64,000 bases of DNA, from positions 1 to 64,000 of the forward strand of contig JAGLOJ010000082.1 of NCBI GenBank assembly GCA_023139045.1. The letters run 5' to 3'. The stretch is from Candidatus Sabulitectum sp. (GTDB lineage: Bacteria > Fermentibacterota > Fermentibacteria > Fermentibacterales > JCC-6). Within the stretch, counting starts at the first letter, position 1. Each line of letters begins with the position of its first letter. This document shows, in pieces, positions 1 through 64,000 of the stretch. The translations under genes and the position numbers were made by a program. The notes beneath the pieces were generated by a model. It was not told where the DNA came from. It did no database searches and saw only the letters and a list, made by a program, of their open reading frames with translations.

Positions 1-20
1 TGCTACTTTTGTCGGAGGCG

Positions 21-409
21 TCAACCATAGAACATTTCGGTTCTCATTGCGTTGTAGTTTCTGCGCCACTCGGTTTCTTGCTCTGGAAGAGGAAGAAATT
101 GAAGCCTTCCCTGCGCTAGCGTACTGTAATTCATCCAGGACCATCCGAAATAGATTTCCCGGTGATATGCCGTCCGTTCGAAGATATCAATGTCCTCGGA
201 GGGCCTGCTGATCAGATTCCAGCATTTTTAAAGGGAAGTTCCGCCTTTGAATGTGATGTTCACCCCCCACTCAGGAATGTTAAATAACTCACGCAAGATC
301 CAGCATACCCAGAAATCCTTTTCCAGAGAAATTGCCGGCAGGTTTGATGTTATGCTTGCTCACAGATCAAGCGGCGACGCTCAGAAGGTTGCTGCAGAAA
401 TCCATCCAT
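21..409 (-). pseudogene. Decayed AbiEii-like nucleotidyltransferase toxin (type IV TA)
   Basis: Minus strand from ATG 409-407 (TGATG overlap with upstream ORF stop) reads [19 protein letters not shown], then in another frame [51 protein letters not shown], then YFGWSWMNYSTLAQGRLQFLP...MRTEMFYG*. EKDFW/FKGGTSL/SEDIDI are AbiEii-type motifs. Frameshift, in-frame stop and missing central part. Confidence 0.75.
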
Positions 410-687
410 CAGTCTTCAGCCTCTGCAACAGCTCTGATTATCTCTAATATCCCAATAGGCGTATAATGTATATCTTTTAGGAGTATAGCTTTCTCGTCTG
501 ATGTCAATCTTTCTTTCAGAATCGTTGTGGTCTGCTCATCCACACTATGCTTTCCCAGCCACCGTAGAGCTTGAATAATTGTTCCACTAATTCTACCGGC
601 AGTGGCCATATTTCCTGGTGTAGAATGTTTCAGAAGGAGTTTCTTTTTGCCAATCTGCAGCTTTTTCTCTGAACCACCTCGCGCATA
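409..687 (-). pseudogene. Truncated AbiEi/DUF6088-like antitoxin C-terminal remnant
   Basis: Open frame YARGGSEKKLQIGKKKLLLKHSTPGNMATAGRISGTIIQALRWLGKHSVDEQTTTILKERL..., preceded by a stop at 690-688, with no N-terminal HTH domain in frame; sits directly upstream of the toxin remnant. Confidence 0.6.
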
Positions 688-785
688 TTATCAGCATAAA
701 GTTCGAAAAGTGTCCACTATGTGGTATCCTGGCAGGCTCATGTTCTTATTCGTATAAAGTGTATCAAGAGTAACAAGTGTGATGT

Positions 786-2039
786 CTAAATTTTCAGTGC
801 TTTTTGCAAATCCTCATGCTCAAATGCAGATGACATCCGATCAATTTCATAAGATGATATTCCGTAAGCTCTGGCTCTATTTTTCCAATTGGAAACTGCT
901 CGAGCTATTTCACGGATGTATTCTTTTGCCATTTTCAAATCAATCTCGAAGTAATCAGCTACCTCAAGCGCCAAATCCAGAGATGCTGTTTGATCATCAA
1001 TGTCTATTGCCGAGGAAAGAATTCTTGGAGCTATGTCAACAGGAGTCGGATTCAAGTCATACGCCGGAGACAGAATCCAGCCACTTCGTCCATCGTACAG
1101 AAACCCGTGATTTCTCATATGATCATCTACATTGGATATCAGGATTGTTATTACAATCCGTCGCCATAACTCATGCATGTCCTTTAAAGGAGTTGCACCA
1201 TGTCCTCTGATTGCATCCACAAGTTCCAGGTAGCTGCTTGTTTCATTGTCTCTGGCTGAGATCATGCTCATACCGGATAGAAAAGGAATGCGTATGGATC
1301 TTTCCCGATCAAACCTCTTCAGTATCAGCACATGTTTGCCATTAATCAGCTCAAGTCTTCTTTGGGGAACCTTAATTCCTGATTGTTCTGCCAGATCAAG
1401 AGCGACTGCTTCCCAGGCAATACGATTATAGTCGTCAGTATTGTTTGGAAATTTAGCAATAAAGAGTTGAGATTCATTATCGCATATGGATGCTTTTGGC
1501 TGAGCTCCCCCCAAAGATGATCCAGGCACGAGAAGAATTCTTAGTTCTTCATCGGATTCTTGATCACGCAATAAACTATCCGATGCTGCAAGTAGTCTTG
1601 GCAGTTCAATCATCGGAGGTATACTGGATACGTTCCTTTGCGCTAAGAATGCTCCTCCCTCAATTTCGGAGAACCTTAATGCCCCCATTCGAGCCACATC
1701 ATTCACCTTAAGAAGGTAATCAATTTCCCTTAGTGTTCGGGGTGTTCTACCTGTTTCTCTGTCTTCCTTGCGTGATGCGCGACGCATAAGCATTCTTCCC
1801 CACCTGTCCGGTGCTGAATCTCCTATCGCGCCAAAGATGTTCTTACCGATTCTCGTATGATGAGAGCCCTCCTCTGTTGATAGAGCAGGCTCCAGAGCGA
1901 AACATGTGGGAGATCTCAACCAGGAACTGGAATACTCAAATGTAGCGCTCTCTCTGCGACCTCGAATATGTGTCCACAACCGGCCTACCAGTATTGTTTT
2001 ACCATTAATGTCAATGTAAACGAATGCAGAATCAGCCAT
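786..2039 (-). CDS. hipA: HipA-family serine/threonine kinase toxin
   Basis: 417 aa; SSLGGAQPKASI, ISNVDDHMRNHGFL and SPAYDLNP motifs typical of HipA kinases, all intact. Confidence 0.9.
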   Translation of the reverse strand: MADSAFVYIDINGKTILVGRLWTHIRGRRESATFEYSSSWLRSPTCFALEPALSTEEGSHHTRIGKNIFGAIGDSAPDRWGRMLMRRASRKEDRETGRTPRTLREIDYLLKVNDVARMGALRFSEIEGGAFLAQRNVSSIPPMIELPRLLAASDSLLRDQESDEELRILLVPGSSLGGAQPKASICDNESQLFIAKFPNNTDDYNRIAWEAVALDLAEQSGIKVPQRRLELINGKHVLILKRFDRERSIRIPFLSGMSMISARDNETSSYLELVDAIRGHGATPLKDMHELWRRIVITILISNVDDHMRNHGFLYDGRSGWILSPAYDLNPTPVDIAPRILSSAIDIDDQTASLDLALEVADYFEIDLKMAKEYIREIARAVSNWKNRARAYGISSYEIDRMSSAFEHEDLQKALKI

Positions 2040-2040
2040 T

Positions 2041-2382
2041 TTACACCTTGTTCTTTAATCCTTGTTTATCTCTATGGATTCTTTGTGGTAATCGCTCTTC
2101 TTCCAGCATCCGACCAAGCGAATCCTGTTGCGCATCTGCAAGATCCTTGAGCCTGTCAAGAAGATCAAGCGCAAGAAGTACGGAGCCAAGTATTCCAATA
2201 GAGACACCTGGCTCACCTTTTTCGAGCTTGATTAGAGTTATCCTGCTTATACCGGCTCTTTCAGCAACTAAAGCAATTGGTAGTCTTCTGCGTTTTCTTG
2301 CATCCCGAATGTCTTGACCTAATTTTCGAATTGCTCTTTGCACCGGTATGGGTCTTCTATGTATAGACTTTGATTTCTCCAT
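2041..2382 (-). CDS. hipB: HipB-like XRE-family antitoxin
   Basis: 113 aa; HTH ALVAERAGISRITLIKLEKGEPGVSIGILGSVLLAL; immediately upstream of hipA. Confidence 0.85.
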   Translation of the reverse strand: MEKSKSIHRRPIPVQRAIRKLGQDIRDARKRRRLPIALVAERAGISRITLIKLEKGEPGVSIGILGSVLLALDLLDRLKDLADAQQDSLGRMLEEERLPQRIHRDKQGLKNKV

Positions 2383-2407
2383 ATTTCATGTCACCTCTTT
2401 AGAGTAA

Positions 2408-2446
2408 AGTATAATATACACTAACAGCGCTAATGTATACAATACT
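2408..2446. promoter_or_regulatory. Imperfect palindrome in hipBA promoter region, candidate HipB operator
   Basis: AGTATaaTATACAcTAa...ctaaTGTATAcaATACT: arms AGTAT and TATACA match, centred about 26-64 bp upstream of hipB. Confidence 0.5.
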
Positions 2447-2706
2447 TGACCATGTCGCAAAATGCGTCTTGAATATTTCGGTCATCCGGAGATGGGAAGA
2501 GAGGCGCTGGCTTGAGACTCATTATGGCTCAGCGAGAGGGGAGGTTTTGACGCATTCTGTTCCGGGTGCTGTTGTGCCATGAAGATGTACCCGTTCAGCT
2601 GGGAAGTACGAATATCGGTATTTATTGTAGTATGCATAATAGTATGGACATGGGTAGTAATATTGAGTATGCTACAGGCAGGTGTGAGCGTATTGGAGGT
2701 GAAAGT

Positions 2707-2961
2707 ATGCCTGCTGTAAAGACTGCAATTTCCCTGGATGAGGATCTGTTTCTCCAGGTGTGCAAAATGGCTGAAAATCTTTGTATTTCCAGAAGTCGCT
2801 TGTTCACTCTGGCGATAAGTGATTATCTCCGCCGGCAGGAAAGCGAATTCCTGTTAAAAGAGCTGAATGAAACATATGGAGATGAACCTGACAGGGAACA
2901 GACTGCCCTGTCAGAAGCAATGCATAAAAAGAATCGTCAAATGATTGAGGGTGAGTGGTGA
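2707..2961 (+). CDS. Ribbon-helix-helix / MazE-like antitoxin
   Basis: ATG 2707 preceded by GGAGGTGA; MPAVKTAISLDEDLFLQVCKMAENLCISRSRLFTLAISDYLRRQ; overlaps downstream MazF ORF. Confidence 0.8.
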   Translation: MPAVKTAISLDEDLFLQVCKMAENLCISRSRLFTLAISDYLRRQESEFLLKELNETYGDEPDREQTALSEAMHKKNRQMIEGEW

Positions 2962-3347
2962 CTGTCGGGCAGGGAGAAGTTTACTGGGTTGAGCTTGGAG
3001 TACCCCGAGGATCAGAACCAGGCTACAGACATCCGCATATTGTGATTCAGAGCGATCTGTTTAACTTGAGCAGGATCAAAACTGTGGTTATGTGTGCTCT
3101 TTCCTCGAATTTGAAGCTTGCAGGGGCGCCTGGTAATGTATTGCTCTCAGAAGGTGAAGCCAATCTACCAAAAGAGTGTGTTGCGAATATCTCTCAGGTT
3201 TCCACTGTGAACAAAGAGGATCTTGTGGGAAAGATCGGCACTCTGTCTCCCGAAAGACTGGGTGAAGTTCTAAGAGGTGTTTTTCTTCTGCTTGGACCGC
3301 GAGATATGTCGGGAATTCTCAGTCTTAGTGAGATCGCTCGAATATAA
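2955..3347 (+). CDS. mazF: MazF/PemK-family endoribonuclease toxin
   Basis: GEVYWVELGVPRGSEPGYRHPHIVIQSDLFN...VLLSEGEANLPKECVANISQVSTVNK...; canonical MazF layout. Confidence 0.9.
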   Translation: MVTVGQGEVYWVELGVPRGSEPGYRHPHIVIQSDLFNLSRIKTVVMCALSSNLKLAGAPGNVLLSEGEANLPKECVANISQVSTVNKEDLVGKIGTLSPERLGEVLRGVFLLLGPRDMSGILSLSEIARI

Positions 3348-3348
3348 C

Positions 3349-3384
3349 TTGTAAAGATCTATGTGGTTGGTTATAATATAACCA
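3349..3384 (+). promoter_or_regulatory. Promoter with overlapping palindromic operator for higBA-like module
   Basis: -35-like TTGTAA (3349-3354), 17 bp spacer, -10 TATAAT (3372-3377); palindrome TGGTTATA-A-TATAACCA at 3368-3384. Confidence 0.6.
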
Positions 3385-3386
3385 CG

Positions 3387-3653
3387 ATGAAATATGAAGT
3401 AATAGTCAAAAAGAAGGTTGCTCGCGGTTTGAACAAGTTGCCGTTAAGCGTTCAAAAGCTTCTGTTCTTATTGATTGCTGATCTTCAATTAGACGGACCG
3501 GTGCAAAAAAGCTGGCACAATTTCTCCCCCCTGGCTGGTAATCGTTACCACTGTCATTTAACATATAAATATGTTGCATGCTGGACATGCTACAAAAATG
3601 AAATATCGATTGAGGTGTATTATGTTGGCTCTCGTGAAAAAGCCCCATATTGA
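3387..3653 (+). CDS. RelE/HigB-like toxin
   Basis: MKYEVIVKKKVARGLNKLPLSVQKLLFLLIADLQLDGPVQKSWHNFSPLAGNRYHCHLTYKYVACWTCYKNEISIEVYYVGSREKAPY; followed by HTH antitoxin. Confidence 0.8.
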   Translation: MKYEVIVKKKVARGLNKLPLSVQKLLFLLIADLQLDGPVQKSWHNFSPLAGNRYHCHLTYKYVACWTCYKNEISIEVYYVGSREKAPY

Positions 3654-4017
3654 GTTATCGATTCATGGTGAGCACATTGATGAATTGCTTGCCTGGATAA
3701 AAAAGAAGTATGAGGTTACTGTCCTTGCAGATGAAGACAGGGATACCTATCTCTCTGTAGAAAACACCGAGTTCTGGAAGGAAATGGAAAAGAACCGTAT
3801 TGCCAATATTCTTGCAGGTGCAAGATTGAAGGCAGGGCTGACCCAAGCTCAGCTTGCAGAAAAGCTTGGAATTCGTCAGAACATGGTTAGTGATTATGAG
3901 TGTGGGCGCCGTAAGTACTCAGAAGCTATGGCAAAGCGTTTTGGCGAAGTCCTTAATGTCAGAGAAGAACATCTTAAATACAGAAGCAAACCGGACAACT
4001 CAACGGCGTCTGAATAA
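3622..4017 (+). CDS. XRE-family HTH antitoxin (HigA-like)
   Basis: ATG 3622 in frame, overlaps toxin 3' end; RLKAGLTQAQLAEKLGIRQNMVSDYECGRRKYSEAMAKRFGEVLNV HTH. Confidence 0.85.
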   Translation: MLALVKKPHIELSIHGEHIDELLAWIKKKYEVTVLADEDRDTYLSVENTEFWKEMEKNRIANILAGARLKAGLTQAQLAEKLGIRQNMVSDYECGRRKYSEAMAKRFGEVLNVREEHLKYRSKPDNSTASE

Positions 4018-4881
4018 CCTTCCATCGGTTACCGCAAGAGCTGCCAAGATGAATATCATTCCGGCTATTGCACTCCATTCAAGGCTTTCACCAAGCACCA
4101 CTACTCCAAGGAAAACTGCGTTAACCGGGATCAGGAAAGTTACCAGCGGAAGATTTGTCGGGCCGGTAAGAGCCAGGGTTTTGAAGTAGATGACGTAAGC
4201 GAGGGCTGTGCTGAGCAGGGTCAATCCTGAAAGCGCCGCAACAGTTACAGTTCCCGGTCGAAGGGCAAAGGGTTCCTCAATAAGAAACACAAGTGGAATC
4301 ATCATTACAGTGGCTCCTGTGAGGACTCCGGAGGCAATTACGAGCGGGGGGCATTCCTCTGAATCTTCTGCCGTAGATAGCAGCGAATGCATAACACAGT
4401 GCGGCTCCCAGCATTGCTACCTGTCCTGCGAGCCTTAGTTCGGAAGATTGAAGCCCGTCAAACCCGATGAGGATGCTTACACCAGTCAGCCCCAGGACCA
4501 CGCCTGTTACCCTGCCCGGAGAGAGGTAAGATAGTGGGCGAGAATTACGCTGAATACGGGAGCTGAAGCATTTAGAATATAGGCTATACAGCTTTCCACA
4601 TGCTGCTGACCCCAGATTATCAGACTGAAGGGGATAAGGTTGTTCAGGGCGCCAATTGCAAAGAAAGCAGCCCGGACGCCGGGGGAAGTCGGCATTCTTT
4701 TTCCTGAAGCATAGACCAGTGTGGTGAGTATAACTGCTGATACTCCAACCCTGAGCAGAACTATTGTTAACAGAGTTATTTCACGGAGAGCCAGTTTGAT
4801 AAAGAAAAAGGATGCACCCCAGAGGATGGAAAGAAGTCCAATATACAGGCATTCTCTGAATCCCATTGCTTTGTTAACCAT
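4000..4881 (-). pseudogene. EamA/DMT-family transporter split over three frames
   Basis: ORFs 4507-4881, 4277-4501 and 4000-4392 (all minus) give consecutive parts of one EamA protein; one junction lies at a G6 tract (4346-4351). Confidence 0.8.
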
Positions 4882-5093
4882 GCTGTACCGCCGAAATTAA
4901 TCAGGCGTGATGTTCTCGAATTCCAAGCCAATATATCATTTCCCGGAAGCAGGTATTTGTTTCATTCCATGGCAGTGTCTGGATGTTATACAGAAATGTA
5001 TCACCGCATACTGCTGCTTCCGGATTGAGAATACTGTCGGATTTAGACGGTTTCCACGCTATATTTCACTGTGAATTTTCAAACGGAGGAATT

Positions 5094-5663
5094 GTGGCTT
5101 ATCAGAGTTTTACAATCGACGATGATCTGAAACTTGTAATGCTGAATCAGGGGCATGCGGCAGGGATATTCCAGCTTGTTCGCCGAAACATGGAATACCT
5201 GCGGAAATGGCTTCCGTGGGTGGACGGAGTGACTGCTGTTGCGGATACTTCCGACTTCATCAGCAGAACAATTGATCAGCACGAAAAGGGGAGAGGTCCA
5301 CAATATCTCATTGAGTTTCAAGGTATTTCCGCCGGAGTTATCGGATTTCATCCAATTGACTGGTCGAACAGAAATGCTGAGATTGGCTACTGGCTTGGGG
5401 AAGAGTTTGCCGGTTCGGGGCTTATGACAAAGTCAGTCGAACAGCTTCTGAAGATTGGTTTTCAGGAGATGAATCTTAACAAGATAGAGATAAGATGCGC
5501 TGCCGATAATAAGTCAAGCAGAGCAGTTGCCGAAAGGGTGGGTATGGTGTACGAAGGAATTCTTCGTCAGGAAGAGTGGCTTTATGATCATTTTGTTGAT
5601 CATGCGGTATACTCCATGCTTCAAGGAGAATTTAAAACACTTACAGGGAATGAGGGTGAATGA
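5094..5663 (+). CDS. GNAT-family (RimJ/RimL-like) N-acetyltransferase
   Basis: GTG 5094 preceded by GGAGG; EIGYWLGEEFAGSGLMTKSVEQLLKIGFQEMNLNKIEIRCAADNKSSRAVAERVGMVYEGILR. Confidence 0.85.
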   Translation: MAYQSFTIDDDLKLVMLNQGHAAGIFQLVRRNMEYLRKWLPWVDGVTAVADTSDFISRTIDQHEKGRGPQYLIEFQGISAGVIGFHPIDWSNRNAEIGYWLGEEFAGSGLMTKSVEQLLKIGFQEMNLNKIEIRCAADNKSSRAVAERVGMVYEGILRQEEWLYDHFVDHAVYSMLQGEFKTLTGNEGE

Positions 5664-5941
5664 CTTCTGATGCAGCGAATGACACCGTGATGAAGCATGA
5701 TTCTTCAGAGCGGGACAGGCTTGCCAGAGAGAGGACTTCTCTGGCAAATGAGCGCACATTTCTTTCTTACGCCAGAACAGCCATAATGCTGTTTGCCAGT
5801 GGAGCGACTGTTGTAAAACTGTTCCCTTCATCATTCTTTCACATTGCATTGGGAGTTGTTCTTGTCGGTTTCAGTTTTTTGACCCTGGTTATGGGTGTTT
5901 TCCGATACAGAAGAATGAAGAAAATTATTCCAGTAGAATGA
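5660..5941 (+). CDS. DUF202 (YidH-like) membrane protein
   Basis: RDRLARERTSLANERTFLSYARTAIMLFASGATVVKLF typical DUF202. Confidence 0.85.
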   Translation: MTSDAANDTVMKHDSSERDRLARERTSLANERTFLSYARTAIMLFASGATVVKLFPSSFFHIALGVVLVGFSFLTLVMGVFRYRRMKKIIPVE

Positions 5942-5963
5942 ACAATTTTTCAATACAAAATAA

Positions 5964-8729
5964 ATGAATGGAAGAACATTGAAACACACTGATTTCTACA
6001 AACTATCACCTGCTGAGGCTCTCGCAGAGCTTAATTCAAGCAGAAACGGTCTTCCGAGAGAAAAGGCTGCAGCCTGGAGACGCGAGCATGGTTCCAACGA
6101 GATAGTCATTGAGAAGCCGGTTCCCAAGTGGCTGGTGTTCCTCTCTCAATTCAAGGAACTTCTTGTAATCGTTCTTATTGTAGCAGGTGTAATTTCAATT
6201 GCCGTTGGAAGCTATCAGGATGGTGCGGTGATGTTCATCATCGTACTCGTCAATGCTGTTATCGGTTTTGTTCAGGAGTACAAGGCGGGCAAGATACTTG
6301 AGAAGCTGAAAGCTCTGATCAAATCACCTGCAAAAGTTATTGTGGACGGTCAGCTTACCGAGTTGCCGCAGTCTGATCTGGTTCCGGGAGACATCGTTGA
6401 AGTGGAAGCCGGAGACAAGATTCCCGCAGACATCAGATTGCTTGAAGCGTACAGCCTCCGGACAAATGACTTTTCTCTTACCGGTGAATCCATGCCCCAG
6501 GAGAAAGACACGAAACCGATTATCGGGGATGTTATTCTGGCAGACAGACACAACATGGCCTTCACCGGTACAACAGTCGCTGCCGGAAGTGCCAGAGGTG
6601 TTGTGGTCCGTACCGGCAGGAACACAGAGATGGGCAAGATCGCCTCGATGACCTCTGAAACAGTTACGGCTTTGTCTCCTCTTCAGATGGAATTGAATAT
6701 TCTCGCCAAGTGGCTGACAGCAGTGGTTGTACTGCTAAGTGGTGTGCTGTTTTTCGTGGGGGTTCAGCAGGGTTTTACCGTTGTTAACAGCCTCATTTAT
6801 GCTCTGGGAATCGCTGTTGCATCGGTGCCGCAGGCTCTTCCCGCTCAGGTTACAGTTGCCCTCAGTGCCGCCAGTAAAAGACTCGCTGACCGGAAGGTGG
6901 TTGTGAAGAACCTGCCCAGTGTTGAAACTCTGGGTTCAACCTCTGTGATTTGTACCGATAAAACAGGAACTCTTACCAAGAATGAAATGACTGTGGCCGG
7001 GCTGTGGTTTAACGGCTCTGAATACACTGTGAAAGGTCTGGGTTACAAGCCTGAAGGAAGCATACATCACAGTGACGGCAGCAAGCTTACCGGGGATCAG
7101 ATCGGGCAGATGGAGATCATGCTTGATGCCGGTACTATGGCCTCCAATGCGGAGATTCACGAGCCTGATAACGATCATGCCAGCTGGTATCCCATTGGCG
7201 ACCCCACAGAGGCCGCTCTTATTACTCTTTCAACAAAGGTGGGCACAAGAAGCCCTATCGAGGATCAGGAGAACCCTGAGATAAAAGAATTCCCGTTCGA
7301 CGCGGTGAGAAAGAGAATGAGTTCTGTAAGGCAGTTCGGTGACAAGCACCAGCTTGCAATGAAGGGTGCTACTGGAAGTGTTCTTTCTGTGAGCAAGTTT
7401 ATCTACCGCGACGGAAAATCCGTTCCAATTACAGAAAATGACATTGAAGAGATTACCAGGCTGAATGAAGAGTATTCAGACCGGGCACTGAGGGTACTTG
7501 CCATCGCTTTCCGACCTCTGGAAAACGACGGATCTGATTACTCAATGGAATCGGTGGAGAAGGATGTTGTCTTCCTCGGACTTGTTTTCATGATGGACCC
7601 TCCCAAAGAGGGAGTGAAAGAAGCCATCGCTTCCTGTCACGAGGCTAAGATCCGGGTAATTATCATGACAGGCGACCATGCCATTACCGCAAGGGCAATT
7701 GGCCGGGAGATTGGTCTTTCCCGGGATGGTGATCCTCTTGTATACACAGGTGTTGATCTTGAGAACATGGATGATCGGGAGCTTGGTGATATTCTTGCAG
7801 GGGGGAAAGCCATCGTCTTCAGCAGGGTGAACCCCGAGCACAAGCTACGCATTGTGACGATTCTGGAGGATCAGGGTGAAGTTGTTGCTGTTACCGGCGA
7901 CGGCGTTAACGACGCCCCTGCCTTGAAGAAGGCAAATATCGGAGTTGCCATGGGTATTACAGGCACTGATGTATCCAAGGAAGCAGCGGAGCTAATTCTT
8001 CTTGATGACAGCTTCACATCTCTGGTGTTCGCAGTGCAGGAGGGCCGTACGATCTACACCAACCTCAAGAAAACAGTACTTGCCTCAATGACCACCAATG
8101 CAGCGGAACTTGGTGTTGTTATTCTGGGTCTGGTTGCAGTTTCAATGGGTGACTGGGCCATTCCCATCCTGGCAATTCAGATCCTGGCAATTGACCTTCT
8201 CGCAGAAGTGCTGCCTCTTACATTCCTGACCTTTGACCCCTCTTCAAAAAGCATCATGCGGGAAGCGCCAAGAGATATTGAAGCCCACATTATGAATAAG
8301 GAAACTTCAATAGAGGTTCTTCTTCTGGGAGCCCTGATCGGTTTACTTGCTTTCGGCAACTACGCATACAGCGGTATCAGAGAAGGAATAACTTTCCTCA
8401 GCGGGCAGGCATCAACAGTGAACTACATGAGAGCCACAACCCTTGCCTACCTGACAATCGCATTTTGCCAGTTCGTCAATGTTCTTTCCAGAAGGTTTTA
8501 CTACAAATCCATCTTCAACAGGAATTTTTTCACCAACCGTATTCTGCTCTGGTCAATTGCCGGTTCAGCAGGCTTGATCCTTTTGTTTGTGAATATTCCA
8601 GTTCTTGCGGGATTTCTGTATTTTGCTCCTCTCGGATTGATTGACTGGTTGTGTATTGCCGGATCAACTGCGATTTTCCTTGCTGTATTTGAGCTTCTGA
8701 AGGCTGGCAGAAGATTCCGGAGGAAATAG
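5964..8729 (+). CDS. Cation-transporting P-type ATPase (P2 / Ca2+-type)
   Basis: DKTGTLTKNEMTV phosphorylation motif, LTGES, TGDGVNDAPALKKANIGVAMG, multiple TM segments. Confidence 0.95.
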   Translation: MNGRTLKHTDFYKLSPAEALAELNSSRNGLPREKAAAWRREHGSNEIVIEKPVPKWLVFLSQFKELLVIVLIVAGVISIAVGSYQDGAVMFIIVLVNAVIGFVQEYKAGKILEKLKALIKSPAKVIVDGQLTELPQSDLVPGDIVEVEAGDKIPADIRLLEAYSLRTNDFSLTGESMPQEKDTKPIIGDVILADRHNMAFTGTTVAAGSARGVVVRTGRNTEMGKIASMTSETVTALSPLQMELNILAKWLTAVVVLLSGVLFFVGVQQGFTVVNSLIYALGIAVASVPQALPAQVTVALSAASKRLADRKVVVKNLPSVETLGSTSVICTDKTGTLTKNEMTVAGLWFNGSEYTVKGLGYKPEGSIHHSDGSKLTGDQIGQMEIMLDAGTMASNAEIHEPDNDHASWYPIGDPTEAALITLSTKVGTRSPIEDQENPEIKEFPFDAVRKRMSSVRQFGDKHQLAMKGATGSVLSVSKFIYRDGKSVPITENDIEEITRLNEEYSDRALRVLAIAFRPLENDGSDYSMESVEKDVVFLGLVFMMDPPKEGVKEAIASCHEAKIRVIIMTGDHAITARAIGREIGLSRDGDPLVYTGVDLENMDDRELGDILAGGKAIVFSRVNPEHKLRIVTILEDQGEVVAVTGDGVNDAPALKKANIGVAMGITGTDVSKEAAELILLDDSFTSLVFAVQEGRTIYTNLKKTVLASMTTNAAELGVVILGLVAVSMGDWAIPILAIQILAIDLLAEVLPLTFLTFDPSSKSIMREAPRDIEAHIMNKETSIEVLLLGALIGLLAFGNYAYSGIREGITFLSGQASTVNYMRATTLAYLTIAFCQFVNVLSRRFYYKSIFNRNFFTNRILLWSIAGSAGLILLFVNIPVLAGFLYFAPLGLIDWLCIAGSTAIFLAVFELLKAGRRFRRK

Positions 8730-8850
8730 ATTGGATGCTCTGTTGATAATTGAGATGCAGAAGGCTTCTTTTTCCCGGAACCGATGGATGAAGAATCCTG
8801 AATTTCCGGAGCATGAGGATTCTGATATGACAATTCATAATCAGAACTGA

Positions 8851-9249
8851 TTGGAGATTATGCGAAGAAGCAGAACAAGGCTGTTTTTTCTCTTCATTCT
8901 GGTTGTTGCAGCCGGTCTTTTCTCAAGGTCCGGTTATGCCTCTGTTCTTCCTCAGTTTGTTCAGAATTATGCAGGTGACACTCTGTGGGCTCTGGCTCTT
9001 TACCTTTTGCTGGCTTTTGTTTCACCGGGAGCAGGAGCAAAAGAGCTGATGTTTTTGTCACTGATAATTTCTTTTGCCGTAGAATTCAGTCAGCTTTACC
9101 AGGCGGATTGGATCAACTCTGTTCGGAATACAGGGCCTGGTGGACTGATTCTGGGATTCGGTTTTAAATGGTCTGACCTGCTATGTTACTTCGCAGGTAT
9201 TTTTATTGGCTTTGTAATTGATTCCCAGAGGAGAAACCTCCGGAGATGA
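8851..9249 (+). CDS. DUF2809-like small membrane protein
   Basis: Four TM segments; GDTLWALALYLLLAF...SFAVEFSQLYQ...FKWSDLLCYFAGIFIGF. Confidence 0.7.
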   Translation: MEIMRRSRTRLFFLFILVVAAGLFSRSGYASVLPQFVQNYAGDTLWALALYLLLAFVSPGAGAKELMFLSLIISFAVEFSQLYQADWINSVRNTGPGGLILGFGFKWSDLLCYFAGIFIGFVIDSQRRNLRR

Positions 9250-10055
9250 TTGTTTTGCAAGGAGTGGAAATGGTGCTTTTCACGGTGATGTGTGCGATAT
9301 GTGCGATAACAGCGGTTCCCGCTGGAGTAATTCACAGTGGTGCTGATGTGGTAACTGTTGAGGCAATGATTGAAACTCTTCAGGGAGTTGATATAGTTTT
9401 TATCGGCGAGAAGCATGATGACTCTTTTGCCCATGAATGGGAACTGTTCATCTGGGAGGCTCTGGCATCCGGGGAGAGAGTACTGGCTCTTGAGATGCTT
9501 GAGACGGATGTACAGCCTCTTCTTGATGAATATCTCGCTGGCGAGGTGTCTGAGGATGTGTTTCTAGAGGGTGCGAGGCCCTGGGGTAATTACCAGTCGG
9601 ATTACGCTCCCATGGTTGACTTCGCCAGGGAAAACGGTTTTCGGGTAATTGCTGCAAATGTTCCCCGGATGTATGCAGCCATGGTTGCCCGGGGCGGTTT
9701 TGCCGCTGTCCTTGCAGAGCCCGGTTTTGAGGGCATGTCTGTGGATTCATCGAATGTATTTTACAAAGAAATGTTTCTGGCCACTATGGACGCAATAGGG
9801 GATCAGATGCACGGCATGCCGGTTGCTCCTGAAAATCTTTACCGGGCGCAGCTTCTTAAGGACGCTGTAATGGCCAGATCGATTCTTGATAATCAGGTTG
9901 TGTTTGTCTGCGGCAGCTTCCACAGCGATTTTCATTCCGGTATTCCCGATCAGATTTCTTCAGACTCTTATCTTACGGTAACAGTGCTGGCTGAAGGCGA
10001 GGAGTTTTCTTCTGACCTGGCAGACTTCGTGATTGTCAGGCAGGATCAACAGTGA
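9246..10055 (+). CDS. ChaN-family haem-binding-like lipoprotein/secreted protein
   Basis: VFIGEKHDDSFAHEWELFIWEAL...ALEMLETDVQPLLDEYLAGE...; ChaN-like. Confidence 0.8.
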   Translation: MIVLQGVEMVLFTVMCAICAITAVPAGVIHSGADVVTVEAMIETLQGVDIVFIGEKHDDSFAHEWELFIWEALASGERVLALEMLETDVQPLLDEYLAGEVSEDVFLEGARPWGNYQSDYAPMVDFARENGFRVIAANVPRMYAAMVARGGFAAVLAEPGFEGMSVDSSNVFYKEMFLATMDAIGDQMHGMPVAPENLYRAQLLKDAVMARSILDNQVVFVCGSFHSDFHSGIPDQISSDSYLTVTVLAEGEEFSSDLADFVIVRQDQQ

Positions 10056-10124
10056 AGAATTGACCCCTGTCCGGGGCTTGATGTATTATACTTGCCCTCA
10101 CTTATAATCTGCTATGGAGGAAGA

Positions 10125-11223
10125 ATGACACACGAAGAGCTTGTCACGGAGATCCGTGGGGCAGATGAGCGCGCTCATCTGCTCATGGAGCGTCTTTGAC
10201 CTTGTTACCCTTTTAAAAAAAGAAAAAGAATTCGAACTTGAGATGACAAAAGAGGGTTTCTGGAACAACAGGAACAAGGCTCTTGATACCATTTCACAAT
10301 TGAAAAAAGTTCAGAACTGGACCAATCCTCTGGGAAAGCTTGCAGTAAAAGTGGAAGACCTTGGAGCTGCTCTTGAACTGCTTGAGCTTGAGGATGATAT
10401 CGGTATCAGGATCGATGCCGGGATCCGCCTTGGTGAAGTATTGAAAAGCCTGGATCTGCTCGAATTCCGTCAGATGCTTTCAGGAGAGCATGACGCCTCA
10501 GACTGCATTCTTACAATCCGTTCCGGTGCCGGTGGCGTGGACAGCCATGACTGGACTGAGATGCTCATGAAGATGTACATCTACTGGGCAGAGAAGCAGG
10601 GCTACGAGGTTACTGTGCTTGATACATCACCCGGTGAGACTTTTGGCATGAGAGAGGCTGTTCTTTCAGTGAAAGGACCCTACGCTTTCGGGTATCTTCA
10701 TGCGGAGAAGGGAATTCATCGGCTTGTCAGGCGGAGCCCCTTTGATCCAGCCAACAGAAGGCATACCAGTTTTGCCTCTGTTTTTCCCCTGCCGGATCTG
10801 GACGATTCCATAGAGGTGGACATCAACCCTGACGATGTAAGAACCGATGTTTTTCGTGCCAGCGGTGCCGGGGGACAGCACATCAACAAAACCTCCAGTG
10901 CAGTCCGATTGACACACATGCCGACCGGGATAGCTGTTTCCTGTCAGAATGAAAGAAGTCAGCACAGAAATCGTGAGCTTGCATGGAAAGTTCTTCGCGC
11001 CAGATTGTATGAGCTGGAGGAAGAAAAGCGCCGGAAGGAACGGGAGAAACTGGAAAACACCAAAAGTGATGTTTCCTGGGGGCACCAGATACGCTCCTAT
11101 GTACTCCACCCGTACCGGATGGTTAAGGATCACAGAACCGGCAGTGAAATATCAGATGTTGATGGTTTCCTTGGAGGAAACATCCAGGAGTTCATAGAAG
11201 AATATCTAAGAAAGAGTAAGTAA
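10125..11223 (+). CDS. prfB: Peptide chain release factor 2, with +1 programmed ribosomal frameshift
   Basis: Frame 0 ATG 10125 to CTT (10194-10196) TGA C; shift into the frame of ORF 10141-11223 (GDLVTLL...). RF2 signatures TSPGETFG..., RASGAGGQHINKTSSAVRLTH. join(10125..10196,10198..11223). Confidence 0.95.
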
Positions 11224-11224
11224 C

Positions 11225-12691
11225 ATGGCAATTGAAGAAAACGAATTCATACACAACAGGCTTGAAAAACTTGCCGGCATAAGAGAAATGGGTGTTGCTC
11301 CTTATCCTCCGCACACACCGGAGAGGTTGCCTGTAGAAGCTCTTCGAGCTACCGGCGAGACGGAAGAGGTGCTTTGCACCAGCGGCAGAATTATGGCAAA
11401 CAGGAAGCATGGGAAGACCGTATTCTGTGACATCACAGACCCCACGGGAAGAATTCAGCTCTTCATCAACAAGAAGAATCTTGATGAGGCCGGATGGGAG
11501 CTTCTTGGGAAACTTGATCTTGGTGACATTATATGGGTAAGCGGAGCCCTTTTTGTTACCCGCACCGATGAGCTGTCTGTAAGGGTGGGAACCCTTGTGC
11601 TTCTGGCAAAGGCTGTTCGCCCCATGCCTGTAGTTAAGACCGATGCAGACGGAGAAGTGCATGACGCGGTGAGCGATCCCGACTTCATCTACAGGCACAG
11701 ATGCATTGATCTTATGTTGAACTGGAATTCGAAGAACAGATTCATCGCCAGAAGCAGAATAGTTTCCGCAATAAGAAGCTATCTTGATTCCGATGATTTT
11801 CTTGAGGTGGAGACTCCGGTGCTGCAGCAGATATACGGTGGTGCGGCAGCAGACCCCTTTGTGACCCACTACAACTCCATGGACGAGGACTGCTACCTCC
11901 GAATTGCCACAGAGCTTTACCTGAAAAGACTTGTTGCCGGAGGAATTCACCGTGTGTACGAGATTGGCAAGGATTTCAGAAACGAGGGAGTGGACAGAAC
12001 GCACAGCCCCGAATTCACCCAGCTCGAACTTTATGAGGCCTGGACTGACTACAACGGAATGATGACCCGATTTGAAGACATCGTTCAGGCAGCAGCCAGA
12101 GCTGCAGGGGTTGGACCTGTAATTCAGTTTGCAGGGCATGAAATTGACCTTACTCCACCGTTCAAGCGGGTTCCTTTTGTTCCCACTCTCCACGAGAAAA
12201 GCGGAGAGGATCTGTTTGACTGGGATGCTGAAAGATTGTCTGCTCTGGCTGCTGCGCTGGGGCTGGGGGATGACATCAAAGACAGACCCACACTGCTGGA
12301 TAAACTCTTTGATCATTATGTAACCCCGGGTCTTATTCAGCCCAGTTTTGTGGTTGATTACCCTGTAGAGCTCTCTCCTCTGGCAAAGCAGAAGGCTGAT
12401 GACCCGAGGATCTCAGAGAGGTTTGAAGCATTTATTGCCGGTCTTGAACTGGCCAACGCATTCAGCGAGCAGAACGATCCCGTCTATCAGCGGGAAGTCC
12501 TTGAACAACAGGCGGCACAGAGCATGCATCGTTCCGGTGTTGTGGATGAAGAGTTCCTCTATGCACTTGAGGTGGGTATGCCACCATCCGGTGGACTCGG
12601 CATAGGAGTAGACAGACTTGTGATGGTTCTTACTGACGCCGTGTCCATTCGAGATACAATTCTGTTTCCCCACCTTCGAAGGGAGCAATGA
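11225..12691 (+). CDS. lysS: Lysyl-tRNA synthetase (class II)
   Basis: RIMANRKHGKTVFCDITD, RYEIGKDFRNEGVDRTHSPEFTQLE-like and PSGGLGIGVDRLVM class II motifs. Confidence 0.95.
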   Translation: MAIEENEFIHNRLEKLAGIREMGVAPYPPHTPERLPVEALRATGETEEVLCTSGRIMANRKHGKTVFCDITDPTGRIQLFINKKNLDEAGWELLGKLDLGDIIWVSGALFVTRTDELSVRVGTLVLLAKAVRPMPVVKTDADGEVHDAVSDPDFIYRHRCIDLMLNWNSKNRFIARSRIVSAIRSYLDSDDFLEVETPVLQQIYGGAAADPFVTHYNSMDEDCYLRIATELYLKRLVAGGIHRVYEIGKDFRNEGVDRTHSPEFTQLELYEAWTDYNGMMTRFEDIVQAAARAAGVGPVIQFAGHEIDLTPPFKRVPFVPTLHEKSGEDLFDWDAERLSALAAALGLGDDIKDRPTLLDKLFDHYVTPGLIQPSFVVDYPVELSPLAKQKADDPRISERFEAFIAGLELANAFSEQNDPVYQREVLEQQAAQSMHRSGVVDEEFLYALEVGMPPSGGLGIGVDRLVMVLTDAVSIRDTILFPHLRREQ

Positions 12692-13884
12692 AACAGAAAC
12701 TGTTATGGGCTCTTGCCCGAAGACATGTCTGGAGTAATGCCAATTCCACTGTAGTGAGAATGGTCAGCGCACTGTCTGTAGCAGGTGTTGCCATCGGTGT
12801 TGCTGCTCTGGTGATACTTCAGGCTTTCATGGGAGGTTTTACAGAAGCTATTGCTTCAGGTCTTACCGCCATGAATCCGCCACTGCACATTTATGTGCCT
12901 GGCGGGGTGTATATGGATGATTTCGACCTTGGAGCAGTTCAGTCCATTGCTGCTGAGATCCCCGGTATTACTCATGTTGAGGGGGTGCTGGAGAAACCGG
13001 CGGTTGTTAGTGGAGCTCCCGGTACCGTTTCAGGTGCAATGGTGCGTGGCTGTACCTCGGAAGGGTTGATCATCGGTATGGATCTTGCCCGGGAACTGGA
13101 TGTTGAGGCAGGGGATGAGATAAGAATTGCCTCCACTGCCGGTGTGGAGATTTCGGGAATGGGTCGGGTTCTTGTGGATACAATAGTGACTCTTGCCGTA
13201 GACAGTGTGGGGGATTTCAGCATAGAGGAATACAACAGTTCTCTTGTTGTACTTCCTCTGAATATCGCAAGGAACATTTTCAGCGCCCATGGAGAACTAA
13301 CAAGCCTGGGGGCATATGTCTCGAGTGGAAGTGATCCTGTAGTGGTTTCAGAAATGCTGAATTCTGCTCTTTATGAGGAGTATGTGGGCGGCGGCTGGCC
13401 TGTGTACATGAGCTGTATCCCCTTTCTTGCCTTTCATGGGAATCTCTTCAAGGCTCTGGGGCTGGAGAGAATAGCTATGACAATCGTGCTTGCCCTGATC
13501 ACCGTAGTTGCTCTTTTGAATCTTTCAAGTGCCCTTACTATGATCGCGCTGGAACACCGGCGGGATATTGGAGTAATGAGAGCCATGGGGCTTGCTCCTT
13601 CAGGAGTTTTTCGAATTTCAATTCTCAGAGGTTTTATACTGGGAGGCAGCGGGGCGGTTATCGGTCTTGTTTTTTCCTGGATCTCGATTTTTGCTGTTAA
13701 CAGATACTTTCCCATAAGACTGGACGGAACTGTGTATTGGATAGATGTACTGCCTGGTGTGTTTCCTGTGACAACAGCACTTGTTGTAACTCTGAGTACA
13801 ATTCTGGTGTGTCTTGTTGTTTCTGTTTTTCCGGCGCTTTCCGCACTTTCCCGCTCTCCATCGGATGCATTGAGATATGAATAA
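12688..13884 (+). CDS. lolC: Lipoprotein-releasing ABC transporter permease (LolC/LolE)
   Basis: N-terminal TM plus FtsX-like C-terminal domain (ALITVVALLNLSSALTMIALEHRRDIGVMRAMGL); overlaps ATPase gene. Confidence 0.85.
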   Translation: MKQKLLWALARRHVWSNANSTVVRMVSALSVAGVAIGVAALVILQAFMGGFTEAIASGLTAMNPPLHIYVPGGVYMDDFDLGAVQSIAAEIPGITHVEGVLEKPAVVSGAPGTVSGAMVRGCTSEGLIIGMDLARELDVEAGDEIRIASTAGVEISGMGRVLVDTIVTLAVDSVGDFSIEEYNSSLVVLPLNIARNIFSAHGELTSLGAYVSSGSDPVVVSEMLNSALYEEYVGGGWPVYMSCIPFLAFHGNLFKALGLERIAMTIVLALITVVALLNLSSALTMIALEHRRDIGVMRAMGLAPSGVFRISILRGFILGGSGAVIGLVFSWISIFAVNRYFPIRLDGTVYWIDVLPGVFPVTTALVVTLSTILVCLVVSVFPALSALSRSPSDALRYE

Positions 13885-14563
13885 AGAAATTGTTCTTTCA
13901 GCAAGGAACATCCACTGTTCTTACGGCAGTGCTGATTCTTCAATTAAGGTTCTGAAGGGTGCAGATTTAACAATCAAAGTCGGTGAGGTTGTTGCAGTAA
14001 CGGGGCCCAGCGGCTCCGGCAAAAGTACTCTGCTCCACGCGCTGGGACTTCTTGAAAGGCCGGAGAAAGGAAAAGTCTTTATCTGCGGTGAGGATGGCTG
14101 GGCTTTGAGCAGCCGGAAAAGAGCTGAACTCAGGAACCGGAAGATTGGTTTTGTCTTTCAGTTTCATCATCTTCTTGAGGAGTTTACCCTGAAGGAGAAT
14201 GTGATGATGCCGTGTCTGATTGCCGGAGAGAGCGACGAAGAAGCGGGGAAAAAGGCAGAAAGACTTCTGGAAAGGGTGGGAATCATACACAGGGCTTCGC
14301 ATTTCCCGTCCAGAGTCTCCGGCGGTGAAAGGCAGAGGGCTGCAATTGCCCGGGCAGTAATAATGAAACCTGATGTGATTCTCGCAGATGAACCCACGGG
14401 AAATCTTGATACTGATACAAGTGCGGAAGTGGAAAAGCTGATAATGGAACTGGCTGAAGAGGGGAGACGCTCGTTTATTCTGGCTACCCACAGTCAGGAT
14501 CTGGCTTCAGCGGTTCATCGAAGGTTTTTTCTGAGCTCAGGTATTTTAAGTGAGGATGAGTAG
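13877..14563 (+). CDS. lolD: Lipoprotein-releasing ABC transporter ATPase (LolD)
   Basis: Walker A GPSGSGKST, RVSGGERQRAAIARA, DEPTGNLD. Confidence 0.9.
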   Translation: MNKEIVLSARNIHCSYGSADSSIKVLKGADLTIKVGEVVAVTGPSGSGKSTLLHALGLLERPEKGKVFICGEDGWALSSRKRAELRNRKIGFVFQFHHLLEEFTLKENVMMPCLIAGESDEEAGKKAERLLERVGIIHRASHFPSRVSGGERQRAAIARAVIMKPDVILADEPTGNLDTDTSAEVEKLIMELAEEGRRSFILATHSQDLASAVHRRFFLSSGILSEDE

Positions 14564-14583
14564 TTGAAAAATATCCTATTCGG

Positions 14584-14612
14584 AAGGAAGATGAATTACT
14601 ATATTCTTCCTT
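14584..14612. promoter_or_regulatory. 8-13-8 perfect inverted repeat upstream of clpC
   Basis: AAGGAAGA (14584-14591), 13 nt spacer, TCTTCCTT (14605-14612), 46 bp before the clpC start. Confidence 0.35.
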
Positions 14613-14657
14613 ATCGAATCAGTCTCATTATAAAGGTTAAAGAAGAAAGGGGCATCC

Positions 14658-17090
14658 TTGCCTGAACAGCATACTGACCGAGCCAGGAAAGCTCTTATTG
14701 AAGCAAGGGCGGAAGCTGCCCGTTCCGGCAGAAGAGAGATTGGCAGTGAGTTTATTCTTTATGCCATTCTCAGTATTGACGGTTCCGGGGCCGCTGCGCT
14801 TCTGAGGAGTCTTAACATAAAGACCGGGGAGATGCGTTCTCAACTCAGAGCAAATCTGCGTCACGGACCTGTTTCCAGCAACTCGGTCGACAGAACAAAT
14901 CTAACCTGGAGCCATCGTTCAAGATCCATACTTGCTGACGCAAAGGTACAGGCGGCAAAACTGAATGCAGTTTCCATTTCAACCGAACACCTTCTTCTTG
15001 CCCTGTCCAGGATTGACAGTGAATCATCTGCGATGCTCTGGCAGTACGGGGTTAACTACGATAAGCTCTTTGACACCCTTAAGGCATCGGGAGACAAACG
15101 ACCCTCCGAGCAGGAAAAAGTGACTTCAGCTCTGGATTATTTCTGCAGAGACCTTACTCTTCTGGGCTCAGAGAGCGGGCTCGACCCGGTGATCGGCAGA
15201 TCCGCGGAAATAGACAGGATTGTTCAGGTTCTGTGCCGAAGAAAAAAGTCCAATCCTGTGTTGATCGGAGAACCGGGAGTTGGAAAAACGGCAATAGTTG
15301 AGGGGCTTGCTCTCAGAATACTTTCCGGCAGGGTTCCTCTACCCCTTTATGGGAAAAGGATAATGGCTCTGGATATGGCGTCCATCCTTGCAGGCACAAA
15401 GTACCGGGGACAATTCGAAGAACGACTGAAAATTCTCCTTCGAGAGATCAAGGAAGACGGGAATGTTATTCTCTTCATTGATGAGATCCACTCAATAGTT
15501 GGTGCCGGAGGGGCAGAGGGCGCAATTGATGCCGCCAATCTGCTGAAGCCGGCTCTTGCCAGGGGTGAATTCCAATGCATTGGTGCCACTACTCTTGATG
15601 AGTACAGAAAAAGGATAGAAAAAGATGGGGCTCTTGAGCGAAGATTCCAGCCTGTTCCCGTTGATCCACCTTCCGTAGAACTCACAGTGGAGATACTTGA
15701 GGGATTGAAAGACAGGTATCAGAGACATCACAATGCAATTTTCCCTCCGGAAAGCCTCAAGAACTGTGCAATTCTGGCTCACAGGTACATCAGTGGAAGA
15801 CGCCTGCCTGATAAGGCTATTGATGTTATGGATGAATCCGGAGCCAGAGCACACGCCAGAGCATCAAGCCCGCCTGAATCACTGATTATACTTCATGACA
15901 GGCTGTTGGATATGAGGCATAAGGTGGATGTTGCAGGAGACAAACGAAACCTTGGAGAGGTTACCAGACTTACCGAGGAAGTGCTCCGACTGGAGAAAGC
16001 ACTCGAGGATTCCCGCAACCACTGGATCGACAGTCTGCCACCTGTGGAAATTTCACAGGATGATGTGGCAGCAGTTGTTGCAGAGATGACAGGAATTCCC
16101 ATCAGCAGGGTAGGTGAAAGCGAGACTGCCAGGCTTTCCGATCTTGAGGATCGCATGGCAAAGAGCATAATCGGCCAGGCACCTGCGATCAAGCACATTG
16201 CAAATGCTATCAGACGGGGACGTGTGGGACTCAGAAGCAACAGAAGACCAACCGGCTGTTTCCTCTTCCTTGGACCATCCGGCGTTGGAAAGACTGAGAC
16301 TGCGAGAATTCTGGCAGAACAGGTATTCGGAGACAAGAATGCTCTGATCCGTATTGACATGTCAGAATACAGAGAGGGTTTCTCCGGATCAAGACTGGTT
16401 GGTGCCCCCCCGGGATATGTGGGTTATGATGACGGCGGGCAGCTCACGGAGAAGGTTCGTAGAAGACCCTACTCTGTTGTACTCCTTGATGAAATTGAAA
16501 AGGCCCATGCTGATGTTTACAACATGCTCCTGCAGGTGATGGATTACGGAACCATGACTGACAGTTACGGGAGGAAAATTGATTTCAGTAACACCATTAT
16601 TATCATGACCGGTAATCTTTCACAACGCAGTATCAGCAGCAGCGGGACTGTTGGATTCCTGAGAGAAAATTCTGATTCAGAGGCGGATGCCATTTTGAAT
16701 GCTGCCAGATCACTTTTCCCTCCCGAGTTTATGAATCGGCTTGATAGTGTGATAGTTTATAATTCCTTGAGTAGAGACGATATCAGAAAAATTGTAGAAA
16801 TGCAGCTTACCGAGATTCTCGAAAGGCTGCTTGAACTGGATATTGAACTTGTGATCGAAAACGAGGCTCTTGATCTTCTTACAGAAAGCGGATTCAGCCG
16901 CGAGGCAGGAGCCAGGCATCTGAGAAGGACAATCCAGAGACTTCTTGAAGATCCTCTTACCGATTTACTTGTTTCCGGGGAACTTTCCGGAGGCAGAAAA
17001 GTCAGCGCCAGGCGAAACGGTGATGTTCTTTCATTTACCTCTGAGAACGAGGCGAAGGTCAACTGTTCCGCTGTGGAGGTGAATGTATGA
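14658..17090 (+). CDS. clpC: ClpC/ClpA-type AAA+ ATPase
   Basis: TTG start; two Walker A sites ([18 protein letters not shown]), [33 protein letters not shown]. Confidence 0.9.
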
Positions 17091-19324
17091 AATTAACTAT
17101 TTTTCTGTTTTTTTTACTGGCCGGTGTGGCATTTTCCGTTCCCGTTTCCAGTGTAACAGTGGAAGGTAACACTTACGTCTCGGATTCATTGATAGTCCGT
17201 ACACTTGGTATTTTCACCGGAAGTGTTTTCTATCCATCGACTCTTTCACAGGGGGTCAGGGATCTGTTCAGTCTGGGCTACTTTACCGACATCGAGGTTC
17301 TTGCGGACTCAACAGGCGGTAATGCTGATTTTACAATAATTGTAAGCGAGAATCCTATCCTGTCCAGCCTTGAAATAGAAAATTCGGGGTGTTTAAAGGA
17401 GGGTGATCTGCTTGACACTCTGGCGATCTTTCCCGGTCAGACAGTCTCCATCAATGACATCGACCGGGCAGTTGATTTGATTCTGAGCATGTATGCTGAC
17501 GATAACAGACATCTTGCTGAGGTGACTCATCACTGGGATGAATCAGATCCTGATGGCCGTCGGGTACTTGTGTTTGTCTGTGAAGAGGGACCGGATGTCC
17601 GGGTGGGTGAGATAGCCTTCTCCGGGAACTCTGCCTTCTCAGATGAAGATCTCCGCAGTGAGATGAAGACAAAGCAGGACAGCTTCTGGAGAAGCGGCAA
17701 GCTGAAGCCTCTGCAGTTTGAAGAGGATCTGGGTCGAATTGCAGGATATTACCACAACCATGGTTATCCCGATGCCATGATTACAGGTACTGACAGGTAT
17801 CTCCTTTCCGACAATGAAGATCACTTCCACATTGATATTTCTGTATTTGAAGGGCCTTACAAGGTTTTCGGAGGTGTTTCCGTAGGTGGAAATACAGAGC
17901 TGTCCGATTCTCTGCTTTTATCCTTCAGCGAGATGAAGCAAGGTGAAGCGTACTCTATGGAGGATATAGACAAGACCCTTGAAACCTTCTATTCCGCTTA
18001 CCAGGATCGTGGATATTTCTATGCAGGTGTATCTCCTGCAATGGAGCCGTCTGTGGAAGCCGACTCAATAGTCAATATCCATTTTGCAGTTCGGGAGGGG
18101 GAGAGGGCTCACATTCGTGAGGTGGAGATTATAGGCAACACCCGCACTTATGATAATGTCATCCGCAGACAGCTTACAGTGGTTCCCGGGGACCTCTTCA
18201 GAAGATCTGCTCTGATGCGTTCATTGAGAAATGTCTACTACCTTAACTACTTCAACGATGTTATTCCTGATTTTCGTGCCATTGAGGGGTCTCCGGATGT
18301 GGATATGGTTCTTGAGGTTGACGAGAAAACCACTGGAAAATTTGGAATAGGTGCTAATTACAGTGCTACAGATGGATTCAGCGGCTATTTAGAAGTGGCT
18401 GAAACAAACTTTTTCGGACGGGGGCAGAATCTCGGTGCAACTTATGAATTTTCAAAAACAATTCAGAACATAAAACTCAGTTTTACAGAGCCCTGGTTCC
18501 GCGACACTCCGCTGACTCTTGGTGGTGAGCTGTATCACACAACCAGCAACTACAGTGAATACGGCAGAAAACGCACTGGTGGCTCTATTGTTGTAGGTCG
18601 TCCTCTGCCGTGGATTGATTTCACCTCAGCCAGTATCAGATACACTCTTGAAAAGGTCAATGTGTTTGACATAACTGATGATCCCGACAGCTACTACTAC
18701 ATCCTCAACGATACAGACTGGCCCCGTTGGGACAGTTCAGTAAGACTGTCTTTTACCCGTGACAGCCAGGACAGAAGAGTATTCCCCGGAGAAGGATCAA
18801 AAAATACTGTAAGTCTTGATCTTACCGGAGGCTTTTTAGGCGGAGACATTGGGTTTCAGAAATATCTCTTCGATTCCACATGGCATGTTCCGGTGTGGTG
18901 GAAATTTTTCCTTACTCTCAGAGGCAGAATGGGAACGATTTCCGGTTTCGGAGGAGAAACCCCGCCGGTATACGAATTATTCCAGCTTGGTGGAACCGGA
19001 TTCTACGGCGTCAGGGGTTATGGCAGCAGAGAGATCAATGCAGCTGACGGATATGAAACTGTTGGTGGTAGAACAATGCTTATTCTCAGTGCGGAGTACA
19101 GATTCAGAATAATTGATCAGCTGCAGCTTGCGGTATTCACAGATGCCGGCAACACCTGGGAGGGCTGGTCCGACATGGATCTCTCATCCCTGAACCGGGG
19201 AGCCGGCCTGGGTATCAGGGTTGAAATTCCCATGCTTGGTGTTATGGGACTGGATTATGCATATGGCTTTGAAGGGCCGGAACCCGGCTGGGAACCACAT
19301 TTCCAGATGGGAGCGTCTTTCTGA
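17087..19324 (+). CDS. bamA: Outer membrane assembly factor BamA
   Basis: N-terminal signal, successive POTRA-like repeats, C-terminal Omp85 barrel (GGTGFYGVRGYGSREI, terminal FQMGASF). Confidence 0.92.
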   Translation: MKLTIFLFFLLAGVAFSVPVSSVTVEGNTYVSDSLIVRTLGIFTGSVFYPSTLSQGVRDLFSLGYFTDIEVLADSTGGNADFTIIVSENPILSSLEIENSGCLKEGDLLDTLAIFPGQTVSINDIDRAVDLILSMYADDNRHLAEVTHHWDESDPDGRRVLVFVCEEGPDVRVGEIAFSGNSAFSDEDLRSEMKTKQDSFWRSGKLKPLQFEEDLGRIAGYYHNHGYPDAMITGTDRYLLSDNEDHFHIDISVFEGPYKVFGGVSVGGNTELSDSLLLSFSEMKQGEAYSMEDIDKTLETFYSAYQDRGYFYAGVSPAMEPSVEADSIVNIHFAVREGERAHIREVEIIGNTRTYDNVIRRQLTVVPGDLFRRSALMRSLRNVYYLNYFNDVIPDFRAIEGSPDVDMVLEVDEKTTGKFGIGANYSATDGFSGYLEVAETNFFGRGQNLGATYEFSKTIQNIKLSFTEPWFRDTPLTLGGELYHTTSNYSEYGRKRTGGSIVVGRPLPWIDFTSASIRYTLEKVNVFDITDDPDSYYYILNDTDWPRWDSSVRLSFTRDSQDRRVFPGEGSKNTVSLDLTGGFLGGDIGFQKYLFDSTWHVPVWWKFFLTLRGRMGTISGFGGETPPVYELFQLGGTGFYGVRGYGSREINAADGYETVGGRTMLILSAEYRFRIIDQLQLAVFTDAGNTWEGWSDMDLSSLNRGAGLGIRVEIPMLGVMGLDYAYGFEGPEPGWEPHFQMGASF

Positions 19325-19335
19325 TTGGAGTAAAC

Positions 19336-19833
19336 ATGAAATTGCTGGCCTTTCTGGTTCTTCCAGCTTTATTGCTGGGGCAGACTATTGCCGTTTTTGA
19401 TTCCGACCAGGTGTTTGAATCCCTCGGGGAGGTTACTGATGCACGAGAGCTTCTTGAGACCGAGATGGACGAATGGGAGCTCCATGTGGATTCTCTTCAG
19501 GAGGAAATCGATCTTCTTGAGGAGGATCTTTCCAGAACCCTTATGATGAGTCCTGAGAGAAGACAGGAGAAGGAAGCCCTTCTTGAGGAAAAGAAAATAC
19601 AGATAGAATCATACCTTTCCAGCATCTTCGGCCCCGAAGGCCTTATGGAAAGGCGCAATGAGGAGCTGGTTAATCCCATTATTGCTGCTATCAACGAGGC
19701 TGTAATGGACATTGCCAGCGAGGAGGGCATACAGCTTGTTCTGGATGCCTCCGCAGGTCAGGTTGTATATGCAGAGGCTTCTGTGGACATTACAGACAAG
19801 GTGATTGACAGGGTAATGAGTGGCAATGACTGA
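19336..19833 (+). CDS. OmpH/Skp-family periplasmic chaperone
   Basis: Signal peptide, coiled-coil helical core, C-terminal [18 protein letters not shown]; between bamA and lpxD. Confidence 0.85.
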
Positions 19834-20863
19834 TTCGTTTACGCTAGAAGAAATTTCTGACCACATTGATGGGGAAATTCTCTCAGGTGACCCTGATACT
19901 GTGATCACTGGCGTCTCGGCTATTCAGGATGCCGGTCCCGCTGATATCTGCTACTGCGGCAGCGCGAAGTACGCCGGGTATCTGGGTAGTACCAATGCTG
20001 TCGCTGTTATTGTTTCCAATCCGGTTGAAACTGCAGCTGAATGTGTTCTTCTTGTTGATGACGCCTACGATGGTTTCAGAAAGGTACTTCACCTCTTTAA
20101 GCCTGATCGTTCCTCCGGCTTCAGCCGCCTGCATTCTTCAGCGGTCATTCATCCTGCTTCGAATATCGGAGAGAATGTTCAAATTGGTCCATCTGTTGTT
20201 ATTGACAGAGACTGCGTCGTGGGAGACAACTGCAGAATTGGTTCCGGGTCGGTGCTGGGCCCCGGTGTTATTCTTGGGAACGATTGTCTTATTTACCCCT
20301 CCGTGACTCTTCTTGCGGGAACTTTCATTGGAAACAATGTCATCATTCATTCCGGTACGGTTACCGGAAGTGACGGTTTCGGTTTCGTTCCTGCTGCCGG
20401 AGGCGAACACAAAAAAATTCCGCAGAACGGAAATGTTGTTATCGGTAACAATGTTGAAATAGGAGCCAACTGCACTATAGACAGAGCTGTTACCGGTAGT
20501 ACAAAAATAGGAGATCACACAAAGCTGGACAATCTCATCCAGGTCGCTCATAATGTATGCATAGGTAAAGGGTGTTTTATTGCCGCCCAGACTGGAATTG
20601 CTGGAAGTACGGTAATCGGTAACGGTGTTGTTTTCGGCGGACAGGTGGGTGTCGGTGGACATATTGTAATAAATGACGGTGCTGTTATTGCGGCCAAATC
20701 CGGTGTTACAAAGGATGTGGATTCCGGTGTTACTGTTTCGGGTAATCCGGCAAGACCTCATATGGAGACTCTCAGGCTTGGCGCCGCAGTATCAAGGCTA
20801 CCGAAGATTATTGAGCTGGTTAAAGAATTGAATGCCGGTAAAAAAAGAGAAACTGAGGGCTGA
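19820..20863 (+). CDS. lpxD: UDP-3-O-acylglucosamine N-acyltransferase
   Basis: Left-handed beta-helix hexapeptides; [34 protein letters not shown]. Confidence 0.95.
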
Positions 20864-22185
20864 TGAATCGTTTTCAAACAACTATCAAAGAGCAGGTCTC
20901 TTATACAGGTTGCGGTTTGCATCTGGGTAAAGAGTCCACCATTACGTTTAAACCAGCGCCTGCTGACACCGGTTATGTTTTTGTAAGAACCGATGTTGAA
21001 CAGCGTCCGACGATCAAAGTATTGCCGGAGAATGTGCGGATGGTTGAAGAACAGGCCAGACGAACTACTCTTGGGGAAAATTACTACGAAGTTCATACTG
21101 TTGAGCATGTCCTGAGTGCCCTTTACGGTCTGGAAATTGATAATGCTATCATTGAAATAAGTTCTGATGAGCCACCGGAGCCTGCAGACGGGTCAGTCCG
21201 ATCCTATGTGGAAGTGCTGATGGAAGCGGGTGTTGAAACCCTTCATGGGCATCCCAGTAAGCTTTTTGTAATTACCGAGCCTGTGAGCCTGGAGTACTAC
21301 GGGGCAAGTCTTACTGTTGTTCCCTACGACGGTCTCAAGATCAGTTTCACCCTTGATTACGATCACCCTCATATTGGAACCCAGTACATCAGTCTTGAGA
21401 TTACAAGGGACAGTTTTATTAATGAAATCGCTCCCGCCAGAACTTTCTGCCTCTACCAGGATGTGAAAATCCTTCAAGAAAAGGGTTTGATTAAAGGCGG
21501 AACTCTTGAGAATGCTGTTGTGATTGGTGATGACGGGGTAATGAATGACAGCCCGCTTCGCTTTCCCGATGAACTGGTGAGACACAAGGTTCTTGACCTT
21601 ATCGGTGACATGGCTCTTCTTGGAATAAGGCTTCAGGGACATGTTATCGCGGCAAAAAGCGGCCATGCCTCTAATGTTCAGTTTGTGAAAAAAATCATGA
21701 AAGTTTATGCGGGAAAAATAAAAACTTCCAGGGCTGATCTTGCCGAAAGGCAATGGGACATCTCCGATGTGATGGATCTTCTTCCGCATCGCTATCCCTT
21801 TCTGCTGGTGGACAGAGTGCTGGAGATTGAGCCTGAGAAGAGCATCGTTGCTATAAAGAATGTCACCATTAATGAGCCTTTTTTTCAGGGACACTTCCCC
21901 GGCAGCCCCATCATGCCCGGAGTTCTGGTCATCGAGGCCATGGCTCAGGCAGGAGGGCTGATGCTTTTCGATTCCGTTGAAGATCCAGGCAGATGGCTGG
22001 TTCTTTTTGGTGGAATTGACAGAGTGAGGTTCAGAAAACCCATTCTGCCCGGTGATCAGATCCGCTTTGAACTTGAGCTTATCAGCAAGCGCGGGCGTAT
22101 GTGGAAGATGCGCGGAGTGGCAAAAGTTGATAACAGGGTGGCAGTAGAGGCTGAGCTTACCGCGATGCTGGTGGAGAAGAAATGA
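20863..22185 (+). CDS. lpxC-fabZ: Bifunctional LpxC-FabZ (UDP-3-O-acyl-GlcNAc deacetylase / 3-hydroxyacyl-ACP dehydratase)
   Basis: LpxC part (TVEHVLSALYGL, RTFCLYQDV) followed in frame by FabZ part (LLPHRYPFLLVDRVLEIE...GHFPGSPIMPGVLVIEAMAQAGG). Confidence 0.95.
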   Translation: MNRFQTTIKEQVSYTGCGLHLGKESTITFKPAPADTGYVFVRTDVEQRPTIKVLPENVRMVEEQARRTTLGENYYEVHTVEHVLSALYGLEIDNAIIEISSDEPPEPADGSVRSYVEVLMEAGVETLHGHPSKLFVITEPVSLEYYGASLTVVPYDGLKISFTLDYDHPHIGTQYISLEITRDSFINEIAPARTFCLYQDVKILQEKGLIKGGTLENAVVIGDDGVMNDSPLRFPDELVRHKVLDLIGDMALLGIRLQGHVIAAKSGHASNVQFVKKIMKVYAGKIKTSRADLAERQWDISDVMDLLPHRYPFLLVDRVLEIEPEKSIVAIKNVTINEPFFQGHFPGSPIMPGVLVIEAMAQAGGLMLFDSVEDPGRWLVLFGGIDRVRFRKPILPGDQIRFELELISKRGRMWKMRGVAKVDNRVAVEAELTAMLVEKK

Positions 22186-22943
22186 TACACTCTACGGCTA
22201 TTGTTCAGTGTGAAGCACCAGAGTCTGTGAAAATCGGACCTTATGCAGTTGTTGGCCCTGAGGTCATACTGGGCCAACGGGTTGTTATTGATGCTCATGC
22301 TGTGGTAACTGGAATTACCAGCCTGGCGGATGATGTGAAGGTTGGACCCGGTGCAGTAATAGGTACACCGCCACAGGATCTGAAATTTGCAGGCGAAAGA
22401 ACAGCTCTTGAAATTGGTGCAAGAACGGTAATCCGGGAGATGGCGAACATTAACTGCGGTACCAGTGCTACAGGAAAAACTGTAATCGGTGCAGATTGTT
22501 TTCTGATGGCTTTCAGCCATGTTGCTCACGACTGCATTATTGGTGATGGTGTTATTCTTGCCAATTCTGTGAACCTTGCAGGTCATGTGGAAATCGGTAC
22601 AAAGGCAATTATTGGTGGTGTTGTGCCGGTTCACCAGTTCACAAGAATCGGCGAATACTCAATGATTGGCGGTGGTTTCAGGGTATCCAGAGATGTAACT
22701 CCTTTCACTCTGGCCGGTGGTGAGCCCCTGCGAATGATCGGTGTGAACAAACTGGGGCTCAGGCGCAACGGCTTTTCCAACGAGGAAATAGCTTTTGCTG
22801 TAGACTCTTTTCGTTACTTCTTCAAGAACTCTGACACAATGGCCAGTAAGGTCGCAGCTGTTCTTTCAAGTGAAACTGATGATTCACTCAAGAGAAGAAT
22901 GGCTGAATTCATTTCCACCTCCTCGAGAGGGGTTACCATCTGA
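22182..22943 (+). CDS. lpxA: Acyl-ACP--UDP-N-acetylglucosamine O-acyltransferase
   Basis: Hexapeptide repeats, PPQDLKFAGE, RECANINRGT-like block (REMANINCGT), MAFSHVAHDC. Confidence 0.93.
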   Translation: MIHSTAIVQCEAPESVKIGPYAVVGPEVILGQRVVIDAHAVVTGITSLADDVKVGPGAVIGTPPQDLKFAGERTALEIGARTVIREMANINCGTSATGKTVIGADCFLMAFSHVAHDCIIGDGVILANSVNLAGHVEIGTKAIIGGVVPVHQFTRIGEYSMIGGGFRVSRDVTPFTLAGGEPLRMIGVNKLGLRRNGFSNEEIAFAVDSFRYFFKNSDTMASKVAAVLSSETDDSLKRRMAEFISTSSRGVTI

Positions 22944-23383
22944 GCCAGATCGCTTTTCTTCTGCTTTTCCTCTGCCGACAGCCGGGAGTTGCGGACTCTA
23001 CTATGATTGAGTACAGGAATCCTCAGGGAGCGATGCTCAGAAGTCTTGTGCTGCCCGGGTGGGGGCAGTTCTACAACGATAAGCCTGTAAAAGGGCTGCT
23101 TTACGGTACGTTGGAGCTGGGGCTGCTGGGGCTTGTTTTTTATGAGAACAGCAAGGCAGAGCACGCCAGAGAGATGTACGCGGAAACGGGACTGGCTTCC
23201 TGGCAGAACAATTACGATACACACAGCAGTTTGCGGCGGACTTTCATCTGGTATACTGCCGGGGCATGGGTGGTTGGATTGCTTGATGCCTATGTTGACG
23301 CTTATCTTTTCAGTTTTGAAGCAGAGAATGCCGTATTTGATGGAGATGTGGGTTTCACCCTTGGAGCGGTGATCAACTTCTGA
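22940..23383 (+). CDS. DUF5683-like small membrane/secreted protein, probable CTG start
   Basis: ORF MIEYRNPQGAMLRSLVLPGWGQFYNDKPVKGLLYGTLE extends upstream in frame through LSQIAFLLLFLCRQPGVADST (signal peptide) to CTG 22940, preceded by GAGAGGGG. Confidence 0.6.
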   Translation: MSQIAFLLLFLCRQPGVADSTMIEYRNPQGAMLRSLVLPGWGQFYNDKPVKGLLYGTLELGLLGLVFYENSKAEHAREMYAETGLASWQNNYDTHSSLRRTFIWYTAGAWVVGLLDAYVDAYLFSFEAENAVFDGDVGFTLGAVINF

Positions 23384-23385
23384 CT

Positions 23386-23637
23386 AGGAGCGTGACCGAG
23401 AATGCAGCATCGTCATAAAAGCCGCACGGTCGGCTATAATCCGTACTGTCGCCGGGACGCGTGCTGGTATTGGCTTTTTTGCTTTTCTCGTAGATTATTG
23501 TCAAATAGTTCCACTATTTTCCGCAAATCGCCAAGAATTCTATCTAGGCCGTGGGGCTTTTCTGAACCATGCTTACGCAGGGACGCGCCCAGAAACAGGT
23601 ACTGTTGCTTTCAACGCCCATTGCCAGTCACGCTCCT
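23386..23637. mobile_element. Candidate miniature inverted-repeat element / IS remnant
   Basis: Perfect 11 bp terminal inverted repeats AGGAGCGTGAC (23386-23396) and GTCACGCTCCT (23627-23637), 252 bp overall, wholly intergenic, with a minus-strand open frame of 58 codons inside. Confidence 0.5.
23434..23610 (-). pseudogene. Open frame inside the 252 bp element, possible 3' end of a mobile-element gene
   Basis: Minus strand after a TGA: KQQYLFLGASLRKHGSEKPHGLDRILGDLRKIVELFDNNLREKQKSQYQHASRRQYGL*. Protein-like composition; no family assigned. Confidence 0.35.
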
Positions 23638-23648
23638 GGGGGAATGAA

Positions 23649-24248
23649 ATGATCTTTCACCTTGTATACTTTTTGACAGCGGGATTGGCCGCTTCAGAGC
23701 CGGAGCTTCTTGAAAAAGCCGTACAGGGTGATAAAGAGGCATTTGGGGAGATAGTCAGAATGTATGAGAAACGGGTTTTCAGGGTGGCAAGACGAATGTG
23801 CAACTGTGATGATGATGCCTGGGATATTACACAGGAAGCGTTCATAAAGGCCATGAAGGCCATGCATAACTTCAATCCCGAGTATCGTTTCTTTACATGG
23901 ATGTACAGAATCGTAACCAACACTGCAATCAACCTGACCCGTTCCCGAAGCAGGCGTGCCGAGGTAGAGTTTGATGAGGGATATGGCGGAGGCGGCCAGA
24001 CTGCCACTGCAGACACTGCCATTCAGGAAACCAACAGAGACCTTCTGGTCACAGCGGTGCAAAAGGCTGTCGAACGGCTGTCTCCAGCCCTGCGATCTGT
24101 ATTTGTTCTCCGGGTCGATCAGGAACTCAGTTATGATGAAATCGCAGAAGCTCTTGATATTGCCACAGGTACTGTGATGTCCAGATTGAACAGGGCACGA
24201 AGTTCTGTAAAGACATTTGTTGTCAGTGAGCTTGGAGGTGAGCTTTGA
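23649..24248 (+). CDS. RNA polymerase sigma factor, ECF/RpoE-like (sigma-70 family)
   Basis: DDAWDITQEAFIKAMKAMHNF...FFTWMYRIVTNTAINLTRSRSRR; sigma4 LSYDEIAEALDIATGTVMSRLNRARSSVK. N-terminal start uncertain. Confidence 0.9.
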   Translation: MIFHLVYFLTAGLAASEPELLEKAVQGDKEAFGEIVRMYEKRVFRVARRMCNCDDDAWDITQEAFIKAMKAMHNFNPEYRFFTWMYRIVTNTAINLTRSRSRRAEVEFDEGYGGGGQTATADTAIQETNRDLLVTAVQKAVERLSPALRSVFVLRVDQELSYDEIAEALDIATGTVMSRLNRARSSVKTFVVSELGGEL

Positions 24249-25405
24249 CCTGTCCAGACAAGAACACCATTATGATGTGGTTTGACGGTGAACTCACCGG
24301 TTCTGAAGCAGACAGCATCTCTGATCATATCAAAAATTGCGGTAGTTGCAGGGGCTTGATATCAGCTCAGAAGCAGATGGAATCAGTCTGGCGGGATGCC
24401 TGGGTTGATCCTGGTGATTCGGGTTTCAAAACCATGCGCAGGAAGCTCAAACCGGAGATCCCATGGTGGCGTGCACAACGAACATGGTTCATTGCTGCCG
24501 CTCTCTGTGCGGCATACATAGGTGTGAAAATATTCTATCTGGATGGTTCCGTAGCATCTCTTTCCGATATAGCAGTAGAGGAGACATCCACCACTGTTCA
24601 TATTACAGAAGTTTCAGATCTTCCTCAGGAAGCTCCCAGGGAAGATATGGAAGAGATGATTGAAAGTGAGTGTGAAGAGCAGGAAATAGAGACTTCGCAG
24701 GATGAGCTGATTTCAGGTCAGTCGGAAATTCCTGAGATTCTGGAAGAGTTATCAATAGATTTGGCGCTATCCGCATCAGACTGTGAATCAGCCGGGGAAG
24801 ACCCGGGTATGGAGATCCTTGAGGAAGGTGATTACACGATTGGTTATTCCGGGACGGCATCAAATCAGCGCGACCGGGGACTATCTGATGTTCAGGAGGA
24901 AGCAGAAATGGTTGAGGAAGATTTTCCGGAAGGCATGGAATTATATAGAAGCGTGAGTTCCTCTTCAACGGAATCCGCGGGTTTCGGCATGGTTGCTGGA
25001 ACTTTATCCGGGGGGACTGGTGGTGGCGGTTCTACACCTGATTCAGACGGTTTGTCTACTTCAGGCGACACAGATAATTTTTGCGATGACTCAATTGATG
25101 ATGTTCAGAGTGTATATCCCGCACAAATTGAACAGCTGGCCGGCATGCCGGTGTGCGAAGGTTACAGCATCTCAATTACGCTGGAATCAAAAGAAACGAT
25201 TCATGTTCAGAGACATCAGTGGGATGCTCTTTTCTCACTGATAGACACTCTTCAGGCCGAGAATTGTTACTCTGCCGGGGAATCGCTTGTTCTCGGTGTC
25301 AGTATTGAGGGAATTCTTTCCGGACATGATTCTCTCTCCGGTACTGTAATAGAGCTTCCTGAAGCAGGTTACGGCAACTGCGCAGTTACCGTTCTCTTCT
25401 TCTGA
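24245..25405 (+). CDS. Zinc-finger anti-sigma factor with long acidic/Gly-rich extracytoplasmic domain
   Basis: HIKNCGSCRG (ZAS Hx3CxxC) motif, one TM segment (WFIAAALCAAYIGVKIFYL), overlap with sigma gene. Confidence 0.8.
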   Translation: MTCPDKNTIMMWFDGELTGSEADSISDHIKNCGSCRGLISAQKQMESVWRDAWVDPGDSGFKTMRRKLKPEIPWWRAQRTWFIAAALCAAYIGVKIFYLDGSVASLSDIAVEETSTTVHITEVSDLPQEAPREDMEEMIESECEEQEIETSQDELISGQSEIPEILEELSIDLALSASDCESAGEDPGMEILEEGDYTIGYSGTASNQRDRGLSDVQEEAEMVEEDFPEGMELYRSVSSSSTESAGFGMVAGTLSGGTGGGGSTPDSDGLSTSGDTDNFCDDSIDDVQSVYPAQIEQLAGMPVCEGYSISITLESKETIHVQRHQWDALFSLIDTLQAENCYSAGESLVLGVSIEGILSGHDSLSGTVIELPEAGYGNCAVTVLFF

Positions 25406-25484
25406 CTGGTTACCCCCTTTTCATTCAAGTCTGAGATTGATAAATTTACCGTAATAGATAGTTTTCTTTGAAGGGAGATCTTCC

Positions 25485-26819
25485 ATGACTGGCAGAGTTA
25501 TCGTTGCAGTGTTGTTTTCATTTGTTTTACTCGCCGTGGCAGACGAGGCCAATTTATCCAGGATAGCCGTTATTCCAGTGTTTAGTGATGCAGTAGGTAA
25601 CTACGATGCAGATGAACTTAAGACGGCAGCGGAGGAAGTATTTCTCCAGAGCGGCCGCTTTGAAATTGTTGATGCTTCGTCTCACGCTGATTATCAGGGG
25701 GCTCCGGATGATCAGAATTTACGTCTTCAGGCAATTGCCGCAGATCTTAACATCAATATGTTCATGCTCCTTGATGTATCATCACCATACACTGATGTGA
25801 GCCACGGCAACATTGACAGCCTTTTCGTTACAAGAACCACTTCAGTGGATGTAACCGGGCGTTTTTACACTTCCGAGGGAAGTCTTCTGGGGTCTGTCAG
25901 AGAGAAGAAATACTCCGGCAGCCTTCTCAGCTCAACAACAGTGGATCTTGAAAGTCTTGCTTTGCAGGCTGTTGTTCTCGTCGTTCAGCGAAGTCTCAAT
26001 GAAATATTTCCTTATGAGTTTACATTTACAGTTACTGACGGTCCGGTATTCAGCTTCCCCATGGGTACAGACAATGGCATAGATAAAGGGATGGTGTTCT
26101 CAGTTGTTGCCTTGTCACAGGGTGTTCCACGTTCTTCAGAGGAGTATCGCCAGTTGAGCAGCCATGGCATCCTTCAGATTACAAGTTCCAGCGAGAATTC
26201 CGGTGAAGGCAGGCTGATTGCCGGCAATCTGGTAGAGGGTGCCAGGGTAACGGCAGTGGAAAATTCCACTCCGGGTCTTCTTTCTCTTTCATATGCGGTG
26301 CTGCCTACCGAGGTAGTTCCAGGTGATAACCTCAGCGGTGAAGAGGCCGAAACCTCCAGGCTTGTCAACCAGGCTGAGTTCACCGGGGGAACATGCAAGT
26401 GGGGATTCTCTCTCTCCGGTACTCTTTTCTCGGGAATAATGCCAAGAATGTCATCCATTGGCATCAGAGGCGAAATGGGAACAAGGCTTCCTCTTTCATC
26501 ACCTTCTCTTGCGTTGAGGGCAGGCATCGGGTTTGAAGCCTGCTACCTCACCCAGAACACAAGAGCAGACTCTATTTCGGCGTCAGCCAACACTGCCACT
26601 ATTGCAGGAACGGCAAGTGTAAATCTTGAGTGGCTGTTCAGCAGCAGATTCGGCATTCATGCCGGCTGCGTGGGCAGATTGGGATCATCGGCAGACAGTT
26701 GGAATGTAACTGACTGGCGAGGTTACACCAGAGATGCTCTTCCCGGAGAGCTCTACTATGCAGAGATCAAACAGTCAACTGTCAGCTTCTCTGCCGGACT
26801 CACGTACATGATTTATTAA
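25485..26819 (+). CDS. Secreted/outer-membrane protein with CsgG/LpoB-like N-terminal part
   Basis: Signal peptide; RIAVIPVFSDAVGNYDADELKTAAEEVFLQSGRFEIVD; C-terminal beta-rich region. Confidence 0.5.
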   Translation: MTGRVIVAVLFSFVLLAVADEANLSRIAVIPVFSDAVGNYDADELKTAAEEVFLQSGRFEIVDASSHADYQGAPDDQNLRLQAIAADLNINMFMLLDVSSPYTDVSHGNIDSLFVTRTTSVDVTGRFYTSEGSLLGSVREKKYSGSLLSSTTVDLESLALQAVVLVVQRSLNEIFPYEFTFTVTDGPVFSFPMGTDNGIDKGMVFSVVALSQGVPRSSEEYRQLSSHGILQITSSSENSGEGRLIAGNLVEGARVTAVENSTPGLLSLSYAVLPTEVVPGDNLSGEEAETSRLVNQAEFTGGTCKWGFSLSGTLFSGIMPRMSSIGIRGEMGTRLPLSSPSLALRAGIGFEACYLTQNTRADSISASANTATIAGTASVNLEWLFSSRFGIHAGCVGRLGSSADSWNVTDWRGYTRDALPGELYYAEIKQSTVSFSAGLTYMIY

Positions 26820-26865
26820 ATCAGGATTGCAACTCTACAGAGCAGAGACTCCGATTTTGAGAGAG

Positions 26866-26898
26866 CAGCCCCCGCCTTTCGGCAGGGGCTGGTATGTT
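26866..26898. repeat. Hairpin repeat copy 1 (terminator-like)
   Basis: CAGCCCCCGCCTTTCGGCAGGGGCTGGTATGTT; stem CAGCCCC/GGGGCTG + GCC/GGC, loop TTTC; between convergent genes. Identical 33-mer at 32566. Confidence 0.8.
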
Positions 26899-26936
26899 AT
26901 ACCTGTGATTATTCAGTGATTGCTGCTTTTTTGCGG

Positions 26937-29900
26937 TTACCTCACAATCACCTTTGCAGTAAAGGTTGCAGTGTCATCGGACTCTACCATAATCAGGTAG
27001 ACTCCTGTGGGAACAGTGTTCCCTGAAGAAGAACATCTGTTCCACAGAATTTCACCAGTGGAGGATGTGCTGCGCCAGATGTTTCTTCCCGAGAGATCGA
27101 ATACACTCACAGAGATGGGTGAACCGGATTCAACGGCAGCAATCCGATAGCCGCCTGAAGTACTTCTTTGAATCTCAATCAAAGCTGAGTTTCCTTCAGG
27201 TGAAGAGCCAAACACTTCAATCTCGGTTGCTCCGGCAACATTGTAAACACGAACATACCTTGCCCTGCCGGAGTTAACGGTGCAGAAACTTCTTCCATCA
27301 ACTGCAAGCTCATAGCGGGGAGAGGCGGCAAGCGGCAGATCAGCCCCTGTTACTACGAGATCGTCAACCTGGAATACATCACCCAGATCAATCTCAACAC
27401 AGTTAGAAGAACCGGATGGGATGTAAACTGCGTCATACTCTCCATCGGTAAGTATTCTGCAGTTGTTTCTCTGCCCCGACTCAATAAGGGGGGGCGAACT
27501 TGTACCTGATGCGATTACAGCATGTGAACGCGAGTTCGGTACCGCAGCGGAATGCATAATCTCACTCACCGGACATCCCCTCGCGATGTTGTCGGATGCA
27601 AGTAATTGAAGTTTAATCCAGTCAGTTAACTCCGATTCGTTCACCCCGTCCCACGCACTTATCCGGTAAGCGACAACAGGGAAGAGGGATATCAGCTGAA
27701 TAACATCGGTGTAGTTCCCAACTCCGGCACTGACGGTGCCAACCAGCTCAACGGGGCGGGGTGGTATCATGCGGTAGATTCTGTAGCTGATAACATCAGC
27801 CGGTGGGATTGGACTTGGAGTGTAGGAAGGATCGTTTACAGATAGAGTCCACTCCAGGTCAACAGTGAAAAAAGAACCAGCCAGTTCACCAGAACCTACA
27901 AAATCAGTGGGATATGCCGGTGCAATTGTATCTGTCGGGAAGTACCCGGTGTTCATCGCATCATGCTGAAACTGCGGCCATGGGAGGTAGGTGAATGCAG
28001 AGTTGTCGGCCATTTCGTAACAGTGAATAACACTGTTGTTCTGTTCGCCGAAGAGAATCTCAAGTCTGCCATCCCCGTCAATATCTCCCAGTGCAGGTTG
28101 TCCCGAAAGGGCATTGACAGTGGATACCGTAACCGGGAAACCACTTGCATGACTACCGTCATGGTTGATTACATGCAGTTTGCCGTCTTTGCCTGCAATT
28201 ATCAGTTCAAGCATACCATCCAAATCAATGTCACCTATACTGATGCCATCGTCAGTCCATGTACCCAGATTAACCGGGAAACCACTGAGGCTGTTACCTG
28301 TGGGCCCATCCCAGCAGTAGAGCATTCCTCCCTGACTGGAAACAACGATGTCATTGAACCCGTCTTGATTAATATCAGCTATTGAGGCACCTGCATGGAC
28401 ACCTCCGCTTATAGCTTTGGGGTACTGAATGATTCCAGTGGAACCGTCCAGCACCTTGATTGAGTTACTTCCCTGAGTAGCTCCCACAACGATTTCCATA
28501 GCTGCATCCGTGTCAAGATTTCCTGCAACCAGGGCACCGAAGATTACCGTTCCATCCAAGTCAGTACTCCATTGCGGTTCTCCATCAGAGGCATTTAAGC
28601 AGTATAGCGTGCAAAAACTATCTGTTTGGTATTTGTGCCAGTTAGTCACAGCCAGAACTTCAAGGTCGCCTATACCGTCTGCATCGCATAGAGTTGCGGT
28701 TGCGGAAACAGATTCATCATTACCCCAGTTAGTTGACCAGAAACTGTCGCCATTATTATACCTGCCAAAGAAAGTCAGTGGAAAAGGAATAAATGGATCA
28801 AGAAGTGTCTCGCGCCCCATAACAAATTCGTTGTTGCCATCTCCATTAAAGTCTCCAGCTACAGGAGAGCTTAGTGCGAAAAATCCCGCATATTCTCCTG
28901 GGAAGATTGCTGACCATGGACTGATATCAGAGCCTGTGTATGTAAATCCGTTGCATCCGGTAGGATTTACAGCGATTATCTCAGGATTAGAGGATTCATT
29001 GCCTGTGAGATTGACTACAGCGGGAGATGCCCAAACCACTGGATCACCTGCACTCCAATTCCCGGAAACAGGCCATCCAGACATTGAGCTGCCGTCATCA
29101 TCAAGCACATCAACCCATCCGTCTGCACTTTGAATGATAACATCAAGATCACCATCAAGATCAATATCAGCCAACTTGGGTGACCCCAATACCTGATCGT
29201 GAACTGGAGCAGACCATTCGAGTTCAGTTTCAAAATTGAGACTGAGGTTATGATGAGTGTCATGGGAAGGCCCCGGTACAGTTCCTGCGCCTTCTGGATC
29301 CATAAGATCCAACCCATCAGTATCGGATGCACTAACAGAAAGAATATAGGAGCCATCAACTTCAACTGCTGGTAAGGTAACTTCTCCGATCCAGGTATCA
29401 TTTGGAACAACAGAACTGCTCCATTCACCATTACCTACAGAGAGAGGGCCGAGAATTGCTGAGATTGAGCTCGTTGTCATTGATTCCGAGAATGATAGAA
29501 TTACCTGCAATTCTGCTCCGGCATCAACCTGTTCATTGACAGTAGTATCGAGATCCGCAGAAAGATCGTTGGGTATCCACTCGGCGTGGTAGAAAATCTG
29601 ATCAGTAACGGCATCCAATATGGCTACTTTGCGGAGGGCGGGGGAGAAGTTGTGGAGTTCGCAGGGGATACTGACGTCAAAGGTAACTTCTGGGTTGGGA
29701 GGAAGATCGTTTACATGGGCATAGCAGGTAACATCAATACTGTATGAACCGTCCGGGTACTCGGCAAGAACAGGATTGATAGTTGTTTCATTGAGATATG
29801 CATAGTTTTTGTTGGTTCGCCAGGAGTTTTCTTCAATGTTGTCGATTCCAAGGTTTTCCCAGCCTTGTGCATCTCCGCAGTTGGTGAGGCACATTAAGGG

Positions 29901-30842
29901 AGCTCTATTCCCCCCAAACATATCCCACATTCGATGTCTAAAGTAGAACATTCCAGCTTCTTCATCATCATAACTAAGCGTGCAATCAAAATTGACTACA
30001 TAATTCTGTGAGAGAATATTCGGTCCCGATACCTCATCTCTTACTAATTCCCAAAAAACTCGTTCAGGATTACAGTTGGTAGAATCTTCTGGAACAGAAC
30101 CCATGCCAACTCCCTGAAGAGTAACTCCAAAGAAAAGATCGACATTTCCGTCAATGAAATTACTTGGTTTACTAAGTGCTTCAACTTCAGAAATACTCCA
30201 TCCATCCCAGTTGCTGGAGAGGTTTTCCGGTAGAATGAGGAACTTGTATGCCGTAGGATATTCCTCAGGATTGAACTGCCAGTAATCAGAACCTTCCGGT
30301 TCTTCGACTTCTCCCGATGGAACTGAGCCAAAATAATCCAAGGGATTAGCCAGACCAATACCAATATCCCAAACTTCTCCCCAGGCAAAATGAAGGTGAT
30401 TCGGTCCAATTAAGTCGGGATCCATTACTTGTATTAAATCACCTTTGCTTATTTCCTCACCGAGATACCAGACTTTGCCGTCGGGATTGGCTTGATCAAG
30501 GGATTCAAGATGACCGTATATCCATCCATTGTCAGAAGACATTGTTGGGGCTATTACAATATCCCAACCATCACTTGTTGGTATTTTGCGTCTTACGAAA
30601 CCATCTTCCACACATCTGACATAATCACCGTTAACAGCTTCTGTGTTTTCGTCAATGTCAATTCCCCTGTGGTAGTCTCCCCATCCATTTGTAAACTCAC
30701 CATAACTGGACATAAGAGTTTTTGCTTGTTTCATAGCTGTTGTATCACTGCCTACAGGCCATGGGATCATTGAAGGAGAATTTGCTTGAGACAGGGAGGC
30801 AGAAAGAAGTAGAAGCACAATGAGTATTGAAAAATATTTCAT
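26937..30842 (-). CDS. Large secreted protein: M23-type peptidase domain, FG-GAP/VCBS repeats, F5/8C-like domain, T9SS-type C-terminal tail
   Basis: Signal peptide; YHRGIDID and NHLHF (M23 zinc motifs); DIDLDGDLDV, DFNGDGNNEF, DINQDGFNDI, DIDGDGRLEI repeats; ending ISVSVFDLSGRNIWRS...VPTGVYLIMVESDDTATFTAKVIVR. Confidence 0.8.
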   Translation of the reverse strand: MKYFSILIVLLLLSASLSQANSPSMIPWPVGSDTTAMKQAKTLMSSYGEFTNGWGDYHRGIDIDENTEAVNGDYVRCVEDGFVRRKIPTSDGWDIVIAPTMSSDNGWIYGHLESLDQANPDGKVWYLGEEISKGDLIQVMDPDLIGPNHLHFAWGEVWDIGIGLANPLDYFGSVPSGEVEEPEGSDYWQFNPEEYPTAYKFLILPENLSSNWDGWSISEVEALSKPSNFIDGNVDLFFGVTLQGVGMGSVPEDSTNCNPERVFWELVRDEVSGPNILSQNYVVNFDCTLSYDDEEAGMFYFRHRMWDMFGGNRAPLMCLTNCGDAQGWENLGIDNIEENSWRTNKNYAYLNETTINPVLAEYPDGSYSIDVTCYAHVNDLPPNPEVTFDVSIPCELHNFSPALRKVAILDAVTDQIFYHAEWIPNDLSADLDTTVNEQVDAGAELQVILSFSESMTTSSISAILGPLSVGNGEWSSSVVPNDTWIGEVTLPAVEVDGSYILSVSASDTDGLDLMDPEGAGTVPGPSHDTHHNLSLNFETELEWSAPVHDQVLGSPKLADIDLDGDLDVIIQSADGWVDVLDDDGSSMSGWPVSGNWSAGDPVVWASPAVVNLTGNESSNPEIIAVNPTGCNGFTYTGSDISPWSAIFPGEYAGFFALSSPVAGDFNGDGNNEFVMGRETLLDPFIPFPLTFFGRYNNGDSFWSTNWGNDESVSATATLCDADGIGDLEVLAVTNWHKYQTDSFCTLYCLNASDGEPQWSTDLDGTVIFGALVAGNLDTDAAMEIVVGATQGSNSIKVLDGSTGIIQYPKAISGGVHAGASIADINQDGFNDIVVSSQGGMLYCWDGPTGNSLSGFPVNLGTWTDDGISIGDIDLDGMLELIIAGKDGKLHVINHDGSHASGFPVTVSTVNALSGQPALGDIDGDGRLEILFGEQNNSVIHCYEMADNSAFTYLPWPQFQHDAMNTGYFPTDTIAPAYPTDFVGSGELAGSFFTVDLEWTLSVNDPSYTPSPIPPADVISYRIYRMIPPRPVELVGTVSAGVGNYTDVIQLISLFPVVAYRISAWDGVNESELTDWIKLQLLASDNIARGCPVSEIMHSAAVPNSRSHAVIASGTSSPPLIESGQRNNCRILTDGEYDAVYIPSGSSNCVEIDLGDVFQVDDLVVTGADLPLAASPRYELAVDGRSFCTVNSGRARYVRVYNVAGATEIEVFGSSPEGNSALIEIQRSTSGGYRIAAVESGSPISVSVFDLSGRNIWRSTSSTGEILWNRCSSSGNTVPTGVYLIMVESDDTATFTAKVIVR

Positions 30843-30844
30843 GA

Positions 30845-32320
30845 CTATCTTCTTCCTGCAATGCTCATTACTATAAATGAATTGCTCTTAATGCATCCTC
30901 CAACACCATACGAATTGGGACTGACAAGGATGAAACTTCCATTTGGTGAGACTTCTGCTGAAATGAGTCCGGTTACTCTTTCTTGACTTATTGTTTCAGA
31001 GAAGATTTCAGAATCACTGACATATACTCTTAATTCCAAATAGGATTCAGAGTCTCTCATTTCCCTTAATGTAGCAAGAGCGGTCACTATTCTTGAATTT
31101 GAACAGGAGACGAGTGTCTTGTCATTTGTACTTTCTCTTCTAGCCGTTTCTGGGTATACATATTCTGAACCACTATTCAAGTTTATTACTCTAGCTTTCG
31201 TCAATCCCCCTACACAAAAGAAGTTGCCATCAGGGCTGAAGGAGCAGTGTAATGTAGTCACATCCGTCCCAGTGTGTTCTGTTAGTAGAGTATTTTCACC
31301 TTCATAGCAGTTTACGACAGCACTGTAAGCCCCAGGGGCAAGTACCATGCAGGAGGCATATTGTCCGTCAGATGAGATTGGTGGTTTTCTCATGTATTCA
31401 AAATATCCGTCAAAAGGAATTCTTCTTAGAAATTGTCCATTTCTATCCATGATTTCTACAAAACTTGTGCCTGTGGATGGAGCCCCTTGCTTAAAAAATG
31501 CAAGTACATTTCCATCTGCACTAATCGTGCCACTATAAGCACCTATATCCTCAAAGGGAATTTCAATGAAAGAGCCGTCAGGATATAAAAGACGTGCATA
31601 GTATTGATAATCAGACCTTCCAAATTCACCATTTAGTCCAGAAACATAGACACCAATGCTGGCATCCCTGGAAAGCGACATGCCGTTTTCCGCGATAGCA
31701 ATGTTGCCGATTCTGCATCCATACGGGTTCATTATGTAGCCAGAATCGGTGAAACCAAAATCTGTTGATAGAACAGGTCGGGCAACATCTTCAGGCGCAT
31801 AAACTCCCTCTGGATCAACTATGAGATGCTCTCGCCAGTAGTACTCCCCCGGAAATATCTCATCAGCATTGATGTGAAGAGGACTTCCTGCAGGGTTGAA
31901 GAAAGTATGAGTATTTTGAGCGATTGCCGCTCTGACTCTTCTGTCCAGCCAGTAGCGGTCTTCCCAGGGAATGGTTTCATCTTTGAGTGTTTCCTCAAGC
32001 CATGCCATGGGGTAAGCACCAGCTATAGAAGCTTCAAGTTCTTCGATTGTTACTGCTCTGAAGAGTTCTGTTACTTCAAAATCTTCATATTCGGTGAGGG
32101 GTGTTGTTGGAACACCTGAATCGGGGATGTATTTTTCTTCCCAGGCCTGTTCAGCAATAGAGTGCATTCTGTCAATAAGCCCTGCACTGTATGCAGAGGA
32201 TGCAAGCAGGAGCAGGATACCTGCCTGAAGTGTTCTGATACTTACTTTTTCCTTGACTCGGTTTCGCATTCCATTCCTCCCTTTGTTATGCTGTCGGGAA
32301 AACTCGCTCCAGAATATCAA
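30845..32320 (-). CDS. Secreted protein, possible beta-propeller
   Basis: Signal peptide (ILLLLASSAYSAG); repeated SADGNVLAFF, SSDGQYASCMVL, SPDGNFFCVGG, SPNGSFILVS blades. Confidence 0.55.
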   Translation of the reverse strand: MIFWSEFSRQHNKGRNGMRNRVKEKVSIRTLQAGILLLLASSAYSAGLIDRMHSIAEQAWEEKYIPDSGVPTTPLTEYEDFEVTELFRAVTIEELEASIAGAYPMAWLEETLKDETIPWEDRYWLDRRVRAAIAQNTHTFFNPAGSPLHINADEIFPGEYYWREHLIVDPEGVYAPEDVARPVLSTDFGFTDSGYIMNPYGCRIGNIAIAENGMSLSRDASIGVYVSGLNGEFGRSDYQYYARLLYPDGSFIEIPFEDIGAYSGTISADGNVLAFFKQGAPSTGTSFVEIMDRNGQFLRRIPFDGYFEYMRKPPISSDGQYASCMVLAPGAYSAVVNCYEGENTLLTEHTGTDVTTLHCSFSPDGNFFCVGGLTKARVINLNSGSEYVYPETARRESTNDKTLVSCSNSRIVTALATLREMRDSESYLELRVYVSDSEIFSETISQERVTGLISAEVSPNGSFILVSPNSYGVGGCIKSNSFIVMSIAGRR

Positions 32321-32565
32321 CCTGATATCAGATCACTTCCAGTCACAGAAACTCTTTCATTTTGCTCCTTTCCTGTAGTATTGCCCTTTAACTGAGATAA
32401 GACCAGTGCGGTTTGGCGAGTTGTTGTGATTTTACCGTGAGCATCAGCGAGTATAGGGGGGGGGCAATGGAAAATGTCAACAGCAATTCAATCAGTCTCG
32501 TTCTGCTGAAGTTCATTTTCTTCGATTTCAAATGATAGGCAGTCTTGATACGGGGTTAAAGCAAC

Positions 32566-32598
32566 CAGCCCCCGCCTTTCGGCAGGGGCTGGTATGTT
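32566..32598. repeat. Hairpin repeat copy 2
   Basis: Same 33-mer CAGCCCCCGCCTTTCGGCAGGGGCTGGTATGTT followed by a T run on the + strand. Confidence 0.8.
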
Positions 32599-32636
32599 TT
32601 TTTGTGATACTGCTTTATGCTTCTGTAACGACAGGA

Positions 32637-33335
32637 TTATTCTTCGATATGCTTCCAGGGTCCGTTTGCCATTCCGCGTTCCCAGATGATTTCCATGATA
32701 GACCAGGTTGAAACTGCAAATATCAAACCTGCTATCATTCCCGCGAATTTGGTTCCTATCAGGGCTCCGGCTACGATTGCACCACCTGAAATTGCCGCCA
32801 TGACCAGCAGGAGAAGTGTTGAAGCAAAGGAAGTTGCACCCCATTTGTGGATGAAGCGGATCCTTGTCAGGTGAGTTCCCCAGGCCAGGAGCGGATATCC
32901 GATAAAGCCCAGAATAGGAATTGGAATACCGGGTATCAGGAAGACCATTATCAGCCAGGCGACAGTAGTGAGCAGATAAATCCAGACTGCGTTTCTGGCA
33001 TGAGATCTATACCAGCCCAGATGCTCTGCTATCTCTCCCAGCGATGTCCAGATGAACACTCCGCCAACTACTCCCAGGAATAATTTGTGAGTAAGCTCTT
33101 TAAGGAAAAAGGCGACGGCCAGAGATCCTGCAGCCAGCGCGGCCAGGACGATAAAAGAGATCAGGGGAAAACTGCTGAAGCGCTCTTTGCAGCTGGTAAA
33201 GAACCTCGCTCCAAGGAACTGGATCAAAAGAAATACCGCCACTGCGTAAAAAGAAAACAACAATGCTGATGTAGCATTTGGTTCCTGTACCGGCTGGGCG
33301 TTGACTGCCAGTGCCAGTATGTTAAATAATTCCAT
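32637..33335 (-). CDS. Multi-pass membrane protein of unknown function
   Basis: 232 aa with about seven hydrophobic segments; no family recognised. Confidence 0.6.
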   Translation of the reverse strand: MELFNILALAVNAQPVQEPNATSALLFSFYAVAVFLLIQFLGARFFTSCKERFSSFPLISFIVLAALAAGSLAVAFFLKELTHKLFLGVVGGVFIWTSLGEIAEHLGWYRSHARNAVWIYLLTTVAWLIMVFLIPGIPIPILGFIGYPLLAWGTHLTRIRFIHKWGATSFASTLLLLVMAAISGGAIVAGALIGTKFAGMIAGLIFAVSTWSIMEIIWERGMANGPWKHIEE

Positions 33336-33408
33336 TAATGCCGCCTTTCCAGATGTCGGAAACTAAGTAAATTTTGACGGTAGTCAACCCTGTGGGAATG
33401 AGGGTACA

Positions 33409-37391
<3,983 letters not shown>

Positions 37392-37494
37392 GTGCCTCAG
37401 AACGCTTGACATGGAGTATTGTCTCTCGTGGAAAATGGAAAATGCAGCGGGAGACAGCCCAGGCTGTTGAGAATACCTGTTTGCGTGATTCGTC

Positions 37495-39102
37495 TTACTC
37501 CATTTCCTGCTGAAGCGCTTGTGTGTGCAGGATGATCCGATCCTCTAAGTTATAGGACAGTGAGATCTTGAGAGCTTCCATTCTTGCATGTACTGAAATA
37601 CTCGATCCAGGCGGTGAAGCCTCTGCTGCCTGCTCAAAAAGAGTGAGTGCAAGAATGCAATTACCCATGTTGTATGCCTTTGCTGCTCTGCTGTAAAGAT
37701 AGCTTCCCTCAGTAACTTCAGGTATCGGCCAGATCATTCCGGGTACCATAAGAATGATTGCCGTAAGAATTGCAGCAAGCGCCATTTTCCAGTCAGTGGT
37801 TTTCAGCCTTTGGAATAGGAAACTCAATCCGGAAGATGAAATTGCAAGAGTGACGGATACAGCTGGAAGCCAGTACCTCTCTGAATGCACAAAGCCAAGA
37901 GAAGCTGCCAGAGCGACAAGAACAGGTAGCGCAAGAATTCTGTTTCTTCTGCTGAAAACAAGAAATGGAATCACTCCGGCTGCAATAAATGCTACGAGAA
38001 TATACCTTGGAAGGAGCAGATGTTTTAAAGATTTATCGTTTTTAATGTCTCTTGTCAGATCAAAGTATGTATCATAGGGCCTGTATCCAAAGAATCCTCC
38101 CAATTTTACTCCCAGCAGTTTGAATTCCCCCGCAGGGTTGCTCAATATCCAGCTTGTTGCTTTTTGCATCCAGAAAGTATTTGCTTCCGAAGGGGTTTTT
38201 GCTCCGTTTTCGGCGGCAACTCTTGCTGCCACCTGGTGGATATCTTCTGCCGGGTTTTCGATAAGGTCATATTCAGCTATTGGAGGTCCGTAACCGGAAG
38301 CTCCATCAGAATGTCCCAGAACCAGATTCAGACCTGTTGATGATGCGAATGGGGTGAATTCACCCCCCTGTGATGAGTGGTATATACACAGAATAAAGAG
38401 TGGAAGAAGAAGACCTGACAACATGAATGCAGAAGAAGTGTACTGTTTCCTTTTGATTGACCCGATAAGAGAGAAGAGCCCCAGAAGAATGAAGGGGGGA
38501 CGAAGTCCTGTGATCAGACCCGACACAAAACCCCGGGCAAAGGAATTTGTTTTTGAATCCTTCCGGTTCATTTCCTGAAGGGCCCAGGCAGGTATCAGAA
38601 GTGACAGAAGAGCCAGAGGTAGAAGAGTCATTTCATAGAAAGCTGCCGGGGCATAGAACAGCCATGTGACAGCACCGATGCAGGCAAGAAATTTAGAAGC
38701 TTCAGATCTGAGCGAGATTGCGTAAACAAAGAATGCAGAAGTAATGCCCATTGCTGTTTGCAGAATGAATACAAGAGTGTTGCTGATACCGAGAGCATAG
38801 AGAGGAGCCAGCAGCAGAATATAGAGCGGACTTGCATAGGAAAATGCATTATCTGTAGCGGCTCCGCTGAAGAGGGATCTGGCGCACTGCTCAAATCTGG
38901 CAGCCGCAAGGGTTGGAAAGTAAGTAAGTGCAGTTTCAGAAGATGAAGAAATGAAGGAAACAAGATGAGGAATTCTGGTAACCAAACCTGCTGTCAGGAT
39001 AATACTCAGCCATAGAATATTACTGCTGATGAAAGCTCCGGATAACCGTTTCTCCATTTTCTCAATTCTTTTCTCTCGGAATACAAAACAGCGCCGCATC
39101 AA
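37495..39102 (-). CDS. Multi-pass membrane protein, GT39/ArnT-like glycosyltransferase
   Basis: Many TM helices; overall layout like GT-C family proteins (HLVSFISSSSETALTYFPTLAAARF..., ASPLYILLLAPLYALG). Confidence 0.6.
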   Translation of the reverse strand: MMRRCFVFREKRIEKMEKRLSGAFISSNILWLSIILTAGLVTRIPHLVSFISSSSETALTYFPTLAAARFEQCARSLFSGAATDNAFSYASPLYILLLAPLYALGISNTLVFILQTAMGITSAFFVYAISLRSEASKFLACIGAVTWLFYAPAAFYEMTLLPLALLSLLIPAWALQEMNRKDSKTNSFARGFVSGLITGLRPPFILLGLFSLIGSIKRKQYTSSAFMLSGLLLPLFILCIYHSSQGGEFTPFASSTGLNLVLGHSDGASGYGPPIAEYDLIENPAEDIHQVAARVAAENGAKTPSEANTFWMQKATSWILSNPAGEFKLLGVKLGGFFGYRPYDTYFDLTRDIKNDKSLKHLLLPRYILVAFIAAGVIPFLVFSRRNRILALPVLVALAASLGFVHSERYWLPAVSVTLAISSSGLSFLFQRLKTTDWKMALAAILTAIILMVPGMIWPIPEVTEGSYLYSRAAKAYNMGNCILALTLFEQAAEASPPGSSISVHARMEALKISLSYNLEDRIILHTQALQQEME

Positions 39103-39127
39103 GTGATACGGCGCTGTCCAGTCTCTC

Positions 39128-40216
39128 TTAGTTCTTTGCCTTGAAGTCGTTCATGAAGTCAACAAGGGCAGAAACTGATTCGTAGGAAACTGCATTGTAT
39201 GTGGAAGCACGGCATCCGCCAACAGAGCGGTGCCCCTTGAGACCGAGGAGGTCTTTTTCTGCGCCTTCAAGGATGAACTTCTTCTCGAGTTCTTCCGTGG
39301 GAAGACGGAAGGTGACATTCATGAAGCTTCTGCTGGCAACATCCTGTACATGGGGCACATAATAGCCGTTGCTGTTGTCCATGGTTCCGTAAAGAAGATC
39401 TGCTTTTTTCTTGTTGATTGCAGAGATGCCCTCAAGGCCACCTTTCTCAAGTATCCACTCCATTACAAGGCCGACAATGAATACCGGAAGGCTCGGAGGG
39501 GTGTTGAACAGACTGTCCTTGGTAATGTGTGTTCTGTAGTTGACCATTGTGGGTATGTCTTCTCTTGCCTGGTCTGCAAAGCTCTTCTTTATGATGACTG
39601 CAACAGTTCCCGAAGGGCCGATGTTCTTCTGGGCACCTGCGTAGATCATGCTGAATTTGCTGAAATCCATCGGGTGGGAGAGGAAATCACTGGACATGTC
39701 GCAGATATGAGGTACGTCGCCAGTTTCGGGGAAACTCCACATCTCGGTACCGTAAATAGTGTTGTTGCTGGTGGTATGAACATAAGCAGCGCCCGGGGTC
39801 AGATTGAATTCTTTGGGTATGTAGGAGAAGAGCTTGTCTTCGCTTGAGGCGGCAACATTTACTTTTCCGAAGTACCTGGCTTCCTTGATGGCTTTTTTTG
39901 ACCAGACGCCTGTGTTCACATAGTCAGCTGTCATACCCTCTTTGAGGAAGTTGAAAGGAATGTGAAAGAACTGGGAACTGGCACCGCCGCCTACGAACAG
40001 AACGGCATATTCATCGGGATTGAGCCCCATGATTTTAAGCATGTTGCTCTGAGCGCTCTTGAACATTTTATCAAAAGGTTTGGAACGGTGGGATATCTCC
40101 ATGACCGACATACCCTGTCCGTCAAACTCGAGAACTCCCATTTCTGCTGCTTTTTTTACCACTTCGTAGGGAAGTGCTGCGGGTCCTGCAAAGAAGTTAT
40201 GTACCCTGCGAGCCAT
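39128..40216 (-). CDS. serC: Phosphoserine aminotransferase
   Basis: MARRVHNFFAGPAALPYEVVKKAAEMG...MSVMEISHRSKPFDKM...YAGAQKNIGPSG; start at 40216 chosen over ORF start. Confidence 0.95.
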   Translation of the reverse strand: MARRVHNFFAGPAALPYEVVKKAAEMGVLEFDGQGMSVMEISHRSKPFDKMFKSAQSNMLKIMGLNPDEYAVLFVGGGASSQFFHIPFNFLKEGMTADYVNTGVWSKKAIKEARYFGKVNVAASSEDKLFSYIPKEFNLTPGAAYVHTTSNNTIYGTEMWSFPETGDVPHICDMSSDFLSHPMDFSKFSMIYAGAQKNIGPSGTVAVIIKKSFADQAREDIPTMVNYRTHITKDSLFNTPPSLPVFIVGLVMEWILEKGGLEGISAINKKKADLLYGTMDNSNGYYVPHVQDVASRSFMNVTFRLPTEELEKKFILEGAEKDLLGLKGHRSVGGCRASTYNAVSYESVSALVDFMNDFKAKN

Positions 40217-40335
40217 TACTGCCTCCATTTGAATAAAGACCTTTGTGGATGAACCTGCCCGTGGGATACCCATGGGCAACGAATACCGGAACCATACTGA
40301 AAGAAGTACCATTTCTGCAATAGCTGAATCGTCGG

Positions 40336-41421
40336 TTACTGCTGGCCTGCTCTTCTGAAAAGCCAGATACCCAGAATGATGAAAACAACTTCAGGGAGGG
40401 CTGCTGCAAGAATGGGTTCCAGGGCACCCTTATGCCCCAATGTCTGTCCGAACCGGGCCAGTGAGAAAAAGATGAATCCCAGAAGTATAGCCAGACCGAT
40501 GCTGGTTGATTTGCCGCTTCTGGGGTTGCTGGTGGCAAGGGGAGCACCAACCAGTACCATTATCAGTGTGGCAAAGGGGAAGAAAAGAGTAAGCCAGAAT
40601 TCCACAAGATCTCCAGTTGGATTTCCTCCTGCACTCCTCACCCTTCCAATGTGATTCCAGAGCTGGAAGATGTTCATCTCCGCTGCACTTTTCCTTCTGC
40701 TTCCAAAGTCTTCCGGTGTATCTGTAATCTCAGGAAGAGGCAGAGTATCATGAAGTGTGAAGGACATCTCACCGGAGGGTGAGAATCTTCTTTCCTCGGC
40801 AGATATTCCAGTCCAGACGGAATCTATGTAAGTCAGTCTTTGAGCATCTACTCTTCTTGTAACCCTGAGGCTGTCATCGAACCACTCTACAACCGCTCTT
40901 GAAATGCTCGCGCGCCGACCGTCAAAAAGCCCGATCTCTACTATTGCCCCATCCAGTGTTCTGTGTGCAAAATCGTTACGCATGAAATAGTTAATGGGAT
41001 CTCTGCCATCGATTTCCACCCTTTTAACTTGTGTCTGCAGGTAATTGGCATCCGCCATTACGAAGTCTCCCACGGCCAGTGTGAACACGCTGATTGTGAA
41101 TCCCACAAAGATAAGGGGCAGAAAAATCCTGGGTATTGAAACTCCTGAAGCACGTATTGCGGTTAATTCGTTGTTTTTGGCCATTCCGGCCACGAGGAGC
41201 AGAGAACATATCAAAACGGCAATCGGTGTAACGAGAACTATGATGTAGGGAAGCCCGTAGAAATAGTATCGCAGAAAGGTCATTACAGTAACATTTTTGT
41301 CTACCCACCTGCTGAAGTGGTCAAAGGCGTTTACAGTGATGAAGACCACAGTGAACGAAAGAACAGCCATGAAAATCATCCTGATAAAGTGTCCGGCAAG
41401 ATATCTGTCCAGCAATTTCAC
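40336..41421 (-). CDS. lptG: LPS export permease LptG
   Basis: YjgP/YjgQ family: MKLLDRYLAGHFIRMIFMAVLSFTVVFITVNAFDHFSRW...; downstream of lptF with overlap. Confidence 0.85.
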   Translation of the reverse strand: MKLLDRYLAGHFIRMIFMAVLSFTVVFITVNAFDHFSRWVDKNVTVMTFLRYYFYGLPYIIVLVTPIAVLICSLLLVAGMAKNNELTAIRASGVSIPRIFLPLIFVGFTISVFTLAVGDFVMADANYLQTQVKRVEIDGRDPINYFMRNDFAHRTLDGAIVEIGLFDGRRASISRAVVEWFDDSLRVTRRVDAQRLTYIDSVWTGISAEERRFSPSGEMSFTLHDTLPLPEITDTPEDFGSRRKSAAEMNIFQLWNHIGRVRSAGGNPTGDLVEFWLTLFFPFATLIMVLVGAPLATSNPRSGKSTSIGLAILLGFIFFSLARFGQTLGHKGALEPILAAALPEVVFIILGIWLFRRAGQQ

Positions 41422-42758
41422 CTGCGAAGTCCTTTTCTTCTGAATTTCTGCATGAGCTTCTTGAAGTCAGGCAGTGGAACAGGATGCCCCTCACGCATGC
41501 TTCTGTAAGAGAGGTACACCCCCAGGATGCCCAGCAGAATGTTCGGAGACCACATTGCAGCCCAGGCTGCTACTCTACCTCTGTCTGCAAGCTGTTCACC
41601 GGCAATGAGAAAGAAGTAATAAACAAGGATGAAAACCAGGCTCATTGATACTGCCAGCCCGGTATTGGAATTCTTTGAAGAAAGACCCAGAGGAACCCCG
41701 AGAAGAACGAAAACAATACATGCGAAGGGGATTGAGTATTTCTTGTGAATTTCCACATTGTACTTGCCGATGTTCTTCTGAAGATTGTTTACCTGTTCGT
41801 TGAGCAGGATCAGGTCAGTGGATGTTCCTGTGAGCCAGGTCATCGTGTTTCTGATTCTTCTCGTACTGTCTCCAAGAGCAACTGGATTGTCTTCACTGTA
41901 AACAGAAGCGATGAATGATTCTGCCGTGGCTGATATACTGTCAATGAGAAGAATTCGCCGTGCACCGAGACTGTCAACGAAGATCCCCATCTGTTCTGCA
42001 GACATCTCCCTGTCACCTCTGCTGTCTCTGTCATGTCTTACAAGCTCTTCGGAGCGTGCAATATCAATAATGTAGGTGCTGAACGATGCGTATCTGTAGC
42101 CGTTTTCCCGATCCTTCTCATGCATCTGACCATCTTCCAGTGTCAACCTGAGATGGTTGCCGCCAACAGGTTCCATAGTACCTTCCATTGCGGTAATAGT
42201 TCGGGCGGGGGCTCCGGGAGTACTTGCGTGAATGATCACGCCAATCAGCTTGCCTGTAAGGTCGTCTTTTTCCTGAACAAAAATTCTGTAGTTCTCAATC
42301 CCGTCTACAAACATTCCCGGTTCAATCCTGGCTGTGGGTTTCATTGTTCCGATATCCAGCAGGAGGTTTCGTGCAATATGGTTCGCTTCGGGAAGAACAC
42401 TGTTGTTAAATACCACAAGAATTCCTGCTATGAGCAGTGCCACCATTACAAGAGGAAACATTATGTTATAGATGCTGGCGCCACTGGCTTTCATGGCTGT
42501 AATTTCAAGATCTCCAGACATTCTGCCAATGGCGATAAGAATGCCGGCTAGAACTCCCATGGGAATAACAACTGCAATCATTGAGGGGAGAAGAAGCAGG
42601 AATATCTCTGCAACAATGCGCATTGGAACGCCCTTGCTGACTATGAGGTCAAGCAGATCCAGCAGTTTGTCCAGAAGCATTATGAATGTGAACAGACAGA
42701 GGGAGAGCAGGAATGGGGGGAAGAACTCTTTTAGAACGTATACTTGCAACTTTTTCAT
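41418..42758 (-). CDS. lptF: LPS export permease LptF
   Basis: YjgP/YjgQ family: MKKLQVYVLKEFFPPFLLSLCLFTFIMLLDKLLDLLDLIVSKGVP...EITAMKASGASIYNIMFPLV. Confidence 0.85.
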   Translation of the reverse strand: MKKLQVYVLKEFFPPFLLSLCLFTFIMLLDKLLDLLDLIVSKGVPMRIVAEIFLLLLPSMIAVVIPMGVLAGILIAIGRMSGDLEITAMKASGASIYNIMFPLVMVALLIAGILVVFNNSVLPEANHIARNLLLDIGTMKPTARIEPGMFVDGIENYRIFVQEKDDLTGKLIGVIIHASTPGAPARTITAMEGTMEPVGGNHLRLTLEDGQMHEKDRENGYRYASFSTYIIDIARSEELVRHDRDSRGDREMSAEQMGIFVDSLGARRILLIDSISATAESFIASVYSEDNPVALGDSTRRIRNTMTWLTGTSTDLILLNEQVNNLQKNIGKYNVEIHKKYSIPFACIVFVLLGVPLGLSSKNSNTGLAVSMSLVFILVYYFFLIAGEQLADRGRVAAWAAMWSPNILLGILGVYLSYRSMREGHPVPLPDFKKLMQKFRRKGLRR

Positions 42759-42880
42759 TGAATTCCCATGATAGACGCTTGCGTTACAGGTGGCGGACGA
42801 TGAATTATAGCAATGTCGGGCTTCCCTGTCATGGTTCCGGGAACATGGTACCTTTGGATGGATAGTACATACGAGGTGAA

Positions 42881-45800
42881 ATGAAAAGACTTTTAACTAT
42901 AGCACTATTGCTTTTAATTGCCCCACACGCTGATGCTGTGGGTGGGTTGCGCAGTTTTTCACTGATTGATGAGCATCCCGGTTACTGGTATCAGAACTCA
43001 CTGCCCTGGCTTGTAAGCCTTCCCTCCACTCAGGTTGAGGTATGGTCCAGCCTGATGGGCAATGGTATCAGTTACAGGCTTATGTACAGAGGGTATCCTC
43101 TGGCCACGTCAAGAACATGGTCACTCTCCGGTGTGCGATCTCGACTGATCGGCTGGAGTACATGGAAAGAATGGACCGAGGCAAATGCCCGGAATGGTAT
43201 TCGCAACAGCGGTACGCGTGGCCATCTTGTTCCGACCATTTACCTGCCCTTGAACATGCCGGGAGTTATTGGTGATGCTATTGGAACAGGCGGCCAGCTC
43301 GATATTTCAGGGCATCAGACGATCTCTCTTTCAGGGATCAGCCATATCTATCCCAACAGAGTTAACGTTGAGGGGTCCAGCACATCGCTCTTTCCGGATC
43401 TGAAGATGGAACAGGATCTCCGCATTCGCCTTGACGGAACAATTGGTGAAAAAATACACGTTGCAGTTGACCATGACAGCCAGAGGCAGATCGGTTCGGA
43501 CTACAGTGTAAGTCTCAGCTATGATGGGGATGATGATGAGATAATTCAGTCAATTGAACTGGGTGATGTAAATTTGTCCATCACAGGTCCGGAATTCATC
43601 AGCTACTCCATTCCTCATCAGGGGTTGTTTGGTGCAAAACTGATTGCACAGGCTGGCCCATTTGATGTTACCGTCATTGCAAGCAAGGAAGGCAGTTCTA
43701 CAGAGAGTTCTGATTTTGTCGGGCAGGCTTCTCTTGTGAACGATTCGATCCTGGACATACGCCCTGCGAACAACTACTTTTTCCGGGCTTTTCCCGATAC
43801 AGTCACTGCGCCGTACATGGACCCAAATCATATTCGTGTATTTATTGATGATGGTATTGCAGCAAATAATCTGGAGACTGGTGCCATTGAAGGTAACTGG
43901 TTTGTTCCCAGGGGATCAGGCGGATTGCTCACTGGAACAGACGGCTGGTGGGATGAGCTTACACCTGGTATCGAGAGAGATTTCGTTCTTGTGGACTCAG
44001 GCAGAACAATACGGTTCCTCAGTCCGGTGAATGATAACTACGAAATTGCTGTCGCGCTCATAACTACAGCTGGTGATACAGTAGGAACAGCTCCCGCAGA
44101 AGAATTGTACAATCTGAAAATGATCAAGCAGTCGAATCCACTGCCTGAATCACCTGATAATTACCCCACATGGGCATATGAGATGAGGAATTACTACTTC
44201 CTGGGTGCCAACAACATCGTCAGGGAAAGTTTCAACTGCGATATTTTTCTGCAGCGGCCCGGTGAGGATCCAACCTCTGTCCAGGATGGAATTCCCTTTA
44301 CTCAGATTCTGGGCCTTGATACCAACGGCGACGGCCTGATGTACGATGAGGATACCACCATGGACTGGGAAAACGGTTTCATCATTTTTCCACAGAGTAG
44401 ACCATTTGCCAGTACAGAACTGGATCATCCCAACAACACTGTTTACACGGAAAAAAACCCAGCCATGAACAAGTCTCTTTACTATATGCGGGTAAGCTAC
44501 AGAGCTGCTTCCACTACTTATTCCCTTGGCCGCATGGGTATTGTAGAGGGCAGTGAGAAAGTAACGCTGACAGTAGCCGGGCAGGCAAGAACACTTGTGC
44601 GGAATACGGATTACTCGATCATCTATGAGGTGGGGCTTCTTACGCTCATGGGCGAAGCAGCTGATCTTGCCCAGGACCCTGCTAATACCCTTCGAGTAAC
44701 TTTCGAGTACATACCGTTTTTCAGTTCTGTGTCTAAAACACTGCTGGGCACCAGAATAGTTTACAATATGGGTACGCATTCCTGGCTTGGTGGAACCATG
44801 ATGTACGAGAATGCAAGTTCACCGGAGACTCGCCCACGGGTTGGAGAGGGTTCCTTCGGAACTACTGTGTTTGATGTGGATGTGCATCTGGAAGCAAAAC
44901 CTGAATTTCTTACTGATGCGGTGAACTTGTTGCCACTGGTATACACTGAAGCCGAAAGTCGTGTGATTCTTTCAGGAGAGGTCGCCGTGAGCCTGCCTTC
45001 CGGGGAGAGCAAAGCATGGCTGGATGACATGGAGGGATCAGAGTCAACTTTCCCTCTCGGGCAGTCAAGGTCAGCCTGGTTCTACTCTTCTATGCCCAAG
45101 TCGGGATCTCCACTGCTCTTTCCTGTGGGAGAATCCAGGTGGTACAATGCAACCAACAGATGGTCGCTGAATGACATTATTCCCGGCGAGACCAGCAACG
45201 ACGCTTTGAAAAAGATCAGTGGTGTTCTTCAATTTGTTTTCTCGCCTGATGAGAGTAATCCCATTGACTCATGGGGAGGATTTCAGAGATGTATCGAGCG
45301 CTACGGAACTGATTTTTCTCAAAAAACACATCTGTCACTTTATGTAAGAGCTACCGGTTGTGCGGTGAATGCAAATCTTTACATTGATCTCGGTGAGAGG
45401 ATAGATGAAGACACCTACTGGCTTGAAAGGGTGGGAGATGATCTGATCAGACAAGCCAATGGCGTACTCGATACAGAAGATGTGAATTCGGATGGCATAA
45501 GGTCAACAACAGAGGATACAGGGCTTGACACACTCCCTTCCATTGATGAAGCGGGATACAGTTCTTCAAATCTTGACCCCAACCAGGATAATTACAGGTA
45601 CAACTCAAACGATCCGCTCCAAACCAGATTCAATGCTATCAACAACTGTGAGAACAATGGAAGACTTGATACTGAGGATCTGAACAGGAACGGTGTTCTG
45701 GACACATTGAATACTTTCTTCAGGATACGGATTCCACTTGATGATCCGGAGTACATAATTTCCACCAGTTCCACCGGATGGATGCTGGTACAGATTCCTC

Positions 45801-48505
45801 TTGATGATTCTTTGCTTGTCAGCACACCTTTGATCTCAGATGGAGATCCGACCTGGGAGAAGATTACCTATACACGCATATGGGTAGACGGATTCACCGA
45901 GCAGGACACCCTGGAATTTTTTGACGTCGGGCTTGTGGGCAACAGGTGGAAACCCAACAGAATCAGTATACTGGGGCAGATTGCTATTCCTCTTCAGCCT
46001 GGCGAGAGTTTTACTGTCTCCGTGGTCAACAATCGTCAGAATCAGGATTACATAGAAAATCCGCCCCCCGGGATTGATCCGGGCGATGACCAGAACGGAG
46101 AGCCCAAGCTTGAGCAGTCCATCAGTCTTGACTGTTCAGAAATGGCTGAAGGACATGAGGGTGTCGCCAGACAGACTTTCTACTCGATAGAGAACTACAC
46201 GCAGTACAGGTCTCTGAGTTTTCCCTTTCGCGGCTCGTCACAGGGAGGAGAACTGTTCTTTCAGATGGGAAGAGACAGTTTGAACTACTATGAAGTTACA
46301 GCCGATATTCAGTCCGGCTGGCAGGTTGTGGAGATTGACCTTCAGGATCTTGTAGACCTCAAAACTTTGAAGGATCTGACAGAGGAGAATGAGTTCCGTT
46401 CAGGTAATCTGGCCGTCGTTGGTAATCCATCTCTCTCTGAAGTGATGATGCTGGGTCTTGGAGTGAGAAGCACTGATCAATCGCCTCTGACATCCCAGGT
46501 GTGGGTTGATGATATAACTGTGAAGGGTCATTATCTGGAGCCCGGCAATGCACACAGGATATCAGGTGATGTCAATTTTGCAGATCTGCTCTCAATATCC
46601 GGGGATTACAGAATGATTGATGATGACTTTCACGGTCTGGGTAAGACCAGCGGAACGGGAACCACAGTTACCAGATACAGTGCCTCGTCTACTCTGAATC
46701 TGGACAGGTTTACTCCACCCGTATGGAACTGGTCGCTTCCGGCAACTTATGCCTGGAACAGGAATTTTTCTGAGCCAAGATATGCCATAAACAGCGATAT
46801 AAGGTTGGAGGGCGACGAAACCTGGGAGTACCGTACCGAGTCCAATAAGTGGGACACATCCATTCAATTGAGAAGAAATGGCCGATCAGACGATTTCTTC
46901 GGCCGTTACTTCCTTGACCCGATTCATATCAGACACGCCATGGGCAATGGCTGGGGCAGAACACCCACCACTCGTGATTCCATCGAGAACGAGAATGTAA
47001 CATTCACATATGATCTCCGCCTGGGAAGAATGAGTCTGTTCAGGATGCCGATACTCGAGGACATCAGACTCCGACCCACCAGATTCGGCTTTGGAGTGGG
47101 TTGGACGCGCAGTAGAAATGTGATGTATGACATTGCAAATCAGGATACAGTTCTTACCAGAGAGAACGCGGAACGAAGGCTCAATACAGATGGTAACATC
47201 GCATTCAATCTGTGGAAGGGGCTGACCACATCCTACAGCCTTTCTGTCGGGCGGGATATGTTTTACCCCTGGGACGAACCCTGCACAGGTATAAACGTTG
47301 GAAGAGAAGTCTCCCGTAACCAGAATGCCGGCGTGAGTCAGGAGATAAACTTCTGGAATTATCTTAAACCCAGAGTCAGCTGGGATGCCAGGTATGGAAT
47401 GGCAAGGCTCAGCCCGCATACTGCCACAGGTTCTGATACTCTCAGTCGACCCGACGTGGGCAGTGATGTTACGGCCAGACTTAATCTCAGGCTGGGGCTG
47501 GCTCATACGATAAGATCGATCGCAAGGTTGAGGGACGAACGGCTCGATGAGGAAGCATTGCCAGGCAGCCCGAGATGGTTTTTAAGTAAAATGGAGAGAT
47601 GGGCGGACAAAATTACCGATCCCAACATAGTATTCAGCAGATCCAGAAGCAGTGATTACAATGATGTACCGTTCACGCCGTCTGCTGCTTACCAGTTCGG
47701 CTTTGAGCCTGATATGGACGGACTTGATCCCTACAACAAAACAACTTCAAATTCCATGCAGATCTCCGGTGGGTACAGGCCAACCAATACAATGTCTGTA
47801 AGGGTTGAGTACAGTGATTCTGAAAACAAAAGCTTTTATTCGGGTTTCTGGAACAGAACAGACAACACAACATGGCCTGCCGTCACCGTTTCGTGGAGCG
47901 GTCTGGAAAGATATGAACCTCTTGCTTTTCTCAGAAGTGGATCTGTCAGCAGTGGTTACAGAATGGAAACCAGTATATCATCCAGGATAGAAAATGACAG
48001 TTTGACCCCGGTGAGTAAAACAGAAACCTCAAGATGGAGTCCGCTGCTAAGCTTCACCGGTTCATTTGATAACAAGGTTCAGATAACAATCTCAGACAAC
48101 ATGTCTACTACTGAAACAAGAAACTACACAGGATCTTCTGCTGTCGTTCGTTCTGGAAACAACTCGGCACAGTTCAAACTTTCCTATAGTTTCAGCGCAC
48201 CCGGAGGGGTAGCAATACCCATTCCTCTTCTGAATCGATTGAGGTTATCATTCCAGAGTGACCTGACAACATCACTTTCCATTACGAGATCAACCGGTAT
48301 AAGCGAAGTCACGGGCGGACAGGCAGGTGAGACTCAAGTTCAATCCGACAAGACGGAATGGAGAATTGAACCATCTGCTTCTTATGATTTTGGAACTGTT
48401 ACAGCCTCAATGACTGCTATTTACGGTTGGAAGAAAGACAAAGTTAACAATCAGTATGACCAGAAAGATGTGGGTCTTAATTTCTCAGTAACCATCAATT
48501 TCTGA
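42881..48505 (+). CDS. SprA-like giant outer-membrane/cell-surface protein
   Basis: 1874 aa, signal peptide, GKIHVAVDHDSQRQIGSDYSVSLSYDGDDDEIIQSIELGDVNLSITGP, SKAWLDDMEGSES, beta-barrel-like C-terminus typical of SprA family. Confidence 0.8.
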   Translation: MKRLLTIALLLLIAPHADAVGGLRSFSLIDEHPGYWYQNSLPWLVSLPSTQVEVWSSLMGNGISYRLMYRGYPLATSRTWSLSGVRSRLIGWSTWKEWTEANARNGIRNSGTRGHLVPTIYLPLNMPGVIGDAIGTGGQLDISGHQTISLSGISHIYPNRVNVEGSSTSLFPDLKMEQDLRIRLDGTIGEKIHVAVDHDSQRQIGSDYSVSLSYDGDDDEIIQSIELGDVNLSITGPEFISYSIPHQGLFGAKLIAQAGPFDVTVIASKEGSSTESSDFVGQASLVNDSILDIRPANNYFFRAFPDTVTAPYMDPNHIRVFIDDGIAANNLETGAIEGNWFVPRGSGGLLTGTDGWWDELTPGIERDFVLVDSGRTIRFLSPVNDNYEIAVALITTAGDTVGTAPAEELYNLKMIKQSNPLPESPDNYPTWAYEMRNYYFLGANNIVRESFNCDIFLQRPGEDPTSVQDGIPFTQILGLDTNGDGLMYDEDTTMDWENGFIIFPQSRPFASTELDHPNNTVYTEKNPAMNKSLYYMRVSYRAASTTYSLGRMGIVEGSEKVTLTVAGQARTLVRNTDYSIIYEVGLLTLMGEAADLAQDPANTLRVTFEYIPFFSSVSKTLLGTRIVYNMGTHSWLGGTMMYENASSPETRPRVGEGSFGTTVFDVDVHLEAKPEFLTDAVNLLPLVYTEAESRVILSGEVAVSLPSGESKAWLDDMEGSESTFPLGQSRSAWFYSSMPKSGSPLLFPVGESRWYNATNRWSLNDIIPGETSNDALKKISGVLQFVFSPDESNPIDSWGGFQRCIERYGTDFSQKTHLSLYVRATGCAVNANLYIDLGERIDEDTYWLERVGDDLIRQANGVLDTEDVNSDGIRSTTEDTGLDTLPSIDEAGYSSSNLDPNQDNYRYNSNDPLQTRFNAINNCENNGRLDTEDLNRNGVLDTLNTFFRIRIPLDDPEYIISTSSTGWMLVQIPLDDSLLVSTPLISDGDPTWEKITYTRIWVDGFTEQDTLEFFDVGLVGNRWKPNRISILGQIAIPLQPGESFTVSVVNNRQNQDYIENPPPGIDPGDDQNGEPKLEQSISLDCSEMAEGHEGVARQTFYSIENYTQYRSLSFPFRGSSQGGELFFQMGRDSLNYYEVTADIQSGWQVVEIDLQDLVDLKTLKDLTEENEFRSGNLAVVGNPSLSEVMMLGLGVRSTDQSPLTSQVWVDDITVKGHYLEPGNAHRISGDVNFADLLSISGDYRMIDDDFHGLGKTSGTGTTVTRYSASSTLNLDRFTPPVWNWSLPATYAWNRNFSEPRYAINSDIRLEGDETWEYRTESNKWDTSIQLRRNGRSDDFFGRYFLDPIHIRHAMGNGWGRTPTTRDSIENENVTFTYDLRLGRMSLFRMPILEDIRLRPTRFGFGVGWTRSRNVMYDIANQDTVLTRENAERRLNTDGNIAFNLWKGLTTSYSLSVGRDMFYPWDEPCTGINVGREVSRNQNAGVSQEINFWNYLKPRVSWDARYGMARLSPHTATGSDTLSRPDVGSDVTARLNLRLGLAHTIRSIARLRDERLDEEALPGSPRWFLSKMERWADKITDPNIVFSRSRSSDYNDVPFTPSAAYQFGFEPDMDGLDPYNKTTSNSMQISGGYRPTNTMSVRVEYSDSENKSFYSGFWNRTDNTTWPAVTVSWSGLERYEPLAFLRSGSVSSGYRMETSISSRIENDSLTPVSKTETSRWSPLLSFTGSFDNKVQITISDNMSTTETRNYTGSSAVVRSGNNSAQFKLSYSFSAPGGVAIPIPLLNRLRLSFQSDLTTSLSITRSTGISEVTGGQAGETQVQSDKTEWRIEPSASYDFGTVTASMTAIYGWKKDKVNNQYDQKDVGLNFSVTINF

Positions 48506-48593
48506 ATCCTGCTCTTGACATTCGGGCTTTATCACTAAAAGATATACATTCGTGTGCTCGTATTCGACGATTTAAGGCAAGGAAGAGGTTTGA

Positions 48594-50342
48594 ATGAAAC
48601 TGGGTCAGATGTTGTTGAAAGCAGGGCTTCTTGATCGGGAGCAGCTTGCGGATGCTCTTGAACATCAGAAAAATGAGGGTGGCAGGCTGGGTTATAACCT
48701 GGTAAAGATGGATCTTATATCTGAAGAAAAGTTGAATGATTATCTTGCAAGGCAGAACCGTATTGAAGCTGTTAACATTGACGGCATTGATATTCCCCAG
48801 GACGTACTGAATCTGGTCTCTGCGAAACTTGCATTGCGTTATGAAGTTGTTCCTGTCGAGAAAGAAGGCCGGAAGCTTGTTCTTGCCATGGCAGATCCAC
48901 AGAATCTTTTCACCATTGACGACCTGAGGTTTTCTCTTGGCATGGAGATTGAACCTCATATATGTGCATCTTCAATGATTCAGAGAGCTTTACACAAATT
49001 CTACGGTGCAACAGACGCGATTGTTCCAGTTGAAGATGTTGAAAAAGAGAAGGAAAAGGAAGAGGAACTGAAGTCTTCGGGCGATGAACTCATCGTGGGT
49101 GATGACGCCTTTTTCTCGCTGATTGAGGAAGACGAAGAGGAAGAAGAGGATGAGGTTCTTTCAATAGACCTCTCTGATTCTCCCGTGGTAAAACTGGTAA
49201 ACAGCGTTATTGCAGATGCGGTCAAACGGGGTGCCAGTGATATTCACTTTGAGCCCTTTGAGAAATTTATTAGAATCAGGTACAGAATAGATGGCGTTCT
49301 GCATGAGATTATGAGACCCAGCAGAAAATACAGACAGGCAATGGTCAGTCGACTGAAAATTCTCGGTTGTATGAACATCGCAGAGCACAATATTCCTCAG
49401 GATGGAAGAACAAAAGTAAGAGTCGGGGACAGATTTGTTGATATGCGCCTTTCAACGCTGCCAACTCTTTTCGGAGAGAAGGTTGAGGTTCGTCTTCTTG
49501 ACCGCTCAAAGGTTCAGTTGAACCTTGATGTTCTGGGGTTTGAGGAGGAGACTCTCTACCAGTTCAGAAGGGGCATCAAGCGTCCCTATGGTATTGTTCT
49601 GGTTACAGGCCCCAGTGGCAGCGGTAAAACAACAACACTTTATTCAGCTCTTACAGAGTTGAATGATATTGGAGTTAACATCATGACTGCCGAGAATCCG
49701 GTTGAGTTCAACCTTAAGGGCATCAATCAGGTTCAGATGAATGCCGATGTCGGGCTTACATTTGCCAAAGCCCTTCGAGCATATCTCAGGCAGGATCCTG
49801 ACATAATAATGGTTGGAGAGATCAGAGATCAGGAAACCAGTGAGATTGCTATTCGCGCTGCTCTCACCGGTCACCTTGTTTTGTCAACGGCACACACCAA
49901 TGATGCCCCGAGTACGATCAACAGACTTGTTGATATGGGAACAGAGCCGTACATGCTCAGTACCTCACTGGTATGCATCTGCAGTCAAAGACTGATAAGG
50001 AAAGTATGTAACAACTGCAAAACTCCAGTGATGGTTCCCCGGGAAGCCATGATTGAGGCAGGTATCGAGCCGGAGAGATTCAAGGGAATCACCTTTTACG
50101 AGGGTACCGGTTGTTCCAGGTGCAACCAGACCGGCTACAGCGGTCGAACGGGAATTTACGAAGTTATGCAGATAGATGATGAGATGCGTACTCTTATTGA
50201 GGGTGACGCCAACAGTGTTGATCTTGAAAAGGCAGCACTGAAAAAGGGTATGATTAACCTGAGAGAAGCTGCTCTTCGAAAGCTGGAACGGGGTTTGACC
50301 ACTTTTGATGAAGTAATCAGGGAGACTGTTTCGAATGTATAA
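48594..50342 (+). CDS. pilB: Type IV pilus assembly ATPase PilB/GspE family (copy 1, MshEN-like N-terminus)
   Basis: GPSGSGKTTTLYSAL Walker A; CNNC...CSRCNQTGYSGRTGIYEV tetracysteine; N-terminus LGQMLLKAGLLDREQLADALEHQKNEGGRLGYNLV. Confidence 0.9.
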   Translation: MKLGQMLLKAGLLDREQLADALEHQKNEGGRLGYNLVKMDLISEEKLNDYLARQNRIEAVNIDGIDIPQDVLNLVSAKLALRYEVVPVEKEGRKLVLAMADPQNLFTIDDLRFSLGMEIEPHICASSMIQRALHKFYGATDAIVPVEDVEKEKEKEEELKSSGDELIVGDDAFFSLIEEDEEEEEDEVLSIDLSDSPVVKLVNSVIADAVKRGASDIHFEPFEKFIRIRYRIDGVLHEIMRPSRKYRQAMVSRLKILGCMNIAEHNIPQDGRTKVRVGDRFVDMRLSTLPTLFGEKVEVRLLDRSKVQLNLDVLGFEEETLYQFRRGIKRPYGIVLVTGPSGSGKTTTLYSALTELNDIGVNIMTAENPVEFNLKGINQVQMNADVGLTFAKALRAYLRQDPDIIMVGEIRDQETSEIAIRAALTGHLVLSTAHTNDAPSTINRLVDMGTEPYMLSTSLVCICSQRLIRKVCNNCKTPVMVPREAMIEAGIEPERFKGITFYEGTGCSRCNQTGYSGRTGIYEVMQIDDEMRTLIEGDANSVDLEKAALKKGMINLREAALRKLERGLTTFDEVIRETVSNV

Positions 50343-52125
50343 CCGCTTGGCTATGGTGCTGTTACAGTCAGGTCTTGTCGAACAGGAGGATGTCAACAGG
50401 ATCGCCGGCGAGTGGGGTCCGGGTGAAACGACTCTTGCAGAGGCTCTTGTTCTCGGTGGGCAGGTAACAGAGGAACTGATCACTGAATTTCTTGCAGAGA
50501 TCTACGGCATCGACCCGATTTACCTCAACGAAACGGGGCTCGACTCCAGGAATGCCGGAATGCTCAATGAATCGTTTGCCAGAGAGAACCTTGTTGTTCC
50601 GGTGAAAGTTGAGGAAAAAGCACTGTTCGCCGCCATGGCAGATCCTGCAAATCTTTATGTGATAGATGAGATCAAGTTCGCTACCGGCATGGAGGTTGTG
50701 ATTTATGCTTCTGCCCCATCAGCTGTAAGAAGGGCACTTGACGATATTTACGGACAGATTGATGCTCTGGTCACTGTTGATGAAACTCTTGATGACTATG
50801 ATGAGGCTGAGGATTTTCTTGAGGAGGTCTCCAGTCTTGAGGGCGATGAATCCGACGAGGATTTCGATTTAGAGGATGATCTGGGTGGAGAGTCTGATGC
50901 ACCGGTAATAAAATTCGTTGATGGAATGATAGCAAGGGCAGTGCGCACAGAGGTTTCCGATATTCACATTGAGCCTTACGAGAAACATCTCAGGATCAGA
51001 TTCAGGCGTGACGGCATCTGTTCCGAGATGTACAGGATTAATCCCAAGATGCAGAATCCTATTCTCTCCAGGCTCAAGATCATGTCCGGTATGAATATTG
51101 CAGATCGCAGACGCACCCAGGACGGTAGAATTAAGGCCAGGGTGGATGGCCGGATAATCGATTTCCGTGTAAACTCTGTTCCTGCAATTGATGGTGAAAA
51201 GATTGTGCTTCGTATTCTCGACAGGGGAAACCTGCAGCTTGATCTCAGAGAACTCGGGTTTCCCGAGGACGCCTTGAAAACCTTTCTGGCCGGGGTTAAC
51301 TCCCCCTTTGGCATTGTTCTTGTCACAGGACCTACAGGCAGCGGCAAAACCACGACGCTGTACTCAGCCCTGAGTTCTCTCAACACTCCTGCGGTTAATA
51401 TTCATACTGCCGAAGATCCGGTGGAGTACAACATTGATGGTCTTGTTCAAACGCAGATTGATTTCTCGATGGGTTACGATTTTGCTGCTGCTTTAAAGGC
51501 GATATTAAGACAAGATCCCAATATTATAATGGTGGGTGAGATTAGAGATTATGAGACCGCTTCAATAGCGATTAAGGCGGCCTTGACAGGGCAGCTGGTT
51601 TTCTCCACAATACATACAAATGATGCTCCTGGCACGATCAACAGGCTTGTTGATATTGGAATCAAGCCTTTCCTTGTTTCCAGCGCCATACGAACTATAA
51701 TGGCTCAAAGGCTTGTAAAGACAATTTGCAAGAGGTGCAGTGAGCCGTATACATGGTCTGATGCTGAGATCAGGGAGGTTGGCATCGATCCTGCAGAGAT
51801 GTCTGGAATAAAGACCAGGCGAGGTGCCGGGTGCAGCAGGTGCGGCGATTCGGGGACTAAAGGCAGAATGGGTATCTACGAAGTGCTTTCGCTGAACAGA
51901 GAACTGAAGCAGGCTGTGATAAACCGTGTTTCATCAACAGAGTTGAGATTGCTTGCAGTAAAGAATGGAATGCGTACATTGAGGATGGATGCTGTGACAA
52001 AATTCAAAAACGGTTTGATCACACTTGAGGAAGTTGCAAGAGTGACCGCTGATGATGAGGATGATGTGAAGATTGCCGCTATGAATTGCAAATTGGAGAG
52101 ACAGATAAATTCTATTTCGTCGTAG
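50335..52125 (+). CDS. Type IV pilus assembly ATPase PilB/GspE family (copy 2)
   Basis: GPTGSGKTTTLYSAL; CKRC...CSRCGDSGTKGRMGIYEV; overlaps copy 1. Confidence 0.9.
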   Translation: MYNRLAMVLLQSGLVEQEDVNRIAGEWGPGETTLAEALVLGGQVTEELITEFLAEIYGIDPIYLNETGLDSRNAGMLNESFARENLVVPVKVEEKALFAAMADPANLYVIDEIKFATGMEVVIYASAPSAVRRALDDIYGQIDALVTVDETLDDYDEAEDFLEEVSSLEGDESDEDFDLEDDLGGESDAPVIKFVDGMIARAVRTEVSDIHIEPYEKHLRIRFRRDGICSEMYRINPKMQNPILSRLKIMSGMNIADRRRTQDGRIKARVDGRIIDFRVNSVPAIDGEKIVLRILDRGNLQLDLRELGFPEDALKTFLAGVNSPFGIVLVTGPTGSGKTTTLYSALSSLNTPAVNIHTAEDPVEYNIDGLVQTQIDFSMGYDFAAALKAILRQDPNIIMVGEIRDYETASIAIKAALTGQLVFSTIHTNDAPGTINRLVDIGIKPFLVSSAIRTIMAQRLVKTICKRCSEPYTWSDAEIREVGIDPAEMSGIKTRRGAGCSRCGDSGTKGRMGIYEVLSLNRELKQAVINRVSSTELRLLAVKNGMRTLRMDAVTKFKNGLITLEEVARVTADDEDDVKIAAMNCKLERQINSISS

Positions 52126-52160
52126 TTATTCCGGGGCGCAGCCCCACAAAGGAGGGTAGT

Positions 52161-53231
52161 ATGAACATTAAAACGCTCCTGAAGGAAATGATGGAGAGAA
52201 GAGCCACAGATCTTCATCTTACCGTCGGTGCTCCCCCAACCATCAGGATTGATGGGGATCTTACAAGAATGGAGTATGATCCTCTGACCCCGAACGAGAC
52301 CCAGTCACTTGTCTACAGTCTTCTGAAAGACGATCAGAAGAAGCGTTTCGAGCTGGACAAGGAACTGGATTTTGCATTTGGTATCAAGGGCCTTTCAAGG
52401 TTCCGGGCCAATGTATTTACACAGCGGGGATGCGTCGCCTGCGCCATCAGAGTTATTCCATACGAAATTATGGGTTTTGATGAGCTGGGGCTTCCCGATG
52501 TTATCGCTACCCTTGCAGACAAGAGGCAGGGGTTGATTCTGGTTACAGGCCCAACGGGGTGCGGAAAGTCCACTACACTGGCTTCGATTATCAGAAAAGT
52601 GAACGGCAGCCGTCGTTGTCATATTATTACAATTGAGGATCCAATTGAGTATGTGCATCACCACGATAAGGGTATTGTGAATCAGCGGGAAATCGGCAGT
52701 GACACCCAGACATTCGGAATGGCTCTAAAATATCTTCTTCGCCAGGATCCTGATGTTGCCCTGATCGGTGAGATGCGTGATCAGGAAACCATGGGAGTAG
52801 CACTGAATATTGCTGAAACAGGTCACCTTACACTGGCCACCCTGCACACCAATTCAACCTATGAATCAATCAACAGGATTGTTGATACATTTCCTGCGGC
52901 AAGTCAGGCACAGGTACGCAGTCAGCTTTCGTTTGTTTTGCTGGGGGTGCTTACCCAGCAGCTCATACCCCGTCAAAGGGGTGTTGGACGGGCTCTTGCA
53001 GCAGAAGTGCTTATATGTACGCCTGCAGTGAAAGCTTGCATCAGAGATGATAAGCTCCATCAGATTTACGGTATGATGCAGGCCGGGCACAAGTTTGGAA
53101 TGCAGACTATGAATCAGTCTCTTTACAAGCTATACTACAACAGAGATATCTCAAAGGAATCTGCTCTGGAGCGATCTGTGAATCCCATTGAACTTGAGCA
53201 GATGATGGTGACAGGAAGAGATATTTTATAA
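52161..53231 (+). CDS. pilT: Twitching motility ATPase PilT
   Basis: ATG 52161 after AAAGGAGGG; MNIKTLLKEMMERRATDLHLTVGAPPTIRIDGDL; GPTGCGKSTTLASII; AVKACIRDDKLHQI. Confidence 0.92.
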   Translation: MNIKTLLKEMMERRATDLHLTVGAPPTIRIDGDLTRMEYDPLTPNETQSLVYSLLKDDQKKRFELDKELDFAFGIKGLSRFRANVFTQRGCVACAIRVIPYEIMGFDELGLPDVIATLADKRQGLILVTGPTGCGKSTTLASIIRKVNGSRRCHIITIEDPIEYVHHHDKGIVNQREIGSDTQTFGMALKYLLRQDPDVALIGEMRDQETMGVALNIAETGHLTLATLHTNSTYESINRIVDTFPAASQAQVRSQLSFVLLGVLTQQLIPRQRGVGRALAAEVLICTPAVKACIRDDKLHQIYGMMQAGHKFGMQTMNQSLYKLYYNRDISKESALERSVNPIELEQMMVTGRDIL

Positions 53232-53241
53232 GGGGGGATCT

Positions 53242-54447
53242 ATGGGCGAATTTCAATGGACGGGAACAAACCGGCAAGGGCGGACCTTGAATGGAACCAT
53301 GGAGGCAAAGTCCCGTGGTGAGGTTAAGGAACTCCTGGAATCCCGGGGGGTTGCGGTTACCAATATCAAGGGTGGCTTTGATATGTCGACCTTTGGAGTT
53401 ATCGGCTCCGGAGTCAAAGGCAAGGAGCTTGCCACATTTACCAGGCAGTTCAGCGTTATGATTAATGCCGGTCTTCCCCTGGTGGGTTGTCTGCAGATCC
53501 TTGGACGGCAGCAGGAGAACAAGGTTTTCAAGAACATGATTATTGAGGTTACAAATGATGTGGAAAAGGGAGGCACCCTGGCTGAATCCCTTGGCAAGCA
53601 CAAAAAAGTGTTCAGTGAGCTTTTTGTGAACATGGTTGCTGCCGGTGAGCAGGGTGGTATTCTTGATACCATTCTTGCCCGACTTGCCGACTATCTTGAA
53701 GATGCGGCATCTCTCCAATCCAAGATCAAGAGTGCCATGATGTATCCGCTTGTGGTATTTTGTGTTGTTATTGTGGCAACACTGGCTATGCTTCTTTTCG
53801 TCATCCCGATTTTCCAGAAGATGTTTGATGATATGGGTGGTGAGCTTCCGCAAATGACCCAGGTCGTTGTAGACATGTCTGAATTTGTACAGCATTATAT
53901 CGTATTCATATTGCTTGGTATGGGTACTATTATTTTTGCATACAACGCTTACTACAAGACGAAAAGCGGTGAGAGGGTGATTGATACAATTAAGTTGTCG
54001 CTTCCTGTTTTTGGACCGATCAACAGAAAAATGTCAATTGCAAGGTTTACAAGAACCCTTGGAACATTGACAGCATCCGGTGTTGCCATTCTTGACGGAC
54101 TGAACATCACAGCTAAAACTGCAGGCAACAGAGTTATCAGCGATGCTATCATGAAAGCCAGAGTGAGTATCTCGGGTGGAGAGAACATTGCCGGCCCCCT
54201 GGAAGCATCAGGCGTGTTTCCAACCATGGTTACTCAGATGATTGCCGTGGGTGAGGAAACAGGCGGGTTGGACGAGATGCTTGTAAAAGTGGCAGACTTC
54301 TATGATGAAGAGGTTAATGTTCTGGTGGATGGTATGGCCTCAACAATCGAGCCCCTCATGATTGTGTTCATGGGTGGATTCGTGGGTTTCCTGGTTATTG
54401 CCATGTACCTGCCCATATTCGATATGATCCAGCAGGTCGGTGGTTAA
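53242..54447 (+). CDS. pilC: Type IV pilus inner-membrane platform protein PilC
   Basis: GspF-family: FTRQFSVMINAGLPLVGCLQILGRQ...; two GspF domains; ends IVFMGGFVGFLVIAMYLPIFDMIQQVGG. Confidence 0.93.
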   Translation: MGEFQWTGTNRQGRTLNGTMEAKSRGEVKELLESRGVAVTNIKGGFDMSTFGVIGSGVKGKELATFTRQFSVMINAGLPLVGCLQILGRQQENKVFKNMIIEVTNDVEKGGTLAESLGKHKKVFSELFVNMVAAGEQGGILDTILARLADYLEDAASLQSKIKSAMMYPLVVFCVVIVATLAMLLFVIPIFQKMFDDMGGELPQMTQVVVDMSEFVQHYIVFILLGMGTIIFAYNAYYKTKSGERVIDTIKLSLPVFGPINRKMSIARFTRTLGTLTASGVAILDGLNITAKTAGNRVISDAIMKARVSISGGENIAGPLEASGVFPTMVTQMIAVGEETGGLDEMLVKVADFYDEEVNVLVDGMASTIEPLMIVFMGGFVGFLVIAMYLPIFDMIQQVGG

Positions 54448-56068
54448 TACGAACCAATACATGGTTATCAGTGGAAGGCGCCGTACCTGGCTTCAGGTGG
54501 GGCGCCTTTCCGTTCTGGGAATTCTTACCCTCTCTGGAATCTTCGCAATGAATCAGGGCGATCTGACCGTTGTGTATATTGTTGTGGCTGCCACAGCGCT
54601 TCTTACTGCGCTGATTACAGCAATGATTATGAAGCGGAATCCCGGAAGCAGTAAACCCTACTGGTTCCTGCTTTTTGTTGATTCACTTCTTCTTAGTACA
54701 ATAATTTATGTCAGCGGTGGAGTAGACGGACCATTCACTCCGTTTCTTGTTGTGCATGTTCTTGCCTACGGTTTCTATCTGGGTGTCTCAGGCGGGCTCT
54801 CTGCTGCTGCTGCCAATGTTCTTCTGGCAACCGGTTTCTCCATCATTGCCCTCAATGTACCGGGACCCAAGACAACCCTCAGCCCCCTTCTGGCAACACT
54901 GATTCAGACCGGGCAGCTGAAGCTTTCAACAACCTACATCGCCCTGAGAATTTTTATCAACGGTCTTCTGCTTGTTGCCTCTGGAATCGCGTCCGGGATG
55001 CTTGCTCAATCAATCTACACAGAGAGCGGCCATCTTCAGAGGGTGCTGAGTAATCTGGCCGAACTCAGAGCAAGAAGCAGGCACATACTTGACAGTCTCC
55101 ATGATGGCGTTGTAGTTGTGGATTCCAGGGGAGATCTTATCAGTATTAATCCGGCAGCAACAGGGCTTCTGGGAACAGATAAACCCATGCATAAATCACC
55201 GCTTGGCGAAATAGTAAGAAGCTTTCTGAAAGACAGAGATTTCCCACCGGGAATTGATATAGTGGTTGAAGAGAAAGTCATCGAATGCAGACTGAGCCAT
55301 TACGGAAACACAGATGGAGCAATTATCATTCTCACAGATACAACTGAACTTCGCAACTACCAGGCTGCACTTGAGGAGCGTGACAAACTGTCTCTAATCG
55401 GCAGGCTCAGTGCCACCATGGCTCATGAGATAAGAAACCCCCTTGCTTCAATGAGTGGTGCTGCCCAGATTCTGGCCACTGGTAAACTTGACGGAGAAAA
55501 AGCAGAGAGAATGGCTTCACTGATCGAGAAGCAATCCGGGCGCGTATCAGAGCTTATCGAGGGCTATCTTTCTCTTTCCCGGAGTACCTCAGACTTCCCA
55601 TTCACGAGAATTGACATAAATGAAGTAGTAATGGACAGTGTTGAAAGCGCCATGCATGGTTTTGCCGGAGGAGTTTCACTGGAGGTTTGCAGGGCAGATG
55701 ATAACCCTGTGGTATCAGGGAACAAAGTAAGACTGAGCCAGGTTCTGCTTAACCTGATGAGAAATTCCGTTGAAGCCCTCAGCAATGTATCAGAGCCTGT
55801 GATATCAATTGAAACCTCCCTTGAAAACAACGGCAAATTTGTGTGTATTACAGTTAAAGATAACGGTCCTGGAATACCTGAGGATTTCGTACAGAAAATA
55901 TGGAAGCCATTCAAAACATCAAGAGAAGAGGGAACCGGGCTGGGGCTGTATGTTGTCAGGAAGATTATAAGTGAGCACAGCGGCACTGTTGAAGCAGAGA
56001 GCACAGTCGGCAGTGGAGCCCTGTTCAGAATAAAGCTTCCCGTGGCAGGAGAGGATATTAATGGATAA
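54440..56068 (+). CDS. pilS: Sensor histidine kinase PilS/NtrB-like
   Basis: N-terminal TM segments, PAS-like region, MAHEIRNPLASMSGAAQIL H-box, NSVEAL N-box, KDNGPGIPEDFVQKIWKPFKTSREEGTGLGLYVVRKI. Confidence 0.9.
   Translation: MVNTNQYMVISGRRRTWLQVGRLSVLGILTLSGIFAMNQGDLTVVYIVVAATALLTALITAMIMKRNPGSSKPYWFLLFVDSLLLSTIIYVSGGVDGPFTPFLVVHVLAYGFYLGVSGGLSAAAANVLLATGFSIIALNVPGPKTTLSPLLATLIQTGQLKLSTTYIALRIFINGLLLVASGIASGMLAQSIYTESGHLQRVLSNLAELRARSRHILDSLHDGVVVVDSRGDLISINPAATGLLGTDKPMHKSPLGEIVRSFLKDRDFPPGIDIVVEEKVIECRLSHYGNTDGAIIILTDTTELRNYQAALEERDKLSLIGRLSATMAHEIRNPLASMSGAAQILATGKLDGEKAERMASLIEKQSGRVSELIEGYLSLSRSTSDFPFTRIDINEVVMDSVESAMHGFAGGVSLEVCRADDNPVVSGNKVRLSQVLLNLMRNSVEALSNVSEPVISIETSLENNGKFVCITVKDNGPGIPEDFVQKIWKPFKTSREEGTGLGLYVVRKIISEHSGTVEAESTVGSGALFRIKLPVAGEDING
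54473..54511 (+). promoter_or_regulatory. Long hairpin within pilS start region
   Basis: GGAAGGCGCC-GT-ACCTG-GCTT-CAGGT-GG-GGCGCCTTTCC. Confidence 0.55.
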
Positions 56069-57446
56069 GAAGAAGCTTTCAATACTGCTTGTGGATGATG
56101 AAGAGTCCATGGTTGAATGGCTTAGTATTCTGCTGGAGCAGGATGGTTACAAAGTGAACAGCTTTTCTCACCCGGAAGCGGCACTCAAGTGGAGCGAGCA
56201 GAATCAGGTTCATGTGCTGATCTCAGACATAAAGATGCCTGCAATGAGTGGGTTGGAGCTTTTTGCAAAGGTGAGAGAGATCCATCCCCATATGGCTGGA
56301 ATCTTCATGACTGCCTTTTCCAGTGTGGATACAGCAGTAAAAGCTGTAAGACAGGGTGCTTCCGACTACCTTCTAAAACCATTCAAGACCGGGCAGATGC
56401 TGGCTGCAATTGAAAAAGCGGTGCGTGAGAAGAAAATCACAGCCGAGAACAGGGCACTTAAACAGAAACTCAGCAAAGAGTACAACTTCCAGGGAATTAT
56501 CGGGCGTTCACAGCCGATCATCAAGCTTCTTGAAATGGTCAGGAAGGTTGCAGATCAGCCCAGCACTGTTCTCATATCAGGTGAGAGTGGTACCGGTAAG
56601 GAACTCATCGCAAAGGCAATCCACAACAACAGTATCAGAAGAGATGATCCCTTCATTGGAATCAACTGCGGCAGCCTTTCTCCGAACCTTCTGGAGAGCG
56701 AACTGTTCGGCCACAGGAAAGGCTCTTTCACCGGCGCATACAGAGACAAAGAAGGGTTGATGATTGCATCAGGCAGAGGTACACTCTTTCTGGATGAGAT
56801 CGGTGAGTTGAACAAAGATCTCCAGGTGAAACTTCTCAGGGCAATCCAGGAGAGGCAGGTACGTCCTGTTGGAGATACAGCAACCAGACCTTTCAGAGGC
56901 AGGCTGATCTGTGCGTCCAACAGAGACCTCGAGGAAATGGTTCAGGAAGGCACTTTTCGTAATGATCTGTTCTACAGGCTCAATGTTCTTCCACTGCATG
57001 TGCCTCCACTCCGTGAGCGCAGAGAGGATATCCCGCTGCTTGTAAAGCACTTCCTCGAGAATGGAAACTATCCGGGCAAAGAGTTTTCAGTGGAATCTCT
57101 GGAAGTTTTTACTGAATACAACTGGCCGGGTAATGTAAGAGAGCTGCAGAACATCGTTGAAAGAGTCTGCGTTTTGTCCAGTACCAGCACAGTGCAGGTC
57201 GCTGAACTTCCCGGCTGCCTGATGAATAAGGCCGAAAAAGGTATTTCTTCAGTCTACTCTGCCGGGATAGCAGCGCCAGGGCAGGAACCGGTACTTCCCA
57301 CCCTTTCTGAGATTGAAAAAGCATGGACATACTACATTCTTGAAAAAAAGGCCGGTGGAGAGAAAAGAGCCGCTTCAAAAATTCTCGGCATCAATGAGGC
57401 AACTCTTCACCGCCGTTTGCAGAGATACAAAACAGAGGATGAGTGA
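56061..57446 (+). CDS. pilR: Sigma-54-dependent response regulator PilR/NtrC-like
   Basis: Receiver (LLVDDEES...ISDIKMPAMSG), GESGTGKELIAKAIH, KGSFTGA, HTH ASKILGINEATLHRRLQRY. Confidence 0.93.
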   Translation: MDKKKLSILLVDDEESMVEWLSILLEQDGYKVNSFSHPEAALKWSEQNQVHVLISDIKMPAMSGLELFAKVREIHPHMAGIFMTAFSSVDTAVKAVRQGASDYLLKPFKTGQMLAAIEKAVREKKITAENRALKQKLSKEYNFQGIIGRSQPIIKLLEMVRKVADQPSTVLISGESGTGKELIAKAIHNNSIRRDDPFIGINCGSLSPNLLESELFGHRKGSFTGAYRDKEGLMIASGRGTLFLDEIGELNKDLQVKLLRAIQERQVRPVGDTATRPFRGRLICASNRDLEEMVQEGTFRNDLFYRLNVLPLHVPPLRERREDIPLLVKHFLENGNYPGKEFSVESLEVFTEYNWPGNVRELQNIVERVCVLSSTSTVQVAELPGCLMNKAEKGISSVYSAGIAAPGQEPVLPTLSEIEKAWTYYILEKKAGGEKRAASKILGINEATLHRRLQRYKTEDE

Positions 57447-57538
57447 TGACGTCTTGCAGAATGCCACACAATCATCTTTTCTCATGCAGCAGAGCTGGAT
57501 TAGCTGTAACATTGCCAGATAATGATTGAAAAGTATTC

Positions 57539-57553
57539 TGGCATATATTATGC
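57539..57553 (+). promoter_or_regulatory. Sigma-54 (-24/-12) promoter upstream of pilA
   Basis: TGGCATATATTATGC: GG (57540-57541) - N10 - GC (57552-57553). Confidence 0.7.
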
Positions 57554-57604
57554 TTCACTATGGAACATGGATACTCAACCCCATTCTCTTGAAAGGAGAG
57601 AACG

Positions 57605-57982
57605 ATGAAAAAAGGTTTCACCCTTATTGAGCTGATGATCGTTGTGGTGATTATCGGCATCCTGGCGGCAATCGCCATACCAAAGTTTACGGATGTTGCC
57701 GATAGCGCCAAAAGAAACGCCTGTCGTGCCAACATGCGTTCACTGGCCACCCAGGAAATGATGTGGATGGCTGACCACCAGACTCAGTACACCGCCTCTC
57801 TTACCGCCCTCGGATTCCCCGGCCTTAGCTGCCCCAGCGGTGGTGCTACTGGCGCTGACTACACTATTTCCTCTGCCAATACCACTGCTGGAGAGATCTC
57901 TTACATAATTACCTGTCCGACAGAACCTTCATCGCATGGTAATATTAACAACGGTATGGCTTCATGGACTGATTCCAACTAG
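57605..57982 (+). CDS. pilA: Type IV pilin (PilA-like)
   Basis: MKKG^FTLIELMIVVVIIGILAAIAIPKF class III signal; AGGAGAG RBS. Confidence 0.93.
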   Translation: MKKGFTLIELMIVVVIIGILAAIAIPKFTDVADSAKRNACRANMRSLATQEMMWMADHQTQYTASLTALGFPGLSCPSGGATGADYTISSANTTAGEISYIITCPTEPSSHGNINNGMASWTDSN

Positions 57983-58006
57983 TTTCCGGGAACCATGGTA
58001 TGATGG

Positions 58007-58030
58007 AAGCGAGCCCTTGCGGGCTCGCTT
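58007..58030 (+). terminator. Rho-independent-type terminator after pilA
   Basis: Perfect 10 bp stem AAGCGAGCCC-TTGC-GGGCTCGCTT followed by CTTGTTTGGTTCTTTT. Confidence 0.8.
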
Positions 58031-58222
58031 CTTGTTTGGTTCTTTTCAGCTTTCCGCTGTAAAGCAAAAAATGCAAATGCGTATTGCAATGAAAATAGAG
58101 TTGATTATCTTCGCTGTGTTGTTTGATTTCCCTGCGGCTTTGCAGGAATACAGGATAGCTTCGCAATGTCACAACATTCAATATGTAAAATAACACTGCC
58201 AATGAAGGGAGTTGAAAATTTC

Positions 58223-59677
58223 ATGGCGAACACACTGCTTGTAAACCCCCCATATTCCGTCAGTGAACGTTACGGAAACGACATGAAAAAGTTCGGTGCG
58301 GTCAGTGAACCTCTCGGGCTTGCATACCTCGCAGCTGGTCTTGAAGAGCAGGGTTTTAAAGTAGAGATTATTGATGCTCCGGCACAGGGAATCACTTGCA
58401 AAGGTATAGTCGAAGATCACATCAGTAAAGAGACAAATCTTATTGGAATAACATTCCTTACGCCGATGTTCGACGCAGTGAAAAAATTAGCGAATAAAAT
58501 AAAGGAATCCAACCCCGGTGTTAAGATAATCGTAGGGGGTCCTCATCCATCTGCATTGCCGGAAAGAACGCTTGAGGAAATTGCATCAATAGATTTTGTC
58601 TGCATAGGCGAGGGAGAGAGAACGATAGTAGAGGTTGCCGAATACATGGCAGGAAAAAAAGAAATAGAAAATATTAAAGGGCTGGCTTACAGACACAGCA
58701 ATGATATAAGGGTAAATGCAGCCAGACCAATCGAAAAAACGCTCGACTCTTTGCCTGTTCCCGCAAGGCATCTTCTTCCCATGAAACAGTATAACCTTAC
58801 AGCTTCAAGAACCAGGGGTTCCGGGTTCTGTCCAACCATAATACTGGCAAGGGGCTGCCCTTTCAATTGCCAATTTTGTTCTCATCCCTTTGGAAGAACG
58901 TTTCGTCATCATTCCGTAAAACGAATAATTAAAGAAATAAACGAACTCGTTGACAGGTATGACATAAAACAGGTTAATTTCGAAGCGGATACTTTAACAA
59001 TCGATAAAAATTTCGTTCTTGAACTATGCCGTGCAATGATCGATCAGAGAATCGATATCTCCTGGACATGTGAAAGCAGAATGGATACAATCGACGAAGA
59101 AATGTTGCGAATCATGAAAGAAGCCGGCTGCTGGCAAATAAGTTACGGTGTAGAATCCGGTTCTCAGAGACTGTTGGATAGCATAATTAAAGGCGTAACA
59201 AAGGAAGCAATTATCGAGGCTTTCAGAATTACAAAAAAGGTTGGAATATCGATAAGAGGCTTTTTTATGCTTGGATTGCCGACAGAAACAAAATATGAAA
59301 GCCTGCAGACGATTCATTTTGCAAACAAACTGAATCCCTTATGGGCTCAATTCACTGTTACAATTCCATACCCGGGAACTCCAATGTTCGAACAACTTGA
59401 TAAAGAGGGGCAAATACGGCATTACGATTGGACTGATTACAACACATGGGGTGGCTGGGCAGATAAAAAGCTGCCATATATTTCCGCCGGCAGGACAGAG
59501 GAAGAGATAAAGAAACTTCAGAAAAAAGCAATGAGAATGTTTTATATGCGGCCAAAGGCTTTCTTTGAACTGATTAGATCAATATCATCATACCAGGACG
59601 CAAGAAAACTGGTTAACGGGTTTATTGTTCTGATAAAGACAATTTTAGTAAAACCCGGAAAGATTAAACAGGGGTAA
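58223..59677 (+). CDS. B12-binding-domain radical SAM protein
   Basis: MANTLLVNPPYSVSERYG...GGPHPSALPERTLEEIASIDFVCIGEGE; ARGCPFNCQFCS radical SAM Cx3Cx2C. Confidence 0.9.
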   Translation: MANTLLVNPPYSVSERYGNDMKKFGAVSEPLGLAYLAAGLEEQGFKVEIIDAPAQGITCKGIVEDHISKETNLIGITFLTPMFDAVKKLANKIKESNPGVKIIVGGPHPSALPERTLEEIASIDFVCIGEGERTIVEVAEYMAGKKEIENIKGLAYRHSNDIRVNAARPIEKTLDSLPVPARHLLPMKQYNLTASRTRGSGFCPTIILARGCPFNCQFCSHPFGRTFRHHSVKRIIKEINELVDRYDIKQVNFEADTLTIDKNFVLELCRAMIDQRIDISWTCESRMDTIDEEMLRIMKEAGCWQISYGVESGSQRLLDSIIKGVTKEAIIEAFRITKKVGISIRGFFMLGLPTETKYESLQTIHFANKLNPLWAQFTVTIPYPGTPMFEQLDKEGQIRHYDWTDYNTWGGWADKKLPYISAGRTEEEIKKLQKKAMRMFYMRPKAFFELIRSISSYQDARKLVNGFIVLIKTILVKPGKIKQG

Positions 59678-59678
59678 C

Positions 59679-61556
59679 TCAATTACCGTCAGGATTGTAC
59701 CGGCAGATTACAAACTCCTGAATAATGTGAACCGGTTCAAGAATCATACCGGTTCCAATATGGTCTAGAAGAACAACGTCATTTTCGAGTTCAAAAGGCA
59801 ATGGATCATTCCTGTAAAAAGTAACATAGTCTACACCGAGATCATCAAGAATAGATATTTCATCTTCAAGAGAATTGTCCAGAAATAAATGCAGAGCCTG
59901 CGGATGATGCCAGGCAACAATCACCTTGTTGTCGGAGAAGTATCTTTTCTCCTGATGAAGAGAGAGAATCGTAGAATTTTCAGGTATCACTTCATTCATC
60001 CAGAGATGTGTAATTACTTCCGGCGATTGAAAATGCAGACCGACAAAGTTGTACCTCCCGGAGTCCCATTTTCCAGTAATAAAAGAATGGGAAACATGAT
60101 ATCTAAGCCTTGCTGGAAAATTCGCACTTGATGAGGCTGCAATAACAAATCCCGGTATAATTATGGAAGCTATCAGGATTGGAGTACAGAATAAAATCGG
60201 ACGCTTTACAAGATTACCTATAAAATAAGCTCCGAGAATACCGATAAAAGGATAAATCTGGATGGTATACTTGGCACCCCACCAGGGTGGCCAGTACAGG
60301 AGTATTGCAAAGACTGAAAAAATCAGAACAGGTAAAGACAGCCAGGCCAGAATGGATTTTTTGAAAACTGCAATAAGTGTTCCAGCAAGGAATAAAAGAA
60401 AGGCTCCTTCAATAATGGCAAAGAATATTGCTATGTTCGTTGGAACGGGCAGAATAGCGAAAGACGAAGCAGCGCCGTCTCTGTCATTTCCTCTGATAAT
60501 TTCTTCGGGGTGCGGCGGCGAGCTGTATTCATCGAACAGAAGAGATTTAACCGGAAAAACAGGGTATGTCGGACTGCCCGTTACTGCCATAGTGCGGATA
60601 CCGAACAAAACAGGCACAGCAGCAAGAGCTATTACAGAGAAAGACAGGGTACGGAAAGAAAATCTACGTCTGGAATAGAAATAGTAGAATGCATAAAGCA
60701 CAAACGGTATAAGAAACAAAGCTGAAGTCAGTTTTGATGTGAAAGCAAGCCCCAGGGCAAAGAACGGTGTGTAGTCGAAGTTCTCATGTTTTCTCAATAG
60801 TCCTCTTGCAATTGAGGTGAAAGCGATAGTAACAAAAAGCATACAGGTAATATCAGTTTTTGCATACGATGCAACAATTGTCAAAATAGAAATGTGGGTA
60901 ATCAGGATAGCTGTAACAAAGAACATTTTTTTCTTTACACCAAGCATATTGAAGCCGATAATGATGGATGCGATCAGCATTGAAAACTGGAAAACCTGTA
61001 AAACCGATAACTGATCCAGCCTGTCGGAAGAAAGAGCAGCAGGAAAGACGCTGATAAGTTCCGCCATGAATGGAAAGCCTGCAAATTCAGTTTCGTCAAG
61101 CCAGTGAATACTGCCTGATGACAACCAGAGATCAGGCCTTACTGCATATATCACCTGCGGGTCATCGAATTGCATATTCGGTATCGATGCGAACATCAAA
61201 CTTGACAAAATAATAAGAATCCATAGTAATCCGAAAACAATCTGAACAGTACCCGGTTTGCGTTGCAGCAGTGGGCTCTCACGAATGGAATGAACCAGAA
61301 CCAGCAGTCCGTAAACAGCTCCGGGAACAAGAAGAACAGATACAAAAGTTCTGGTCATTACTCCGAATAAGGACAGTATTAAAGCTGCTATTGAATAAGA
61401 CAGCATTCCGGGAACGATTGCAGGCATTGATCGGAAATGACTTTGCATGAAAGACAGCTTTGTAACAGGAACTCCCGTACCGTAGAAGGCCAGCCAGGCA
61501 ACAGCTACCCGGAGTATAGTGTACAAAAACGGCCCGGAACCCAACCAGTCTGTCAC
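59679..61556 (-). CDS. Multi-pass membrane protein, GT-C/GT39-like
   Basis: 625 aa, many TM helices; GTG start 61556 preceded by GGAGGTG. Confidence 0.6.
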   Translation of the reverse strand: MTDWLGSGPFLYTILRVAVAWLAFYGTGVPVTKLSFMQSHFRSMPAIVPGMLSYSIAALILSLFGVMTRTFVSVLLVPGAVYGLLVLVHSIRESPLLQRKPGTVQIVFGLLWILIILSSLMFASIPNMQFDDPQVIYAVRPDLWLSSGSIHWLDETEFAGFPFMAELISVFPAALSSDRLDQLSVLQVFQFSMLIASIIIGFNMLGVKKKMFFVTAILITHISILTIVASYAKTDITCMLFVTIAFTSIARGLLRKHENFDYTPFFALGLAFTSKLTSALFLIPFVLYAFYYFYSRRRFSFRTLSFSVIALAAVPVLFGIRTMAVTGSPTYPVFPVKSLLFDEYSSPPHPEEIIRGNDRDGAASSFAILPVPTNIAIFFAIIEGAFLLFLAGTLIAVFKKSILAWLSLPVLIFSVFAILLYWPPWWGAKYTIQIYPFIGILGAYFIGNLVKRPILFCTPILIASIIIPGFVIAASSSANFPARLRYHVSHSFITGKWDSGRYNFVGLHFQSPEVITHLWMNEVIPENSTILSLHQEKRYFSDNKVIVAWHHPQALHLFLDNSLEDEISILDDLGVDYVTFYRNDPLPFELENDVVLLDHIGTGMILEPVHIIQEFVICRYNPDGN

Positions 61557-61559
61557 GGG

Positions 61560-62501
61560 TCACCTCCAGTCGTTGTTTTTATCAAATGAAATGTCAAAAT
61601 CGACGCAATTCACATCTATAATATATGCCCCGAGAACTGAATCCGGAGCGTTAAGCGAATAAGATCTATCATTTGTGTCCCAGGCTGAAAGCCAGGAAAC
61701 GGGTTCTTCAGTGTACACAGTTAGTTTCTGCCAGCATGATAAAGTCGGCTGGAGATCGTAACCTGCAATAGATTCACCATTCAGGTTATAAAGATCCAGT
61801 GCACAGAGGGAATCAACGGGAAGTGCTGATACCAGTTTTACGATACAGCTGCCTTCTCCGATCACATACGAAACAGTATTTTCTTGAATAAAATCTTGCA
61901 GAGTGAGTTTTATCGAAGCAATTGAACCTGAATCAATACTGATGGAGTAGTTCAGAGAAGCACTTGAGCGGTCTCTGACAGATACATTGTAGGAGCCTGA
62001 ATCAAGCCAGACGTTGATGGCTTCCCCTGGGAAAATAACATCCGGTAAAAGAACCTCGCCTGGAAAGCCCGATGAATCAGAGACGGAGATGGATACCAGT
62101 TGTATTTGGGAGGAGTTAGTTATGGAAAGCCTGTTCGGGCCGTAAACTTTGTTTATGAGTCTGCCGTACTCTCTTCGCATTCTATCAAATTCTATGGTTG
62201 CTGAATCGACTGCCGCAAAGGATACCTCTCTGTAAGATAAATCAGAGGAGGTCAGTCCGATTATCGCAGGATAGAGCATTCCTGGTATGGCCAGCCATAT
62301 TGAACTGTCTTCCGGCAATGGAGAATCAAGCAGGTTTGGTGAAATTTGCATTTCACCGGGCATAACACTGTATACCGCAACCAGATCTCCGGAATCAGCG
62401 GCATTGTGTATCTCAATCAGCGAAACAGAGCCAGGCTGCAAGGAAAAGAAGTTGAAGAAAGAAAGAAGCACGGCCAGTATCGGTATCAGTGTCAGTACCA
62501 T
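61560..62501 (-). CDS. Hypothetical protein with N-terminal TM, beta-rich extracytoplasmic domain
   Basis: 313 aa; MVLTLIPILAVLLSFFNFFSLQPG; GGGAGG upstream; adjacent to the membrane protein gene. Confidence 0.55.
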   Translation of the reverse strand: MVLTLIPILAVLLSFFNFFSLQPGSVSLIEIHNAADSGDLVAVYSVMPGEMQISPNLLDSPLPEDSSIWLAIPGMLYPAIIGLTSSDLSYREVSFAAVDSATIEFDRMRREYGRLINKVYGPNRLSITNSSQIQLVSISVSDSSGFPGEVLLPDVIFPGEAINVWLDSGSYNVSVRDRSSASLNYSISIDSGSIASIKLTLQDFIQENTVSYVIGEGSCIVKLVSALPVDSLCALDLYNLNGESIAGYDLQPTLSCWQKLTVYTEEPVSWLSAWDTNDRSYSLNAPDSVLGAYIIDVNCVDFDISFDKNNDWR

Positions 62502-62703
62502 GACCCTCCCAATATTTGATCCGAATTTCGAGTTAGATATGGCCGGTAAAACATAACACTTAAGGCTGGTACCCTGCCAAGCAATGGTCGTCGTACTCTG
62601 CCTGCGCTCCTGAGCTCCGGCGGCAATTACACAGCGGTGCTATGCGTATTATGCACCAGTGCTGTCAGGCTGTGTGATTTAAGAGATATTTTCTCAGGCA
62701 TAC

Positions 62704-63528
62704 TTACTGAACATCCTCCTGGTAATACCAGCAGCCATCAATCTCTTTGATTGTACAAGTGGAACTGGCAAAATTCTGATGGAATAATTGAAGCAGTTGA
62801 TACTTGAACGGGAAAAAGTTGACATGCAGACTAAAGGTGTACCGATATGGTCTTTCCTTTGGCACAACTACAATCAGTCGCTTCCCGGCGACCCTTTTGA
62901 GTTCCTTCACAGCCCTGGATACATCACGGATGTGTTCAAGGGTATGAGTGCAGGTTACCGTGTCGAATTCACCGTCTCCAAAAGGAAGATTCTCGATGCT
63001 CGCCTTCCTGAAATCGATTTGAGGCAGGTTGTTTACTGTTTTCGGGTCGATAAGTATGTCGCATGCGGTGACACTGCACTTTTTACTCAGTCGTTTCGCC
63101 AGTACGCCTTTACCGCATCCAACATCGAGGAGAGATTCTCCTGAAATATTTGTATCAATTTCCCGGATCATCGATCTGCCCAGATCTGTATCGTTTTCCT
63201 GAATTTGAACTGAGCCTGTCTGTGAATAGATATCTGAAATAGACTCATCTGATATTGAAGCAACTTGCTCTTTAAAATTGAAGAAATAGTGAGCTTTACT
63301 GCCAAATGCAACTTTGAACGGCAGCCACATGAAAAATTTGCTATCCCGCAGTATTGGTGGTAAACACTCATCCAGTGCAAACTTGATTATTCTTTCCATT
63401 GAATTGTTCAAATTCATATCATGTTCCTTAAAGCTGTACCTGAGTTCAGGATGATAGTTCACATCAATTCTCGCAAGGCCGGTTTCAGTTACAGGAAGCA
63501 CGATACTTACCACCTGACTTTCAGTCAA
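62704..63528 (-). CDS. SAM-dependent methyltransferase (type 11)
   Basis: ISGESLLDVGCGKGVLAKRLSKKCSVTACDI...FDTVTCTHTLEHIRDVSRAVKELKRVAGKRLIVVVP. Confidence 0.85.
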   Translation of the reverse strand: MTESQVVSIVLPVTETGLARIDVNYHPELRYSFKEHDMNLNNSMERIIKFALDECLPPILRDSKFFMWLPFKVAFGSKAHYFFNFKEQVASISDESISDIYSQTGSVQIQENDTDLGRSMIREIDTNISGESLLDVGCGKGVLAKRLSKKCSVTACDILIDPKTVNNLPQIDFRKASIENLPFGDGEFDTVTCTHTLEHIRDVSRAVKELKRVAGKRLIVVVPKERPYRYTFSLHVNFFPFKYQLLQLFHQNFASSTCTIKEIDGCWYYQEDVQ

Positions 63529-63719
63529 CCTCCTGGAATCTTTGTCTGAACCCTCGGCTGGAAGATATCGTGGAAAAATGGCTTTGCAATCAACATGATT
63601 ATGAGATCACACTCTCAGTGGAAGCAATCTGGAGTTTACGGTGCTATATTTCCTGCTAAGCTGAAATTTGAATATGGGAGCAAAGGAAATAATTCCTGAC
63701 AGGCCTGGGGGAATTACCA

Positions 63720-64000
63720 GTGAAGTTTTCTGAGTTGTTGAAGAAGGAAAAGCTGAATAAAGTTTTCAATTTTGTATTGACTAACAGCTATGTCAGTGCA
63801 TTTCTTCTTTTTCTTGTTCTGGCTGCAGTATCGTTGTTTGCGTACAGAACTCTCTCCGGTTTAACACAATCCGACTTATCCGGTTTGTCGGTTGCGTCTG
63901 TTGTTATCTCTTTTCTGCTTATCTGTATGGCATATCTGAACAGATTTCTCTTCTGGACAATTCTCACATCATCTTTCAGGTTGAAGGCGCCTTTTCTTCT
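63720..64000 (+). CDS. Partial membrane protein (continues past window end)
   Basis: GTG 63720, VKFSELLKKEKLNKVFNFVLTNSYVSAFLLFLVLAAVSLFAYRTLSGL... two or more TM helices, open to end of window. Confidence 0.55.
   Translation, partial: MKFSELLKKEKLNKVFNFVLTNSYVSAFLLFLVLAAVSLFAYRTLSGLTQSDLSGLSVASVVISFLLICMAYLNRFLFWTILTSSFRLKAPFL

Follow-up and report, generated by a model that had tools for sequence, protein, structure and literature searches.

The spacer between a DUF5683 gene and the gene of an ECF-type sigma factor measures 265 nt in the window (the whole stretch of DNA analysed here, 64,000 nt), and all except 13 nt of it is a 252-bp sequence with inverted-repeat ends. A preliminary description, made from the sequence alone, suggested that this sequence could be a MITE or an IS remnant, and the question is which of these, if any, it is. 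The sequence is very probably an insertion of a non-autonomous, clade-specific mobile hairpin element of uncultured Fermentibacterota, a reading that implies no specific enzyme. The element has a core of 162/163 bp with ends of about 19 bp, forms one long imperfect hairpin, is dispersed and has precise empty sites in relatives. It lacks coding capacity and a target-site duplication, and carries optional modules of about 45 bp at three positions as well as tandem arrays of them.

The insertion and its empty counterparts

The element lies near the end of what we take, by eye, to be an outer-membrane/lipid A cluster (17087–25405) with BamA-like, Skp-like, LpxD-like, LpxC-FabZ-like (a fusion) and LpxA-like reading frames. 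The genes at the end of the cluster, which encode the DUF5683 protein, the ECF sigma factor and a zf-HC2 protein, were checked against Pfam. The features of the locus are as follows.

23003–23383, plus strand: upstream gene, DUF5683, 126 aa (Pfam PF18935, E=1.5e-14)
23384–23385, no strand: left flank CT, the dinucleotide preferred before insertions (flank counts, 94 copies)
23386–23637, no strand: complete element copy, a 162-bp hairpin core plus two 45-bp modules (multicopy; congeners uninterrupted at this site; core and modules separable)
23386–23404, plus strand: left terminal inverted repeat AGGAGCGTGACCGAGAATG, whose end AGGAGNNTGWCCGANAAT is kept in most of 94 copies
23619–23637, minus strand: right terminal inverted repeat, AGGAGCGTGACTGGCAATG on the minus strand, with its end conserved across 94 copies
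23649–24248, plus strand: downstream gene, ECF-type sigma factor, 199 aa (Pfam Sigma70_r2, Sigma70_r4_2 and Sigma70_ECF)

The left end of the element is located 2 nt past the DUF5683 stop codon and the right end 11 nt ahead of the sigma ATG (23649), as described earlier, and the Pfam Sigma70_r2 and r4 domains bear out the assignment of the downstream gene to the ECF class. The perfect 11-bp ends, AGGAGCGTGAC at 23386–23396 and GTCACGCTCCT at 23627–23637, are also present as reported and form part of a longer inverted repeat that reaches 19 nt at 84% (23386–23404 and 23619–23637). Such ends prove little alone and are not above chance: the 64-kb window contains nine inverted repeats of 11 bp that are perfect and have spacers of up to 300 nt, and in seven of these the spacer is 30 nt or longer. 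The feature counts as real because it is multicopy, and not because its 11-bp ends are perfect.

The additional copies that the preliminary description proposed to look for exist: a DNA search of the same genome turned up partial copies at other places. A covariance model of the core has 28 matches at E<=1 in the window's own genome, a number in which some copies count twice, once per strand. At E<=1e-5 the matches fall into 13 distinct places. Among 60 genomes, this one included, the model finds matches in 26, and these all fall into two genera of a single family. Apart from the window's own genome they comprise 11 of the 12 congeners and, in a sister genus, 14 of 19 genomes (together 25 of 35 other genomes of the family). 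The model has no match in three further genera of this family or in the 24 genomes from outside the family. A scan for a subfamily pattern in one GTDB genome per species (257 Gb) returned 84 stretches, all from Fermentibacterota MAGs with titles naming Candidatus Aegiribacteria, Fermentibacteria or Fermentibacteraceae, and 0 matches were returned from phage, plasmid and viral-contig collections. By a simple ORF-based estimate, the copies sit mostly between co-directional genes; their neighbours are unrelated to one another, and their two orientations in tandem gene contexts are about equally frequent (28 vs 31). Only one of 94 copies sits inside a longer open frame, so that in-frame insertion of the kind known for Rickettsia palindromic elements was rejected.

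About nine contigs of a single genome (G020) end 124–126 nt inside a copy (e.g. L227, L228, L231, L239, L240 and L243), and many element ends in this genome lie roughly 100–150 nt from contig ends. This suggests that near-identical copies break its short-read assembly, and copies are probably the reason for many of the contig breaks in these metagenome-assembled genomes. Breaks at copies would hide a parent element and lower the copy count.

The joined flanks of 15 copies, the window copy among them, were searched in 30 genomes of the family. The window locus is uninterrupted in at least ten congeners, with joined flanks 78–90% identical, so that the check for empty sites in relatives, as proposed earlier, gave a positive result. 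An example of the empty site is AACTTCTGACT/AAGGGAATGAAATG, and the junctions read gact/aagggaatg or similar, where the window holds 252 bp between CT and GG. The spacer from the DUF5683 stop to the sigma ATG is 13 nt in most congeners, compared to 265 nt with the element. Judging from these sites, the window insertion is specific to its species among the congeners. The sequence is thus neither single-copy nor conserved in place, the pattern that the preliminary description had named as contrary to a mobile element. Many other copies also have uninterrupted counterpart sites in sister species. The inserted unit is AGGAG...CTCCT; most junctions show neither gain nor loss of bases, and two junctions have 1–2 additional bases at the left end.

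Core, modules and fold

Alignment of the copies separates the window element into three core segments and two modules.

23386–23441, no strand: left segment of the core, 56 nt, aligned with module-free copies
23442–23486, no strand: 45-bp module at site 1 (CGTACTGTCGCCGGGACGCG...GCTTTT), missing in the C79 copy and other 162-bp copies
23487–23567, no strand: middle segment of the core, 81 nt, with the apical loop (from alignment and structure)
23568–23612, no strand: 45-bp module at site 2 (CATGCTTACGCAGGGACGCG...GCTTTC), missing in the closest copy, L113 (CTGAAC/AACGCC)
23613–23637, no strand: right segment of the core, 25 nt (from alignment)

The aligned copies share a core of 162 or 163 bp. 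That of the window copy is exactly 162 bp long and shares 96.3% identity with L113, which lacks modules and lies at a different site in a sister species. The site-1 module recurs at the same place in copies from G009, G003, G011 and G005, and the site-2 position has a degenerate module match also on contig C133 of the window's genome. The third module position is the apical loop, which is occupied on contigs C189, C36, C52 and C64 and in several relatives. Tandem module arrays are found on contigs C52 (period 47 bp) and C139 (period 50 bp) of the same genome, in which every match of the module pattern falls within an element carrying such arrays or modules. The number of modules per element is thus 0, 1, 2 or more. 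The words GGGACGCG and GTACTGT, correctly reported earlier as repeated, occur twice each and are the cores of the two 45-bp modules. The modules probably spread through recombination or slippage between copies. Short forms of about 40–90 bp (L364, L365, L226 and L030) keep both terminal repeats but lack most of the interior; they may be mobile or may be deletion remnants.

Base-pair probabilities averaged over 79 copies give one imperfect hairpin that spans the whole core. This averaging was used in place of an RNAalifold consensus, which for the same 79-copy alignment is weak (10 pairs, -1.2 kcal/mol) since individual copies have mismatches at many of the pairs. At the 65 pairs of the hairpin, 84.8% of cells are paired vs 77.5% in shuffled alignments, a percentage biased upward by the derivation of the hairpin from the same related sequences. 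Two-sided changes affect 37 pairs and amount to 374 cells vs 133 in shuffles and at most 67 with partners slid; they are stronger evidence for the hairpin than the paired percentage, although kinship can inflate covariation. The local AGCCG-CACGGT-CGGCT hairpin pointed out in the preliminary description exists in the window copy but is not common to the copies, the C79 copy reading AGCTT...CGGCT, and in the consensus structure this stretch pairs with the other arm.

A cis-acting structured RNA of the sigma gene, i.e. a leader or terminator that does not move, would have a strong hairpin with compensatory changes and would sit, like this sequence, in the intergenic gap upstream of the gene. As the primary explanation it is refuted by the empty sites in congeners and is very improbable: copies lie beside unrelated genes in about equal orientations, Rfam has no family at E<=1 for positions 23200–23800, and a terminator scan of the locus gives a terminator-like match no better than shuffles. 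A secondary regulatory effect is possible. The covariation, proposed earlier as a sign of RNA rather than of a mobile element, is indeed present and fits selection on folded DNA or RNA without saying which, but mobility follows independently from the empty sites.

The element encodes no protein. Over 87 copies the three minus-strand frames are open 0, 1 and 0 times, not above shuffles, and apart from a subfamily effect open frames are about as frequent as after shuffling. The 58-aa minus-strand frame noticed earlier is open in the window copy and had suggested an IS remnant with the 3′ part of its gene preserved, presumably a transposase gene. This reading is the least probable of all: the frame has no Pfam match, it crosses both 45-bp modules, which other copies lack, and no minus-strand frame is conserved. 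Of the two original proposals, the MITE-like mobile insertion was upheld by the dispersed copies and the site empty in at least ten congeners, and the IS remnant, for which the searches gave no conserved frame, protein-family match or longer parent, was not.

Insertion preference and the search for a mobilising enzyme

The preliminary description saw no obvious target-site duplication, and none is visible at the window locus or detectable over 89 copies: 2-bp flank identity occurs 31 times vs 30.6 expected by shuffling, and left and right flanks at lengths 1 to 9 are no more alike than shuffles. The flanks of 94 copies are biased towards C then T on the left and A/G then G on the right, so that the preferred flanking dinucleotides are CT at the left end and AG at the right. 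The sequence adjoining copy L022 resembles the right flank of L149 (TGTAATTGAA...CAGTAACGCAGC), the two copies being from different genera, which hints at a second dispersed repeat or at a target common to both insertions.

These data bear directly on a conventional MITE, i.e. an internally deleted DDE-type IS with its transposase elsewhere in the genome and an eroded target-site duplication. The terminal inverted repeats, the length of about 162 bp, the missing ORF and the dispersed, intergenic copies agree with such an element. With GGAG...CTCC as the unit, the dinucleotide found most often at either end is TA, and copy L157 is compatible with a TA duplication. A TA target duplication of the IS630/ERIC-like type, attractive from the CTAG consensus, was nevertheless rejected on the strength of the shuffled flanks and because at several loci, L152, L140 and L142 among them, the empty site lacks the dinucleotide that a duplication requires. 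A missing duplication is unusual for DDE-mobilised MITEs, and an IS with these ends was not found in the genomes searched. A DDE origin is possible though doubtful. The full-length parent sought since the preliminary description did not turn up in the window's genome or in intact-end scans of G020, G004 and G011, all of them assemblies fragmented at element copies; in G020, the scans gave lone ends as well as short deletion forms, but a longer coding element was not among them.

The other candidate is a REPIN- or TIR-repeat-like element that moves as single-stranded hairpin DNA by means of a Y1 tyrosine transposase (RAYT/TIRYT). In its favour, the copies show no target-site duplication, CT precedes the insertion point, as at the sites cleaved by TnpAREP in vitro (PMC8266576), and the long hairpin has compensatory changes, as reported for REPINs (PMC3116915). 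However, the element has no GTAG/GTGG foot adjoining a short hairpin: its ends read AGGAG, and about 9 nt separate this motif from any local hairpin. Furthermore, Y1/RAYT genes do not track the element. As judged on incomplete MAGs, PF01797 (Y1) was not detected in five element-bearing genomes of the window genus, four with 10–14 element matches and one with 2, and several Y1-bearing genomes have no element. None of the Y1 loci examined has the element or a terminal inverted repeat on both sides, and they yielded only one lone 19-nt end and one chance neighbour. The lone end, on contig C157 of the window's genome, lies 860 bp upstream of an IS200-like gene and was discarded as a candidate since a search of the 3.35-kb locus revealed no second end.

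The RAYT gene of G020 (L368, G020:C73) ends exactly where a copy begins and was considered as the autonomous form. Its orthologs in G024, G027 and G029, however, have different terminal repeats on their flanks, GGGGTCGTATCTTGAATTTTGG, and the copy is thus taken as a mere insertion at that place. This gene belongs to a RAYT-like family (L368, L376, L377 and L379) that is TIRtron-like, with its own repeats GGGGTCGTATCTTGAATTTTGG/CCAAAATTCAAGATACGACCCC in G024, G027 and G029; in G020, an element copy occupies the place of the expected 3′ repeat. Mobilisation by a Y1 enzyme of this kind is thus also unlikely, to about the same degree as a DDE origin, and no transposase driving the element was found in the family genomes searched.

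The preferred reading, a non-autonomous mobile hairpin element, leaves the mechanism to be inferred from flank statistics. An enzyme acting in trans would recognise the terminal hairpin or the inverted repeats, and insertion would occur without target duplication and with a preference for sites behind CT. Our best guess is a single-strand process (HUH/Y1-like or other) on the folded strand; such a process would fit the hairpin, the preference for CT and the lack of a duplication. A more far-reaching proposal is that of a new class of hairpin elements that move as folded single-stranded DNA behind CT, without target duplication and by a non-RAYT enzyme, and that have been colonised by a second mobile module of about 45 bp at three positions; we consider it improbable as a whole.

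Related small repeats and effects on neighbouring genes

The element resembles several known systems in architecture only. BOX of Streptococcus pneumoniae (boxA-boxB(n)-boxC), like the element, has terminal modules around variable tandem modules, inverted-repeat ends and a stem-loop, and is a small interspersed repeat of one clade (PMC3049150). It belongs to a different phylum, target-site duplications are reported for it while none are detectable here, and the modules of the element are also found inside the arms at two further positions; the likeness is structural, and no homology is claimed. BrickBuilt of Porphyromonas gingivalis is a MITE with an internal minisatellite that is always intergenic and has a limited host range (PMC4596501). 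Unlike the 45–50-nt modules in a symmetrical hairpin core described here, it consists of 23-nt repeats with a distinct leader and tail and IS5-like terminal inverted repeats, and three of its four intact copies have variable target-site duplications.

ERIC/IRU, RUP and Correia/NEMIS are likewise dispersed palindromes of about 100–200 bp with terminal inverted repeats and long stem-loops, and the 107- and 155-bp forms of Correia differ by an internal segment (PMC2229807). They have 5′-TA-3′ ends and target-site duplications, whereas the element has no duplication and its flanks prefer CT/AG. REPINs and RAYT/TIRYT repeats share with it the inverted ends and the full-length hairpin with compensatory changes (PMC3116915, PMC8266576, PMC3733652), and TnpAREP cleaves at CT in vitro (PMC8266576), but the element lacks both their foot and a linked or co-distributed Y1 gene.

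Terminal inverted repeats and a short, non-coding, multicopy and mobile unit are features of classical MITEs that the element possesses; a target-site duplication is one that it does not, nor was the TIRtron arrangement, in which the same terminal repeat borders a TIRYT gene, seen at the Y1 loci examined. The element is a variant of the small non-autonomous bacterial elements and not a member of a named family; none is assigned because the duplication of classical MITEs and the foot and co-occurring RAYT of REPINs are missing.

Most of what is documented on small non-autonomous repeats comes from a few well-studied groups. In the open-access literature we found no report of such repeats for Fermentibacterota, and as far as that literature shows the element is previously undescribed, though an earlier description may exist elsewhere. 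The dozens of filled/empty site pairs among close species make its insertion specificity, the missing duplication and the gain and loss of modules directly testable.

Element copies alter the spacing ahead of genes such as that of the ECF sigma factor. The proposal that the element supplies the promoter or RBS context of this gene was not confirmed. The gene retains, beyond the end of the element, a modified version of its native purine-rich RBS region (A/G-AGGGAATGAAATG in relatives), and the sole sigma-70-like match around the element is on the strand opposite to the gene. The strong hairpin and the longer spacer make an effect on sigma expression plausible, and attenuation, mRNA destabilisation or altered coupling would be possible forms of it. 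An 81-aa plus-strand frame (23402–23647) starts with an ATG in the left end of the element, behind AGGAG, and runs through both modules to a TGA stop one nucleotide before the sigma ATG, which makes translational coupling to the sigma gene conceivable; this frame has no Pfam match and is not kept in other copies. At a different locus (L237, G020:C46, around position 464), a lone 35-nt end, AGGAGCCTGACCGACAATGAAACATTGG..., seems to provide a lipoprotein-like ORF with AGGAG and an in-frame ATG, which suggests that element ends can be co-opted as start regions.
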